This document shows, piece by piece, positions 1 through 64,000 of a stretch of DNA of 64,000 nucleotides. This DNA is from Nymphaea colorata. Taxonomy: Eukaryota > Streptophyta > Magnoliopsida > Nymphaeales > Nymphaeaceae. The notes beneath the pieces are model-generated. The model was given only the letters and a program-made list of their open reading frames with translations, made no database searches and was not told the origin of the DNA. The stretch lies in contig NC_045141.1 in the NCBI RefSeq assembly GCF_008831285.2, forward strand, positions 23,094,742 to 23,158,741, read 5' to 3'. Position numbers and translations under genes: made by a program. Position 1 is the first letter of the stretch, and the number at the start of each line of letters is the position of its first letter.

Positions 1-1490
1 TACAAGTCAAAATGCAAAATGCATTGAAGCTTTAGACAACTGAAGATATTTAAATGACCATATTTACCGTCAAATCAAAAGGATATTGAAACTAAACAAT
101 GCAAACAGAATGGAATTTAACAAATAAGTGTTTCGAGTGTAAATTTAGAGGCATGAAAGAATAAATGTGCACGATCCATGAATACCATATTATATTAAAA
201 ATAAGTACAGGAATTAAACTTTTTGAGGAAGAGTATGGTTGCGTTGAGCTTGGGCCCTGATAACATATATAACATGAAGTTATATTTATTTTTTTATTCA
301 TTTTTATTTGCAAATACCCTATTTCTATATTAAACATGAATATTTATTTTCTTCATTAAAATTGGATCGAGTCAAGCTAGATTTGGGTTTGGATCTTGAT
401 GATCAGGCCTGGGGTTCGGCCATGGCATAGGCTTGTAGGCTTGTTAGAGCCTGATCCAAGCCGATGCCAACACTACTTGACACTTTGTTAATGTGATATA
501 AGAGTCGTTCAAAAAATAGAACGACCCGATCTGCTGATTTTGCTAGACTCTAGAGCTAACTCGTCTTCCTAGAATGGTGAATGAAATCTTCATCCATCAT
601 GGCATTCAAACGACATAAATTCTTAATCTTTTCCGTTTGTAAATATATTGATGTTGAGTTGAGAAGATAGTTGGCTTGTGTAAACATGTATTGTGCAACT
701 TTTTACTTATTGGATCAAATGAGAAGTTGCAAGGTAATCAAATCTATAACTAATCATCATTTGTGAATTCTCGAGGTTTTGAAACCTAAGTTAAACCATC
801 TAGTGTTTGTATTCTATGGTGATGCTTCTCTTCTTTATTCCTTTATTATCATATGGCTAAAGCCTACATATTATATTTCTTTTAAGAGAACTACCATTCG
901 TTCTTTTGTTCTCTGCATATCATAAGGGTGACATGCAAAGACAACACATACTTGAGTGTTTTGAATATCCATAGAGCTTTCAACATGTCATTTTCAGTTA
1001 TGATAGATATGGAAAAAATTGAGTGGCTAAACTTGCTTCTAGTGTTTTGACATTTCTCCTTTATTTGATTCTTGGCATGCATGGAAATTCTTACATTGTT
1101 GACTTGATAAGTTGATTGGCTTTTTATTCATTTTCAAGTTAAGAACATGGGTGCTATCTATAGTCTATTTATCATCAATAAATCTAGTTGACTATTATTT
1201 TATAAGGTAGCTATCTGTTTCTCTTTCTTATTTTCTAAAAAACTATCTTTCATGATTTGGATAGTTGAGGTTTGTAGGAAATCAACAGTACTTGTTATGT
1301 TTTTGTATAAAGAAGCATTTGATTTGCAAACTGTAGTTTTTATTTTTTAACTCTTTCATAATCATTGATCTACTCAACGTCCAAGATTATGGATCAACAG
1401 GACTCATGGTTACAAATGATGGCTTGTGAATAACAAGTCTCTACAGGTAAGTTTAATGTCTTTTTATTAAACATGCATGTTTTTCATCAT
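1..1490. other. AT-rich intergenic stretch, no gene seen
   Basis: No reading frame here has recognisable coding character. The stretch at about 360-480 has the guanine-rich wording common in plant repeat DNA. The rest is AT-rich and may include intron or flanking DNA of the terpene synthase relic downstream. I looked for other terpene synthase exons (the RR motif, the DDxxD exon) and saw none. Confidence 0.5.
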
Positions 1491-1492
1491 AG

Positions 1493-2453
1493 AAGGCCAC
1501 CATGAGCCTTGGTTACACAATGCAGCGAACAAGCTTAAATATTTGAAGTTTCTATAATCTTGGCAATGATAAACCTGAGAAACTAAATCTGATTTTAAAT
1601 TTTTGTGGAAAGATTTTCTTTTTCCTTTATCATTAATTTTAATTGATCTTGTCGAGATTCTTTTTTTTAATCTCTCTAGAACGGTTGTCTTTCAACCTTA
1701 TCGTTAGCATCCTCTCTCAAACTGAATGATGAATTTAAAATTCTAGGTTTGTTGCACAACTTTATAAAAGGTGATCATGCCATCTCTTTGGCAGTGATAC
1801 GGCGAGCCCAAATTTGCTTCATGAAGTTTTTTGTAAAGGTAGATCAGGTTTTGGCAGTGATTCAGAAAACTCAAGTATGATTCCTCAAGATTTTCTTTAC
1901 ATGATCGAATGTTCGCTTTGGTGAAGAAGGTAACGATGTATTTGGTCGTCTACAGACCACCTATAGGTTTCATTCTTCTTCGTTAAGCATCATGCTCTGA
2001 TTCCAAGTTAAAAAATAAAGAAGCAAAACAAATAAAAACCAGCAATGAAAAGATTCTTTTCATTAAATGTGCATGATTTTTCACCATGGAAGGCCAGCAT
2101 GAGCCTTGGTTATACAATGCATAGAATGAGCTTAAATAGTTGGAGTTCTTATAATTTTGGCAACGATAAACATAGAAAACTAAATCTTATTTTTGTGAAA
2201 AAAATTTTCTTTTTCCTTTATTATTAATTTTGATTGATCTTGTTGGGAATTCTTTCCTTAAATTTTTCTAAAACGATTATCTTTCACCTTTATCGTTAAC
2301 ACTATAATTTTGGCAATGGTAAACATGGGAAACTAAATCTGATTTTTGTGGAAAGATTTTCTTTTTCTTTTATCATTAATTTTGATTGATCTTGTGGGGA
2401 TTCTTTCCTTAAATATCTCTAAAACGGTTGTCTTTCAACCTTATTGTTAACAG
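1493..2453 (+). repeat. Three diverged direct copies of a 150-220 bp unit
   Basis: Three related segments lie in direct order at about 1493-1712, 2082-2300 and 2301-2453. Shared landmarks are AAACTAAATCTGATTTT, a GATTGATCTTGT run and a closing AACGGTTGTCTTTCAACC with variants. The third copy ends in TTGTTAACAG, which forms the apparent splice acceptor of the terpene synthase relic. The first two end in similar but non-acceptor sequence. This looks like repeated local duplication of the intron next to that exon. Confidence 0.7.
1989..2005 (-). other. Possible copia-type primer-binding-site relic
   Basis: GCTCTGATTCCAAGTT read on the minus strand resembles the initiator-Met tRNA complement (TGGTATCAGAGC) that primes copia retrotransposons, with one mismatch. 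No LTR pair or pol domain was found around it, so it is at best a decayed fragment and may be chance. Confidence 0.2.
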
Positions 2454-2720
2454 AACGAGACAAATGTAGCAGAGGAGCAAGCACGACAACACGTAAGGGA
2501 CTTGTTAAGAGATGCATGGAGGAAGCTCGACAAGGAGCTGCTCTCGGCTCAGCAGCAGTAGCAACAGACCGCCTTCTCTCGTTCTTTCATGAAGGTGACT
2601 CTCAACATTGCGAGGGTCTCCCAATGCATGTACGACTATGAAGATGGCGTTGGTGTCTTGCAGCATGAGTCCATGGAGTGTGTCAACTCTCTCATTGTTG
2701 AGCCCATTCAGACTACCTAA
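2454..2720 (+). pseudogene. Terpene synthase, relic last exon with one nonsense codon
   Basis: After an acceptor ending AACAG, frame 2454-2720 reads as the C-terminal exon of a plant terpene synthase. It has a VAEEQARQHVRDLLRDAWRK helix and then NIARVSQCMYDYEDGVG, which matches the family's conserved ARxSQCxYxxGDG segment lining the active-site entrance. The exon is 88 codons plus a TAA stop, the normal size for the last exon. A TAG at 2559-2561 interrupts it inside a glutamine run (CAG CAG CAG TAG CAA CAG), so a single C-to-T change explains the break. No upstream terpene synthase exon, including the metal-binding DDxxD exon, is visible within the window. It is either a fragment or the 3' end of a gene with distant exons. 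The family call is fairly secure; the subfamily is not. Confidence 0.75.
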
Positions 2721-2835
2721 GCAAACTATCAATCGTTGTGTTCCACTTTCAACCATGTTCGTGCACATTAACCGAATCATATTTATAATGTTATGTATCA
2801 TCATATAATAAAATGAATATATTAATACATTAAAT

Positions 2836-2841
<6 letters not shown>

Positions 2842-2869
<28 letters not shown>
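2842..2869. repeat. (CT)n microsatellite
   Basis: An uninterrupted CT dinucleotide run of about 14 units. Confidence 0.95.
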
Positions 2870-2872
<3 letters not shown>

Positions 2873-5410
2873 GTATGCACCTAGTCATAATTTGTTTGCC
2901 TACGTGCTTCTAATCTCACCTTTCCTGTCATTAGAACTATTTGGATTTAGATGAATGGTGTTCTTGTTTGATAACATGGAACCAAAAACTAATTTGATCT
3001 TGTACAAATAGGTCTAGTAGGTCAAAGGTAAAAAATACTAACAAACCATATATATACATAACTATATATACATAACGACCAATTATTATTTTAACTCAAA
3101 CTTTATTAATCTTTATGTTTTACACTATGAGAATCAACACAAAAGTGAATTTTATAAGCTTAAAATGATGTTATTGACTTAAGAACTTATTTCTACATCA
3201 CAATGCCACTTTAATTTTTATTATTTTAATGACTGAGATTTATGTCTACATTTTGTACGAAAATGGTATAGAATGTTAAATATTGTAGAACATTGTTTTT
3301 AATCATCTTTTGCAAGAGACCTCCCAAAAGCACTAACTTCCATAATTCATGTCCAAAGCAAACAAAAAGTGCCTCTCCAGGACAACCTGACCTGACAGGT
3401 ACAAAAAGCAAAAGGAGAGACGACTCCTTGTAGGCATGCTTGTTAACATATTGTGAAAAACTTGTTAAATTTTTACTCAAATGTCATGTGGTTTATCTTT
3501 ATAATGATTTTTTTTAGAATAAGAAGATTTAAAAAATAGCTTGAGAATAAAGAGCGGCATTTTGTAATTTAAAAAAAATGAAAATTTTAATTTGTTATGA
3601 ACAATCAAAGGATACCCTTTTTTAGTCAAAATATAGATTTTTATTATTTTTGACAATGATAATACATTCAAAAGCACCTTCTTTCACCTTGCTAGATTTG
3701 AGGGCAAAGTAGAGATAAAAAACAATTTATAAAGCAGCCAATAAAGCTAGAGGGCCCACACTTCATCGAGGAAAGTATTCGAAATTAATAATTTATTTCT
3801 GCATACAAAATCTGCAAGCAGAGCAAATTCCATGATTGTCCTGGGTTTGCCAATACTCATCAGGTCAGTCGCTCATAACAGTGTCAGACTGAAAAAAAAA
3901 AATTATAAATTAGGTTTACGTTTTTTTCTATCATTTTACAATACTTCAAATTAATTTTTAAATAAGAAAATTTGAAAATAAACCTATGCGCCTCGATACA
4001 AAGTGGACATAACAACAGTATGTAACTAAATCATATACAAAGTGGACAGTCATTGTTCCGAGTAGTACTAGTACTAACCGAAACATTGCAATCACACCAT
4101 TCACTTTGAAGATTGTGACCTCAGCCACTGGGAAACTAAAGCCTCTCTCTCTCTCCCCATATATATATATATATATATATAATCCGCAAACCCTTTAATG
4201 ATGGGATGAATACCACCGTCAAATTTTTCATCCTAAGGCAATTTTGATTTCTAAAGGATTAATATACAACATTGATAGGGTAAAAAAGAGAACTTTTACA
4301 AGGGTAATTTTTCAAGGAAGAATACCAGATGCATTTTGGAGACAAAACGTTTAGAAGACCCGAAGATTCTCCAAATAAAGAAAAAAAAGGTTCCAAGAAT
4401 TTCCTTCTTTCAGTATTTGATGCGTGCCTGCAGCGTAGAGATCATTTTCCCAACAAAGTAGGCCTTCAAAAGCTTTTATTGATCATCAACAACCCCATGG
4501 ACGATGGGGAGTGAAGTGGTTTCACAAGTCCTGAAAAATGTCAATCCATGTGGCAAAAATATATTTTGCCTCATGGGAGGATGGGAGAGGACCTAGTAGA
4601 CAATCCGAAAGAGATGGTATGGAATTGCTGCATTTTATGGTCAGGCTTAAAATTGAGACATAAAAGATATCTTGGCGATTTGGTTGAAGAGAGTAGTGAC
4701 CAGACGTGGAAACAGAAAGACAGCAGTGGCAGTTTTGAAGTGCCATGGTGTAAGATGGTCAGGTAGGTGAGAGTGCTGGCTAGGGGGTGGAACTGTTCCT
4801 TGACAAGTCTTTTCGCAGCAAGAATGGAGTCTGATTAGGCAGTTGAGCAGATTTGTTGTATCGAGTGAGAAAAGCTGGAAGGTGGCAGATTGGTGTTGAT
4901 CTGGAGACATTGACGGCAGATATCATCTTTGTTAGCTGTTGGAATGGGCCAGAAGAGCGTCTTAATGGCTTGTATAAAAGGGCTTTGTTTTACAGGTTAG
5001 GGCTACTGGATTGAAGTAGCCAGTTGGCTGAGAAAACGCCTAAAATTAAAAAAAAATGCAAAAACACGAAAAAAAATGTTTTTTCTCGTGTTCTTTTTTA
5101 AGTTTCAAACGGCTGACTTATTTATCCCGTTTTATACACTCTTTTTTTTGGAAAAAAAAATGTTTTTTAAGACTATGTCAGGACTCCAGACTTCATCATC
5201 GTCCTTGCCAGAAGTTGTGCCAAAAAATGTTCTAAATACATGCCCACACGAAAGCAACCATGAGCTTTAGGTGAGACGCAAATGATCATACATTTACTCA
5301 TATAAACTTCTTGGTAATACAAAAGGCTAAAAGCTTATGAGAAATCTACTCACGGTGCATTCTTTTCGCATAACACAAAACGCTTTAGTAAATTCTGCCT
5401 CCTCGGGCCC
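2870..5410. other. Intergenic DNA downstream of the SNF2 gene
   Basis: AT-rich sequence with a short (AT)n run at about 4160-4180 and no convincing coding frame. The plus-strand frame at 4329-4514 and the overlapping minus-strand frames near 4520-4910 have no recognisable domain. The left part of the SNF2 gene's 3' UTR (minus strand) should fall just below 5411. Confidence 0.5.
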
Positions 5411-8400
5411 TCATGCAAACCGACGAAAGTAGTACCTGCAAGACAGAAAAACAATCGTTATTATAATAAGAATAGATTCCCATTCCCGCTAACATAATAG
5501 CACCACACGGTGTTAATTTATTTTAAATGGTTGGTTCTTGCGTTTAAATTCTTTAATTTTATGAAGAACTTATTTATAAGTTAAAAGTAAATATTTTCCT
5601 TCTCCTTCACAAGGATTTTTCACTTTTCCGCATGCATTTCAGATTTTCACCATGCCAACATCAATTTACCAATATCTCAAGCGTCCCTCTACCACCACTT
5701 TTCACCATTAACAGTTATAAGCAACATCCCAAGCATAATAGCACCAGACTAGTAACCACTCGACCATCACAGAATCACTACAAACATCCAATACCACCAA
5801 TAAGTAGAAATCCAAATGCACAATGGCTGTGCAATAATATTGGAAATTTTCCCAGATTCATTCCGGCTTATCAGCATGTGCATATCCAAGATAAACCATC
5901 CTTTTGACACGCTTTAATCATGCTTAGCAGCTTAAGTAGCAAACACAGCCAGCATAATGGGTTTATAAAATTCGGGCAATATTTTGAAGCTATTTTACTT
6001 GATCACTTCTTCTTTCAGAGTTAATCATGTCATTCCATTTGAGAGAATTTTTATTCGCCAGTTTTAGCCATGAAATAATTTGGAATGCTTATGGTAAATT
6101 TTTATTGGCTACTTTAACCACGAATAAATTCTGGAATGCTTAAGTAAAAGGTACCATCTTCTGACAGCTATATTTAGAGATGTATCTCCATAACCCATAT
6201 GGCAAGGTACAGAGATGGCATGCAAAACCTAGATATATAAGCATAAAAAAAACAATAAACTAAAAACACATTCCAAAATATTTACCTACTTGGCAAAATA
6301 CGCCTCCACCATAAGAAATGAAGTAACAAAGATAAAAATGAACTATTCATGAAGCACTGTTTTTCTCATGCCTTGGACAGCTTAAAAAGTAGAAGAAACA
6401 AAAATTTGTCAGACAAGGAACTCACACAAAAATTTTTACACCATAAGCTGATGCATATTTTCTTAGGAGTCGCTCAACAGTATACCATTCCGTACGTTCT
6501 GATCCATCCTGATATCCGATGCGAGGCATATGTATTGATGCTTTCACAACATACAAAGAAACCAGCTAGTTAGGCTCAATTACTTAAGTGTGTAGAATAT
6601 TCAAGAATCAAGATGCAACCAATGTAAGCCTGGACAGTTCCGGGGAGAAAAAAAAACGGCCATTCAGATTTGGTCATAGATGGCCAAAAATGAAATGCCC
6701 CGCTCATGTAAGAAAGCACCTGAAAGACGGGCAGCTGAGAAACAAGCTTTTCTGATGCACTTTTCCAAATCAGGCATAGATATGTTGCTGCGCGGCACTT
6801 TACGCCGGGGGTTATATGACTGTACAACAGCAAGAGCAACCCACTGTGGACCGTCACCAACCGCTTCATCTTTCTCTTCCTCATTAGTTCCTGAAATGTG
6901 AGAAAGTTTCATGAACAGACATGATTATCCTGTTACTCCAAAAGCACAAAGACACCATGCGTAACAGTGAACTAATTATACACAAATCAGCAGTTGATTG
7001 TTTCTTTTAGTTACCACAATACTTAGAAATATAGCCATGGCTAACCAACAATATGCAGAGATCATATAGACGATCTAATAAGTGCAACAGCTCATGGACT
7101 GCTAGATGAAAGTTATGTCAAGATAGAAGCAAAGCAACACGCTCAAAAGATTCTGAAGCAGACAACAGTAAAGACAAATCACCATTGATTCTGACAAAAT
7201 GAAGATCACCCAAATGAAGGTCTGAACATTCAGAAGCTTTCTTGTATGAATCAGGGACAATAGAAGAGAGATTTAACAGTGCATCAAACATTCCACCTCT
7301 GCCCCATATGCCAGAGTTATCAACACAACTGCCAGAATCAATGTATTCCAGATTATGAGCAGAACTATCATAATTCTGACAATAAAAAAAATAGTCGGAA
7401 ACATAATAAAGAATGATAAAACATTATAAGGGAAAACTTAAAACATTCAATAAAATCAGTTTTCTGCGAGCAGAAGCACCACAGGATTTTGGAAGTCATC
7501 ATAACACACGCTCTATACTCTTTCACGAAGATGTCCAGGTGATGCTGCAGAAAATGCAACGTCCTGGAGATAGCTCTCAATGGATAGGAAGGGACAGGAG
7601 CAGCAAGGACTTCGGAAGACAAATTGAGAAGCTTCAATCAATATTAATTACTACAACACTCATTACCTGCACGGTACCAGTACGACACTGGTACCGGTAC
7701 GGGTATGTGGGTGGGTACACTAGAAGTGCGGCATTGACCGTATCGGGTGCGGTCAACGCACCCAAGGTCATATTCGACCGTTTTCAGACTCGGTCAAAGT
7801 TGACCGAGTTTAAAGTTGTCCATTTTCATTTTAACGCTTTTTAATATTTTCACGTTTTAAACCATTTTAACGTTAAATATATCAAAACCCTAAAACCATT
7901 TTTGTTTCATTTCGTTCATTTCTTCCTCTCTCACGAACGGCGTTCCTCTCTCACCGACGACCATGCACAGCGACGGGCGAAGGCAGGGGCAGAGACCGGC
8001 GGCTGCAGGCAACAAGCGGCGATGGCAAGCGGCGACCAATGACGGCAGACGATCTCTGGCGACGGCGGGCAGCGAACAGCGACGGTATTTGCTTTTTTTC
8101 ATCGTTTTCTCATTTTCTGTCGATGTGCTGAGCCTTCCATCGTCTCCGGTGCCGGCAGACGGCGCTTTTCACCGGCGGAGCCTTCCATCGTCTCCAGTGC
8201 CAGCAAACGGCGCTGAATCCTTTTTCTATTTGTCGCCTGCATACGGTTCCTTCTTTTTTGTTCATTTCCTTTCTTTTTTGTTCATTTCCTTCAGCTGGTT
8301 CCCTTTTTTTTGTTCCTTTTTTTTTCCTGTTCCGTGTTTTTTTTTTGTTCCTTTTTTTTGTTCCATGTTCCCTCTTTTGTTTGTTCTGTTACTTATGTAA

Positions 8401-11400
8401 AAGTGTATGTTATTTTGTTTGTGCTTCTGCTGTGATTGCCATTGTCATAAGTTAATTGTTATAAACTTGCGGATGTTGTAGACACCTTCCCTTTGATGAA
8501 ACTGACTGCTATGTAGTTCATGGATTGTTTTTCACTCCAAACTGAAAATTTTTACTGATTGTAATAAGCACATTAAGCGAATTTCTGCAGCCACTTGACC
8601 GTACTTCTTACTTTTGTTCAGCTTCTGTATCTAGTTCCTTGTTCGCCCCTTAGTCTCTCGTCAATTCCTTCCTACATCTTATTATTCAGGTGGTACTTTA
8701 TGTGACTGAGAAAAATGAGAATCAAGACTGATAAATTTTGGATTATGAATTATGAATAATTTTTGTTTGTATATATGTATATGTGCATGTGTGTGTACGG
8801 CCGTACCCCCGCACCCAAAGTTTTTTAAAAATGGTCTGTACTTATACCCGCACCCGCACCCGTACCCGTACCCGTACCTATGTGACATAGATCATAAAAA
8901 ATGTATCTTGTAATCATGCTGCACACAATACCTAAGTAAAATTTTCCTTAAAATTCAACTTAATATATTTAAGCATAATTCTCTCGCTCCATATTTCATT
9001 TTATGGTGTAAAAACTATTACAACAACTTTTGCTCCCCGTTTAAGACTTAACAAGAAACATGACAGGCACCCTTCATCCATGCCCATCTTTAGACTGTTA
9101 CTTTTAACTTGTAGAAAACCAAACATTATCCCCATAAATCCTGGAAAAAAAGATCCCAAGAACAAGCCTGCTGATGGAAACTACACTTTAGACTTTAGAG
9201 CAATGGAACATGCAAATAAATTAAGACATGATAGTCTTATTCCTACCTCCCTACCGTTTTAGGATAGATAATCAAGGTGATTAAACTTGCAGCAGCTAAA
9301 TTCAGATGTATTTGCACAGAAAATATGATAGCGGAGTGCACCTAAAAATGACAGTTGGCTCAGATGGACATCTCTTTGCTGGCTTTGTGCAATCTCCGAA
9401 GACAAATTCAACAGATCCAGAATCTGATAAAGCATTCTCACCGATGCTTTGAGGAGGTTCCTCCACAGCTAAAGACTGATAACCAAGGGCTTCCCATTTT
9501 CTTAATCTTTTCTCTTCCATCTTCTTCTGCTTATCTGCTTCAAGCTCGGAAACCTTTTCTGCCAATAACTGTTTCCTCAAGTTTGTGTCAGAAGAGCTTT
9601 GTGAAGGCATGTCAGCATCTTTAAATTTCTCAAGCCATGAAACATATGAGGCCTCATCAAATCCAGGATCTACACTTGCAGATGCATAATTTCTTTCAAG
9701 ACGTAACTTACCTTCATCTAGCACATTCATTGGTCCAATTTCATACCCCTGGTCAACTTTTTTGCCTGAGTCATCGAAGCGTGCTTGTAAGACAGTCTCA
9801 GCCAAGGAATCCACTTCACTCATATTTCCGTCATTGAAACTCTCTTCAAGTATGTCCACTGGATCAAACTTGTCTAACCCAAAAACTATACTGGATTTGA
9901 GGTCCGCATTTTCAACATTTGCCTCTGTGTCACCATTATTGGTGACATACTCTCCACCAATTACATTCTGGCTGAGTTGCAATTTACTTGCTGCACTTCT
10001 CATAATTACCTGATTGAGGTTTCACTGTTATGATCCCCCCACGTTCACCATAAAAGATAAAAAAATAAAATCTAGCACACCTTTGTTCCCTGTATAATGC
10101 CGTAACATTAATTACTCACCTCCTCAACGGTGCCAGAAGTTACTAAGTTAATCGACAGAACATGTTTGATCTGGCCAATGCGGTGAGCACGCTGCAAAGC
10201 CTGTTTATCCACTTGTGGGTTCCAATCCTGCTCATAGAATATAACCTGCACAAAAATTGCCATCACTCATCAGTGTAAGGATAGACTTTTTATTATATAA
10301 CTTTGAATCCAAAAAATAAATAAATAAATAAAAAGAGAAAACTTCAGGTTTAGTAAGTGAAGAACACATTAAAGGGATAATCAACTCATCAAGAGACACA
10401 CAAACAAGTATACAATTTGGACACAGCAGCCTTATACTCTTACAGACATTAACAGTGGATCATATATATACAAGCAACTCACAGTATCAGCGGCAACCAG
10501 ATTTAGCCCAACACCTCCCGCTCTTGTGGAAATCATAAATACAAATGCATCATCTTGCCCAAGATGTGAATCAGAAGACCTGTCCGATGGTTGTTCACTG
10601 AACCTTCTTATTGCAGCAAACCTCTCTTCTGCACGAACAGATCCATCCAGGCGTTCATAGGTGTACCTCCTCAGCTCCAAAAAATCCTATACATATTAAG
10701 CCAACAAAATGTGGATTACACAGAAGTGCTAAATACATTGGAAAGCAGCTACCAGACTGCAGAAATTGCCTCCATGGCACAGAAAAGAAATTTGACCTGA
10801 AGAATGTCAAGTGTTTGAGTCATCTGCGCAAACAGTAGAACGTGATGGTTTCCAGCAGAGAGCTTCTGAAGTATTTTGTCTAGAACAATAAGTTTGCCAC
10901 TAGCCTGCTTAAACAAAACAAACAGGAGCCATATAATTAAGAACAAAAATATGAGTAAGATTACTCGTGAGTATAATAGAACAAGCACAAACAACAAAGA
11001 TTAGAAAATTATTTAACAGCAGGAGTCTTACCAGCACCAAATGCTCACCTTCAGAAAATGGTTCCGGTTCAATTCCACTGAAGAGATATGGATGGCTGCA
11101 AGCTTTTCGAAGCTGAATAACCTAATAAAACAAGCAAATGACAATCCAATTGGTCGGAACTTCTTTTCAAGAACCAACAGAAGACAAACAATATTTTAAG
11201 GCATACTTCTTTGATCACACATTGGTGTGTCATTTTACAGAAAGACAGAATAGCATGTTTGTAAATCAGGCCACAAACAATCACAAAAGAAACAGGCACA
11301 TTGCCTTCAGAAGGGCAAATCAGTAATTTTAAAACCCAGCCCAAAACTAGCTTTCCCACACTTCAGGAGAACGGAATTATATTGATGGGGAACTTCACAC

Positions 11401-11619
11401 AAAGAAGACTCTACAGCCATACATAATACATGGAACTTAGTCCCTTATTTGCGGACAAAAACACAAGAGCAAGATGAAGGAGTTAACTAGAAAATCTAGA
11501 TGTTGGAACCAGCCAAGATCTAGTTCCATCTCAGCTGAAGGTTCAGCTGAAACATAAAACCAGTACGATAAATCCACAAAAACATTTAAAAAATAAAAAA
11601 AATACATAGAGACCTATGC

Positions 11620-11682
<63 letters not shown>

Positions 11683-14600
11683 AAATCATACATAGACTAA
11701 ACACTAATTGTATGTGCATAAACATATATGTAGAGTCAGCAAGGTACAACAAGACGTGTGTGTGTGAGTGTGCTTACATCTATTCTAACAATGTTATGAT
11801 GCATAACTCAATCCATAAAGATATAAAAAAATTAGAAAATATAATAGCCAAAATAACCAGCAGAACTTTTATAGTTTCCAATAGGAAATAATGCCAACCA
11901 ACTTTTGCCTTCCAATTGAAGGAATCAAAGGATATATTATTGCATGCATGCATGTGGACATCCAAAAACAAATGCATGCACGTATATGAAAGCATGCAAC
12001 GAAAAACAAATTGCGGAATGGTAAAGGAAGAGAGCTGTGACTAATATGATCACAATATTCACTTTAAGGATGACCTACCATTTAACATACCGAGTAGGTC
12101 AATTCACCAGATTGATACTTTCATTACATAAAATCTATGGAAATGTCAATTGTGCTTATATATCAATCAAGAGGCCACCAAAAGCATCCAGATTATATTA
12201 TATTTTTAGTGAAAGGAAAAACAATAGATTCTTCTACTAGTATAACTTAAGATACCGTAATACGTTTGACAACATCTAACATTCGCTGTTCTTGAAAATA
12301 AATTACTTGGCTATTGTTTGAGTGTCATTCCTCTTCGATAAGCATTTCTGCTACGCTGGTTAGCTTTTAGTTCAATAGATATGTAGGATGTAGCTGATTT
12401 ACGAACTAAATGTGACCATATAGCCACTTCAAAACAGTGCAAGGCTACTTAGGACTTAGGAGTAGATAAACACCCCAAACAAATGATTCGCAATGTGATT
12501 CTTGGCATGATATACGATAGTCAGATGTCAGACCATATCAGAAGGACTCTTAAATTGCTTCAAGTAACCATGATCTTCACATGCTATTCAACCACAATCT
12601 AATGCAAACTGGAAACACAAAAAATAATATCCAGCAACCTAGTAAAATTTTCACTTCTGCAACTGAAGGTTAAAAAGTTAGAAAATACAATGTTCTGTAA
12701 AGCATGTTGACTTGGAGCACCAGATGAGGATGCAAGAATTTTTGGAAGTTCCCGCCTCAGTATTGATACATAAACCCTTTTTTGCAATTGCACAAGAGGC
12801 ACCAACCTGTGGACATAAACAACAAAATGATTCAATGAAGTAAATCCAAGTTTGGAAGTACAAAAAATGAAAAACTAACACAGTGATCTCAGTCGGAGGT
12901 GGCAGTAAAGAGGGTGCCATTTTCCGTAAGCATTGCCTTTGTTGACAACAAAATGATTCAATGAAGTAAATCCAAGTTTGGAAGTACAAAAAATGAAAAA
13001 CTAACACAGTGATCTCAGTCAGAGGTGGCAGTAAGAGGGTGCCATTTTCCGTAAGCATTGCCTTTGTCCTCCGCAACAAAAATGCTTTCAGTATATACTT
13101 CAATGCTCCAAATTGACTAGTGTTTTTGCCTGCAGAAGAGTATGTAGTACAAAAACCAAAGGTATTAAACATCAAGGTCAGAGTTATTTATTTGTGGCCT
13201 TGAATGTGTTTTGCCATTCTCATAGATATCAACCTCAGAGGCTCCTCAGAATGGCAAACTTCATTACAAGTAAAAAAAAAAAAAAAAAAAATTAATTAAA
13301 ATCGTGTGTCATAATAGCTGAGAATGAAACTTTGAAAATTATTGTAATTTCATCATATAATATAATATAAGATATTAAAAGTCTCACAATCTATTATCAA
13401 GTGCATGACTTAAGTAAAACAGAAAAAGAGAGGGAAATGCTTAGGCCATTTGACCACGAGGAAAAATTCATAGAAAAATGCCATACTAGCATGCAAAATT
13501 GTTCTAAATATCTAAGCAAAAACCTACCTATTGAAAATTTCAAACCCAATATACAGATTAACAAGACCTGAAACAGGACCTCCGGCTTCCTTGAACGCCT
13601 CAACAAAATCATCCAGTGATCCAAACAGAAGTGGCATACAAAAATGCAATAAAGCCCAAAGCTCAGAAATATTGTTTTGAATTGGTGTTCCTGTCAACAA
13701 CAGCCTCCTTGGCAGAACAAACTGGCTCTTGAGAACATTATACAAGACCTTCAAAAAGTGGTTAGGAATGAGATGTATAGTCTAAGCAGTCTTGCAAGAA
13801 TGACAATACATCAACAAGCATAAAAAGCATGATGCTGTGTAATAATTGACAATTGCATTGCAGATTTCAAATCCACAACAAGATAAAGAAAAGTCCATCA
13901 ACAATAATTCCTTCCAAAGTAGTATAAGCATATGTGCATTACTTACCAATAATCTTCATTCTACCAAATGTGTTTAATAAGAAACAAAGTGGTGAATCAC
14001 CACATAGGATAGAAATGATGTCTTCAATCGTCATTTGTGCACTACCCTAGCATTCCCCATCTTTTTCTCTCTCCAACGTGTCCTAGTAAATTGGAGCCTT
14101 GTTCAACCATGCAGCCAACCATGAAAAAAAGAACTTCAACGGCGTATTATTCGAAAACGTGTCTTATTCGAAAAAAACGCATTAAATATGCGAAAATTTA
14201 GTCAGCCGCAAAAAACGGAATTAGACGCATCTTTTTAAAAAAAAAACTTCAGAAAATAAAAAACTTGAAAAAAATTGTGTATTATACGTGTTTTGTCACA
14301 TTTTTTTCGTATTTTGAATTATTTTTATAATTTTCTGGTTTATTAAATGTTTTAAATTTTAAAAAAAATTGCTGATATTTTCCCGAGATATATAACTTTG
14401 CCGTATTATACCCGAGAAATTCCACGCCATATAATACCCCTACACGATATATGTAACAATTCAACATTTTCGCATGGCCTTCTCTTATTGTTTGAACCAT
14501 TATACTTCCTCAACCAACAACCTCATTGAACTGGACCAAAACTAACAACTTCTACATGAGAAGTTTCATTATTGAAACTTGAAAAGATCTACTCATAAGT

Positions 14601-17600
14601 AATTGTGAATACCATCTAACCAAACCTATCAATTACAACAATTGCATACCAACAAGGTGCCAATCTATGTCTCTAGTCATTTGAATTCATAACATTTTCC
14701 TATGATGTAATAGCATCAATAAGTTAAGGCTAGAGCAGAGATGCATTCTACACCTAATAGCATTTCAATTGTATCAATTTCATTTAACAAAAAACTGAAC
14801 ATTAAATTTTTCACGTTGGATAGACATCCAACTAATTTTTTACAAAAAATATTTAAGCAATTAAGCAAAATACTACAAAAGTTTAGAAGACTAAGTGCTC
14901 GAGAAAGAAAGTGTGAATTTTCAACTAAGAAAAATATGGAAGGTTTTAAAATGACGAAGAAGTTAATGAAAAAATTAGAAAATTTTTTTAGTAGTTAGAT
15001 AAACTTTAAAAAAGTAAAGACTGTTGGTAAGAAAGTAGTGAAAGCTTAGAAAAAGCATTACTTTTTATGAGTTCATAATGTCTAGGAGTGTTTCCAAAAA
15101 CTATGTTATGAATTTATCTCACTTTTTAATAAAAATCTGAAATCAATTTATAAAATGCTTTCAAAATATATATTAATTTTCATCAAACCGCGAAAACCAA
15201 TAAAAAAATAGGTAAAAATTTCAGACACTTCTAAAACTTCTAAGAAAATTAGTACAAGCCATAAAAAACATACGATGATTGGAAAGAATTTACACTTTTC
15301 AAAGACATGAAATTCACAAAATAATGAGCAAAGGCATTTCAAAATCATTCACGCAATTTTTTCTAAGCAGTGACTGAAAATTCATATATCTCGTCAAAAT
15401 GATTGTAATAATGTCTTACGTGAGGAAGGTTTGCAAAAAAATATTTGAGAAATCAAGTAAAAAGTTTTCAAAATATAAAAAAATGTGTCTTAAAAAAAAA
15501 CGTCTAAGTTTTTAACCAAAATAATGCATGACCCTGGCTTAAAACATCCTAAACATTGACGAAAATGCAAGACAATTTTTCAATCGTCAGACAAATTTCA
15601 AAAATGTTTGCAAATGTTGGCAAGGAAGTCGTGAAGGTCAAAATTGAAGAGACTTTAACTTAGAAAAAACATTTAACAAATATTTTCAGAGGATTGACAG
15701 AGCGCATATAAATGCAAAAAAAAAATTATGACATTTCTCAAACATTTAAAAAAGCTTATGCAAGTTATACGAAGAAAACATAAAAAATTGAAAAAAAAAT
15801 AGCAAAACTTTAAGAAAGAAAATAAAGTTCATAAATGTTTATTGAAGTCATTAATAATTATTTTCAAAAATATTTTGAAACAATACTTTGAATTTTATAA
15901 AAAAGTTTTCAACACAAGTTAGGCAACTTCTCATTCATTAAGACATTTTATTTACAGAAGATTTTCAAAACAGTGCAAATTTTCAAAAAGTCTAAAAAGA
16001 AAAGAAAGCTACATGACTTCAAAAAATTCTTCTAGTTTTAGTAAGAAACACACGCAAACGTAAAAAATGAACAAGTTACTTTCCATGGGTGCATAAATTC
16101 TGCACAAGAGTCTATGAAATATAAGTAACAAATTTTAATCTTTTGTCATAAATGCTTAAAAAAACTTTTCAAAAGTTTTAAGGTTTGTCAAAATTTGTAA
16201 AACACATGTACATAGTTTTCAAAATTTATATAGCAATTCTCGTAAGACATGAACCATCATCCAAGTATAACATTCACATGTGCCACTATCTCTCCACGTA
16301 GCCATTAGGCGACATGTCTAGACAATTCTGAATTGAAAAACTTGGCTCATTCTAGGCACCCGCTCCTGTTTTGTTTGAAACTTTGAAACATTACTTCCTA
16401 AACCAACAACCTCATTTACCAACAAGGTGTCAATCTATGGCTGTAGTCATTTTGCTTCATAACATTTCACTCTGTTGTGATCTCATCAATAAGTTGAGCT
16501 AAGAATACTCGATAGACAAATACTACACCTAGCAGCATGTCCATTGTATCAATTGTTCTTAATTAGAAGCCAAAAATTAAATTTCTACATTGAATAGACA
16601 TGTTAGTGACATCAACCATCAACCCAGTACAACATTCACATGTCTCACAATATCTCCAAAGAGCCATTGCAATTTCACATATGCATGGTTAAAACGGGAT
16701 ATCTAGTCAACAATGGAAGAACTTGGTTAATTCTAGGCACCTTCCTCGTTTTGTTTGAACCTTTATTTCCCTGCAACCTCATTTACCAACAAGGTGTCAA
16801 TCTATGTCTGCAGTCATTTTACATCAAACATTTCTCTCAAATGTAATAGCATAGAGCAGAAATGCAATCTATGAGGAGTCGTATACTAAATAACTTTTTA
16901 TTACGAACAATCATTGCTTCATTATTCAGAAACCATGGTTGTAACCATCCAATCTTAATTGTTGCTTTGGAATAACAAAAACTTGTTTAACTATATCTCC
17001 TAGAAACCAAGTATGTCCAAAGGATTATGAAAGCACAAATTCTTTCCCAAGTAGCATTGATAGTAGTGGTAACTTGTCAATCCATGGTTGTAGCTTGCAA
17101 TTGTTTCACATCTTACAATATTTTGTCTTCCTTGCACTAGCATCAACTAAGTTCAAACAAAATTGTAAGCATGCACGCATTCATTATTTACCAGTAATCC
17201 GCATTCTATCAACTGTATTTAATAAGGCATGAAGTGGTGAATCATCACAGAGGATAGAAATATTGTCATCAATCATCATCCATGCAAACCCCTCACTTGC
17301 CCTATCTCTTTCTCTCTCCATGGTGTGAAAGAAGTTAAAGCATTTTTCAAACACACAGTCAACCATGAACAGAAGAACTTGAACATCCTTGCACAGTCTG
17401 CCCTTGTTGTTTGAACTTTGAACCTCTACGTCCTCAACCAACAATCTCATCGACTTTGCCCAAAACTAACAATTTCTGCTTGATGAAGAGTTGCATGATT
17501 TACTAATAGGCAATTGTGAATATCATCTAACCAAGGCCATTACAATCAAATTCATAGCTAATGTTCAAATCAACATAAACTAGTCAATGATGACGGTTGC

Positions 17601-20600
17601 ATACCAACAAGGTGTCAATCAATAGCTATAGTCATTTTACTTCATAACGTTTCACTTTGTAGTAATAGCTTCAATAAATTAAGCCAAGATTAGAGCATAG
17701 ACTCACTTTACACCTAATAGCATTTCCATTGCATCAATTGCATTTAACTAAAAACTGAACAGTGAATTTTCACGTTGGATAGAGATCCAAATATATTTTA
17801 CAAAAATATTTGAGAAATTAAGCAAATTTCTATTAGAAGACTAAGTGTTTGACAAAAAAAGTGCAAATTTTCATCCAATATCATATAGAAAAATCCTAGA
17901 AAAAAATTTCAATATTTAGATAAACTTAACAAAATTGGTAAAATATATGAAAGTCATAAAATATTTAAAATTTATTCCCGTAAATTTTTTCTTTAAATGA
18001 CTCGGAATTCATATATATTTCCAAAATGACCGTAACAATCTATCATAAATCATGACCCCATGTGCGAAGAAGGTTTCCAAAAGATATTTGAGAAATAAAA
18101 TAAAAATTCAAAAAAAAAAAACAATGTGTCCAAGTAAAAGCTTACAAGTTTTTATCCAAAATAATGTATAACCTTGGGTTTAAAACGTCATAAATGTTGT
18201 CAATATTACAAGAAAAATTTTCAATAGTAGCATAAAGTTCAAAATGTCTACAAATGTTGGGAAAACAGTCAAGAAGGTCAACAAAAAGATCGTTGCTTTG
18301 AAAAAACATTACACAAATATATACAAATGATTGACAGACCTGTTTTTCTCAAATATCTACAAATGATTGAGAGATCAAATAAAAATGCAAAAAGAATTAT
18401 AAAGTTTTATGACATTTCTCAAACATTTAATAAAACTTGTGCAAGTTAGACGAAGAAAATATAAAAAAAAAAAGTTTGTCAAAGAAAATAAAGTTTCTAT
18501 TAAAATTATTTTCAAAAATATTTTGAAACTATTCTACGAATTCATAAAAAAAATTTAAAAAGTTTTGATAACTTCTCGACATGTTCTTTATAGAAAATTT
18601 GTAAAATATTAGTGAAATTATTCAAAAAATCCACAAAATACTAGAAAACTGCAAAAGAATAAAAAGTTACATGACGTCAAAATAAGTATGCAATTTTAGT
18701 ATGAAAGCCATGAAAATCTAATAAAAGAACATATTAGTTTTCATATGCAAATAATTGTGCACAAGAGTCTATAAAATTTAATAACAAATTTTTAAAACTT
18801 TTGTAGCAAATGTTTAGAAAATTTGTAAAATATTTGTACACAGTTTTCAAAACATATGGAAGTTTCCATTTAGGGTAGCTTCTCAAAGCTATGCCATGTA
18901 TTTACCTAAATTTTTATAATAAAAATAGAAAAATCAATTTCTCGAATGTTTTCAAAAATATATATTAATTTTCATCAAACAGCACAAAACTACACAAGAA
19001 TTTGTAAAAATTTAACTATTTAAGACACTTCACAATACATGTCATATAAAGACCATATATAGATTCAGAATATTTAGTGACAACATTTCAAATCATCCTC
19101 ATAAATTTATTAACAAAGTGTCTAAAATTCATATAAATTTATAAAATAATCATAACCACCTGAGGTAAGTCAATGACATCTTATGAAATGAAGGTTTGCA
19201 AAAAATATTTGAGAAATCAAGTAAAATTTTAACATTTCAAAATCATTCTAACGAATTTTTTCAAAAAATGACTCAAAACTCATACAATTTTTCAAAAATA
19301 TTGTAAAAACATGTGGTAAATAATGACATCTTGTATAAGGAACGTTTGCAAAAAATATTTGACAAATCAAATAAAAAATTTAAAAAGATAAGAAAACAAC
19401 ATGTCCATGATGAATATACAACAGACCAAACCAAAGTAGATTACGAGTATGTAAAAGATGGATATCTTCTAGGAGTTGTATCCCTGACTCGTTTGTCCAC
19501 CAGATATCAAATTTGATAGCTTCTATCCAAGCCACTCTCATCAACACTATTTGATGTCTAGTGGATGAAGTCTCAATAGCTCAACCATGTCATTTGGGAC
19601 TAGGATAACGATATTTACATTGCAAGAGATTTATTTTTAAGCTTATTAATTTTGACGCAAGAGAAATTATTGTGTTTTCTGCTTTCGCTATGGCAGACAT
19701 ATAAATTAATTATTATTCTTTAAATTAGCTTCGCCATAAGCTAATAACCTCCTAGCATGAACGTTACTGTGTTCAAATTGATTTTGTTTTATGGCTACTG
19801 TATCTTATTACATAAGTTAGTTCACCAATATTACAAGCTAACACATAATATATCATGGCGAAATCAACTCTTACAGAGTTTAGGGTGAAAAGAGAAGAAA
19901 AGGAGACTTTTTAATATCTCTAATGCTAAACCTAGAAGGATTATCCTCTGGCAAATCCAGCCTAAACATGAACAATCAATTACACTGGAAGTTGATACCT
20001 AAGAAAATAATTGGCAAGTAAACTAAACAAGAAACAATGAAATAATAAACATGAAGATTCACTTGGTTCAAAGTTCAAACAGCGTTGTAGTGATATACTG
20101 ACACTGGATGCATTCTTGAGCCGTTGAGCTTCGTCAATTACCGCAAAGCACCAGGGCATTTGAGAAAGAAATTCCTGATCCAGTATTGCAATGTCATATG
20201 TCGTTAAGAAGGCATCAAATGGTAAAGTTGGCTGCAAAATTATAACAAAACATTAGCATTTGACACAAAAAAACATAGCAACCTAATCTTGTTAATAAAC
20301 CAAGACAAGGAACCATATATATGTTACCAATCCTTATCACTTGCCTACTGCTACTGTAAAAAAATAACACTAACACAATATAAATAGCAGAACAACTTGC
20401 AATCAGGTAGATCAATCTCACTTAAAGAAAGAGAAAGCACAGCAAACTCTATGTAAACCAGACTTATGAAGTTGAGTCATACATGCCAATGAAAACCAAA
20501 TCCTAGAACCCATCACAATCAAGGTACAGGACAATCAGCTCCAAAACCTATTTGGACCTTGGCATAGCATAGTAAAACACATGCAAAGGAGTAATATGCT

Positions 20601-22800
20601 ACCAAAATTTCTCACAACCAAGCTATCAATCAATCAAACAATTATGATACGGCATTTAGTATCTTCAGTGGCAAAGAAGCTCAAAATCGAGAAAAAAAAC
20701 TTACATGTTTAAAATTAGTGCAAATTAATAAATTTTTAAAGAGATAGAGGGAAAGAGAGTTACACTAATGACAATGAATTATTTAGGCATCATTTAGGAT
20801 GTACCACAATGAATTATGCATAGCTTGAACAGAGTTGGTTGTGCACAATTGGCAATTACTACATAAAGTAGATACAATATAATTAACTTGGAGTTAGTGA
20901 ACAGGAATATTCATGCACCAGTATAAGACTTACATTGCCTTTACATCGCTTGCTAACATGTTCTAGCATCTTCTTGCGCAGGAGACAACGCAGCACTTTG
21001 TCACCAACATATCGCATAACTTTAAGATTTGGTGAAAATGTGGCAAACTCTGACATCCAACCATCTGTGACACTGAGAGGACATAATATCACTGCAGGAA
21101 AAGGTAGTTGAGCATCAATAAAAAGTATCACATATGTACCTGGCCCATCTATAAACTTCGCCACGAGTAAACGAGGTAATCAAAAGAAAAGATCAGAAAT
21201 CTAAACTTACAAAAAGGCCCAGGTATTTTCTGTTCAAATTTTAAATAGCTCAGAAAACAAATAGCTTGCAACGTTTTTCCAAGACCCATCTGCAAAACCG
21301 CATATCAGATGTAGACTCCATAAAACATAATTATATGGATAGACTGCAGAAACACAAGAGACAAAGGGAGAATGATCTTTGTACAGAAAAAACTTTCTTG
21401 TTGAAAAAGGTGTGTAGGAGTTTTGGAAAAACTATGCACACCAGTCATAAAGTGTCATCAAAGAACCCTTGAAAATTCGTTCAAACCTAATGACTTTATT
21501 AAAAGGTTAATGAAAATAAAAATAGTAACATGCGGCAGAGCAACAAAATTACATAGCATTCAACCAAAGATTTGCATTAGTTTTATAGCATTTATGAATC
21601 AAGATAAAAACTAAAATTACTTAGCACAGAGATGCATGGGACCTAACGCACATCAAAATTTTGTGTGCAATAAGCGATATTAGAAGTTGTAAGGAAAAAA
21701 TGTTCTTACACTTAATATTTAACGAGTGATCGAAGGTCCAAGAGTAGCCACCAACAACGATATGAAAAATCATAGGCAAATAGAAAACAAGTATAACACA
21801 CCAATATCCTAGCCAGGTGGCCCAACTAACAAGTAGTCACTCATGATGATTGAAGCTAATTATGACAGAGGGCACGCATGACCAAATTTTTTGCCCTAGA
21901 AAATAAAAAGTTCGACTATATTCCATCCCCCATGAAAACCCACGAATTACAAGCGTATCAGAGCAAATACAATGTAAAGAAATATACCATTTCCCAATTT
22001 CTTGCGGATCAAAGTTTTCATCTAAAACCCCTAATGAAGCAAACCAATCGCAGGAGGAACAGAGACAATAAAATAAATGAATAAGCATCATAATTCAAGA
22101 TATTCTAACGAATGACAATTTGCATCCAACACCCTGATAAAACCACCTACCACAATAAAAGGGCATCTGTATCAAAATGAATAAACACATTGTCGATGTC
22201 AATTTCTTGAAAACCATAGCTTCAGTTAAAATCCGTACATGGAATACAGTAGTTGCAGGCAAAGAGGCGTCAATAGAGAACAAATAATACCATCACAGTT
22301 ACCAATTCTCAAGAACGAGGAACCAATAGCTACAGTAGAAGGAGCCGATACAGAACAAACAAGTCATCCTTGAAATCGAGCCAGAACTTCCACAAAACAA
22401 ACCCTTAAACCTCAAGAAAATAGCAATCTGACTGATAATCCATCAATTCCCCCATGCAAAGAACGCAATGCTGCCAAATAAACAAGACAAAGAGAAAATG
22501 ACCAACCTCGTCTCCTGCAAATCACAAAGATTGAAACCCATCAGCAAGTTGAACAAAATTAAGAGAAAAAAAGGAAATGAGAAGGTGGAGACAGAGAAGG
22601 CCAATACCGAGGATAACATTGACGCCCTGCTGATATCTGCGTATGAGCCACGCGACGCCCTCCACCTGATGAGGTTTCAGGGTACCTGAGACACCCCACG
22701 CCGCTACGTCCACGTGATGGTCAGCCCCCTCCTTCCGATCCTCGTCGCCGGATAAGATTGTCCGAGCGGCCACCATAAGCCTCCGCATGTACTGCACCAT
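5411..22800 (-). CDS. CHR10: SNF2-family ATPase/helicase, ALC1/CHD1L-like (CHR10/ASG3), 17 exons
   Basis: ATP-dependent chromatin remodeller acting in the nucleus. Exons, in transcript order: 22608-22800, 22507-22514, 21211-21289, 20934-21091, 20103-20231, 13568-13748, 13006-13129, 12689-12806, 11032-11121, 10797-10904, 10483-10686, 10120-10245, 9342-10009, 7183-7328, 6720-6890, 6426-6540, 5411-5435. They sum to 2643 nt, giving 880 residues, about the length of Arabidopsis CHR10. Visible motifs: Walker A GDEMGLGKT (about 65-73), DEAQ box (179-182), [11 protein letters not shown] (about 205-215), [17 protein letters not shown] near 460, and [11 protein letters not shown] (about 479-489). A charged linker precedes a C-terminal region (about 715-880, with FVFGDCTKP and [15 protein letters not shown]) that corresponds to the macro-like domain of ALC1 relatives. 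The start ATG has a G at -3 and at +4. Splice phases all agree. Unusual points: an 8-nt microexon, a 6.35-kb intron, and a partial exon-7 duplication. Confidence 0.93.
7673..8881. mobile_element. 1.2-kb element with GGTACGGGT-type inverted ends in intron 13
   Basis: The left end (GGTACCGGTACGGGTATG and nearby) and the right end (CACCCGTACCCGTACCCGTA) are inverted versions of the same GGTACGGGT-rich word, about 1.2 kb apart. They sit inside intron 13 of the SNF2 gene (7329-9341). Inside are a GC-rich block with ATG-bearing frames of low complexity, T-rich tracts, and a 48-bp tandem duplication at 8130-8214. There is no transposase frame, so this is likely a non-autonomous DNA transposon. A target-site duplication was not evident. 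Confidence 0.5.
8130..8214 (+). repeat. Tandem duplication, period 48 bp
   Basis: GAGCCTTCCATCGTCTCC followed by a GTGCC-GCA-ACGGCGCT block occurs twice, starting at 8130 and 8178, with a few mismatches. It lies inside the inverted-end element. Confidence 0.8.
11622..11678. repeat. (AT)n microsatellite in intron 8
   Basis: About 28 uninterrupted AT units in intron 8 of the SNF2 gene (11122-12688). Likely to vary in length between individuals. Confidence 0.95.
12821..13067 (-). repeat. 126-bp tandem duplication covering the 3' part of exon 7
   Basis: Two near-identical segments (about 12821-12942 and 12947-13067, offset 126) each hold intron sequence, a splice donor and the 3' part of exon 7. 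The upstream copy (transcript sense) is the used exon. The second copy lacks an acceptor and has one extra T within CTCTTTACTG, against CTCTTACTG in the used exon, which shifts its frame. It is therefore a pseudo-exon in intron 7. Confidence 0.9.
13749..20102 (-). repeat. CHR10: 6.35-kb intron 5 made of duplicated AT-rich segments
   Basis: This intron separates the DEAQ-box exon from the TGTPIQNN exon. Several blocks inside it recur. About 13960-14760 resembles 17210-17780, including GTGGTGAATCA-CACA-AGGATAGAAAT, CCAACAA-CTCAT and ACCAACAAGGTG-CAATC. Shorter copies of the last part lie at 16420-16600 and 16785-16860. About 15080-15480 resembles 18870-19380, and 15570-15660 resembles 18200-18290. 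No gene, LTR or transposase was seen. The direct order of copies suggests internal segmental duplication followed by decay. Confidence 0.75.
22507..22514 (-). other. CHR10: 8-nt microexon inside the Walker A motif
   Basis: On the minus strand TTTGCAG|GAGACGAG|GTTGGT defines an 8-nt exon. Exon 1 ends in a lone G (22608). That G plus GA gives Gly, and GAC GAG gives Asp-Glu. Exon 3 then starts ATG GGT CTT GGA AAA, so the joined product reads G-D-E-M-G-L-G-K-T. Without the microexon the invariant DE of this SNF2 motif is lost and the frame shifts. Flanking introns are 93 nt (22515-22607) and 1217 nt (21290-22506). Confidence 0.9.
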
Positions 22801-22842
22801 TTCTTCTCCTTCTACACAGAGAGTGTGTGGGTGAGACAGAAA

Positions 22843-22962
22843 GAGAGGGAAATATTGAAAAAGGAAAGCGCGCGCCCAATCAAGAATTCCTTCCGCACAG
22901 GGAGTGAGAGAGAGAGAGGGGGGGGGGGAGAGGGACATATTGAAAAAGAAAAGTGCGCGCCC
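22843..22962 (-). repeat. Diverged tandem duplication in the 5' region of the SNF2 gene
   Basis: GAGAGGGAAATATTGAAAAA with a following GCGCGCGCCC recurs at about 22843-22877 and 22928-22962, separated by a GA-rich run. It sits 40-160 bp upstream of the start codon, so it lies in the 5' UTR or core promoter. Confidence 0.7.
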
Positions 22963-23540
22963 GCGAGTTCTTGTAAGACCGAAGAGAGAGAGCACACGTG
23001 TCTCCACTTGCCTAGGTGGGCAAGGTCTGCGACACATGGCCCAGGCGGTTCTTGATATTTTGTATCCGTTGTTGTTTCGATCAAGGAAAAGAGCGGCCAG
23101 CTACTTAGAAATAGTTCATATGAATCTAATTTTCTAATTGTTGGTACGTGTCTTTGTTTCAGTGAACCGAACAACGAACGAGAGTGAACAGAGAGGAAAG
23201 GGAGAGGAAGAGGAAGGGAGGTCGGGCTAGAGGTCGACGCAGCTCTCGCCTCCGCCACAGAGAAAGAGTGGGAGAGAGCGAGTGCCAGGGACAGAGATTC
23301 ACATACCTGTCCGCCGGAAACCGCTGGTGAAGAGGGGGCACTGGGGCTGTAGAGGAGGAAGGGCAAGTCACTGGGGAGGGAGAGAGAGAGAGAGAGAACG
23401 ACAGCTGCGTCGGCCATGACCAATGCAGCTCTTGCCTCCACCGGAGACAGAGATAGAGAGAAGGAGAGAGAGGCCTGGGAGAAAGGGAAAAGGCACCGCC
23501 GGAGGAAAACACTCGGTTAGTAGCGCCGGTCAGCAGAGGG
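22963..23540. other. GA/CT-rich upstream region of the SNF2 gene
   Basis: Long purine-rich runs (GAGAGA words) typical of plant promoter-proximal DNA. The minus-strand frames across 22812-23629 are low-complexity serine/leucine/proline translations of these runs and show no domain. Two related CTC-TGCCTCC-CC blocks near 23243 and 23430 suggest another local duplication. Confidence 0.5.
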
Positions 23541-24600
23541 AGAGTACAGGTGAAGGGGGGAGGCAGATTCACGAAACACCTGCATATTGTTCGCAAAGCC
23601 AAATGGCCCCATGCAATTCCTTCCTCCAAATCTTGTGCACTTTCTCACCAACTTTTTCATCACACGAATACGTATGTTGTTTTTTTGTATGGCTGTGAAT
23701 TTCAAACGACCCTGCAGCAGGCATCCGGCCATCGTCCCCTTATGAAGCTGCCAGAGAATCATCTCCCTAGTTTCACGACCATGGAGCATTTAAAGAATAT
23801 GTGAATCTATTGTTTCCATCTGCGCATTACAAATAAACCACTCCTCGGCAATGGCAATGCCTATCGATTTCAGTACTGGGGAGGAAGTCTTCCACTAAAA
23901 TCGATATAGACAAACCGATTTGCCCAAGAAACAGATTCTGTAATCCAACTCGCCTTCTCTAAACTTTTGCTACAAGGTCACCACACCACTTCACCAAATA
24001 CTGTATGGACAAGTTGTCCACTGATCACCATGTCAATCAACATGAGCGTGTTCCTCCCAAACAAAAGATAACAAAAGCATTCTTATCTAAAAACGGTTTT
24101 AGTTTGTCCAGAGACTTTGCTTCCCAAATTAGGCGTCAAATTCCCACCCAGTATAGGAACTGCAACAGCTTGCTGCTCCAAGGTTTTAGCGACCTTGCAG
24201 CAGAGAATTTCCATTACCACCCAAACAAGAAATGGGAAAATTGAGTCTCATTGCCTCAACTCTCTTCTCATCTCCAAGTAGCTTCCAAGTAGAATATTAA
24301 TTATAATACGTCTACTGATGCCAAGGACACACACCTCATGGTTCTGTCCAAACATGTCTCTCCAAACCGCAAATCAATCAGGGCCTTACGAGGGAATGTC
24401 CAAGTCACTGTGTCGTGTGATTTTGCCATATCTAGCTTCAAGCATAAGGAGCCGTTTCTTGGGTCACCTTTTAATCAAAGATGACATTGTCAATAAAGCT
24501 GTCTATAAAGACAACCGGCATTTGCTCCTTTCCATTACCCAAAATCAACTCAATTCATGCGATTGGCAAAAAAATTAGACACAATTTTTCAGAAAAAAAA
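23540..24600 (-). mobile_element. Broken non-LTR retrotransposon (LINE) ORF2 fragment
   Basis: On the minus strand the stretch around 24310-24520 reads in pieces as reverse transcriptase, including KLDMAKSHDTVTW and a downstream RKALIDLRFGETCLDR. These match the LINE pattern KLDMxKAYDxVxW...FLxxxLxxxGFxxxW. Near 24220 FPISCLGG resembles the family's FPxxYLGxP. Near 23820, ICNAQMETIDSHIL resembles the zinc-binding zf-RVT segment CxxCxxxxETxDHxxxxC. Frames are broken by stops and shifts and both ends are missing, so it is dead. Described only as a relic. Confidence 0.7.
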
Positions 24601-27600
24601 AAAATGAAAGTAACAATTGAGGCGTCCGATCTATCCTTTGTTGTTGGAATGAATGGCAAGAGGGGTCGGGCAGGTGGAAGCATGGCTCCCCCCACTTGAG
24701 AATGTCAAATTATACATCATCCACACCATCACATGCTTCTAAAGACAACGCTTAGTAAAGGCCATTTTACTGGCCGGCGAGGTTGAAGCCACGAACGAGT
24801 ACTATACGGCCACTCCTAAGTAAAGTAATAACATTTTAAAATGTTCGAAATTTTATTAAAGAACAAAGAATAATAAGTGAAAGCACCATCACCATGGCTC
24901 GGTTTCGTATATTAAAGTTGTCAACTTCTCGGGTGCATGACAAGCATAAGAAATGCAACTTGAATTTTTTAGAGCCGGTTGGTGGCGGAACTCATAAATT
25001 TTTTATTATATTTACATATAAAAGACTTGATTAATTTTTATTTTTTTTACATATAAATATCTTTTAAAATTTAGCCTGCCGTGCCATCTCAATATTAATC
25101 AGATGTAGTCTAAACCTAAAATATCTACAAGATTCTCAATCAAGGTGCGTCTAGGAAAAAAGACAAACGATCGCTCATTCTTATCCACAAGACGGCGATC
25201 TAAAAGGGGCTGAGCCTTCACCTACCTTTGTTGTCGCTGCTCATTATTGATCACCTCCACCATCTTCTTCCTACTCTCATTGAAATTCGTATTTGCTCCC
25301 ATTATCTATGAAGGAATAAAAGATACTCCAAGGCGGCCGGTCAACAAAATATCAAATTTAATTTAATAGGAAAGTTGTGTGGAACTTCTAACGAAAAAGA
25401 AAAGGATCCCATTGTAACCTTTCTCGAGCCCCAATTGCCGGTGAATCTGTGTTTGGAGGTATTTTTTCAGGCTCCCTGGTGCTGGGTTCAAGTTCATACT
25501 TCATAGCCACTTTCTGTCCAAATAGATGGGGCTCGGCAGCCTTAATGTACGATTCGCATGGTGTTTCACCTTTTGTGGGTTCTGACCTCAACTCATATTT
25601 TTTCAAGTTTATATGTAAATTTTAAAAAAATTTACTTGTTTTACATTAAAAAATAATATTTAATTATAATTAAAATTTAAAAACTTTAATTAAAAACATA
25701 AAAAAACGCCACAGATTGTCTTATGCGAACTAAAGGGAAAGATTAAAAAACGTCCAAGGCCGATGACTTGTTCAGAAGTGGTTGACTAGACTCTTCTCGT
25801 AAAAGTAGAAAAGTTTTAAAACTAAGGTTTTTTTTGGAAATAATGCATAATATGCGAGTCGATTTTGAAAATTTGGTGAGAGGGGAGCGCTTGTCGAGCC
25901 CTACCGCCTTTCCTCTCTTTATTTTCTGACGAAAACCGAGAGGGTTGAAGAGAGTGAGAAAAAGAGCGGGAGAGGTGAAGAGAGAAAGAGGGAGATCGAG
26001 AGAGAAGAGACGAGGCAGGAAGGGAGCAGACGAGGGATTGAGAGATAGAGGTGAAGAGGGAGGGTGGTGGAGGTAGGTCTTCCGATTTTCATTTCATTCT
26101 TCAATTTTTACATTCCTTCTAAGATTAGAAGTTTGAATCTCTGTCTTGTTAATTTATGATTGAGAATATGGTTCTTATCACTCTTAGGATGAGGTTCTTG
26201 ATGGAGATGGTAATTCTTGACTATAGAGGACTGAATGAATCATACGGTTAGAATATTTGGAGACTTCCTCAATTCAGTTAAGGGTTTGCTTGGACAGGGA
26301 GAAACCGAACAAACTGAGCTTAGAGAAATTGATTTGCAGTATAGTTTAAGAGGGAACATCCTTTTTGGGCTAGCAAGGGGGCTGTGTTACGTATGGTTAG
26401 CCCCTGGAGTGCTTTTCTAGTCATCTGCAGATTGGTAATTCTTGAGGTTTTATCTGAAACTGAGATGTGTATTATTCTACCATTGATAAGTTGAACGGGG
26501 TGAGCTTGAAGGAGAAGTTTGTTTCAGCATACAGTAAGGGAGTTAATATTGTCGTTCTCTTGAGGGGGCTATGGCAGCGTGCAGTCCCTCCTAGAACCTT
26601 ACTTAGAGTTTGTATGTCATTGTAAGGGCTGGAACCTACTTGCATAGTAATGGTTTGTATCTAACTCTCGTTGGGGCTAGATTTTAAGCATTTGGTCTAG
26701 TATGTCGAGTTTCTAATTATACTGTCTAATTGTCAATAGGTGGGCTGGATTGGGAAACCACACCCAAGGAGATGCCTGGGGAACGTACTGAATAGTATTT
26801 CCTTCTTCTGTGAGCAGATTTTAGTATGGTTCATCTAAAGTACATATTCTTGATTGTTTAGTTTGTTAATGCATGGATTTGTTCAAACATGCAACAGACT
26901 GTTAGCATAGCTGAATTTTAATGTTTGGTTATAAGATATTTAATTATTTGATATACAGATCATGAAAGAGATAAATATAGCAAATGGAGCATATTTGACC
27001 CCTTGTTTAACCGTGAATTGTTGAGTTATATGCCAAATATATTTAAAATATTTAGGTGGTCATGGCTATTTGAAGTTGTTTAAAGCATCTGTTAGGATTA
27101 TCTCATTATATTATGTATGATTGAGTTGTTTGATGAAAGAATTAAATTAAGTGTACAAGCAGGGTTGGAATTATGATTTAAAAATGGCTATGTTTACTTG
27201 TTAAGAAATCAGTCATTCGATAATTGAGGCAAAAATTCAGTTAATAGAAGTTGATATATTTGAAAGCAAGTAGTTGTAATGAGAAGACAAATTTATCAGA
27301 ATACTACTAAAATCTTTTAGCAAGTCATGATCTCTGATTCTCTATCATGACTGCTTGCAACAGCTGCCTAAGGATGGTGACCAACGATAGTCTGTCAAGC
27401 GGCGTGTCCTCTTAAGGGGCCGTTTGATGGCCAGAAAAAAATTTCTGGAAAAAAAATTCCAGAAAAAAAATTCTGGAATTGAAGAAACGGAAAAAATTTT
27501 CCATTTTTCCAAAACCCGTTTGTGTCCTGAAAAAAAAAGAGAGGTCACCAGTCGTTGCAAAGAGTGGAACCTTGAGTGGGAGCGAGTCTCTTTTGCGGTA

Positions 27601-27700
27601 ATATAAACAAACTCCAAGAAAGAGATTGATACATGAAAGCTACAAGTCTAATAGCAGTCAACTAAATTTTAAGTGAGTTCAATGGTAAACATTTAAGTTC
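24601..27700. other. Intergenic region between the LINE relic and NAGK
   Basis: Contains AT-rich DNA, a purine-rich block at about 25870-26070, and G/T-rich text at 26130-27320 without a convincing frame. The minus-strand frame at 25388-25606 (72 residues) has mixed composition but no family I recognise. Near 27419-27540 a GGGGCCGTTTGATGG word and a run of TTTCTGG/CCAGAAA repeats recall the ends of hAT-like MITEs, but a clean inverted pair is not visible. Confidence 0.45.
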
Positions 27701-27739
27701 CAAGCGTAAAACAGCTCTAAGAATTATGCTTCAATGCTT

Positions 27740-27749
27740 GTTTATATAG
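27740..27749 (+). promoter_or_regulatory. TATA box of the NAGK gene
   Basis: TTTATATAGA lies about 205 bp upstream of the NAGK ATG in otherwise mixed sequence. A transcription start about 30 bp downstream would give a leader of roughly 175 nt. Confidence 0.55.
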
Positions 27750-27950
27750 AGTGATCTCTCCACTGTCTTTCGATTTATATGATCTGCTGCTTAGTGAGTC
27801 AGCAGGACTCATCACTTGTGTATTTCCCTTTTTCAGCTGAGAAAGAGAGAATTTCCGGAGCGATAGAGTTCCTTAGCGGCTTTGTTCCCCTCAAGAATCG
27901 GCTTCTTCCTCACAAGAACCTCTTGCTCTCTTTGTTCAAGAACCATAGCC

Positions 27951-29054
27951 ATGTTGGCGTCTGTTCCCAAGGCCACCACCTACCTCCCCACATGCCAACA
28001 CTCACCCCTGAAGAAAAGCTTCCTCCCTCCTCGAACTCTCCACCTCCCCACCAACGGCCAGCATCAAACCAGAACCCTCTTCACCACCACCCCTAAATGC
28101 ACCTTCCAGAACCCTAAACCAATTCAGACTGCCGCTGCCGCCGTCACAGCATCTAACACCGTCGCTACCCCTTCCGATGCCGTCGGCGTGTCCACCTTAT
28201 CTTCCCCTCAAGTTCGGGTGGACATCCTCTCCGAGTCGCTCCCTTTCATCCAAAAGTTCCATGGTAAGACCGTCGTCGTCAAGTACGGAGGAGCAGCGAT
28301 GAAGTCGCATGCCCTCCAGCAGGGCGTCGTCCAGGACCTTGTCCTCTTGAGCTGCGTCGGCCTGCGACCGGTCCTCGTCCATGGCGGCGGTCCAGAGATC
28401 AACCAGTGGCTTCAGCGACTCGCAATCGAGCCCCAATTCCTCAACGGCCTCCGAGTCACCGACGCCGCCACCATGGAGATCGTCGAGATGGTTCTCGTCG
28501 GTAAGGTCAACAAGGCCCTTGTTTCCCTCATTAACAAGTCCGGCGGCTCCGCTGTCGGCCTTTCTGGCAAGGACGGCCGCCTTCTCACCGCCCGACCAAA
28601 CCTTGCTGCTACGGGTCTTGGCTTTGTTGGTGACGTTGCTAGCATTAATCCCAAGATCCTCCATGCTCTCATCGAAAATGGCCACATCCCTGTGGTGGCT
28701 TCTGTTGCTGCCGACGAGGCGGGTCAGGCGTACAACATCAATGCCGATACGGTGGCAGGGGAGGTGGCGGCGGCGGTAGGAGCAGAGAAGCTGATATTGC
28801 TGACGGATGTGCCGGGGATCCTGATGGATCGGACAGACCCGGGGACAATAGTGAAGGAGGTAGACCTCAAGGGGGTGAAGCGGCTCATAGAGGAAGGGAA
28901 GGTCTCCGGCGGAATGATACCCAAGGTGAACTGCTGCATCCGTTCGCTGGCTCAAGGGGTGAAGACTGCAAGCATCATCGATGGCCGGCTGCCACACTCT
29001 CTTCTGCTCGAGATCCTCACCGACGAGGGTGCTGGCACCATGATCACAGGCTGA
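27951..29054 (+). CDS. NAGK: N-acetylglutamate kinase, chloroplast (EC 2.7.2.8), intronless
   Basis: Phosphorylates N-acetyl-L-glutamate in arginine synthesis, in the plastid stroma. In plants it is the arginine-sensitive, PII-regulated step. The frame gives 367 residues from the first ATG (GCCATGT context). The open frame extends upstream to 27882 but without an ATG. Residues 1-85 are rich in Ser/Thr/Pro/Ala and poor in acids, a typical transit peptide. The kinase domain starts near 87 ([16 protein letters not shown]). Conserved elements: KYGGAAM (K111), HGGGPEI (144-150), [39 protein letters not shown] (D266) and GGMIPKV (K325), ending in [10 protein letters not shown] like other plant NAGKs. 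Codon third positions are GC-rich, unlike the surrounding DNA. A single exon is usual for plant NAGK as far as I know. Confidence 0.97.
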
Positions 29055-31829
29055 GATTCGTGTCATTTTTTCTTTTTCCTTTTAGCCGTCTGATTCTTTC
29101 TCCCTTTCTCATTTTGCCCATCCTTCTGAGATTTACCTGGTGACTTTTGCCGTATTGCTTTAGGGCAGTCACCACAATCTAGTAAAAGGGAGGAAGATTG
29201 TAATTTCTGTCATAACTGGCTGCCATTGATAAGGTTTAATGGTATTGTACTGTACCTTTATCGTTAGTGGGGATGAGAATGAGCAAATTTGAAGGCAAGG
29301 AGCTTTGGTTTTCTAGCTACTTGGTAATTTTTTTGATGACCTCTGAGATTGCTGATCTTGGTTATTTTAGTTGTGGGAGTACGCTGAAAATTTTCTAGGA
29401 GTTTGTTTCTGTGTGGAGTACCTATCGGTACCTGGCGTGCTGAAGAGGACCCATGAGCAGAAAGGACAATAAGTACTGAAATATCAAAATTTTCCGAATG
29501 TTCAACTCCAGGTTCAGATTCGATTGTAATCCAATTTTGTAGTCAATAAATCAGTTTAACTCTCCATGTAATTTATTCATATTTAGATCTATTTGTCTTT
29601 CTAATAGATTGTATGACATAGAAGGTTCCTCCCCAGACCACAGCCGTCCTCTTTCTCTCGATCTCAACTTCTTTTTCATTTTCTCCTTCACCTTCAGTCA
29701 CCAGTGGTTGACAATTCACCTGGCGATCTTGGCTCATTTACTATTGGTGGTGGGTTTGGGAAGAGCGTATAATAATCGTATGTTCAGAAACACATCAGTG
29801 AGTGTTGCTTTAGTTGGATGCAGTGAGAATGCAAATGTTCACCTTGCTCTTCTTATTGGGCACAGGATGACTTCTGCCTCTAACTAGTTCTTTTTTTCTC
29901 CCATCCCCCCACCCCCTTATTGTCTTGTTTTGTTTATTTGCTCTTACTTTCTTTGCTTATGTTTCTCTTTTGTCATTTTCATCTGTTCTTTTTGTTACAG
30001 TTGTTTGGTGACGCCACTATATTTTGTTATGAACTTTCATTTTTTTTCTCTCTCTCACTCTGGTTTTTTTTTTTTCAAACCATTAGTTGGCTTGTACCTA
30101 TTGATTTATAGACAAATTGACAAAGTATTGCGGTTGCGAATGGGCCAGATTTGGTTTGAGGACTTATAATTTTCTATGCTACTGGATGCGGTCCTGACCT
30201 CACCTAACAATGTATTTAATCATCCCAATTCGACCCATTTGCAAACCCAAGTTGTTTTCCATTTAGCTTGCCGCCTGCTTCCTTTTCTTTTAAATATAAT
30301 GAACCGTCTTAAAAGTTAAGAATTATGGATACAGGCACCTGAAAGTTCAGAATCAGTGAACGTTTTAGACTTCAATTGTTGTTAATACTCGGTCAAGTGC
30401 GTGGCAACTTGTGACTTAGCAAACAGAACTAAGGCCTGCATTTGTTCAGATCGGTCTGGAGTGTTGACAAGAGAGGAGAAAACAAATAACCAACAGCCCT
30501 CTGCTGAGGCCCTTGCATAAGACATCCATTAACAGATCGAGTACGTCATTGCCATGCTAAGCGTTCAAGTTTTATCTTAGCGGGATTTTTAATCCCTTCT
30601 TATGGGGACTCACGTATTTGATTTTCCTCGTACAGGATTCAACTGTTCTGACTACTGCCAGAAAAGGGCCGTCATCATGACATGTTAGAACACGTGAAAG
30701 CTCGTATTTGCCAACATTGTGCTTCTAAGTTTTTTTTCTTTTAAACCTAAAATTATTTTTTTCTTTTTACTTTTCGTGAAAAAGCACATGAATGCCATTT
30801 TCTTCGCAGACCAGGCCAAGATAATGCTTTTGAGAAAGATAGGGTATGAAATTGTGGCCAAGATTATGGTCCCTTAAATGAAAATTTCCCCTTATCTTGT
30901 TGGAACACGGGTTGATGCTACACCATATGAGCTGAACGTACTGTTTGTTTTTTGGTGATCGGTGCATCAGAACTCTGGTTTAAAAGAAAAGATTGATATT
31001 TCACTCAAAAGCAAGCGCAACTCTCTGCCACAATCTTTTCTTAGGTGACCGTACATCACATTTGTGATTCCGCATTTTCTTCCGGCTGCAATAAAAAGCA
31101 AATAAATCGGTGCAATTTGTGGACAAACTTATCATCCGCTAAATTAAGCCCAGGCTTGTTCAAGTGGGGGGTTTCAACTCTAAATTAAGCGACGATTTAA
31201 GACAATAAAACTTGGCAATGATGTTTTTTCCGTTTTCACTACAAAAATAAAAGCTGCCACAGGCTTTTACGTGTTTCGTGATTTAACTCAAGTCTACCTT
31301 TGACGATTGTTAGAAAAAAACAGACAAGCGAGGCGCGTATCTGAAGTATCCATAAATATGAATCCTTTTTCAGAAAATGCTTTATTGTTTAAAATACTTC
31401 CGGGTATGAAGCAAATAGGTGTTAGGCATTGAATATATTCATAAGTCGGTTTTGTGGAAGTCGGGACACATGGGAATGGGCTGTGCTACCCGTTGACTGC
31501 TTTTTTCTTAACTAAAATAGCTAAATGAGAAAGTGTTCTTCTTTTCCATCAGTAGTTATCTTGATGATAATGCAGAGTATGAAATTTTGATTTCATTCTA
31601 GTTTGAGGAGAAATTATGATTCCAGAATCAAACCATCAACGCCCTCTTTTCAGTCTTCTTTCTCTTATTTGACTACTCTAGAACTGTTTTTGTAATTTTA
31701 TTGCAGTTTGTTTGCCTGGCAATTATATGCTTTATTATGTAACATGACATATAGATAAGTTTCGATGTCATAACAGTAAAAGTTCCAAAAGTCCGTTGAC
31801 ATCAAAAAGGGTAAATTATAACAGGTGCC

Positions 31830-31905
31830 ACCATATTGAATGCCTTTGTGGAAGTAAAGATCCTTGGACCATATTGAATGCCTTTGTGGAAGTAAAGATC
31901 CTTGG
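31830..31905. repeat. Perfect 38-bp tandem duplication
   Basis: ACCATATTGAATGCCTTTGT and the following GGAAGTAAAGATCCTTGG occur twice back to back, at 31830 and 31868. The identity indicates a recent event. Confidence 0.95.
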
Positions 31906-32345
31906 ATCGATCCATGGAATTGACATCACCATAGACTATCAGAATGCAAATCTTCTGGAATGAAAAGACACCATTACTGAAAGGGTCTATATCTTTGAAC
32001 TGAGTTCTAAGAATTTGTACACACAAACACATATACAACCAACCAATTATGGAACAGTCAAATAACTCCTTATCTCTGCCGCGAATGCTCAAAAGAAACT
32101 GTTTATCTCTTACGAGCATACATAAGGGGAGATAAAGGGAGTTGTTCCAACCATTACCTCGCCGATGTGTTCATAGTGTTGAAATAAATTCTCTGGATGA
32201 TCACCCTCATCGACCATAAAGTGAGAACATGGAAGCTTGTGAGGACACAATGAAAAACTGGATTATAATTTATATCAAATTTTTTTCCTTTTGTACAAAA
32301 TAACAGGAAGTTGGAATGATTTACCTGGCCGTCTCATGACTATAG

Positions 32346-32371
32346 ACCAGGTCAGATGCAGCTGACCTGGT
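32346..32371. repeat. Perfect 10-bp inverted repeat
   Basis: ACCAGGTCAG (32346-32355) and CTGACCTGGT (32362-32371) flank a 6-nt spacer. No T-run follows and no gene ends nearby, so no function is assigned. Confidence 0.9.
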
Positions 32372-33344
32372 GTGCAAAACCACCAGGCCGACAGACTTCC
32401 TTGTTGGTGTAACATGAGCAACAGAATGACAACTCAGCCAGTGACTATGGATCACGGCATTTTGTACCTGAAACACCAGGCCCTGATCTCACTTCCATCT
32501 ACCATGATCTTGTCATCACATAAAGCATGGCCACCAGGCCTGCAAAATTTCAAGTGAATACATATGCTAAAGACAGAATGGAACCCAATACAAGCTTCAT
32601 TAATTCTATGCCTAGACTTGCATTTACTAGGAGCTAGTTCGTAAGTCCTTTTTCCTTTTTTCCCAAATCGGGCACCAACTACATAACAGAGTAACGTTGA
32701 GCGGCGGCGATCACAGGAAGTTGATTTAGAAGTTGGTCATGGCAATAGGAATAGGCCACTGATATGGATCATAGATTACAGGTTCATGTATCCCATGCCT
32801 TAGCAACTAATATGTATGAAATACCCTCCGTTCCCTCACCTCATGTAGCAAGAAATATCTAATCATGAGATTTAAGGTTCAAGGGCAAGAATCAGCAGGA
32901 AAACAACTACGACACGTGAATTGAAGCTGGCTATCAGCACCTAAGCCACAAACATTTACAAGGGGTTTCTGATGTGATTTTTGCAGCAGTCTTTAGAAAC
33001 AAAACCTCCAAAACATGGTTGTTAAACTGTGAGTTATTTGAATAAGTTCATCTATCAATAATCGTTTAACAAAATGCCATTCATCGATTGCTTAAGGAGC
33101 ATTTCCTAAGTGACGAATGTTACCCCAGTTAAACAGACTAAGTTCACTTTAATCAAATAAACAAAGAGAGTAGTATACCTTAAAGTAAAGAGGAAGCCTG
33201 TAGACTCCACGCCCCTGTCAAGTATGATTCCCCTGTACAACCTCCATATTCGTCAGCTAATTCTGCGATCCAAGATGTGTAACGATAGTCCTCTTCCACT
33301 CTGAAGAACTATCAAACTGAAAGATGGACACTGTGAAAGGGTAA

Positions 33345-36300
33345 TCAAGATTGAATTTGGTTCAATCTGTTGAACCATACAGAATGCAAAATCATGTGGA
33401 AGATGTCATATTTGACAGGTTTGCTGTGCCATAAGAAATGTTTTTGCACTTGCTTAACATTCTTCTGCAGAGCAATGTACCTCCTAAGAGGAATAGCCAT
33501 AAGAATATCCTTCAACTTGGGTATGTCCTTCTCTGCCACAACCACTGAAAATTCACTCCAATTTAAAATGTCATCAAAAGGTAGCACAAAATTGTCTGCT
33601 ATTATCACAGGAACACACTCATTGTAAATTGCCTCAACTATCCTTGGGCTGTTAACCTCATAACCCATAGGGCAAATACAAAACTTGCTTGATTTCATAT
33701 GCTGAACATAGGACATCTGTCTAGAAACTCGATTTGGTAGAGGTCCATAGATTTTCATGTCTTCATCTTTATCAGACCAATACTTTAGAAGTACTGGCCG
33801 TACTCGTCCATGCATGTTTCCTGCAAAGAAAGCAAGGATTGACCGCTGGGATACAGGTCTTCCACCAAGGTATCTGAGGGGTCTCTTTGGAGTGCGGATA
33901 GTGGTTTCCGGGAGTGAGACATCTTTCCCACGAACGAAAAACCCTTCTGACAGATCGGCGTTGCAAAGGGCCTTTATGGTGTTATGACAAAGTTCTTCGT
34001 GTTCCTTCGTAGTGTATGGACCCTAGAGAGAGAGAGAGAAAGAGAGATCCATGAGATGTAAGGAAGATTTGAAAATGTTCAAGCCAAAAGTAGGATCACA
34101 GAGTTTCAGATAGATTGCTGGCAAAATGATGCTTACCCAGTCATGGCAAGCGACAAGAAAGTGATCTGCTCCTCTTGTTCGATTCCAGAACCGGTACTTT
34201 GATGCAATTGTATTCACATAGTCCCTCAGATAGATAGAAAGTGGGCGCATATTGTGCGAATTAGGAACATACAAAGCTAGCTCTAACTGATGAGAGCCAT
34301 AAGGTAAGTAAAACAAGTGTGCCTTCTCTGGGTCCTTCACTACGAATTGTCTGTTCTCCTCCATCAATTTCATAAACCATCCTTCAGATGCATAAATTCC
34401 TTTCAGCTCTGGTGTATGGAAAATTGGTCTCTCTCCATCTGGGTATATGTAAACTTTAAGTATCTTTTCCATGAGCTCATAGCTCCTGAATGTTTAGAAA
34501 TGGAAAAACAGAATGCTGTCATGAGTTTTCATAGAAGAACAGGTGATAAAAGTGGAAAATATACATGCATGCTTTCAGAAAATAGTACATCCCTATCTTT
34601 TGCCAGGTAGGTGACAGGGCCAGAAGTAAACATTCTGCCATATTAGGATGAATCATGTGGAGACAATAAGGAGCAAAGACAGTTCAAAATTCAGTGCAAC
34701 TCAAAAGTAGAGAAAGCACTATGTGGCCATAGTGCAGAACTGGAAATCACTATCAGAAGTGCACTGCCCATATTAGATTGACCACATAGACATTGAATGT
34801 CATCAGAACAATTGTGAGTATGTCCATTTATCGTATTCCAACAATGGACATAGCTGGTTACTATATTTCCTTGCATACATGATCTTCAGGTTCAGTATAG
34901 AATATTGAAGTTTCTAAGTTATTCGCAGTGCAAAAAAATACAAAAAACAGTAGTAGTTGTAGTTCTACTAATGATAATAACGATTAATATAATATAACAA
35001 CCATAATAGTAATACAGAAAAAAGATAATGGAGTGGAAGCCAAAACAGTTCTCACCAATTTTTCCATTTTCCTTTTTCCTTATTTGGTTAGAAGATACTC
35101 TAAAATTTTTTCCCGGCTGTGTAAGCAAAGTGAAGAAAAATAGACCTGCTATTGCCAAATAAATAGAAATTTATGTCTCTCATTTACATTTTAAAGATAC
35201 TGATACTTCCACAATTGCTAATCCTATGGCCCAACAAATTTTCCCATTGGCTAGTGATATTTAACATGTAATTTCTAAAACAAAAAGTTTGACAACACAT
35301 GCTATATTCAGAACATCACTGCACATAGGTAAGTCCATTTCTATTCTTCACTATGTTCTCACTTGCCTTTTTCCTTTGTCACGTGAGCAAATCCACCAAG
35401 CTCCCCGCTGCCATACTATTACATGTTGTGTAGACAATGGTTCTGAACCTAGACAGATTTATGACAAGATTTCGGCTACATAACACAAGCCTCCTTAGTC
35501 CTTACTGGTGTCATACCAACAGATGCACTTGGTACCAGTATGGGTCAGCCAGTTTTTGAGCTTAATTCAATCTATTTTATCTTCCCACCACTGCACCAGA
35601 CATGTAGCCTGAGACTGGCATAACAAATATCCGGTTCTAACTTTGTAACATGCAAATTATTTATGGTGCATGTACTTGCATGCTTCAAATGCGTATATAT
35701 GTTCTATGCCTAGATAGAAGCCCTGTAGGTGCTTAGTTATATTCGACTACATAATAAAGCTTCTTGAACATCCCTAGTAAGCTGGAAAATTTCCATGCTT
35801 TGTACGATGAACTCCACGGAAAACTGATTTCTTATTACAGTGGAACATACTGTTAGCATCTTCCAAGCTCATTATAATGACATAACAGGGATAAGAAATA
35901 TCCACCCATCAAATTCAAGCATGTAAGGAACCTCTCAGCATGCAGCATATTTCCACCAGAAGTAGAGCTCCTAAATACAGGTCCACATATCCACCCCACA
36001 ATTTAGAGCAAACTTAAAACCAAGATGCATATTAAGTAAAAGCATCTCATGGGTGAAACTGTGTAACAGAATTGATCTAGGAAACCATGCCGTCCTCTTC
36101 CAAAATAACTCTGCGACATGGATTATAGAAAATACCTAGCAACCAGGAGTGGAGACAGCGTCAGAGAAGCCTGACCTCTCCTGACATATTGAGAAATCCC
36201 AAAAAACAAATACAAAAAATTGAAAAGGACATTTGATGGTCGCCATATCATAAGATACTATCTCTTATAAAAATTTTACAAAGCACATGGCCCTCCTATA

Positions 36301-38030
36301 TCTCTTTATAAAATTGGAACACTTTCCATAAGATAATTTGAAAAGTCCATGCTTCAGCTTTTCCTTTTTGAAGTTTTCAAAACCTAACCCCCAAAAAATG
36401 CCCAAAAACCACAGACTCACCATAAAAAATGAACAATGAGAGGCCACTGCTCTCTCTCTCTCTTTCTCTCACACACACATCTGGCTGCTGGTGGCCAGTG
36501 CACATATCCATGGGCCTGAGTGAATGAAAGGTCTAGCAATCCCTTGGCCTTGATAACCAGAAACCATATATAGCTGGCTCCCCTGTAATAATTTTCTGGT
36601 TCAGTCCCTTCTAGCAACCTAATTACCTACATTTTGTGGATCCAGGAAATAGCGTAAATAAGATAATCCTCTTACCATCCTTCATCCATTAGCATGGGTG
36701 CAAGCAGAAATGATAAGTAGGCTACTCTATCAGGCTTAAATTACATGGTTTTAATATGAAAAAATACTCATGTACAAGAAAAACAAGGGCAAAACTGCTC
36801 ATCATATCTTTTTATCCCTTTCTAGAATAACAACTTTAAATTGACAACAATAATAATGTAGTTACTAAGTGGGGCATTTTGGGGTAACAGGAATGTCTGA
36901 CAACCGCGAGCCTCTATATTCTTTTTTGATGTTTTTTTGTTATTTCACAGTTATCACAAAAAAGAAAAGGAATCATCATGCAATGATTATTCAACAGATA
37001 TTTTATTATTGTGGAAGAGTGAAATTATATGCACAATCAAGTATAGCAGGTGACCACTAATGCTTCATCGGATAGACCGGCTTTTTAAATTTCTAGGATA
37101 AGAAAACAGAGAAAATAATGCCCTTTAAAAATGGAAAAGGCTTAACTGTTTAAAATGCTGAGTATTTGGAATGGACCTTTTGAAGGTTGAAACATTTCGG
37201 AATATTGGTGGGTGCAGATCAGGATCATCTGTAACTATAGGGGCATTTTGAATCTCGTGCTTGGCATATAGAAGAGCCTGATCTGGGGGCATAAATCCCA
37301 CTTCATTCTACAAGTCATAGAAACAAAGAAGAGTGTCCTTCATAAAGCTCATCGTGTCAGTCAAGCAACGGTATCAACACTAGACTGTATTCACCTTTGT
37401 ACGAGAATCTGCCCGAGTACGTTTAGGAAAAGACAACGCTGTAGGTGCTTTCAGCTTCGACTTTGGTATGTCATTCTTCGGACGGATTGTTTTATTCCTA
37501 TTTGCACCTATTGGAATGAAATTGGAGCGTGAATTGGACATCCTTGAACCTTCCAGAATATTTTGTGCCAACGAAGAGCCAGAAGCTTCCTGTTTACTGG
37601 AATTTTTAGCAGTACCGTTATTCTCATAAACAATTTCTGAAACAGGTTCAGCAAAATCTGACACTCTAAGACCATCATCGCTTGGTGGCGTATTGGGGCT
37701 TGTAACACTTGTTGTGTTAGATATAGTGGAATTGAACAAAGTAATTGCCTGAGGTGCTACCCGTGTGGCCTGGTCTGCAGGCTGGTTCACTGGAAACGAT
37801 ACTGCAGGCAGTTGTTCATCTCTAACATTAGAAGGCACAGTTCCACTCTTCCGTGTTGTGTTGTTTGGAGTCTCAAATGTAGTAACTGTAATTACAGAGA
37901 ACAGAGGCCGAAATGCTGCTGGATGAGGAAGTGAACAAGTCTGAAGTACGGCACCAGCAGTAGTCACAATTGCTATGACTAAGATTATTTTCTTTGTCTC
38001 AAATCTCCAATGCATTGGATGAAACTCCAT
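33345..38030 (-). CDS. Exostosin-family glycosyltransferase (GT47), type II membrane protein
   Basis: Predicted Golgi enzyme transferring a sugar to a cell-wall glycan; substrate not inferable. Exons in transcript order: 37395-38030, 37177-37307, 34137-34485, 33345-34022, total 1794 nt, 597 residues. Residues 1-14 are cytosolic, followed by one membrane anchor (about 15-32, IILVIAIVTTAGAVLQ). Residues 33-230 form a Ser/Thr/Pro-rich stem with several N-glycosylation sequons (NNT, NGT, NSS). The exostosin domain spans about 264-570: KVYIYPDGERPIFHTPELKG, YASEGWFMKLM, DPEKAHLFYLPY, RGADHFLVACHDWGPYT, RSILAFFAGNMHGRVRP, KSSKFCICPMGYEVNSPRI and EAIYNECVPVIIADNFVLPF. This matches the plant group containing At5g03795 and At3g07620. 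The ATG has A at -3 and G at +4. A start-stop AUGUAA lies just upstream. Confidence 0.93.
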
Positions 38031-38032
38031 TT

Positions 38033-38038
38033 TTACAT
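38033..38038 (-). promoter_or_regulatory. Minimal AUGUAA upstream ORF, 2 nt before the GT47 start
   Basis: The minus strand reads CTGATGTAAAAATGG: an ATG directly followed by TAA, then two A's, then the main ATG. The upstream ATG has a weak context (C at -3, T at +4) and the main one is strong. Whatever the leader splicing, this hexamer must be in the mRNA if 38030 is the start. AUG-stop elements of the same sequence mediate boron-dependent ribosome stalling and mRNA decay in Arabidopsis NIP5;1. Function here is inference. Confidence 0.6.
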
Positions 38039-38072
38039 CAGGGTGAGATTTTGCCTACCTCATCGCAGGAAC

Positions 38073-39307
38073 CTGGAATTATGTAGGAATGAGATGAATT
38101 TCTAAAAGGCACGTGGTATAGCTCATTAAAACGCTTGCAGATCAGAAATCCATCAAAACATCAGAGAAAAACATTAAATATGCTCCACAGTCAATGTTGT
38201 ACGGAGGACTCCCTCGATGCGCAAAAAAATCAAACAAGGAAAAATAATGAAATCTACATCATGAACACAGGAAACAGTTGAACAAGAAACAGGCCGGTCA
38301 CAAGGATGTAAGAATTAACCAAATGCAGAATTTTGATGATTCCTTCAACTGCAAGATAACACTTGTTGGAGTATAGGTCATGCATACACACACACACACA
38401 CGTGCACAAACACGCATGCACAGAATATAAATGTATTATACAAATGTAAAAGTAAATGAATAGATGTTAAAGATATATTTTGTTAAAATAATGCAAATAA
38501 AAGGCTAAACTAAGTTGTTGATAATCCTCATGTATATCAACAGGACAAAGCAACTCGAGCCATGAAATAGCCTAATTAGACTATACAACCAATTGACTAT
38601 AGCAAAGATACTCCTTTTATATACATATGTATGTGCATATCGATCTTTAGCATTCACTAATAGAAAAGAACGATAGGAGTACAAAGAAGTGGCCATTCTA
38701 ACTAGATCTTGCAAACTATATCTATACTGACTGTACAGAAACGTAGGAGGCTAATTCCTAAAGAAATTGAGACCCCGGTCATTCAGACAGTTCACTACCT
38801 CAATGAATTATACTAATAATTGTAAAATCTACAACACACAGGTAAGGCAGAATAGAATGAAACTACTTCAAAAAGCAGCAAATCCAGAGAATTTAAAGAA
38901 AAAAAAAAGTGGTAATGCACATAGGGTAAAACTTAAAAGGAACATGAAGCATGAGGCACGATACTGTAGATTTGTACACTTCATAGAATAAACATACGCA
39001 AAGATCTAAGTCCTGAAAACTAGAAAACAATGAAAACTAAAATTCCTCGGTGAAGAAACAATCTATTCCACGCAGGAACTACAAATGATACAGAAACAAC
39101 GACAGGTTATAAAAGCCGACCAACTAAAACACAATTTCTACCCTACAACTTGAACCAGAAATGAAAAAATAGTAAATAACCAACAGGTACATGTACTGCA
39201 AGCGATGCACGTGATTATTCCGCAACGAAAACTGAAAGAACGTGAAGATTCCATGAAAGGACATGTGAACGAAGATAGAAGCACAAAGAACAGAGAAAGT
39301 AAACAAC
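38073..39307 (-). other. Probable leader (5' UTR) intron of the GT47 gene
   Basis: On the minus strand a donor CTGCAAG|GTTGTT (39308/39307) and an acceptor AATTCCAG|GTTCC (38073/38072) would join a leader exon (about 39308-39670) to a 42-nt leader exon that carries the start codon context. It contains a (CA)n run at about 38388-38402. The assignment rests on splice consensus and the distant TATA box only. Confidence 0.55.
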
Positions 39308-39700
39308 CTTGCAGCACTTCCCTCACCACTTGATCCGTAATTTTCATCTCTTTAGCAGACAACACGTAGAATCTGAAGCTTAGAGATCTAGAAAAGTTAA
39401 GCAGATCAAGAAATGGAGAGCTAAAAAGAAGAAAGACCGATCACCGGGGATCCCTCTAGCGATCTTCTGCTTGCTCGAGAGAAAAAACACAGGAAAGAAC
39501 ACCGACCTCGGAATTAAATCGTGAAAAAAAAGAAAGTTGAAGTCCACCAAAAAACTTAGATGGAACGAAGTAAATGTAGAAGTTGAAAGCTAACGGTGGA
39601 AAATAAATAAAACGAAAAGGAGGAGGAATGTGGGGGCCAGCTCACAATCGGAGGGGAATTCGGTTGCATGCAAGAACGGAAGAGTCAGCAACGGCAGCCA

Positions 39701-39708
39701 TATTTATA
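39701..39708 (-). promoter_or_regulatory. TATA box upstream of the GT47 leader exon
   Basis: The minus strand reads AGTATAAATATGG, a strong plant TATA box. It would start transcription near 39670, consistent with the inferred leader exon. Confidence 0.55.
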
Positions 39709-39907
39709 CTCCCGCGAAATCCTTCTACAACCAGGCCCGGCTTGTCTTTAAACCACGTAAATGCCACTCTGCTTTCAGATCTGGTTCACGCACCCGTGGA
39801 GCGTGGATACTAGTCCAGATCCACTGGACCCGAACCTAGCGATATTTGAAATGACGAGTCTCGGTTGGTCTGATTTTAACTTGTGCATTGTATTAGTCTA
39901 TTTGGGC

Positions 39908-40029
39908 GTTTGATGAGGTCGGGATTGTAGAATTGTAGAAATAAAATTCTCATCTTTTATGAAATAAAAATTGCTTTATCAAACAAAGAATATTGATTCC
40001 GAAATTATAAAATCTACAGTTCATCAAAC
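39908..40029. mobile_element. Short MITE-like element with 9-bp inverted ends
   Basis: GTTTGATGA (39908-39916) and TCATCAAAC (40021-40029) are perfect inverted repeats about 120 bp apart. The inner part is AT-rich and partly self-complementary (TAAAATTCTC against AAATTATAAAATC). The GGGCGTTTGATG start resembles ends of short hAT-like elements. No clear target duplication. Confidence 0.4.
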
Positions 40030-41458
40030 TAAGGATCGTAGGTCTTACCTACTATCCATACTTAAGATCCTTATTTTGCTTTTTTATTTTACTTTTTTAC
40101 GTTGAAGAATGCCAAATTTAATGTTAAAGGAAGGAGAGTCTGTTCTTAAACCATGATTCTCAAATATAAAAGATGTTAGATTCGAAACCATCAAACACCC
40201 TCAACAGCACGGTTTTCTTTCGTTGGAATGGAAAGGAGAAAAAAGAAAAACAACTCCTACGCCCGACTTGATTACACTTCGAACGTTCCCCAAGTTCGAC
40301 GGTCAAACACGTCATTGGTATTGGTCTCAACAGATGGGCTGGGCTGGACCGCTGGTGCAAAAGCGGCCCCAGTATGTAGAAGGAAAAATGAAAATATTTC
40401 ACCTGGAGCCCTTTCTTCGATCATAATTCTGAAGTGGGAAAATAGTTTCCTTAATTACATGCCCCCACTGGTTTGCAGAAATTGGATTTTAAAAGCAGAA
40501 AATGTATAATTAATTTTTAAAAAAATCTTAATTTTTTTTTAAAAAGTTGCAAAATAATTTGAATTGGCTGGCGAATCGGATTGGTTTGCCATCGATCTGA
40601 TTCGAGTCAGTTAATTAAAACTGAGGCTTTAAGATAAACGTTGTTGTTATAGAACTCACAGCAGGTAGAACGGCCGCCATGTGAATCGTCATAGTTTGAT
40701 TCTCATCGGGCATTCTGCCTTGTTGGAGATGAAGTTACAAGTAAAGAGGTATACTCAAAAGAGTTCCCTTGCTGCTTCGACTTCTGCCGTTGCTTCAAGT
40801 TTCTGTTTCTAATAAATATTTTAAAGAAGACGTGGGATTTGGAAAACATTGAGAAGGCAAGACACGTTTTCCATATTCTTATCACAAGTTAGATCCAAAG
40901 ATTCCAAACTGAACTGAGATCTCCCCTATAAGATAGGGTCTGAACCCGGTTTTGGCGGATCTGTGGTTGAAGTCATCACGATCTAGGTCCAGGTCCAAAA
41001 CCGAGGTCTGACCCGAACTAGTTGCACGTCAAAACCAGGGGCACGCAGACAAGCTACTAAACATTTTTGGGATCCGGGAAGCGAGGAGGAAGGTGACCTT
41101 TCTTACCCTTGGAACACGCAGTCCATTCGGTTGGTAGTTGCTACAAATGCGGGGTAATCGGAAAAGCATGCACTTTAAAGTAAGATACGTGCAAACATCC
41201 ACATAGCCTGAACTCCGGAAACAAGAGAAAGAAGAGGGGTAGGATCTTGACTCCTCATAATGGCTCTCAATTTTCCTGGTTCAAGTATTCCAGTCACACT
41301 ATGTATCAGAAATACTTTCATGCATAATAAGCACCATGGTCGACCATTTCCCTTTCTCTCGTTTGCGAAGCTACAAGGATGAAAAACCAACTTCCAGCAT
41401 TATGTACATATAAATCTTTCTTTAGAATCAGAAATTACATTGTTCACTTTTGGCCATT
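40030..41458. other. Intergenic region between the GT47 promoter and the next gene
   Basis: No supported gene. The region at 40920-41040 (AACCCGGTTTTGG, GGTCCAGGTCC, CCGAACTAG words) resembles degenerate plant repeat DNA. The lower part should hold the 3' UTR of the minus-strand gene that ends at 41459. Confidence 0.45.
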
Positions 41459-44400
41459 TCATGGTTGTTGGCAGCCATTGAACAAGCAACTTGAACGGTG
41501 ACTACGTGAAACAATTACAATAAGAAGGACAATTACTGAAAGCATGAATGAGGATCTCACCGCCTCTTCAAAGGCATCTTCCTTCTTCCCCTTCTCTAAT
41601 GGTTGGAAAATATCAGCCAAGAGATCAGCAATTCTGTCAATAAACTTCATGACCCTTTCCTTTGCCTTCTCCAAAATCCACCTCAGAATTTTGATGGTTG
41701 GATCCTTGTCTGAGCTGTGGTTATCTGGAAGTTGATTTCCATCTTTCCCCCACAAAATCATAGTGAAGCATAAATCAATACACATAATTTATTTTCGTGA
41801 AAGACGAAGGAAGAGGACATGAGATTGAAGGACAAGAAATAGACCTGCGTAAAATGAATCTTGGAACTCCCGTACCGCCTCATTTTTCATAACGGCATCC
41901 CAAACTGCCTTGTCGGAAGCTAAAGAAACAACCATTTTCTGCACGTAAACAAAGAGGCTCAGAATATCGAGAACATTAATTTTTATGAAAATCCAGCGGC
42001 CAAAAAGAGAGATGGCAAACACATATGGTAAAAGTTGCTTAGAACAATCAAGAAAGCTTGAATATGTTGCTGTAACTCTCATTTAACTGCCAAGGTTTTA
42101 AACCACCTGGTTGGCCCGTGGGAAAATCCCAATACAAAATATCACAAAAACTGTGCCTGATACCATGATTACTGGAGACACTTATTTCAGAGCATTTTCT
42201 AAGAAATAACCGAGTTGAGCAGAGTATCATAACTTCATAAGTAATTATGCCACCTGGAACTAGACACCTATTTATACACTTGTTTGGGAAGAGAAACTAT
42301 GATTGATATAGTGGGTTGCGTTTTAGTTGTCCTCAAAGCAGTCGGAGTTCAAATCTCATGAGCACCACCATTAGGCCTGGTGGTGTGGTGGTGTGGGTAC
42401 TAGCCTTAGAGTTTTACATACGGTTTGACCAAGTCTCATGTTCCAGTGCAGCTTTTCTCATGTTAGAAACGAGGAAAAAAAAACATTTCAGCTGACATTA
42501 CAACTGTATTTCTAGTAATTCACGAAAACATCACCATGTCCAAAGGTAGTATGTGTTGCATACTGGAACCTTTCCCAAACTTCGATAAGAGAACCTGGTC
42601 ACTGGTAGTGGTGTACGGTGTACTTACCTTAAAGATCTATATGTTATCTGTTAAAGCGGTCTCCTGGAACTCCAGCATAAGTATAATGTATAAGTCAAGA
42701 CTCCAACATGGTTTCTCAGATCGCTCCCTTTTTTGGGTTTTCCTTGACTCAAGAGTAGCCAAGTGAAACCATTGTCACCACTAAGAGCCATTTGACTTGT
42801 AAATAAGTAGCAACTTGCCTTCTTTCTTTTGAAAATGTAAACATTTCTTTCTATACGACAGAAATTACTTCATTCATCAGATAAAACAGGTTCTCAATTT
42901 TATCACCAACTATTATGCTAAGACACTTTATGAAGCTTCCTCAACTTTTTTCAAACAGGATGAACCTCGTGGTTGGCTTGCTTGATCATTGCTTTGATCA
43001 GAAACCAGTGCATAAATGGAGCTCATTTCATTGACTACACCAAATCCAGGTAATCCTGGCATGCTGTCAGAACAAAGCCTCAATTTGCATGGTTCACTCA
43101 ATCGTCAAGCATCACAAACCATAACTTATAGTAACTGCAATCCAAGAAGGCTGCATGAAAATACTGGAATCCATTGACGTCGAAGGCCTCTATCTAGATT
43201 CAATACCATAAAGGGTGCCAAGTTGCAGTTTCTATAGTTGAATCAGTTGGACCATACTTCTTACTATAGCTACAGGCCCTCAACATGAATGCAAGCAAAA
43301 TCTATCCATCCTGTAATCCCTGATAGGATACTTTTTCCATTCAAGGAGGCACTTGTCAGAACTTCGGATGCAAGCTCTTGTATATGCAGAAAGAATTATT
43401 ATAGTCTAGTGTAACCAGTTGAGTGTAAATTGTGGTAATGGACGAAATGAAGCAGATTCCGCAGCCATCAGAAATTTTTTCACTAAGGGTAAACATAGCT
43501 CCATTCTGAGGCATTCGTGATGGTTCTATAGCAACGTAACATTTAACAGTTAACTCCAATTGAGCAGTGTAATGTATTTGGTATGGCCATATAGGGAAGA
43601 AGAAGCTCTAATTAGTCATCCTGCAGCAATGCCCTATTTATGAGATCTATCATGCTGCAATAACCTGGTGCCGAGAATGTTGGAGATGAAGAGTAGAAGC
43701 ATGACATCAAGTTGTTTCCATGATTGGGGCAGTCAAATGCGTAGCAAGTAATGTATTAAAAGCCTTTCTCTGATCTTTTGCATGACACCAAGTGCCAATA
43801 AATTGAAAGCTATAAAATAAATTTGGTCCATCAGGCTTTGGCTGCCACATGGGAAGAATAGAATAACTCATTGGATTATTGAAGAACTGATACTACCACA
43901 ATACTCAAGCCTACAAGTTTTCATATGAATACACCCTAATGGCCTTTGATATAAGATTATAAGTACTTTGCTAGGTATCTAGTGCTGATTATTAGTATAG
44001 TTTATGCATTGATAGCAACGCTCGGGAACCAAACATAAATTACTCAGAATGTTAATTTTGTGATGTAGAGTCCCTTCACAATTATTACAGCTGTGAGTTC
44101 CAATTTTAAATCATGCAACCCGACTCTGGCGATAGTATGACATTAATGTGATCTCATATTGCTAAATTAGCTAACTCTGTTCTTCTTACCACAGCCATTG
44201 TTAGACGTTTAGTTTATCATGCTTCTAAACGTTTATATACCTCTAATTGCTAACACAGACTCAGTCTCAGAGTCAGTTGGGAACAAAAAATTGACAGCAA
44301 TTTAAGTTGGAAATGGGATGGCACATGAAGAACCCAACCTGAACAGAAGGATCTGTATGCAGCAAACGAAATGCATCAAGAACTCTCTTACATCCATCAG

Positions 44401-45337
44401 CTTGCAGAATTCGGGGATTCTGGATATGCAAAGAAGGTTCAATCCAATCCAACTCTGTCTCAGAGGAAAAAGAACTGCTTGGGGAGGCGGCTGGATAGAC
44501 TCCCTGATCATAGACAGATTCTTGATTTCCCCATCGAGAATGAAATCCAGCATCCGAGTTTTCTAGACGCACAACAGGCAAGACAACACTAGAAAACCAA
44601 ATGCAACAAAAAAGGAAATAGATTAATCAAGTACCACGTTGGCACAATTTTTATTCAACCATGGTTAGCTAACACGGCAAAAATCATGTAAGAAGGAAAT
44701 AAATCAAACTCATTTTATCATGAGCAAAAGTTCAATACTGATTTAAGAACGGCGTCCGGTCTCTCCAATAAACAAACAACGCCACCATTTCAGCAATAAA
44801 AGGAAAACAGAAAAACTATACCAAAAAAATCCTTAGTTTGGTATCAAACCATGGAAAGCAACCAGGCTAAGCAATTGAGAGAGAAAGCGAGAGAGAGGTC
44901 AATTACTGTTGAAGGGACGCTACGGCTTGCTCTGCTTCGTCTATGGAAGGCACTGGCCCGAACTCCAGATACTTTGAGGAAGCACCGTTTTGAAATCCAC
45001 AATCGACCTCTTCGAATCCAACTGATTCCCAGTCCTCAGCATCAGAGAGGAAATGGGCAGACGGGCACCACCCTGTGTTCGACGATGCTGAAGCATTGGC
45101 ATGGACAGGCAGGATGAGCATGGAAGAAGATGAAGAAGAAAGGGAGAGGAGGCTCTTGGCGTGCCTCTTAACCGTGAGCACGCCGCCCACAAATGGCTTC
45201 TGAGCGCCGCCGATGGCAGCTCCAACTGCCCGGCCGGCTGTCCTCAGCATCCCGTCGACTCCACCTCTGTGCTTCCGATCTTTCTTCTGCCAACAGCCCC
45301 GCCCTTGGACTTTTTTCGCCTTATCCTTCTTCCCCAT
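41459..45337 (-). CDS. Uncharacterised plant protein with C-terminal membrane segment, 4 exons
   Basis: Family not recognised. Exons in transcript order: 44907-45337, 44339-44588, 41845-41938, 41459-41742, total 1059 nt, 352 residues, phases consistent. The start is the first ATG (45337); the open frame runs a few codons further without one. The N-terminus is very basic (MGKKDKAKKVQGRGCWQKKD). A Gly/Ala segment follows (GRAVGAAIGGAQKPFVGGVL), then a Ser run. The middle is acidic with DxxE-like blocks (SDAEDWESVGFEEVD). Exon 3 gives a compact conserved-looking stretch, KMVVSLASDKAVWDAVMKNE. Exon 4 gives a charged helix (about 265-320) and a single hydrophobic segment near the end (SFMLSVIVLLIVIVS, about 325-340), suggesting a tail-anchored or peripheral topology. 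The last 16 residues are less certain because the stop could differ if a further intron exists. Confidence 0.72.
42305..42420 (+). mobile_element. tRNA-derived SINE-like relic
   Basis: A GGTTGCGTTTTAG segment followed 30 bp later by GGAGTTCAAATCTC resembles the split A and B boxes of a tRNA-type RNA polymerase III promoter. A GT-rich body (GGTGGTGTGGTGG) follows. It lies in intron 2 of the uncharacterised gene (41939-44338). No poly(A)/poly(T) tail or target duplication confirmed. Confidence 0.35.
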
Positions 45338-46480
45338 GATGACAAGAGAACTCAAACGGTAAGCCTATGCCCTATGAATTGACTGGCACGGATAGTTTCC
45401 TACAGTTCATCTTTAAAACAAAGTTGCAAGATTCCGTATCATTTTCTACAAGATCCCGTATCATTTTGTAAAACCAGTTTGACATGTTTCATCATTTTAT
45501 AATGATCGTTTTTTCTTTCTCAATTGATTGAACCTTATTAACTATCATAGATTTTATTTGTGTCGTTAATTAAGTGTTTATATGTATAAACAGGCTTACA
45601 TTACGTGGGTGACGCACATAAGCTGATACGCCATTATTGACAAACCGATACAGAGACAAGGGACAACAGCGGAACATCTAATAAACCGTTCAAAATTTTC
45701 TCCTACTCTTGTAACTATTTGCAAGTTTTAACAAATTCGTCCTTCTAATTCTATGTGAGCATATGTGGTAGGACCGAAAAGTGAATGGTGCCAAGCTTTT
45801 AAAGACCTGAACCAAGAAGGTTCCATCCAATCAAACAAGATGGCTAACACAGTTAGGATGTGATTGTCTGATTGATGCCTTTCATGCACGAGGGGAACGA
45901 TTGCAAAATGATTAGAATGAAGCCACAGACGGAGAGATCCAGAAGGGGAAGGAAAGGAAAACCAGTTTTGATTCTAGAAGTCAGTCTCTATCATGGTCTT
46001 TAGCGTCACCAGCACGTACCCTTAACCATATCAGCTGTATAATTGATAGAGAGCAACAAGTTATCCTGTTGGAGAAGTTCCTGGTTAGGGGGAGCCAAAA
46101 TTTTAACTTCAAAGCAAGATGGGTGCCCACTACAACAACAAACATACAACCTTCAAATATAACCCTTGTCCTCTTTCATTGTTTATTTTTTATTACATAA
46201 GTCATTTCGTAAAGAAAGAGATGGAAACAATCGTCTTGGGATGACGTATTTATAGGAGCCAATATACACGTTTCGTTGCACGTCGCAACACACAATCTTG
46301 TTACAGTTAAAACGGACAACTCATAAAAGTTTAAATCTAATCATTATAAATATGAATATTGCAATCACAAGACACAAAGGGACTATGTAGGAAAGGAAAA
46401 TTCATACAATCCTGAATTTTTTATTTTCCCACAAACATGCTTATCGTTTCAGAATTTAGGCTTTGTGCTTAACTTCACGT

Positions 46481-46730
46481 AGCAGTTTATATGTTTACAT
46501 ATAAGAGATGAGGGCGTGAAAGCATGTCTCACCCTCTGGACATGCGTCACGGCATTCACATAGCAGTTTATATGTTTAGGTATAGGAGGAGACAACATGA
46601 AAACCCGTCCCACCCTATGGACAGACACCCCAACATTCACATAGCACTAGCAGTTTATATGTCAAGTAGGTGAGGGCATGAAAGCCTGTCCAACCTATCC
46701 TATGGACATGTCTTTTCCTCCCTGGCTACT
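46481..46730. repeat. Three diverged tandem units of about 81-87 bp
   Basis: Units start at about 46481, 46562 and 46649, each with AGCAGTTTATATGT, then G-GGGCATGAAAGC-TGTC-like text, then CACCCT-TGGACA. Divergence of 15-25 percent by eye indicates an old array. Confidence 0.75.
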
Positions 46731-47139
46731 ATGTGATAATTTCAAATTCAGTTTACTATTTATGTATAATGTGATTATACAAAAGATAAATTTACCGTTT
46801 ATACTCACCAAGTTAAAGTTTCTGATGTGGCCAATGCTTGCTTGGGTTTATATACTTAAATTTCGGAACTGCCCAAATAAGTTGAAACGCCTGTTCTGAA
46901 CAGTCATCTTCTGTAGTTCTGTTCCCGTTCATTCCAAGATTTCATAAGCCAGTCTATCGTAAAAGCCAAAACTTACCAGACCAACATGTGAGGGTCGCGT
47001 CTTTTGCCGAATCTCTTTCCTGTAAACTCCAAGTTAGAGATGCTAGAATGCAGGAAAGCAGTGGATGTCAACAAAGGGGCTGAATAACAAGAGGAAAAAA
47101 AGAAGGTAATTTAATATACGGTTTGCTTGAATTAAGATC

Positions 47140-47235
47140 TCATGAGTTGGGTAATGCAATCAGTTGGGTTGAGTGGCGTGTTGTAGCTATGTTCTTAGTT
47201 CGATTCTTAAAAGTACCATCTTAATGGTGTATTGA
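47140..47235 (+). mobile_element. tRNA-derived SINE-like relic
   Basis: GGTTGAGTGGCG and, about 30 bp on, TAGTTCGATTCT resemble pol III A and B boxes. Its structure parallels the relics at 42305, 58376 and 63140. Confidence 0.35.
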
Positions 47236-47795
47236 GAAATAGTGCCATTATCAAGTCAAGTGGAGGGGTTCTTGTCCCACTTCTTTTGTCTCTTTCCACT
47301 CCTCCAGGTGGACCAAAAATACGAAGGCAGGTGGACATTGAACCATTTTTGAAGATCAGGAAAAACATATCTCTTAAGTCAGAAGATGAAAAAATCTACA
47401 AGAGCAGAATAAGACCACTCATTTCATCATGCTCACGGCTCACCCTCTAAATAAAAGAAAGCCACACATAGGAGACTCCCACGCGTTGGAGAAAGAAAGC
47501 AATGAATTGTGGCGAGGGTTGGATGATGAAAATACTGAGATGTGTTTACATGTGAACCCTCCAAATTCAACAATGAATATAATAGTGGAGAAAATGATGA
47601 AATAGATAGCTGAAATACTGGAATAATAAAAGATAATTCAACAATGAAATTAAAAATGGAGAAAATAATTGCATTCCAGGGAGGAGGAAAGGCATTCTTA
47701 TTTTTGACGGCCTTTTTAGATTTGTCTGCAAATTTTAAGGTAACATAACGTTTATCGAACAGAAAAATGTCGCTTTCACTCATCCGAAGATCCAG

Positions 47796-48240
47796 GAGAC
47801 ATATTTATACCGACGCCGTGCCGGCGTGCCCCCGATTTGATTCGGCACGGACACTGTGTTGACGGAAGAGGAGGTCTTGACAAAAGAAGGCCGTGCAAGG
47901 TGAGCCTGATTTGAATTCCGATCGGAAGATCTCAGGTTCAGGGTTTCTCGAATTCAGTGTTGGAGAAACCCTCTTCCCCCGCTGCAACGAGGATTTCTCT
48001 CTCCCTCTCTCTCTCCGCGCCTTGCCGGTAAGTCCGTATCTCTCTCTTAGCCGGCCTAGGATTTTGCCGGTCGAAACCCTCGGCTATCCGTCAGCGTTCC
48101 GTCACAGTCTCCATCTTCACCAGCCGAGGGTTTCACCCTTTCAACGCGCCTTCGTAACAAAGACGCTCTCCACTCGTAAAGCTTTTAACCGTCACTCTTT
48201 TTGTTTCCTTTCCATCTAAAAAGATTCAGTTAGAAAAATG
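47796..48240 (+). other. Possible upstream promoter/leader region of the cytochrome c1 chimera
   Basis: A TATA-like CATATTTATACC at 47796-47807 is followed by CT-rich DNA and a good donor GCCG|GTAAGT at 48029/48030. This could be a noncoding first exon, but there is no ATG-led coding exon here and no independent support. Confidence 0.25.
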
Positions 48241-48400
48241 AGAGAAAGTGCGGTGTTTATGACATTATGCCTTAAGCTAGGGGTATTTCAGTAAGAAGAC
48301 TTCGGCTTAAGTCCAGCTCACCCAGCCGACGGTCTGGATACTCCACATCAAATCGGAGAAAGGAGGGCCACGAGGGACGAAGAGCAGGACGAGCAGGAGC

Positions 48401-48408
48401 TAGGGTTT
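48401..48408 (+). promoter_or_regulatory. Telo-box in the leader of the L15-derived first exon
   Basis: TAGGGTTT, the plant telo-box typical of ribosomal-protein genes, starts 19 nt before the ATG at 48420. The intact L15 gene has the same element at the same distance (58651), and the whole stretch from the box to the donor differs by one base. Confidence 0.75.
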
Positions 48409-48419
48409 CCGAGCCGACG

Positions 48420-51400
48420 ATGGGTAAGCGATTCCCTCCCCCCTTCTCTCTTTCTCTTTCCGTTCTCCTTGGTTTCTCCATCGTAGATGAGAAGATCATC
48501 TGACCTTGGAGAAATGCATCCCTTTTCAGTGGACGGATTGCGGTTTTAAGTTTTCGATTCGTCCGTTGTCTTACAATTTTCTTGGAAACTACTGGTGGGA
48601 TTGTCTTCGATATTATCCTCGTGATTTTTGCTTCTTGTTATATTTTTTCGTTGCTTGCTAGTTGTTTTGCACGACTTCTATTGTATATGTTGTCTGTATA
48701 TGAATATTTGGTATTGTGCTATTAGTACATGAAGTTACATTCATAGTTCATATCGTTATCGGTTCCCTTTCCGCCGTATATAGGGTTTGGGATCTGCAGG
48801 TATCTGTTTTTTTGGGATTACTGTTAGAAAATTGTTGTTTGCTGGAGAAATGGTGAGGATGAATATACTCCATCGTATGGTTTGATTATAATGGACAGTC
48901 AGTAATGATTGATATATCTGAATGAAGTGTTGATATATCACTACGTAAACCTGTAATTGAATAATTTTAACTAAAAGTAAACCTGTAAAACGTCGTCGCG
49001 TTTCTGAAATTATAACCGGGGGCAACCTCGATGACAAAGCAGTGCACCGGGCTCAAGCAGACGGCCCACATCCGGTTCAAATCGGACGGACATCGTTCAT
49101 CTAAAACCAAAACCCTGAAAAACCTAATAAAGCGTCGCGGGCGTCCGCCTCTTCCCCTCCGTTCAGGCACAGGAAGAGGCGGGGAGGTCTAGGCTTTCTG
49201 AGCTGACGATGGGTAAGCTCTCTGTCTCTCTGTCTCTCTCTCACACACATGGACGAGAATTGTCTCGATACCGTCCTTGTCTTCTTCATCGTGTTTGAGG
49301 ACTTCTCATTTTGGAGAAATGCAATTCCTTGCTAGTCAATTATGATGGTTTTTTATGCGTTTGTTCTGTTTACTGACCGTCGTTCAGGGGGTGGGATGGG
49401 TGGCGGGAATGCTTGTGAAGTGTCTTCACCGAAGTCTGTTGTAGTTTCTGCTGCCTACCTTACCTCCTCTTTGATAAAGGTTTCCCACCATTTGTCTTGC
49501 ATTCTCTTTTGTGATTGGTGGCCGTGGCGTTTCTTTCCTACTGTATCGATGCGTGATCTTACGATATGAGCTTGGGTTTGTGGTTCCATTGACCGCCGTA
49601 GTTTTCTGTGGGTTTGATGCATATTACCTTTTTATTTTCGGCTACATATGCTTGTTTTTAATGTGTTATTAGATTAAGATTTGGTTTTCTTTGTTCCCAT
49701 GTGTAGAATTTCGTGGCAGTTTTGACTTGAAGTGTCATGCTTATTTGATTTTGATTTTTCATTTTATGATTTCCGTAAGACTGCTGTTGTTTGGCCAAGT
49801 AGCGATCTTTGAAAGCTGAGACGTGCACTGATATTCTAAATAGATGAAACAGCTGATTTGTCTTCTCTTTGTGGTTTTGTTGCTTTTAGATTATTTGTCC
49901 TTGTCCTGCTGTGCCGCTTGGGAACTCTTCAATGAGTTCTTAGTGATACATCTGCTGATTGTTCGATCTGCTTTTGGTGGATATTGTAACTTTGCATTCT
50001 GTATATATTTTCTTTAATACTTGCTGTGTGTATGTGCACACTGACACAAACATGTGTCTACTTGAAGATGTTGTTGCATAAGAAGCCTCAATAGGTGAAG
50101 CACTGAAACCTAATCAAGGTTTACGTTCTGTCGTTTTGCCCTCAATGGTTGCTATTAGTCTCTCGGTCTCGTTATTAATGGTGGATGATGTTATGTTATA
50201 TTAAAACTACATTTTTGAAATTGAAAATAACTTGAATGAATTTAGGGTACCAATGCATTTTGAACTGGGTTGAGAACATTCTCATCATCTAACAAGTCGG
50301 GTCTCGTCTCCTTTTTCAATAATGGTTGAATTTTTTTTTGGTTGTCAAGAAGCAATGAGTAGGAATATATGTAGTCTTATAAGTATTATCTGACTGCACC
50401 AATCTATCTGTAGTTGTATTTGTTAGACAAAGGGTGAAGGATGAAATTTCAATTTTAATCTGCAAAATAATGAAATGACAGTTTCTACATTTGTTCAATT
50501 GGTTCTACCTTGGTCCGGACGGTAGGATCATTGGGTTTCAAGGAATGTAAACTCCATATTTATATATGAGGCTGAAGGGACAATAATATGTCATAGACTT
50601 GATTCAGGAGTTTAGTATCCTCATGATTCTGAAGTGACAATAATATGGCATTGACATAGATGATTCAGGAGTTCACTGTCCTCATTATTATGTTATGTTT
50701 AGGGGCTTACAAGTATGTCTCCGAGTTATGGAGGAAGAAGTAATCTGATGTCATGAGATTTTTGCAAAGGGTGAGGTGCTGGGAGTATCGCCAACAGCCT
50801 TCAATTATGCGATTAGGACATGAAGTTAGGTTCATAGTTCAAATCGTTATCGGTTCCCTTTCAACCTGTATATAGGGTTTGGGATCTGCAGGTATCGTTT
50901 GGGATTACTGTTAGAAAATTGTTGTTTGCTGGAGAAATGGTGAGGATGAATATATTTCATCGTATGGTTTGATTATAACAGATTGGAACGAAGTGTTGAT
51001 ATATCACTACTTAAACCTGTAAGTGAATAATTTTAACTAAAAGTAAAAATGCCGGGAAAAGATGCAAATGTTAAGAGGAAATAATGTTACATTGGTGTGG
51101 TATCCAAAACCATGCGTGGCTAGTCATATTGGATAATATGAGATCGGAGAAACAAAATGCAGACCGTAACATCAGCCTTCGATTATATTATTAGACTTTT
51201 AAATCCAATATAATGTCGAGAAAAATGTTATGTTATCACTCAACAGGCTGATCTGGTCTTTCGCATGGAGTTATCAAAATTTATTTAGATTTTAGAGTTT
51301 AGACTTGTTTCAAACATTTTTTTCTTTTAAACTGAAGAGATTGTTGTGTCAATGAAAAAAATGCCCAAATGATGCTCAATTGAGATGAAAGCTGAGACTT

Positions 51401-54400
51401 TACGGCAGTATTAGGTTATGTATGGCTGTTGATTTATATCCTCTTTTAAGTCCTAATCAGTAGGAAACTGTTTCTTGATATAACTGCTGATTGTTTGGTC
51501 TTTTGTTGGTGATGTACATTGGGGTGCTTGAGTGTGGATTTTGTATAATGTGCAGAGTGAACTTGGTCATGTTTTTAATTGGGCTGAATTCTGAGTCCAT
51601 TCTGATCTCTGATGAAATTTCTATCAACATGTGAATTGAGCTCCTTTTTCCAAGGATTCTTCCCAAGTAGTTACCAAGCAAAGAATGTTTGTGTTAAAAT
51701 TTTTAAAGAAGAAAATGATAGCAAGGATTTTGAGTATCCTAGACACTACCCAATTGTTTGATGGAAATGGGACACCGCCCCACCAAAAAAGATTGAGCAG
51801 GGGCTGAACTTCCTCTTAGTTTCTAAAGGAATAAAATGAAAATTTACAATCTATTAGACTCATTACGTATTCTACTTATGAACCTGTTTAGGAAATGAAT
51901 TACTTGACTTGTGGTATATTCAGGAACCTACAAGTATGTCATAGAATTGTGGAGGAAGAGTGCTGACAAGGCTCGCCATTTAGGCTACAAAGCCACACAG
52001 GTAATTTTCTTATTATTTACTGCTGTGCAGTTTCAACATTACTTTTTTCAGATGTTGCAGTATGAAAACCTGTTTGAAATTTAGTGTTTTTCCACTTAAT
52101 TTCTATATTGCACTTGTGATTCAGACTAGTATTACTACCTCTACTTTGTTTTATTGACTATTGCTCGTGAATTGTGATTGAGGCGGCATTTGGAAGGCCT
52201 TGTGATCATTGGATTTCCTTGAGCTTTTAGAAAGAAAAAAAAATGTCCTTTCGAAAGTTGAAGCTTCTTACAAGCCTGATCCTGTCATCACCAATCTCAG
52301 TTTTGATTCCCTGTTCATTTTTGTGAATGCCGATGCTGCCTGATTGAGCAAGCATTGTAAGAATTTGCCCATTTCTCTGCTGTTTCCTATCTTTTCTGAT
52401 TGAGGTTCTTGATTGCTCTGTATGTTAATAATTGGCAATGTTTCTATAGCTGCTGCTACTCTCTTGGGGACATTGATTTGTTTTTTAATGCATATTTCAT
52501 TTTGGATTTCTACCAGTGATTACAGAAAAAGAAAAGTTGAAAGGGGATGCAAAAAATATAATATTCATTTTCTAAAAAATTCTGCAGTATCTCTTAATCA
52601 TAGTCCCACATACTGAACTCAGTTATACATTGGCGAGCCAGAATTTCATACCAAATCTCAGAAAATGTAGGTAAAAAGTTTAAATATGAAAAAATTGCAA
52701 AACATACTTGATCAGTGGGCTATTATGCACTCTTTCAAAGATGGTTGCTTCGTTTCAAACCTCCTGTTTGTCTCTGCGCCTTACCTCCTTTATCTCCTTT
52801 ATCACTGGGCAATCATTTTGGGGCCTTAGCTGATGATATGTGCTGCTTCCCTCTTGATGATGAAGCTTATCCCTGTCTATGAGCGATAATAAAAAAAAAA
52901 TAATGAGAAGAAATAAGGAACACTGTTTCTATTATATAAGAAAGAAACCAGAAAGTAATAAGCAAGTTATGAAAACAGTTTACAAAAGGCTGTTACATTT
53001 TCCCTTTGATATTGTTTTAGGAAAATCTCACTTTGATATTGCGATATTTTCAAAATATCACTTATCTGTGGCACACTCTTAGCTTGACATTTCATTACCT
53101 TGAGGCTTTGCTAATTTATTATATTTCTGATTTAGTGGAATCAACTATTATTGTTTTGCTATTTCGTTGGTGAATAAATAGTAGTCGAGTTAATTTATAT
53201 TTCAATCTGCAAAAGCAAGTGTATTTTGCTCAGCATTGGCAACATATGGAAGGGAAGCAGAGTCAATTTCCAAGCATATCATACCAGTTTTAGTTTCATC
53301 TAGTCCCATAACAAATTAGAGCTCTCTATGCAACACCTTTTTTGTTTATTTGGTTTATGTCCTTGAAATGCATGCCTCACATGGCAATTTCTTTGTTCAC
53401 CTTTTTGAGTGTACAAACTTTGCATTATTGGACAGAAACAACTATAGTATCCAATTGTTTCTAGTCTGCATGTTTCTTGCTGGCTATATGTAGAGGTTTG
53501 TTTTCAGTTTGTCAAAGATTTTGTATATGATGTGAATGCAGTCAACTGTGTATTCTACTTAGAGATTTATGAAAATGTTAAATAACAGGATGGATGTGCT
53601 CTCTATTCTGGTGTCAGTTATGTTGGTAGTTTGGTCATAGAAAGCCACTGCCAGCTTTTGTCCAAGCTCTATGGGACAAAAAATTTTAATCATTGTGACG
53701 GCCTTGCCTTTTTTTGTTTTCCGTTTGTTCAAACTCTGAAAAAAGGTATTAATTCCTGTTTTCTTTTGTACGTTTTGTACCTATAAGCTTGAGTTTTTAC
53801 CTTCTTTGAGTCTACCAAACTTGGGTGCTTCCACAGGAATTAGGGAATCAGTGTCCATATTTATTACAGAAATGGTGATGTGGTTCCTTCTTTTGCAGGC
53901 TCATCCAGTTCCTTCATCTTTTGTGTTGAAGCAAGAGCATGGTGATGCTTGGTCTGCTGGTTCAAAGTCTCTAAGGGCATTGGCTTTTCTTGGTGCGGGA
54001 ATTTCAGGAATTCTAAGTTTTGCAAACTTGGCTACCGCTGATGAGGCAGAACATGGCTTGGAATGCCCAAGTTATCCTTGGCCCCACAAGGGGATACTTA
54101 GTTCCTATGACCATGCATCGTAAGAAGATGCTTAATCTTTGTATATTCTGTTATACCTTAGGAAAGAAAATGAAGAAACCTTTCTTGTTAAATATACAAT
54201 TTAAGTTTATCAAGGTCCATGCATTATCAATTTTCCGTAAGTGCAAGGTCATGCAATTTTGATGCTTGGAAATGCTTGGACATTTTTTTGCTTCCTGTTT
54301 CTTTAACTTGATGTTAGATAACTCTTCCTATCCATTTGCTTTTCAGGATATTTATTTGTAGGTTTAGCAGTCTTATGAATATGCTTGTAGAATATTTATG

Positions 54401-55813
54401 TTGCCTGTAACACACAAATGTAGGATTCGTCGAGGTCACCAAGTTTATCAGCAAGTTTGTGCATCCTGTCATTCAATGTCTCTGGTTTCATATCGCGACC
54501 TTGTTGGTGTGGCATATACTGAAGAGGAAACAAAGGCGATGGCGGCTGAGATTGAGGTTGTTGATGGTCCCAATGATGAAGGTGAAATGTTTACCCGACC
54601 TGGGAAGTTAAGTGATCGTTTCCCCCAGCCATATGCTAATGAACAAGCTGCAAGGTTTGCTAATGGTGGGGCCTATCCCCCAGATTTGAGTCTTATTACA
54701 AAGGTGCAATTCTCATTATGATGCTTGAAGAGCCTTCTGGGTTTTCCTTCAATCTCAAATCTCTCTTACTGTGTTACCTCTTCTCGTTTTCTTGGGTGTT
54801 GTGCAGGCTCGGCACAATGGTCAGAACTATGTTTTTGCCCTTCTCACTGGCTATCGTGAGCCACCAGCTGGCATATCGGTAACTAACTAACTCTCTTGCT
54901 CATAAGTTGTGTTGTTTATGCTTTTTCTATATTTTCCTTGGTGATGATATCTATAATGGAATTACAGATTCGAGAGGGGCTACATTACAATCCTTATTTC
55001 CCAGGTGGTGCCATAGCCATGCCACAAATGCTCATTGATGGTGCAGTTGAATATGAAGATGGTACACCTGCAACAGAAGCACAGGTAATATTATTTATGT
55101 TTTACCCAAATTTTCTAGTTTTCTGCTTTCCTGAGAGGAATATAGAATATTGAATGTTTCTTTGGTTGACATGTTGATCATGACTGTCAAATATGGCCGG
55201 CCTTGTTGCTGTCTACTGTAAAGAGAATTGTGTATGGAATTGATAGATGTTTCACTAGTAAGGGCCTTAATTGACCAAAAACTGCACTCTGTACTTTAAG
55301 CAATAATAAGATTAGCAGAATTAGCGGAGGTGGGATGTTTGATTCAGAACTTGGAATATGATAGAGAGAGAGAGGGAGAGAGAGAGAAAGAGTGAATGCA
55401 AATGTGTGAAATTGCATACTTCCATGTATAGTAGCTGCCATTTTCTATCTTAGCACTGCTCAGAGTATCTGCAATTGACATTTGAATGATGAATTCTGAA
55501 CACTAACTCAACGAGTGATTCTCAGATGGGGAAGGATGTGGTCACATTCTTAGCATGGGCAGCAGAGCCTGAGATGGAGGAGCGGAAACTGGTAAAGTTG
55601 TTTTGGCTTAGCAGTAATTTCGTTTGATTTTTATTATCTTTCATTTGCTTGATGGATGTGCAGCTTGATTTCTGGTTATGATATTTCTTCATGCAGATGG
55701 GTTTCAAGTGGATATTTGTTCTCTCGCTTGCTCTTCTTCAGGCTGGTTATTACCGCCGGCTAAGATGGTCTGTACTCAAGTCACGCAAGCTTATCGTCGA
55801 TGTTGTTAACTGA
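48420..55813 (+). CDS. CYC1: Cytochrome c1, mitochondrial, with an L15-derived presequence (predicted chimera)
   Basis: Haem subunit of respiratory complex III, anchored in the inner mitochondrial membrane. Conserved exons: 53899-54119, 54424-54703, 54807-54878, 54968-55084, 55526-55591, 55697-55813 (290 residues). Visible: inner-membrane sorting stretch [21 protein letters not shown], haem-binding CASCH (about 113-117), [15 protein letters not shown], axial Met in GGAIAMPQ (about 236), and C-terminal anchor [15 protein letters not shown] (about 280-294). The proposed 5' exons are 48420-48423 (ATG G) and 51924-52000, homologous to L15 exons 1 and 2. They add 27 residues and give 317 in all (Arabidopsis about 307). 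Exon 51924-52000 ends in phase 0, exactly what GCT CAT at 53899 requires. No native presequence exon was found between 47.8 and 53.9 kb. The cytochrome part is certain; the L15 joining is a strong inference. AATAAA at 56049 is a candidate poly(A) signal. Confidence 0.85.
48728..48977 (+). repeat. Left copy of a 250-bp direct repeat flanking the nested L15 pseudogene
   Basis: ACATGAAGTTACATTCATAG through TTTTAACTAAAAGTAAA matches about 50816-51050, with small gaps. The two copies bracket the L15 pseudogene block exactly. Confidence 0.9.
48978..50815 (+). pseudogene. Truncated ribosomal protein L15 copy nested in the chimera's intron
   Basis: Closely matches 58439-60232 (intact L15 promoter, exon 1, intron 1 and most of exon 2). 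Exon 1 ATGG is at 49209-49212. Exon 2 starts at 50703 and reads [13 protein letters not shown], then TAA at 50741 where the intact gene has CAA. Homology stops near 50808, within exon 2, where unrelated sequence follows. The telo-box is mutated (TAGGCTTT at 49190) and the TATA box is degenerate. It has no exons 3 or 4. A dead, fairly recent duplicate. Confidence 0.92.
50816..51050 (+). repeat. Right copy of the 250-bp direct repeat
   Basis: Begins ACATGAAGTTAGGTTCATAG at the point where L15 homology ends and runs to TTTTAACTAAAAGTAAA. See the left copy at 48728. Confidence 0.9.
51924..52000 (+). other. Shortened L15 exon 2, proposed presequence exon of cytochrome c1
   Basis: Flanked by TATATTCAG and GTAATT. 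The intact L15 exon 2 is 167 nt and this one 77 nt; the missing 90 nt are exactly 30 codons. Retained parts match both ends: [12 protein letters not shown] (intact [12 protein letters not shown]) and [13 protein letters not shown] (intact [13 protein letters not shown]). The donor matches the intact gene for six bases. Reading from ATG G at 48420 there is no stop. Basic residues K5, R12, K13, K17, R19, K24 against E9 and D16, with V7, L10, W11, A18, L21 on one helical face. Confidence 0.85.
52001..53898 (+). other. Intron between the presequence exon and cytochrome c1 proper
   Basis: 1898 bp, AT-rich, ending in a clear polypyrimidine acceptor CTTCTTTTGCAG. No L15 exon 3 homology and no typical cytochrome c1 presequence exon were seen. 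An in-frame ATG at 53872 sits in the acceptor region (MVMWFLLLQ before AHPVP). Confidence 0.6.
55360..55396. repeat. (GA)n-rich run in cytochrome c1 intron
   Basis: GAGAGAGAGAGGGAGAGAGAG in the intron between exons 55084 and 55526. Confidence 0.85.
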
Positions 55814-58375
55814 TCTCATTCTTGGAGGATTCTTGAATATTTTCAATCGGCAATAATGTGCACCCTTGGTCTGGTAAAGCACACATTGCTACTGTTAATG
55901 TTATATCTCTGTTTTGCTGGCAACTTTTGCTACATTTGTGCAGTCTGCCTTCTGAAACTGTTAAAACCAGTATTCTAGAATGCCAATGGGCAGGATCCAG
56001 TTTTTCTATGGAATAATGTAGCTTATTTTCAATTTTTGTCTCCAAAAGAATAAAATTTATGAAGACAGGTCTTACCATATTTGCTGCTCTGCATACTGCC
56101 GTCTGGGTGCTTGAGATGATGCTGGATATAAAAACATTCCGCTTAGTTTTTTGTTTCTTTCGATAATTAGAGAATCATCCTTCGGGCAGTAAACCTGGCT
56201 TCTTTGGTTTAAACTGCTGCACCTTTGGTCAACTTCCCAACAGTGTAAAAATTTGAACTGAAGGCCCCATCTACCCGAGAACCTTTACCCAGACAAGCAC
56301 TACCTTCTGCCTCGCAAGGCCCCATCTACTTTGGTTATTGATTTAATGTCAATCCCAGTGTTTAACTGTTGATGCTGAAATTACCACCGAAGGTCCGAAT
56401 CGCGGTGGTTACTCAGCGAGTTATCCGACATCACATAACCTCTTAATTACGCATGTTATACAGGGTCTAATTTGTGGCGTCAAGGCTCTTTTGGCAACAG
56501 CAACAAGTGGTTTCACGAATCTGTTCTAAAAGTTGGGGCAAATTGGTGGAACATTGTAACAATGCTTTTTAACTTTTACTCACGTTTTGGAGTAGGTTCA
56601 TGGAACGGTAACAACAGTTGCCAAACAGACTGACCTTAAAACTCCCTCCTTTCTTTAGGGCCAGTGCTTTTGTTATTTGGCCTGCGGGCTGTGGTATGGA
56701 ATTCTTAAATATGTACGTATAAGAATCCTGTAAGCTCATGCCAGTTTCACGAAAGTTATTCGATAGTTTGAGCCAAGGCGGTGATCGTACTAGCGTGCTA
56801 TAAATTTCAGGGTCGGTTTTAGTTTCACTTGTTTTAAAACGAAATTGCACGTCAAAGTCCAGCAGCATCTCTAATTGAAATCACTTGTGAAGTGATCGTG
56901 TATAGCAAAAACCTCTTAACTTGTTGGAGGTCTCCAAATTGTAATATTTCAACTACTGAGCTTGCAGGTTGTCGTATTAAAGTGAATTTTATGTCTCCAC
57001 CGGCAGTACGTCTGGTTCATTTCTAAATTGCAGATTCAAGGCTAACAATACAAAACCAAGATCATGGCGTCAATGCTCATGCCGTTGAAAATTCTTCAAA
57101 TGAAAATGTTCTTGCGTGAAGATCATAGTCATGTTTAACCTTCGTTGGTTTTCACTCTTTCACGAGTCAAGCCAATGGATGTGTCAGCTGGGTTTGGTAA
57201 GGTACACTCAAAGAGCTTTACAACCGATTCTTTCTGTCAATGCAAAGTATTGGGTGTTGCTCTCGTGAATGGTTTATGACCATTTTGAAAACTGAGGTAT
57301 TCTCCAAATGATACGGTATGTAAGCGGCATACCCAAGTATTGAGCACTGGTGTAAATGAATTGGTCATGGTCTTATTTATGTTGGGCAGAGTTACCCCGA
57401 AAAAACCGAACTCGTCACCAGGGCCTAGAGCTGCTTCAAGACGAAATGAAACCGATGACCAAACTTTCACCAGTCCAACTAGTTATGCTATGCCCTTCAA
57501 GACATTGTATACTATTGATTGCCGGATTTCACAACTTTTTTGGGTGCAAGCTGGTATCAGCTACTATATACCATTTTTTCAGGTACTTTTTCAGATCAGA
57601 CCACCAGATTTAGTACAAGAATCAGATTCAATGCTCGAACCTAGGAGAGTGCTTTGTCAAAAACAGGGTTGAATCTAGGTCTGAGTCTCGCCACCTAAAA
57701 GAGGGTTGAATCTAGGGCAAAGTCCGGTACGTTGATGATGCATGTGCTTAAAGGGTGGTGGATTATAACATGCCTGTTTTAGGTTTATATTTGTCATGGT
57801 CAAAAAAAGTTTATAAATCTGAGTGTCGTTCTACTGGTGGTTAAGGTGAATTATAAGCGAGGGCTGCATGGTCACTCACGGTGACCGGTTTGTGGACGTC
57901 ATTGAGTTGAGAATCTTGAGATCCTTGGGGAACTTGAGACCGATCGAGGCGTTAACTTTACTGGAAAGGTAGATGGTTTTTACTAATGAATGGAAAATGA
58001 ATGTAGGTAGACAAACATGATTACGATTAGAAAGTAATCTTATATATCAAAACTAACATTAAAAGTAGGAAAAACATATAAGTTTAAATTATTGAACATT
58101 TCAAAAAGTATGAAATAAAAGGAAGCCTTAAAAATTCAAAAATATGAAAATCAATAACAGTGTAGAAGTTTCAATCAACTAAAGTTCATAATTAATAAAA
58201 ATGTGTTAAAAAAGTCGATTACAAATTGAGTTGATTTACCTAGTGCAACTCTTTCCGATAAATTCGATTCCAATCAGGCGGTGCTATTCAAATTTAAGAT
58301 ATCTCTGGTATATGCAAGAACTTATTATTTTTGTGCTCTTAAAAGTTTAAAATTTGAAGATGTCACGATGGGTTT
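55814..58375. other. Cytochrome c1 3' UTR and intergenic DNA
   Basis: After the poly(A) signal candidate at 56049 no gene is supported. The overlapping frames at 57237-57672 on both strands have no recognised domain. Confidence 0.5.
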
Positions 58376-58440
58376 CGTGTGGATTTCTGATGTAGTTACT
58401 GCCTAAGCTGTCCTGGGTTCGAGCTTTCTCAAAGAAAACT
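58376..58440 (+). mobile_element. Possible SINE-like relic upstream of L15
   Basis: GGGTTCGAGCT (58414-58424) resembles a pol III B box, preceded by GTAGTTACTGCC at the right distance for an A box. It directly abuts the start of L15 homology. Weak. Confidence 0.2.
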
Positions 58441-58448
58441 TATAAAAA
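58441..58448 (+). promoter_or_regulatory. RPL15: TATA box of the intact L15 gene
   Basis: TATAAAAA at the 5' edge of the L15 homology block. The nested copy has TGTAAAAC at this place. Confidence 0.5.
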
Positions 58449-58520
58449 GTCATCGCGTTTCTGAAATTACAATTGAGTAAGGGGGCGATCTCGATAAGAA
58501 AGCACCGGGCTCAAGCAGAC

Positions 58521-58526
58521 GGCCCA
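58521..58526 (-). promoter_or_regulatory. RPL15: Site II element (TGGGCC) of the L15 promoter
   Basis: GGCCCA on the plus strand is the TCP-binding site II motif, common in plant ribosomal-protein and respiratory-chain promoters. It is paired here with the telo-box TAGGGTTT at 58651-58658. Confidence 0.6.
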
Positions 58527-58669
58527 GATCCTCCGGGTCAAATCGGACGGACATCGTTCATCTAAACCCAAAACCCTGAAAAACCTAATAAAGCGTCGCG
58601 GGCGTCCGCCTCTTCCCCTCCGTTTAGGCACAGGAAGAGGCGGGGAGGTCTAGGGTTTCTGAGCCGACG

Positions 58670-62021
<3,352 letters not shown>

Positions 62022-64000
62022 TTTGTTCCTCATTCTGGTTCATCCAGTGCTTCATTTTTGGTGTATTGGACTTTTTTGGCTGTCGGAATTTTTATGATTT
62101 GGTGATCATGGAACCCGAATTTCTTAATGCTTTAAGTTTAGGCACATGCCTTGAACAATTTGAATTGACGTACCTTTTTTTAAAATTATGTCCAATCATT
62201 TTGATATGGTACCCAATTAATCTCGTCCATTCTCTTCTCTCTGGTTTCTCCTGTATTTTTTTTTTTTGCAGGCGGTCCGATGCCTGCCCATGTCGTGCGA
62301 TGTTCCTTTGTTTATTGTTTCCTGTCTACCAAATGGGCGATGGATGGGTGAAGCAATGCTACAAACAGACTATGCCAGCACAAATGCCTCCTCCGTATTA
62401 ACGTATACATTACTTGCGGTGAACGATGTTGAATCAGATAGACAAAGTTTAATATACATGGCACGTATTTTACACCTACCAATTGGTGCGTCTAGCCGCC
62501 TAGACCTCCGTAGTATAGTATGTCGAGTGGCGGATTGTGCGATACTAATGAAAAGAAAATTGAATGGAGGTGGTTTGAGGTTTCACCTTTCTAATAGGAA
62601 ATCATATGACATTGAAAAACTTTCTATGAAATACTTTTTTTGGACTTTAATCGTCTAAGCTGATTTGATTGCTTGGTAATTCTGATGTTTGGTTTTGATG
62701 AACCGAAAGTTCTAATCGTGATTTATTGCACACGAAATCGTTTAATTGAACTGAACATTTCATTTCTCTAAGAAGTTTTATATGGGACTACTAAGTCCTT
62801 AGCCTTCTTCTTAGGGGGGGCTGTAAAACCCTCCACTAGGTCTTCCCTCGTTTTAGAGAGTCAGCCCAGACTTAACTTGCAAAAGGAGGTGCGCCCAATG
62901 AAAATCAAGCTACGTTTGCCTTTTCTTCTTTGGGTACTGCCATGGTATTAAGGTCACTTTCTTCCTCTATTGCCTAACCCAACGTCGCTTCGTCTACTGT
63001 CTGACTGGTTTATAACCAATGCGAACGCATCTACATGAGGCATGATGAAATTGGCTGTGATGCGGACGACTAGATTATGTTGATTGGCTTTCAAATCTTA
63101 CTTTTCACTATTTGGATATAAAAAGCAGCCATTCATCCCTTGGGTGGTTAGCACATCAAAGTTCATAAATTAGAACCCTAGGAGTTCAAATTCTATGGTT
63201 GTTTGGAATAAGAAAATATTGGTTTTTTTTTTTTTTTTTGGGTCCACGTTCTTCTCTTGACCAGATTTCTGAGTGATCCTGCCCCTGAAGAGGTAAGCAA
63301 GGGAGAGCGAAAGAGAGAGGTGAACACAAGAGAATAAAATACGTCTTATCTCTTTTCTCCTTATCCCCTGAGCGCCTGAGAGTACAGTCTGGGGAAGGCC
63401 GTCCGGTGAATGCGAGCTGTTACATAGATGAAAGAAAATGGTGGCAACGAAGGGATTTTCCCTGCCAGCTGATTAGAAGGTCAATTTAGGACCTTCAAAG
63501 TGAAGGATTTAAAAGTACGACCTCTTGGGCACCTCTTTTGCACAATGTGGTGTTCACGATGAAGAAAAGGAAGCAAAATGTGAATAAAACGATTGTGGAG
63601 AACGATGATAAGCACTTTAGAACGGCATGAAGCTCATTCCATTAACAACTCTTTCTACTGCAGGAATTATGGAAAAATAGAAATATTATCCAGAAAAATG
63701 CCCCATCCTTCGTTTTTTCTTGATTCCGAACACTTTGTTTGGCAAAAAAAGAACTTCTTCAATCTTGAGGGAAACCAAAGGGCGATCTCTCCACAGGTTT
63801 TCCCCAGAAAACCAGTATCAGAAGCTTGATGGAAGCACAAACAGACCACGCAAAACCACGCCCCTCGTTACATAAAACAAATTCTTTGTGATCAATAATA
63901 ATTGCATTGTGAACAGAAAGGGAGAAGAATTCCCTCTTAGAGAGTGGCATAGCTGAATTACTTTCCTTTCCTTTCTAGCTATTCAGAGTTCAGAATGGAA
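62022..64000. other. L15 3' region and flanking DNA to the window end
   Basis: The frame at 62266-62658 (130 residues) has no recognised family. T-rich and GA-rich runs are present. No supported gene is seen up to 64000. Confidence 0.5.
63140..63235 (+). mobile_element. tRNA-derived SINE-like relic with T-rich end
   Basis: TGGGTGGTTAGCACATC (A-box-like) and, 35 bp on, GGAGTTCAAATTCT (B-box-like), followed by a run of about 18 T's. This is the best formed of the four such relics in the window. Confidence 0.4.

Follow-up and report, generated by a model that had tools for sequence, protein, structure and literature searches.

Anatomy of the cytochrome c1 gene and its proposed eL15-type front

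The window, a 64,000-nucleotide stretch of Nymphaea colorata DNA, contains an intact gene for the ribosomal protein eL15 and, next to it, a cytochrome c1 gene whose sequence seems to be headed by a trimmed piece of that neighbor. Six intact cytochrome c1 exons (53899-55813) follow an eL15-type exon 1 and a shortened exon 2, whose reading frame would continue into theirs. The features are as follows.

48420-48423, + strand: L15-type exon 1 (ATG G), copy 1; leader and donor like those of intact L15 (donor score 6.2)
51924-52000, + strand: L15 exon 2 shortened to 77 nt; exons 1 and 2 together would encode a 27-residue front
53899-54119, + strand: first conserved cytochrome c1 exon, with the sorting segment and the start of the mature protein
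54424-54703, + strand: cytochrome c1 exon with the heme site CASCH
54807-54878, + strand: cytochrome c1 exon
54968-55084, + strand: cytochrome c1 exon
55526-55591, + strand: cytochrome c1 exon
55697-55813, + strand: last cytochrome c1 exon, with stop
58670-62021, + strand: intact eL15 gene, presumed close relative of the donor; exons 58670-58673, 60121-60287, 61209-61406 and 61776-62021
C3:24779512-24783018, minus strand: cytochrome c1 paralog in the same genome

The spliced model, 317 residues long, matched the cytochrome c1 family PF02167 with 333.3 bits (cut-off 22.8), and CASCH fits the CxxCH pattern of the heme site. From DEAEHG on, 235 of 243 residues are identical in the C3 paralog, which has an equal downstream exon layout but differs in possessing its own unrelated first exon (MNSSRMMGLCRALANGFGRSSYSSSRGLCSETAGIRP in the predicted model) and an acceptor displaced inward by some 30-37 nt. 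Comparison of the mature protein between this gene (C4) and the C3 paralog gave a dN of 0.016 and a dS of 0.72, indicating strong constraint. The 8 differences among 242 sites comprise 2 derived in C4, 2 derived in C3, and 4 that are ambiguous, hence no C4-specific excess.

Copy 1 exon 1 reads ATGG and is followed by GTAAGC at the donor, whose score equals that of the intact L15 donor at 58673 (6.2). BLASTN aligned 48400-48429 with 58650-58679 at 96.7%, and the last 20 leader bases carry one mismatch relative to the intact gene, in agreement with the exon 1 (48420-48423) proposed in the initial annotation. The same annotation had described exon 2 as shortened by exactly 90 nt, stop-free, and joined in phase 0 to 53899. 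All of this was borne out: exon 2 measures 77 nt versus 167 nt for its counterparts in the L15 genes on C4 and C12, retains its AG acceptor and GT donor, is free of stops, and ends so that it meets 53899 in frame. An eL15 search of the genome listed no exon 3 or 4 match for 52000-53899. We took exon capture to be marked by front exons homologous to an unrelated gene and by an intron of matching phase, and the locus has both, namely the eL15-like exons 1-2 and the phase-0 junction.

Homology and age of the L15-derived exons

The eL15 peptide aligned to 51001-53898 with a score of 62, compared with a maximum of 38 over 100 mononucleotide shuffles. The single genome match of the 27-mer is its own locus (E 7.8e-12). 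Against the eL15 family PF00827, the 27-residue front scored 14.2 bits (E 0.034), below the curated cut-off of 27; its homology to eL15 is drawn from the alignment to the neighboring L15 genes.

The copy 1 exon has accumulated about 9 inferred substitutions, against 16-23 expected had it evolved neutrally from the start (Poisson P 0.04 to 0.0006); the 9 are a minimum, because the assumed ancestor takes the copy 1 state wherever C4 and C12 differ. Prior constraint as an L15 gene could account for this low divergence. When the exon itself was tested, neutrality at 9 changes was not rejected (the probability of at most 5 amino-acid changes is 0.44), and a neutral exon would stay open with ATG and splice dinucleotides intact with a chance of 0.22. 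By eye, C4-like and C12-like sites occur in equal shares in the alignment. The Y in LGYKA, common to three plant eL15 chains, hints that copy 1 predates the C4/C12 split, although a single site is no proof. We take the PDB chains 8bel, 7jrg, 8azw, and 7qiw to come from Arabidopsis, mung bean, tobacco, and tomato, respectively.

Copy 1 intron 1 resembles L15 introns marginally, with 0 of 100 shuffles aligning as well to C4 and 1 of 100 to C12. For intron 52001-53898, shuffles did equally well in 68, 83, and 90 of 100 cases against C4 L15 intron 2, C12 L15 intron 2, and C3 cytochrome c1 intron 1, respectively; this null result tells little, since the two intact L15 genes fail to align in intron 1 as well (59 of 100 shuffles). 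To find out if C3 or C12 is the partner by whole-genome duplication, two neighbors were tried as synteny markers; neither the 45-kb gene nor the acetylglutamate-kinase-like gene has a second genome match.

A younger L15 insert and the promoter region

The proposed first intron also houses a second, younger L15 fragment that the initial annotation overlooked, with one copy of a duplicated block (about 250 bp) on each side.

48971-50806, + strand: copy 2, a later duplication of part of the intact L15 gene, within the copy 1 intron; promoter, exon 1, intron 1, and first 104 nt of exon 2
49209-49212, + strand: copy 2's own exon 1 (ATG G); a splice from here to 51924 would leave the protein unchanged
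50703-50806, + strand: copy 2 L15 exon-2 remnant; in-frame TAA at codon 15 (50741-50743, counted from the sequence); ends before the L15 donor
48713-48981, + strand: left copy of the block duplicated around copy 2
50804-51047, + strand: right copy of this block; 94.2% without 27 gap columns
47802-48027, + strand: putative promoter and 5' UTR exon farther upstream; TATA-like site at 47802; donor 48027, rank 2 of 441

Copy 2 matches the intact L15 gene at 89% with gaps, or 94.1% once 99 gap columns are left out (105 mismatches in 1767). The copy 1 promoter looks truncated, most of the L15 core promoter being missing in the alignment, whereas copy 2 carries the L15 promoter together with an exon 1 equivalent to that of copy 1. 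The earlier proposal that the gene uses a ribosomal-protein promoter and leader therefore needs revising: copy 1 is short of most of that promoter, the younger insert could supply it, and a TATA-like site (47802) and a strong donor (48027) lie farther upstream. This donor scored 9.9. The stretch 47838-48027 is free of ATG, which is not significant, as 0.06-0.14 of shuffles also lack ATG in the 5 leader models that contain it.

Presequence quality of the 27-residue front

The captured L15 peptide may now serve as a mitochondrial targeting signal, and its composition is moderately presequence-like, that of a mediocre presequence; the case for targeting is weaker than that for exon capture. With two acidic residues, the 27-mer has a net charge of +4, and its helical moment is 0.65. 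The charge agrees with the initial annotation; as to the amphipathicity that it also claimed, 15% of the peptide's own shuffles reach this moment. The presequences of Arabidopsis CYC1-2 and the C3 paralog have moments of 0.77-0.78 and no acidic residues. Without its substitutions the L15 piece has a net charge of +6 and a moment of 0.77, so the changes after capture would have made it less presequence-like.

Splice sites and alternative first exons

The splice sites of the chimeric model rank high. Donor 52000 is first among 441 GTs, acceptor 53899 outscores all 379 other AGs, and acceptor 51924 ranks 8 of 379. Among 15 two-exon models, in a scan whose acceptor threshold was set from the candidate itself, the L15 models have the top summed splice score, and the other 13 use a short exon in the duplicated block. 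This short exon (50892-50939 in 12 models, 48800-48852 in 1) displays no trustworthy raised conservation.

The highest donor among 36 one-exon alternatives scored 7.4. At a cut-off of our own choosing (net charge 3 and moment 0.6), 2 of the 36 qualify, with donors of 4.1 and 3.2; a further 5 have net charges of +5 or +6 and moments of 0.57-0.58, just below it. Because the established exons of this cytochrome c1 gene have donors of just 3.6-8.8, exons with donors of 4.1 and 3.2 are still candidates. Fronts shorter than 8 residues with a donor of at least 6 numbered 4, none of them targeting-like. A reading frame from the ATG at 47767 (MSLSLIRRSRRH...), examined as a conceivable former presequence exon, meets in-frame stops and lies outside the one-exon candidate list.

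As the initial annotation had stated for the ordinary presequence exon, the Arabidopsis, mung-bean, and C3-paralog presequences found nothing above shuffled DNA in 45400-53898, a search that a strongly diverged exon could escape. The ordinary type (MxGGGVIRQLLRRKLHSQ) was not found 5' of 53899, where the best Arabidopsis and mung-bean scores were equalled by 79 and 80 of 100 shuffles. The Arabidopsis presequence had no match in the whole genome either, in a search run without a positive control.

Discussion

Exon capture is the best-supported reading of this anatomy, given the phase-0 in-frame junction, the top splice sites, the constrained downstream gene, and the absence of a known presequence exon type upstream. 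We consider it probable, from these sequence features, that the gene at 48420-55813 is a chimera whose front was replaced by eL15 exons.

The L15 exons could instead be a decaying tandem duplicate. The true presequence exon would then be a diverged one at another place in 45.4-53.9 kb, perhaps preceded by a leader at 47.8-48.03 kb. The exon alone is compatible with neutral decay, the strong donor at 48027 and the TATA-like site at 47802 suggest such a leader, first exons of cytochrome c1 vary (that of the C3 paralog is quite different), and the weakness of real donors leaves room for some of the 36 one-exon candidates. Yet only 2 of these candidates reach the cut-off for charge and moment, none has a donor above 7.4, and three known presequences detected nothing above shuffles; a relic would also need luck to retain its frame, its phase, and the region's best donor. 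On balance, we judge this explanation rather unlikely. Loss is another conceivable history: C4 cytochrome c1 may lately have shed its first exon and be on its way to a pseudogene, leaving the C3 paralog, which is complete and has a presequence-like first exon, as the sole working gene. All C4 exons and splice sites are intact, however, and neither the dN and dS values nor the C4-specific replacements indicate decay, which makes this improbable; a very recent loss would nevertheless leave no trace. Least probable is a start at ATG 53872 with no coding exon 5' of it. This ATG shares the reading frame of the first conserved exon, but translation from it would read through the region's best-scoring acceptor and give a peptide with no lysine or arginine before residue 20, a net charge of -1, and a moment of 0.29.

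Under exon capture, a duplicated eL15 gene would have come to adjoin cytochrome c1 on its 5' side, suffered an in-frame loss of 90 nt from exon 2, and lost exons 3-4. Its phase-0 exon 2 would then have been spliced to the first conserved cytochrome c1 exon, likewise phase 0, replacing the usual first presequence exon, and the 27 L15-derived residues, a basic N-terminus, would act as the matrix-targeting part ahead of the retained sorting segment. Later, a 1.8-kb front copy of the intact L15 gene would have entered the first intron and supplied it with an L15 promoter and another exon 1 equivalent to the first. In its fullest form, the proposal is that an eL15 N-terminus, pre-adapted for mitochondrial targeting, took the place of the presequence in one member of the cytochrome c1 pair. 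The later insertion would then have renewed both promoter and start exon, and a complex III subunit would now be expressed in the manner of a ribosomal protein; we offer this whole scenario tentatively, as possible and short of likely.

Work on pea and potato in the 1990s reportedly traced the cytochrome c1 presequence to cytosolic GAPDH by exon shuffling. PMC5610209 and PMC2031878 cite Long et al. 1996 for a GAPDH origin of the plant cytochrome c1 presequence. That system shares with ours the recipient and the conversion of the front exons of a cytosolic housekeeping gene into a mitochondrial presequence through exon shuffling. Here, by contrast, the donor would be eL15, two exons with a 90-nt in-frame deletion are involved, a neighboring gene is an intact relative of the donor, and a promoter-bearing insert later entered the first intron. 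In a 1996 study cited in PMC2031878, a nuclear gene reportedly acquired its mitochondrial presequence when an exon already present was duplicated. It resembles our case in drawing on an existing exon, but its donor, as far as the title tells, was already a targeting signal, whereas ours is a cytosolic ribosomal protein. eL15 is best read as a new donor for a known type of event; among the literature matches listed, a scope that leaves most subscription papers outside, no report names L15 as a cytochrome c1 presequence donor.

If this reading is correct, plant cytochrome c1 would have acquired its targeting signal from a cytosolic housekeeping gene on at least two occasions, once from GAPDH and once from eL15. 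Such repetition would support the view that basic N-termini of cytosolic proteins are ready-made presequences. With the donor relative, the chimera, and the later promoter-bearing insert within 14 kb, and the C3 paralog with its different first exon as an internal control, the steps of presequence replacement would be readable and testable at a single locus.

L15-type exons precede cytochrome c1

The genome assembly searched comprises 407.8 Mb in 783 contigs, and the window corresponds to G000:C4:23094742-23158741. The positions that the initial annotation had proposed for an L15-type exon 1, a shortened exon 2 and the start of cytochrome c1 were borne out by alignment and by the joined reading frame. 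The presence of L15-type exons ahead of cytochrome c1 is confirmed. Joined, the two exons of this fragment (copy 1) give a 27-residue reading (the 27-mer), and the junction end is in phase 0.

Features of the window
47802-48027: possible promoter and 5' UTR exon, gene not assigned (TATA-like site at 47802, ATG-free stretch, strong donor at 48027)
48420-48423: L15-type exon 1 of copy 1, upstream of cytochrome c1
48971-50806: copy 2, a second L15 fragment within the proposed first intron, matching 58428-60224 of the intact L15 region; contains the L15 promoter, leader, exon 1 (49209-49212) and an exon-2 remnant with in-frame TAA
51924-52000: L15 exon 2 of copy 1, upstream of cytochrome c1, 77 nt against 167 nt normally
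53899-54119 through 55697-55813: six intact exons of cytochrome c1
58670-58673, 60121-60287, 61209-61406, 61776-62021: exons of the intact eL15 gene (C4 L15), encoding a normal 204-residue protein

An open frame at 27882-29054 has one genome match and resembles what we take to be acetylglutamate kinase.

Age and constraint of the two genes' parts

Over 25 aligned codons, copy 1 differs from C4 L15 with dS 0.58, dN 0.11 and 5 amino-acid differences; C4 L15 and the second intact eL15 gene, on contig C12, show dS 0.57 and 0 amino-acid differences over the same codons (full-length dS 0.82 by NG86 or 0.55 by YN00). Since these synonymous distances match, copy 1 is, on this measure, old, approximately as old as the two intact L15 genes' divergence. 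Alignment of its intron 1 with L15 introns is marginal at most. Raw differences in the copy 1 exon are 12/75 against C4 L15 and 13/75 against C12 L15. About 9 changes were inferred, a minimum because the typed ancestor takes the copy 1 base wherever the two L15 genes disagree, whereas neutrality over the whole period predicts 16-23 (P 0.04 to 0.0006). This deficit suggests that the exon was probably constrained during part of its life, though not in the role of an ordinary L15; a final period of neutrality would also fit. In simulations with 9 changes, the open frame, ATG and splice dinucleotides survived in 22%, and the in-frame 90-nt deletion would contribute a further factor of about one third.

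Mature cytochrome c1 was compared with its paralog on contig C3, giving dN 0.016 and dS 0.72. Polarized with the Arabidopsis and mung-bean proteins and chain 8zno, the 8 differences at 242 aligned sites comprise 2 C4-derived, 2 C3-derived and 4 ambiguous changes. The low dN relative to dS and the absence of lopsided C4 changes indicate that C4 cytochrome c1 is maintained, and a functional front end is to be expected.

A 32-nt stretch at the end of the C3 intron aligns with the beginning of the C4 exon, which means that both the first exon and the acceptor differ between the paralogs. If C4 likewise spliced further in, acceptor 53932 has the same phase and would keep the L15 fusion in frame. 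The C3 paralog begins with a separate first exon of targeting-like character, MNSSRMMGLCRALANGFGRSSYSSSRGLCSETAGIRP (L001 3719-3609, minus; G000:C3:24782908-24783018); it has no second match elsewhere in the genome, and the two fronts are unrelated. A weak cytochrome c1-like match at G000:C351:1333-1746 (minus; 31% identity, E 6.3e-4) is perhaps foreign or a contaminant.

A younger L15 copy and the promoter

Copy 2, overlooked in the initial annotation, is 94.1% identical to the intact L15 gene (gap columns excluded). A block of ~250 bp flanks it on both sides (48713-48981 and 50804-51047); these copies, the block's only genome matches, are 94.2% identical (gap columns excluded). The equal divergence suggests that insertion and flanking duplication were one event. 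The duplication looks like the outcome of staggered-break repair in which the L15 gene, at a distance of 8-9 kb, served as template for the patch. An intron distance of 0.065 for copy 2, versus a synonymous distance near 0.58 for copy 1, suggests that copy 2 is much younger. Because exon 1 is ATGG only, a 49212->51924 splice would encode the same protein as 48423->51924.

In the alignment of L15 copies, most of the sequence that separates the leader from the shared TCAAATCGGA is missing from copy 1, and AAACCCT...AACCTAAT is among what is missing; the copy 1 leader retains one AGGGTTT. No GGCCCA is found in the 250 bases upstream of copy 1, and the element is present in copy 2 and intact L15. 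Such motifs are elements of ribosomal-protein promoters. The proposed use of a ribosomal-protein promoter is thus plausible, more likely from copy 2, which keeps its promoter, than from copy 1, where it is mostly missing. The TATA-like site at 47802 with donor 48027, the second-best of the region, is a further possible transcription start. Imperfect repeats (about 71-74% identity) lie upstream of the gene at 46474-46710.

Capture or relic

Splice sites were scored with simple matrices not trained on the N. colorata genome: donor 52000 ranks top among 441 GTs, acceptor 53899 outscores 379 AGs and acceptor 51924 ranks 8. The two L15 models lead the 15 of a two-exon front scan, whose acceptor threshold was the candidate's own score and hence biased toward it. 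A one-exon scan (at least 8 residues) gave 36 models, with donors up to 7.4. Two combine net charge of at least 3 with a helical moment of at least 0.6 (donors 4.1 and 3.2). The former, 50753-50824, is itself L15-derived: the copy 2 exon-2 remnant supplies a basic amphipathic start of 24 residues in phase 0. Five more carry a charge of +5 or +6, their moments lying at 0.57-0.58. Given these and the gene's own weak donors (3.6, 4.8, 4.5, 8.8, 6.4), the two targeting-like models are possible. Known presequences matched nothing upstream above chance: the top scores for those of Arabidopsis, mung bean and C3 were equalled by 79, 80 and 26 of 100 shuffles.

The 27-mer had been proposed as an amphipathic targeting signal. 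Its net charge of +4 agrees, whereas it has two acidic residues and its maximal moment, 0.65, is equalled by 15% of shuffles; as a presequence it is possible but unremarkable. For Arabidopsis CYC1-2 and for the C3 paralog the moment is 0.77-0.78, and neither contains an acidic residue among its first 27; an alternative start at 53872 gives -1 and 0.29. The same L15 piece without substitutions scores +6 and 0.77, so presequence quality has not improved since capture, which counts against the capture reading. The sorting segment behind the 27-mer is retained in the conserved exon. Imp2 processing is consistent with two-step sorting. Cytochrome c1 is named as an Imp2 substrate in a passage of PMC8847149.

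Anatomy and constraint make capture of the L15 front probable. Alternatively, the L15 exons are a decaying duplicate and the true first exon lies elsewhere upstream, which the low scores of real donors and the better unmutated piece both favor. These two points make an eL15-derived chimeric front less likely and a decaying duplicate more likely; with both weighed, we still regard the former as somewhat favored and the latter as rather unlikely.

Long et al. 1996 is said to be the original report of a GAPDH-derived cytochrome c1 presequence. Among the papers searched, none was found that describes L15 as the donor, in line with the initial annotation. The origin of the plant presequence from GAPDH via exon shuffling is cited in passages of PMC5610209 and PMC2031878. 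Compared with it, the N. colorata gene would represent the same recipient and the same kind of event with a different donor, eL15.
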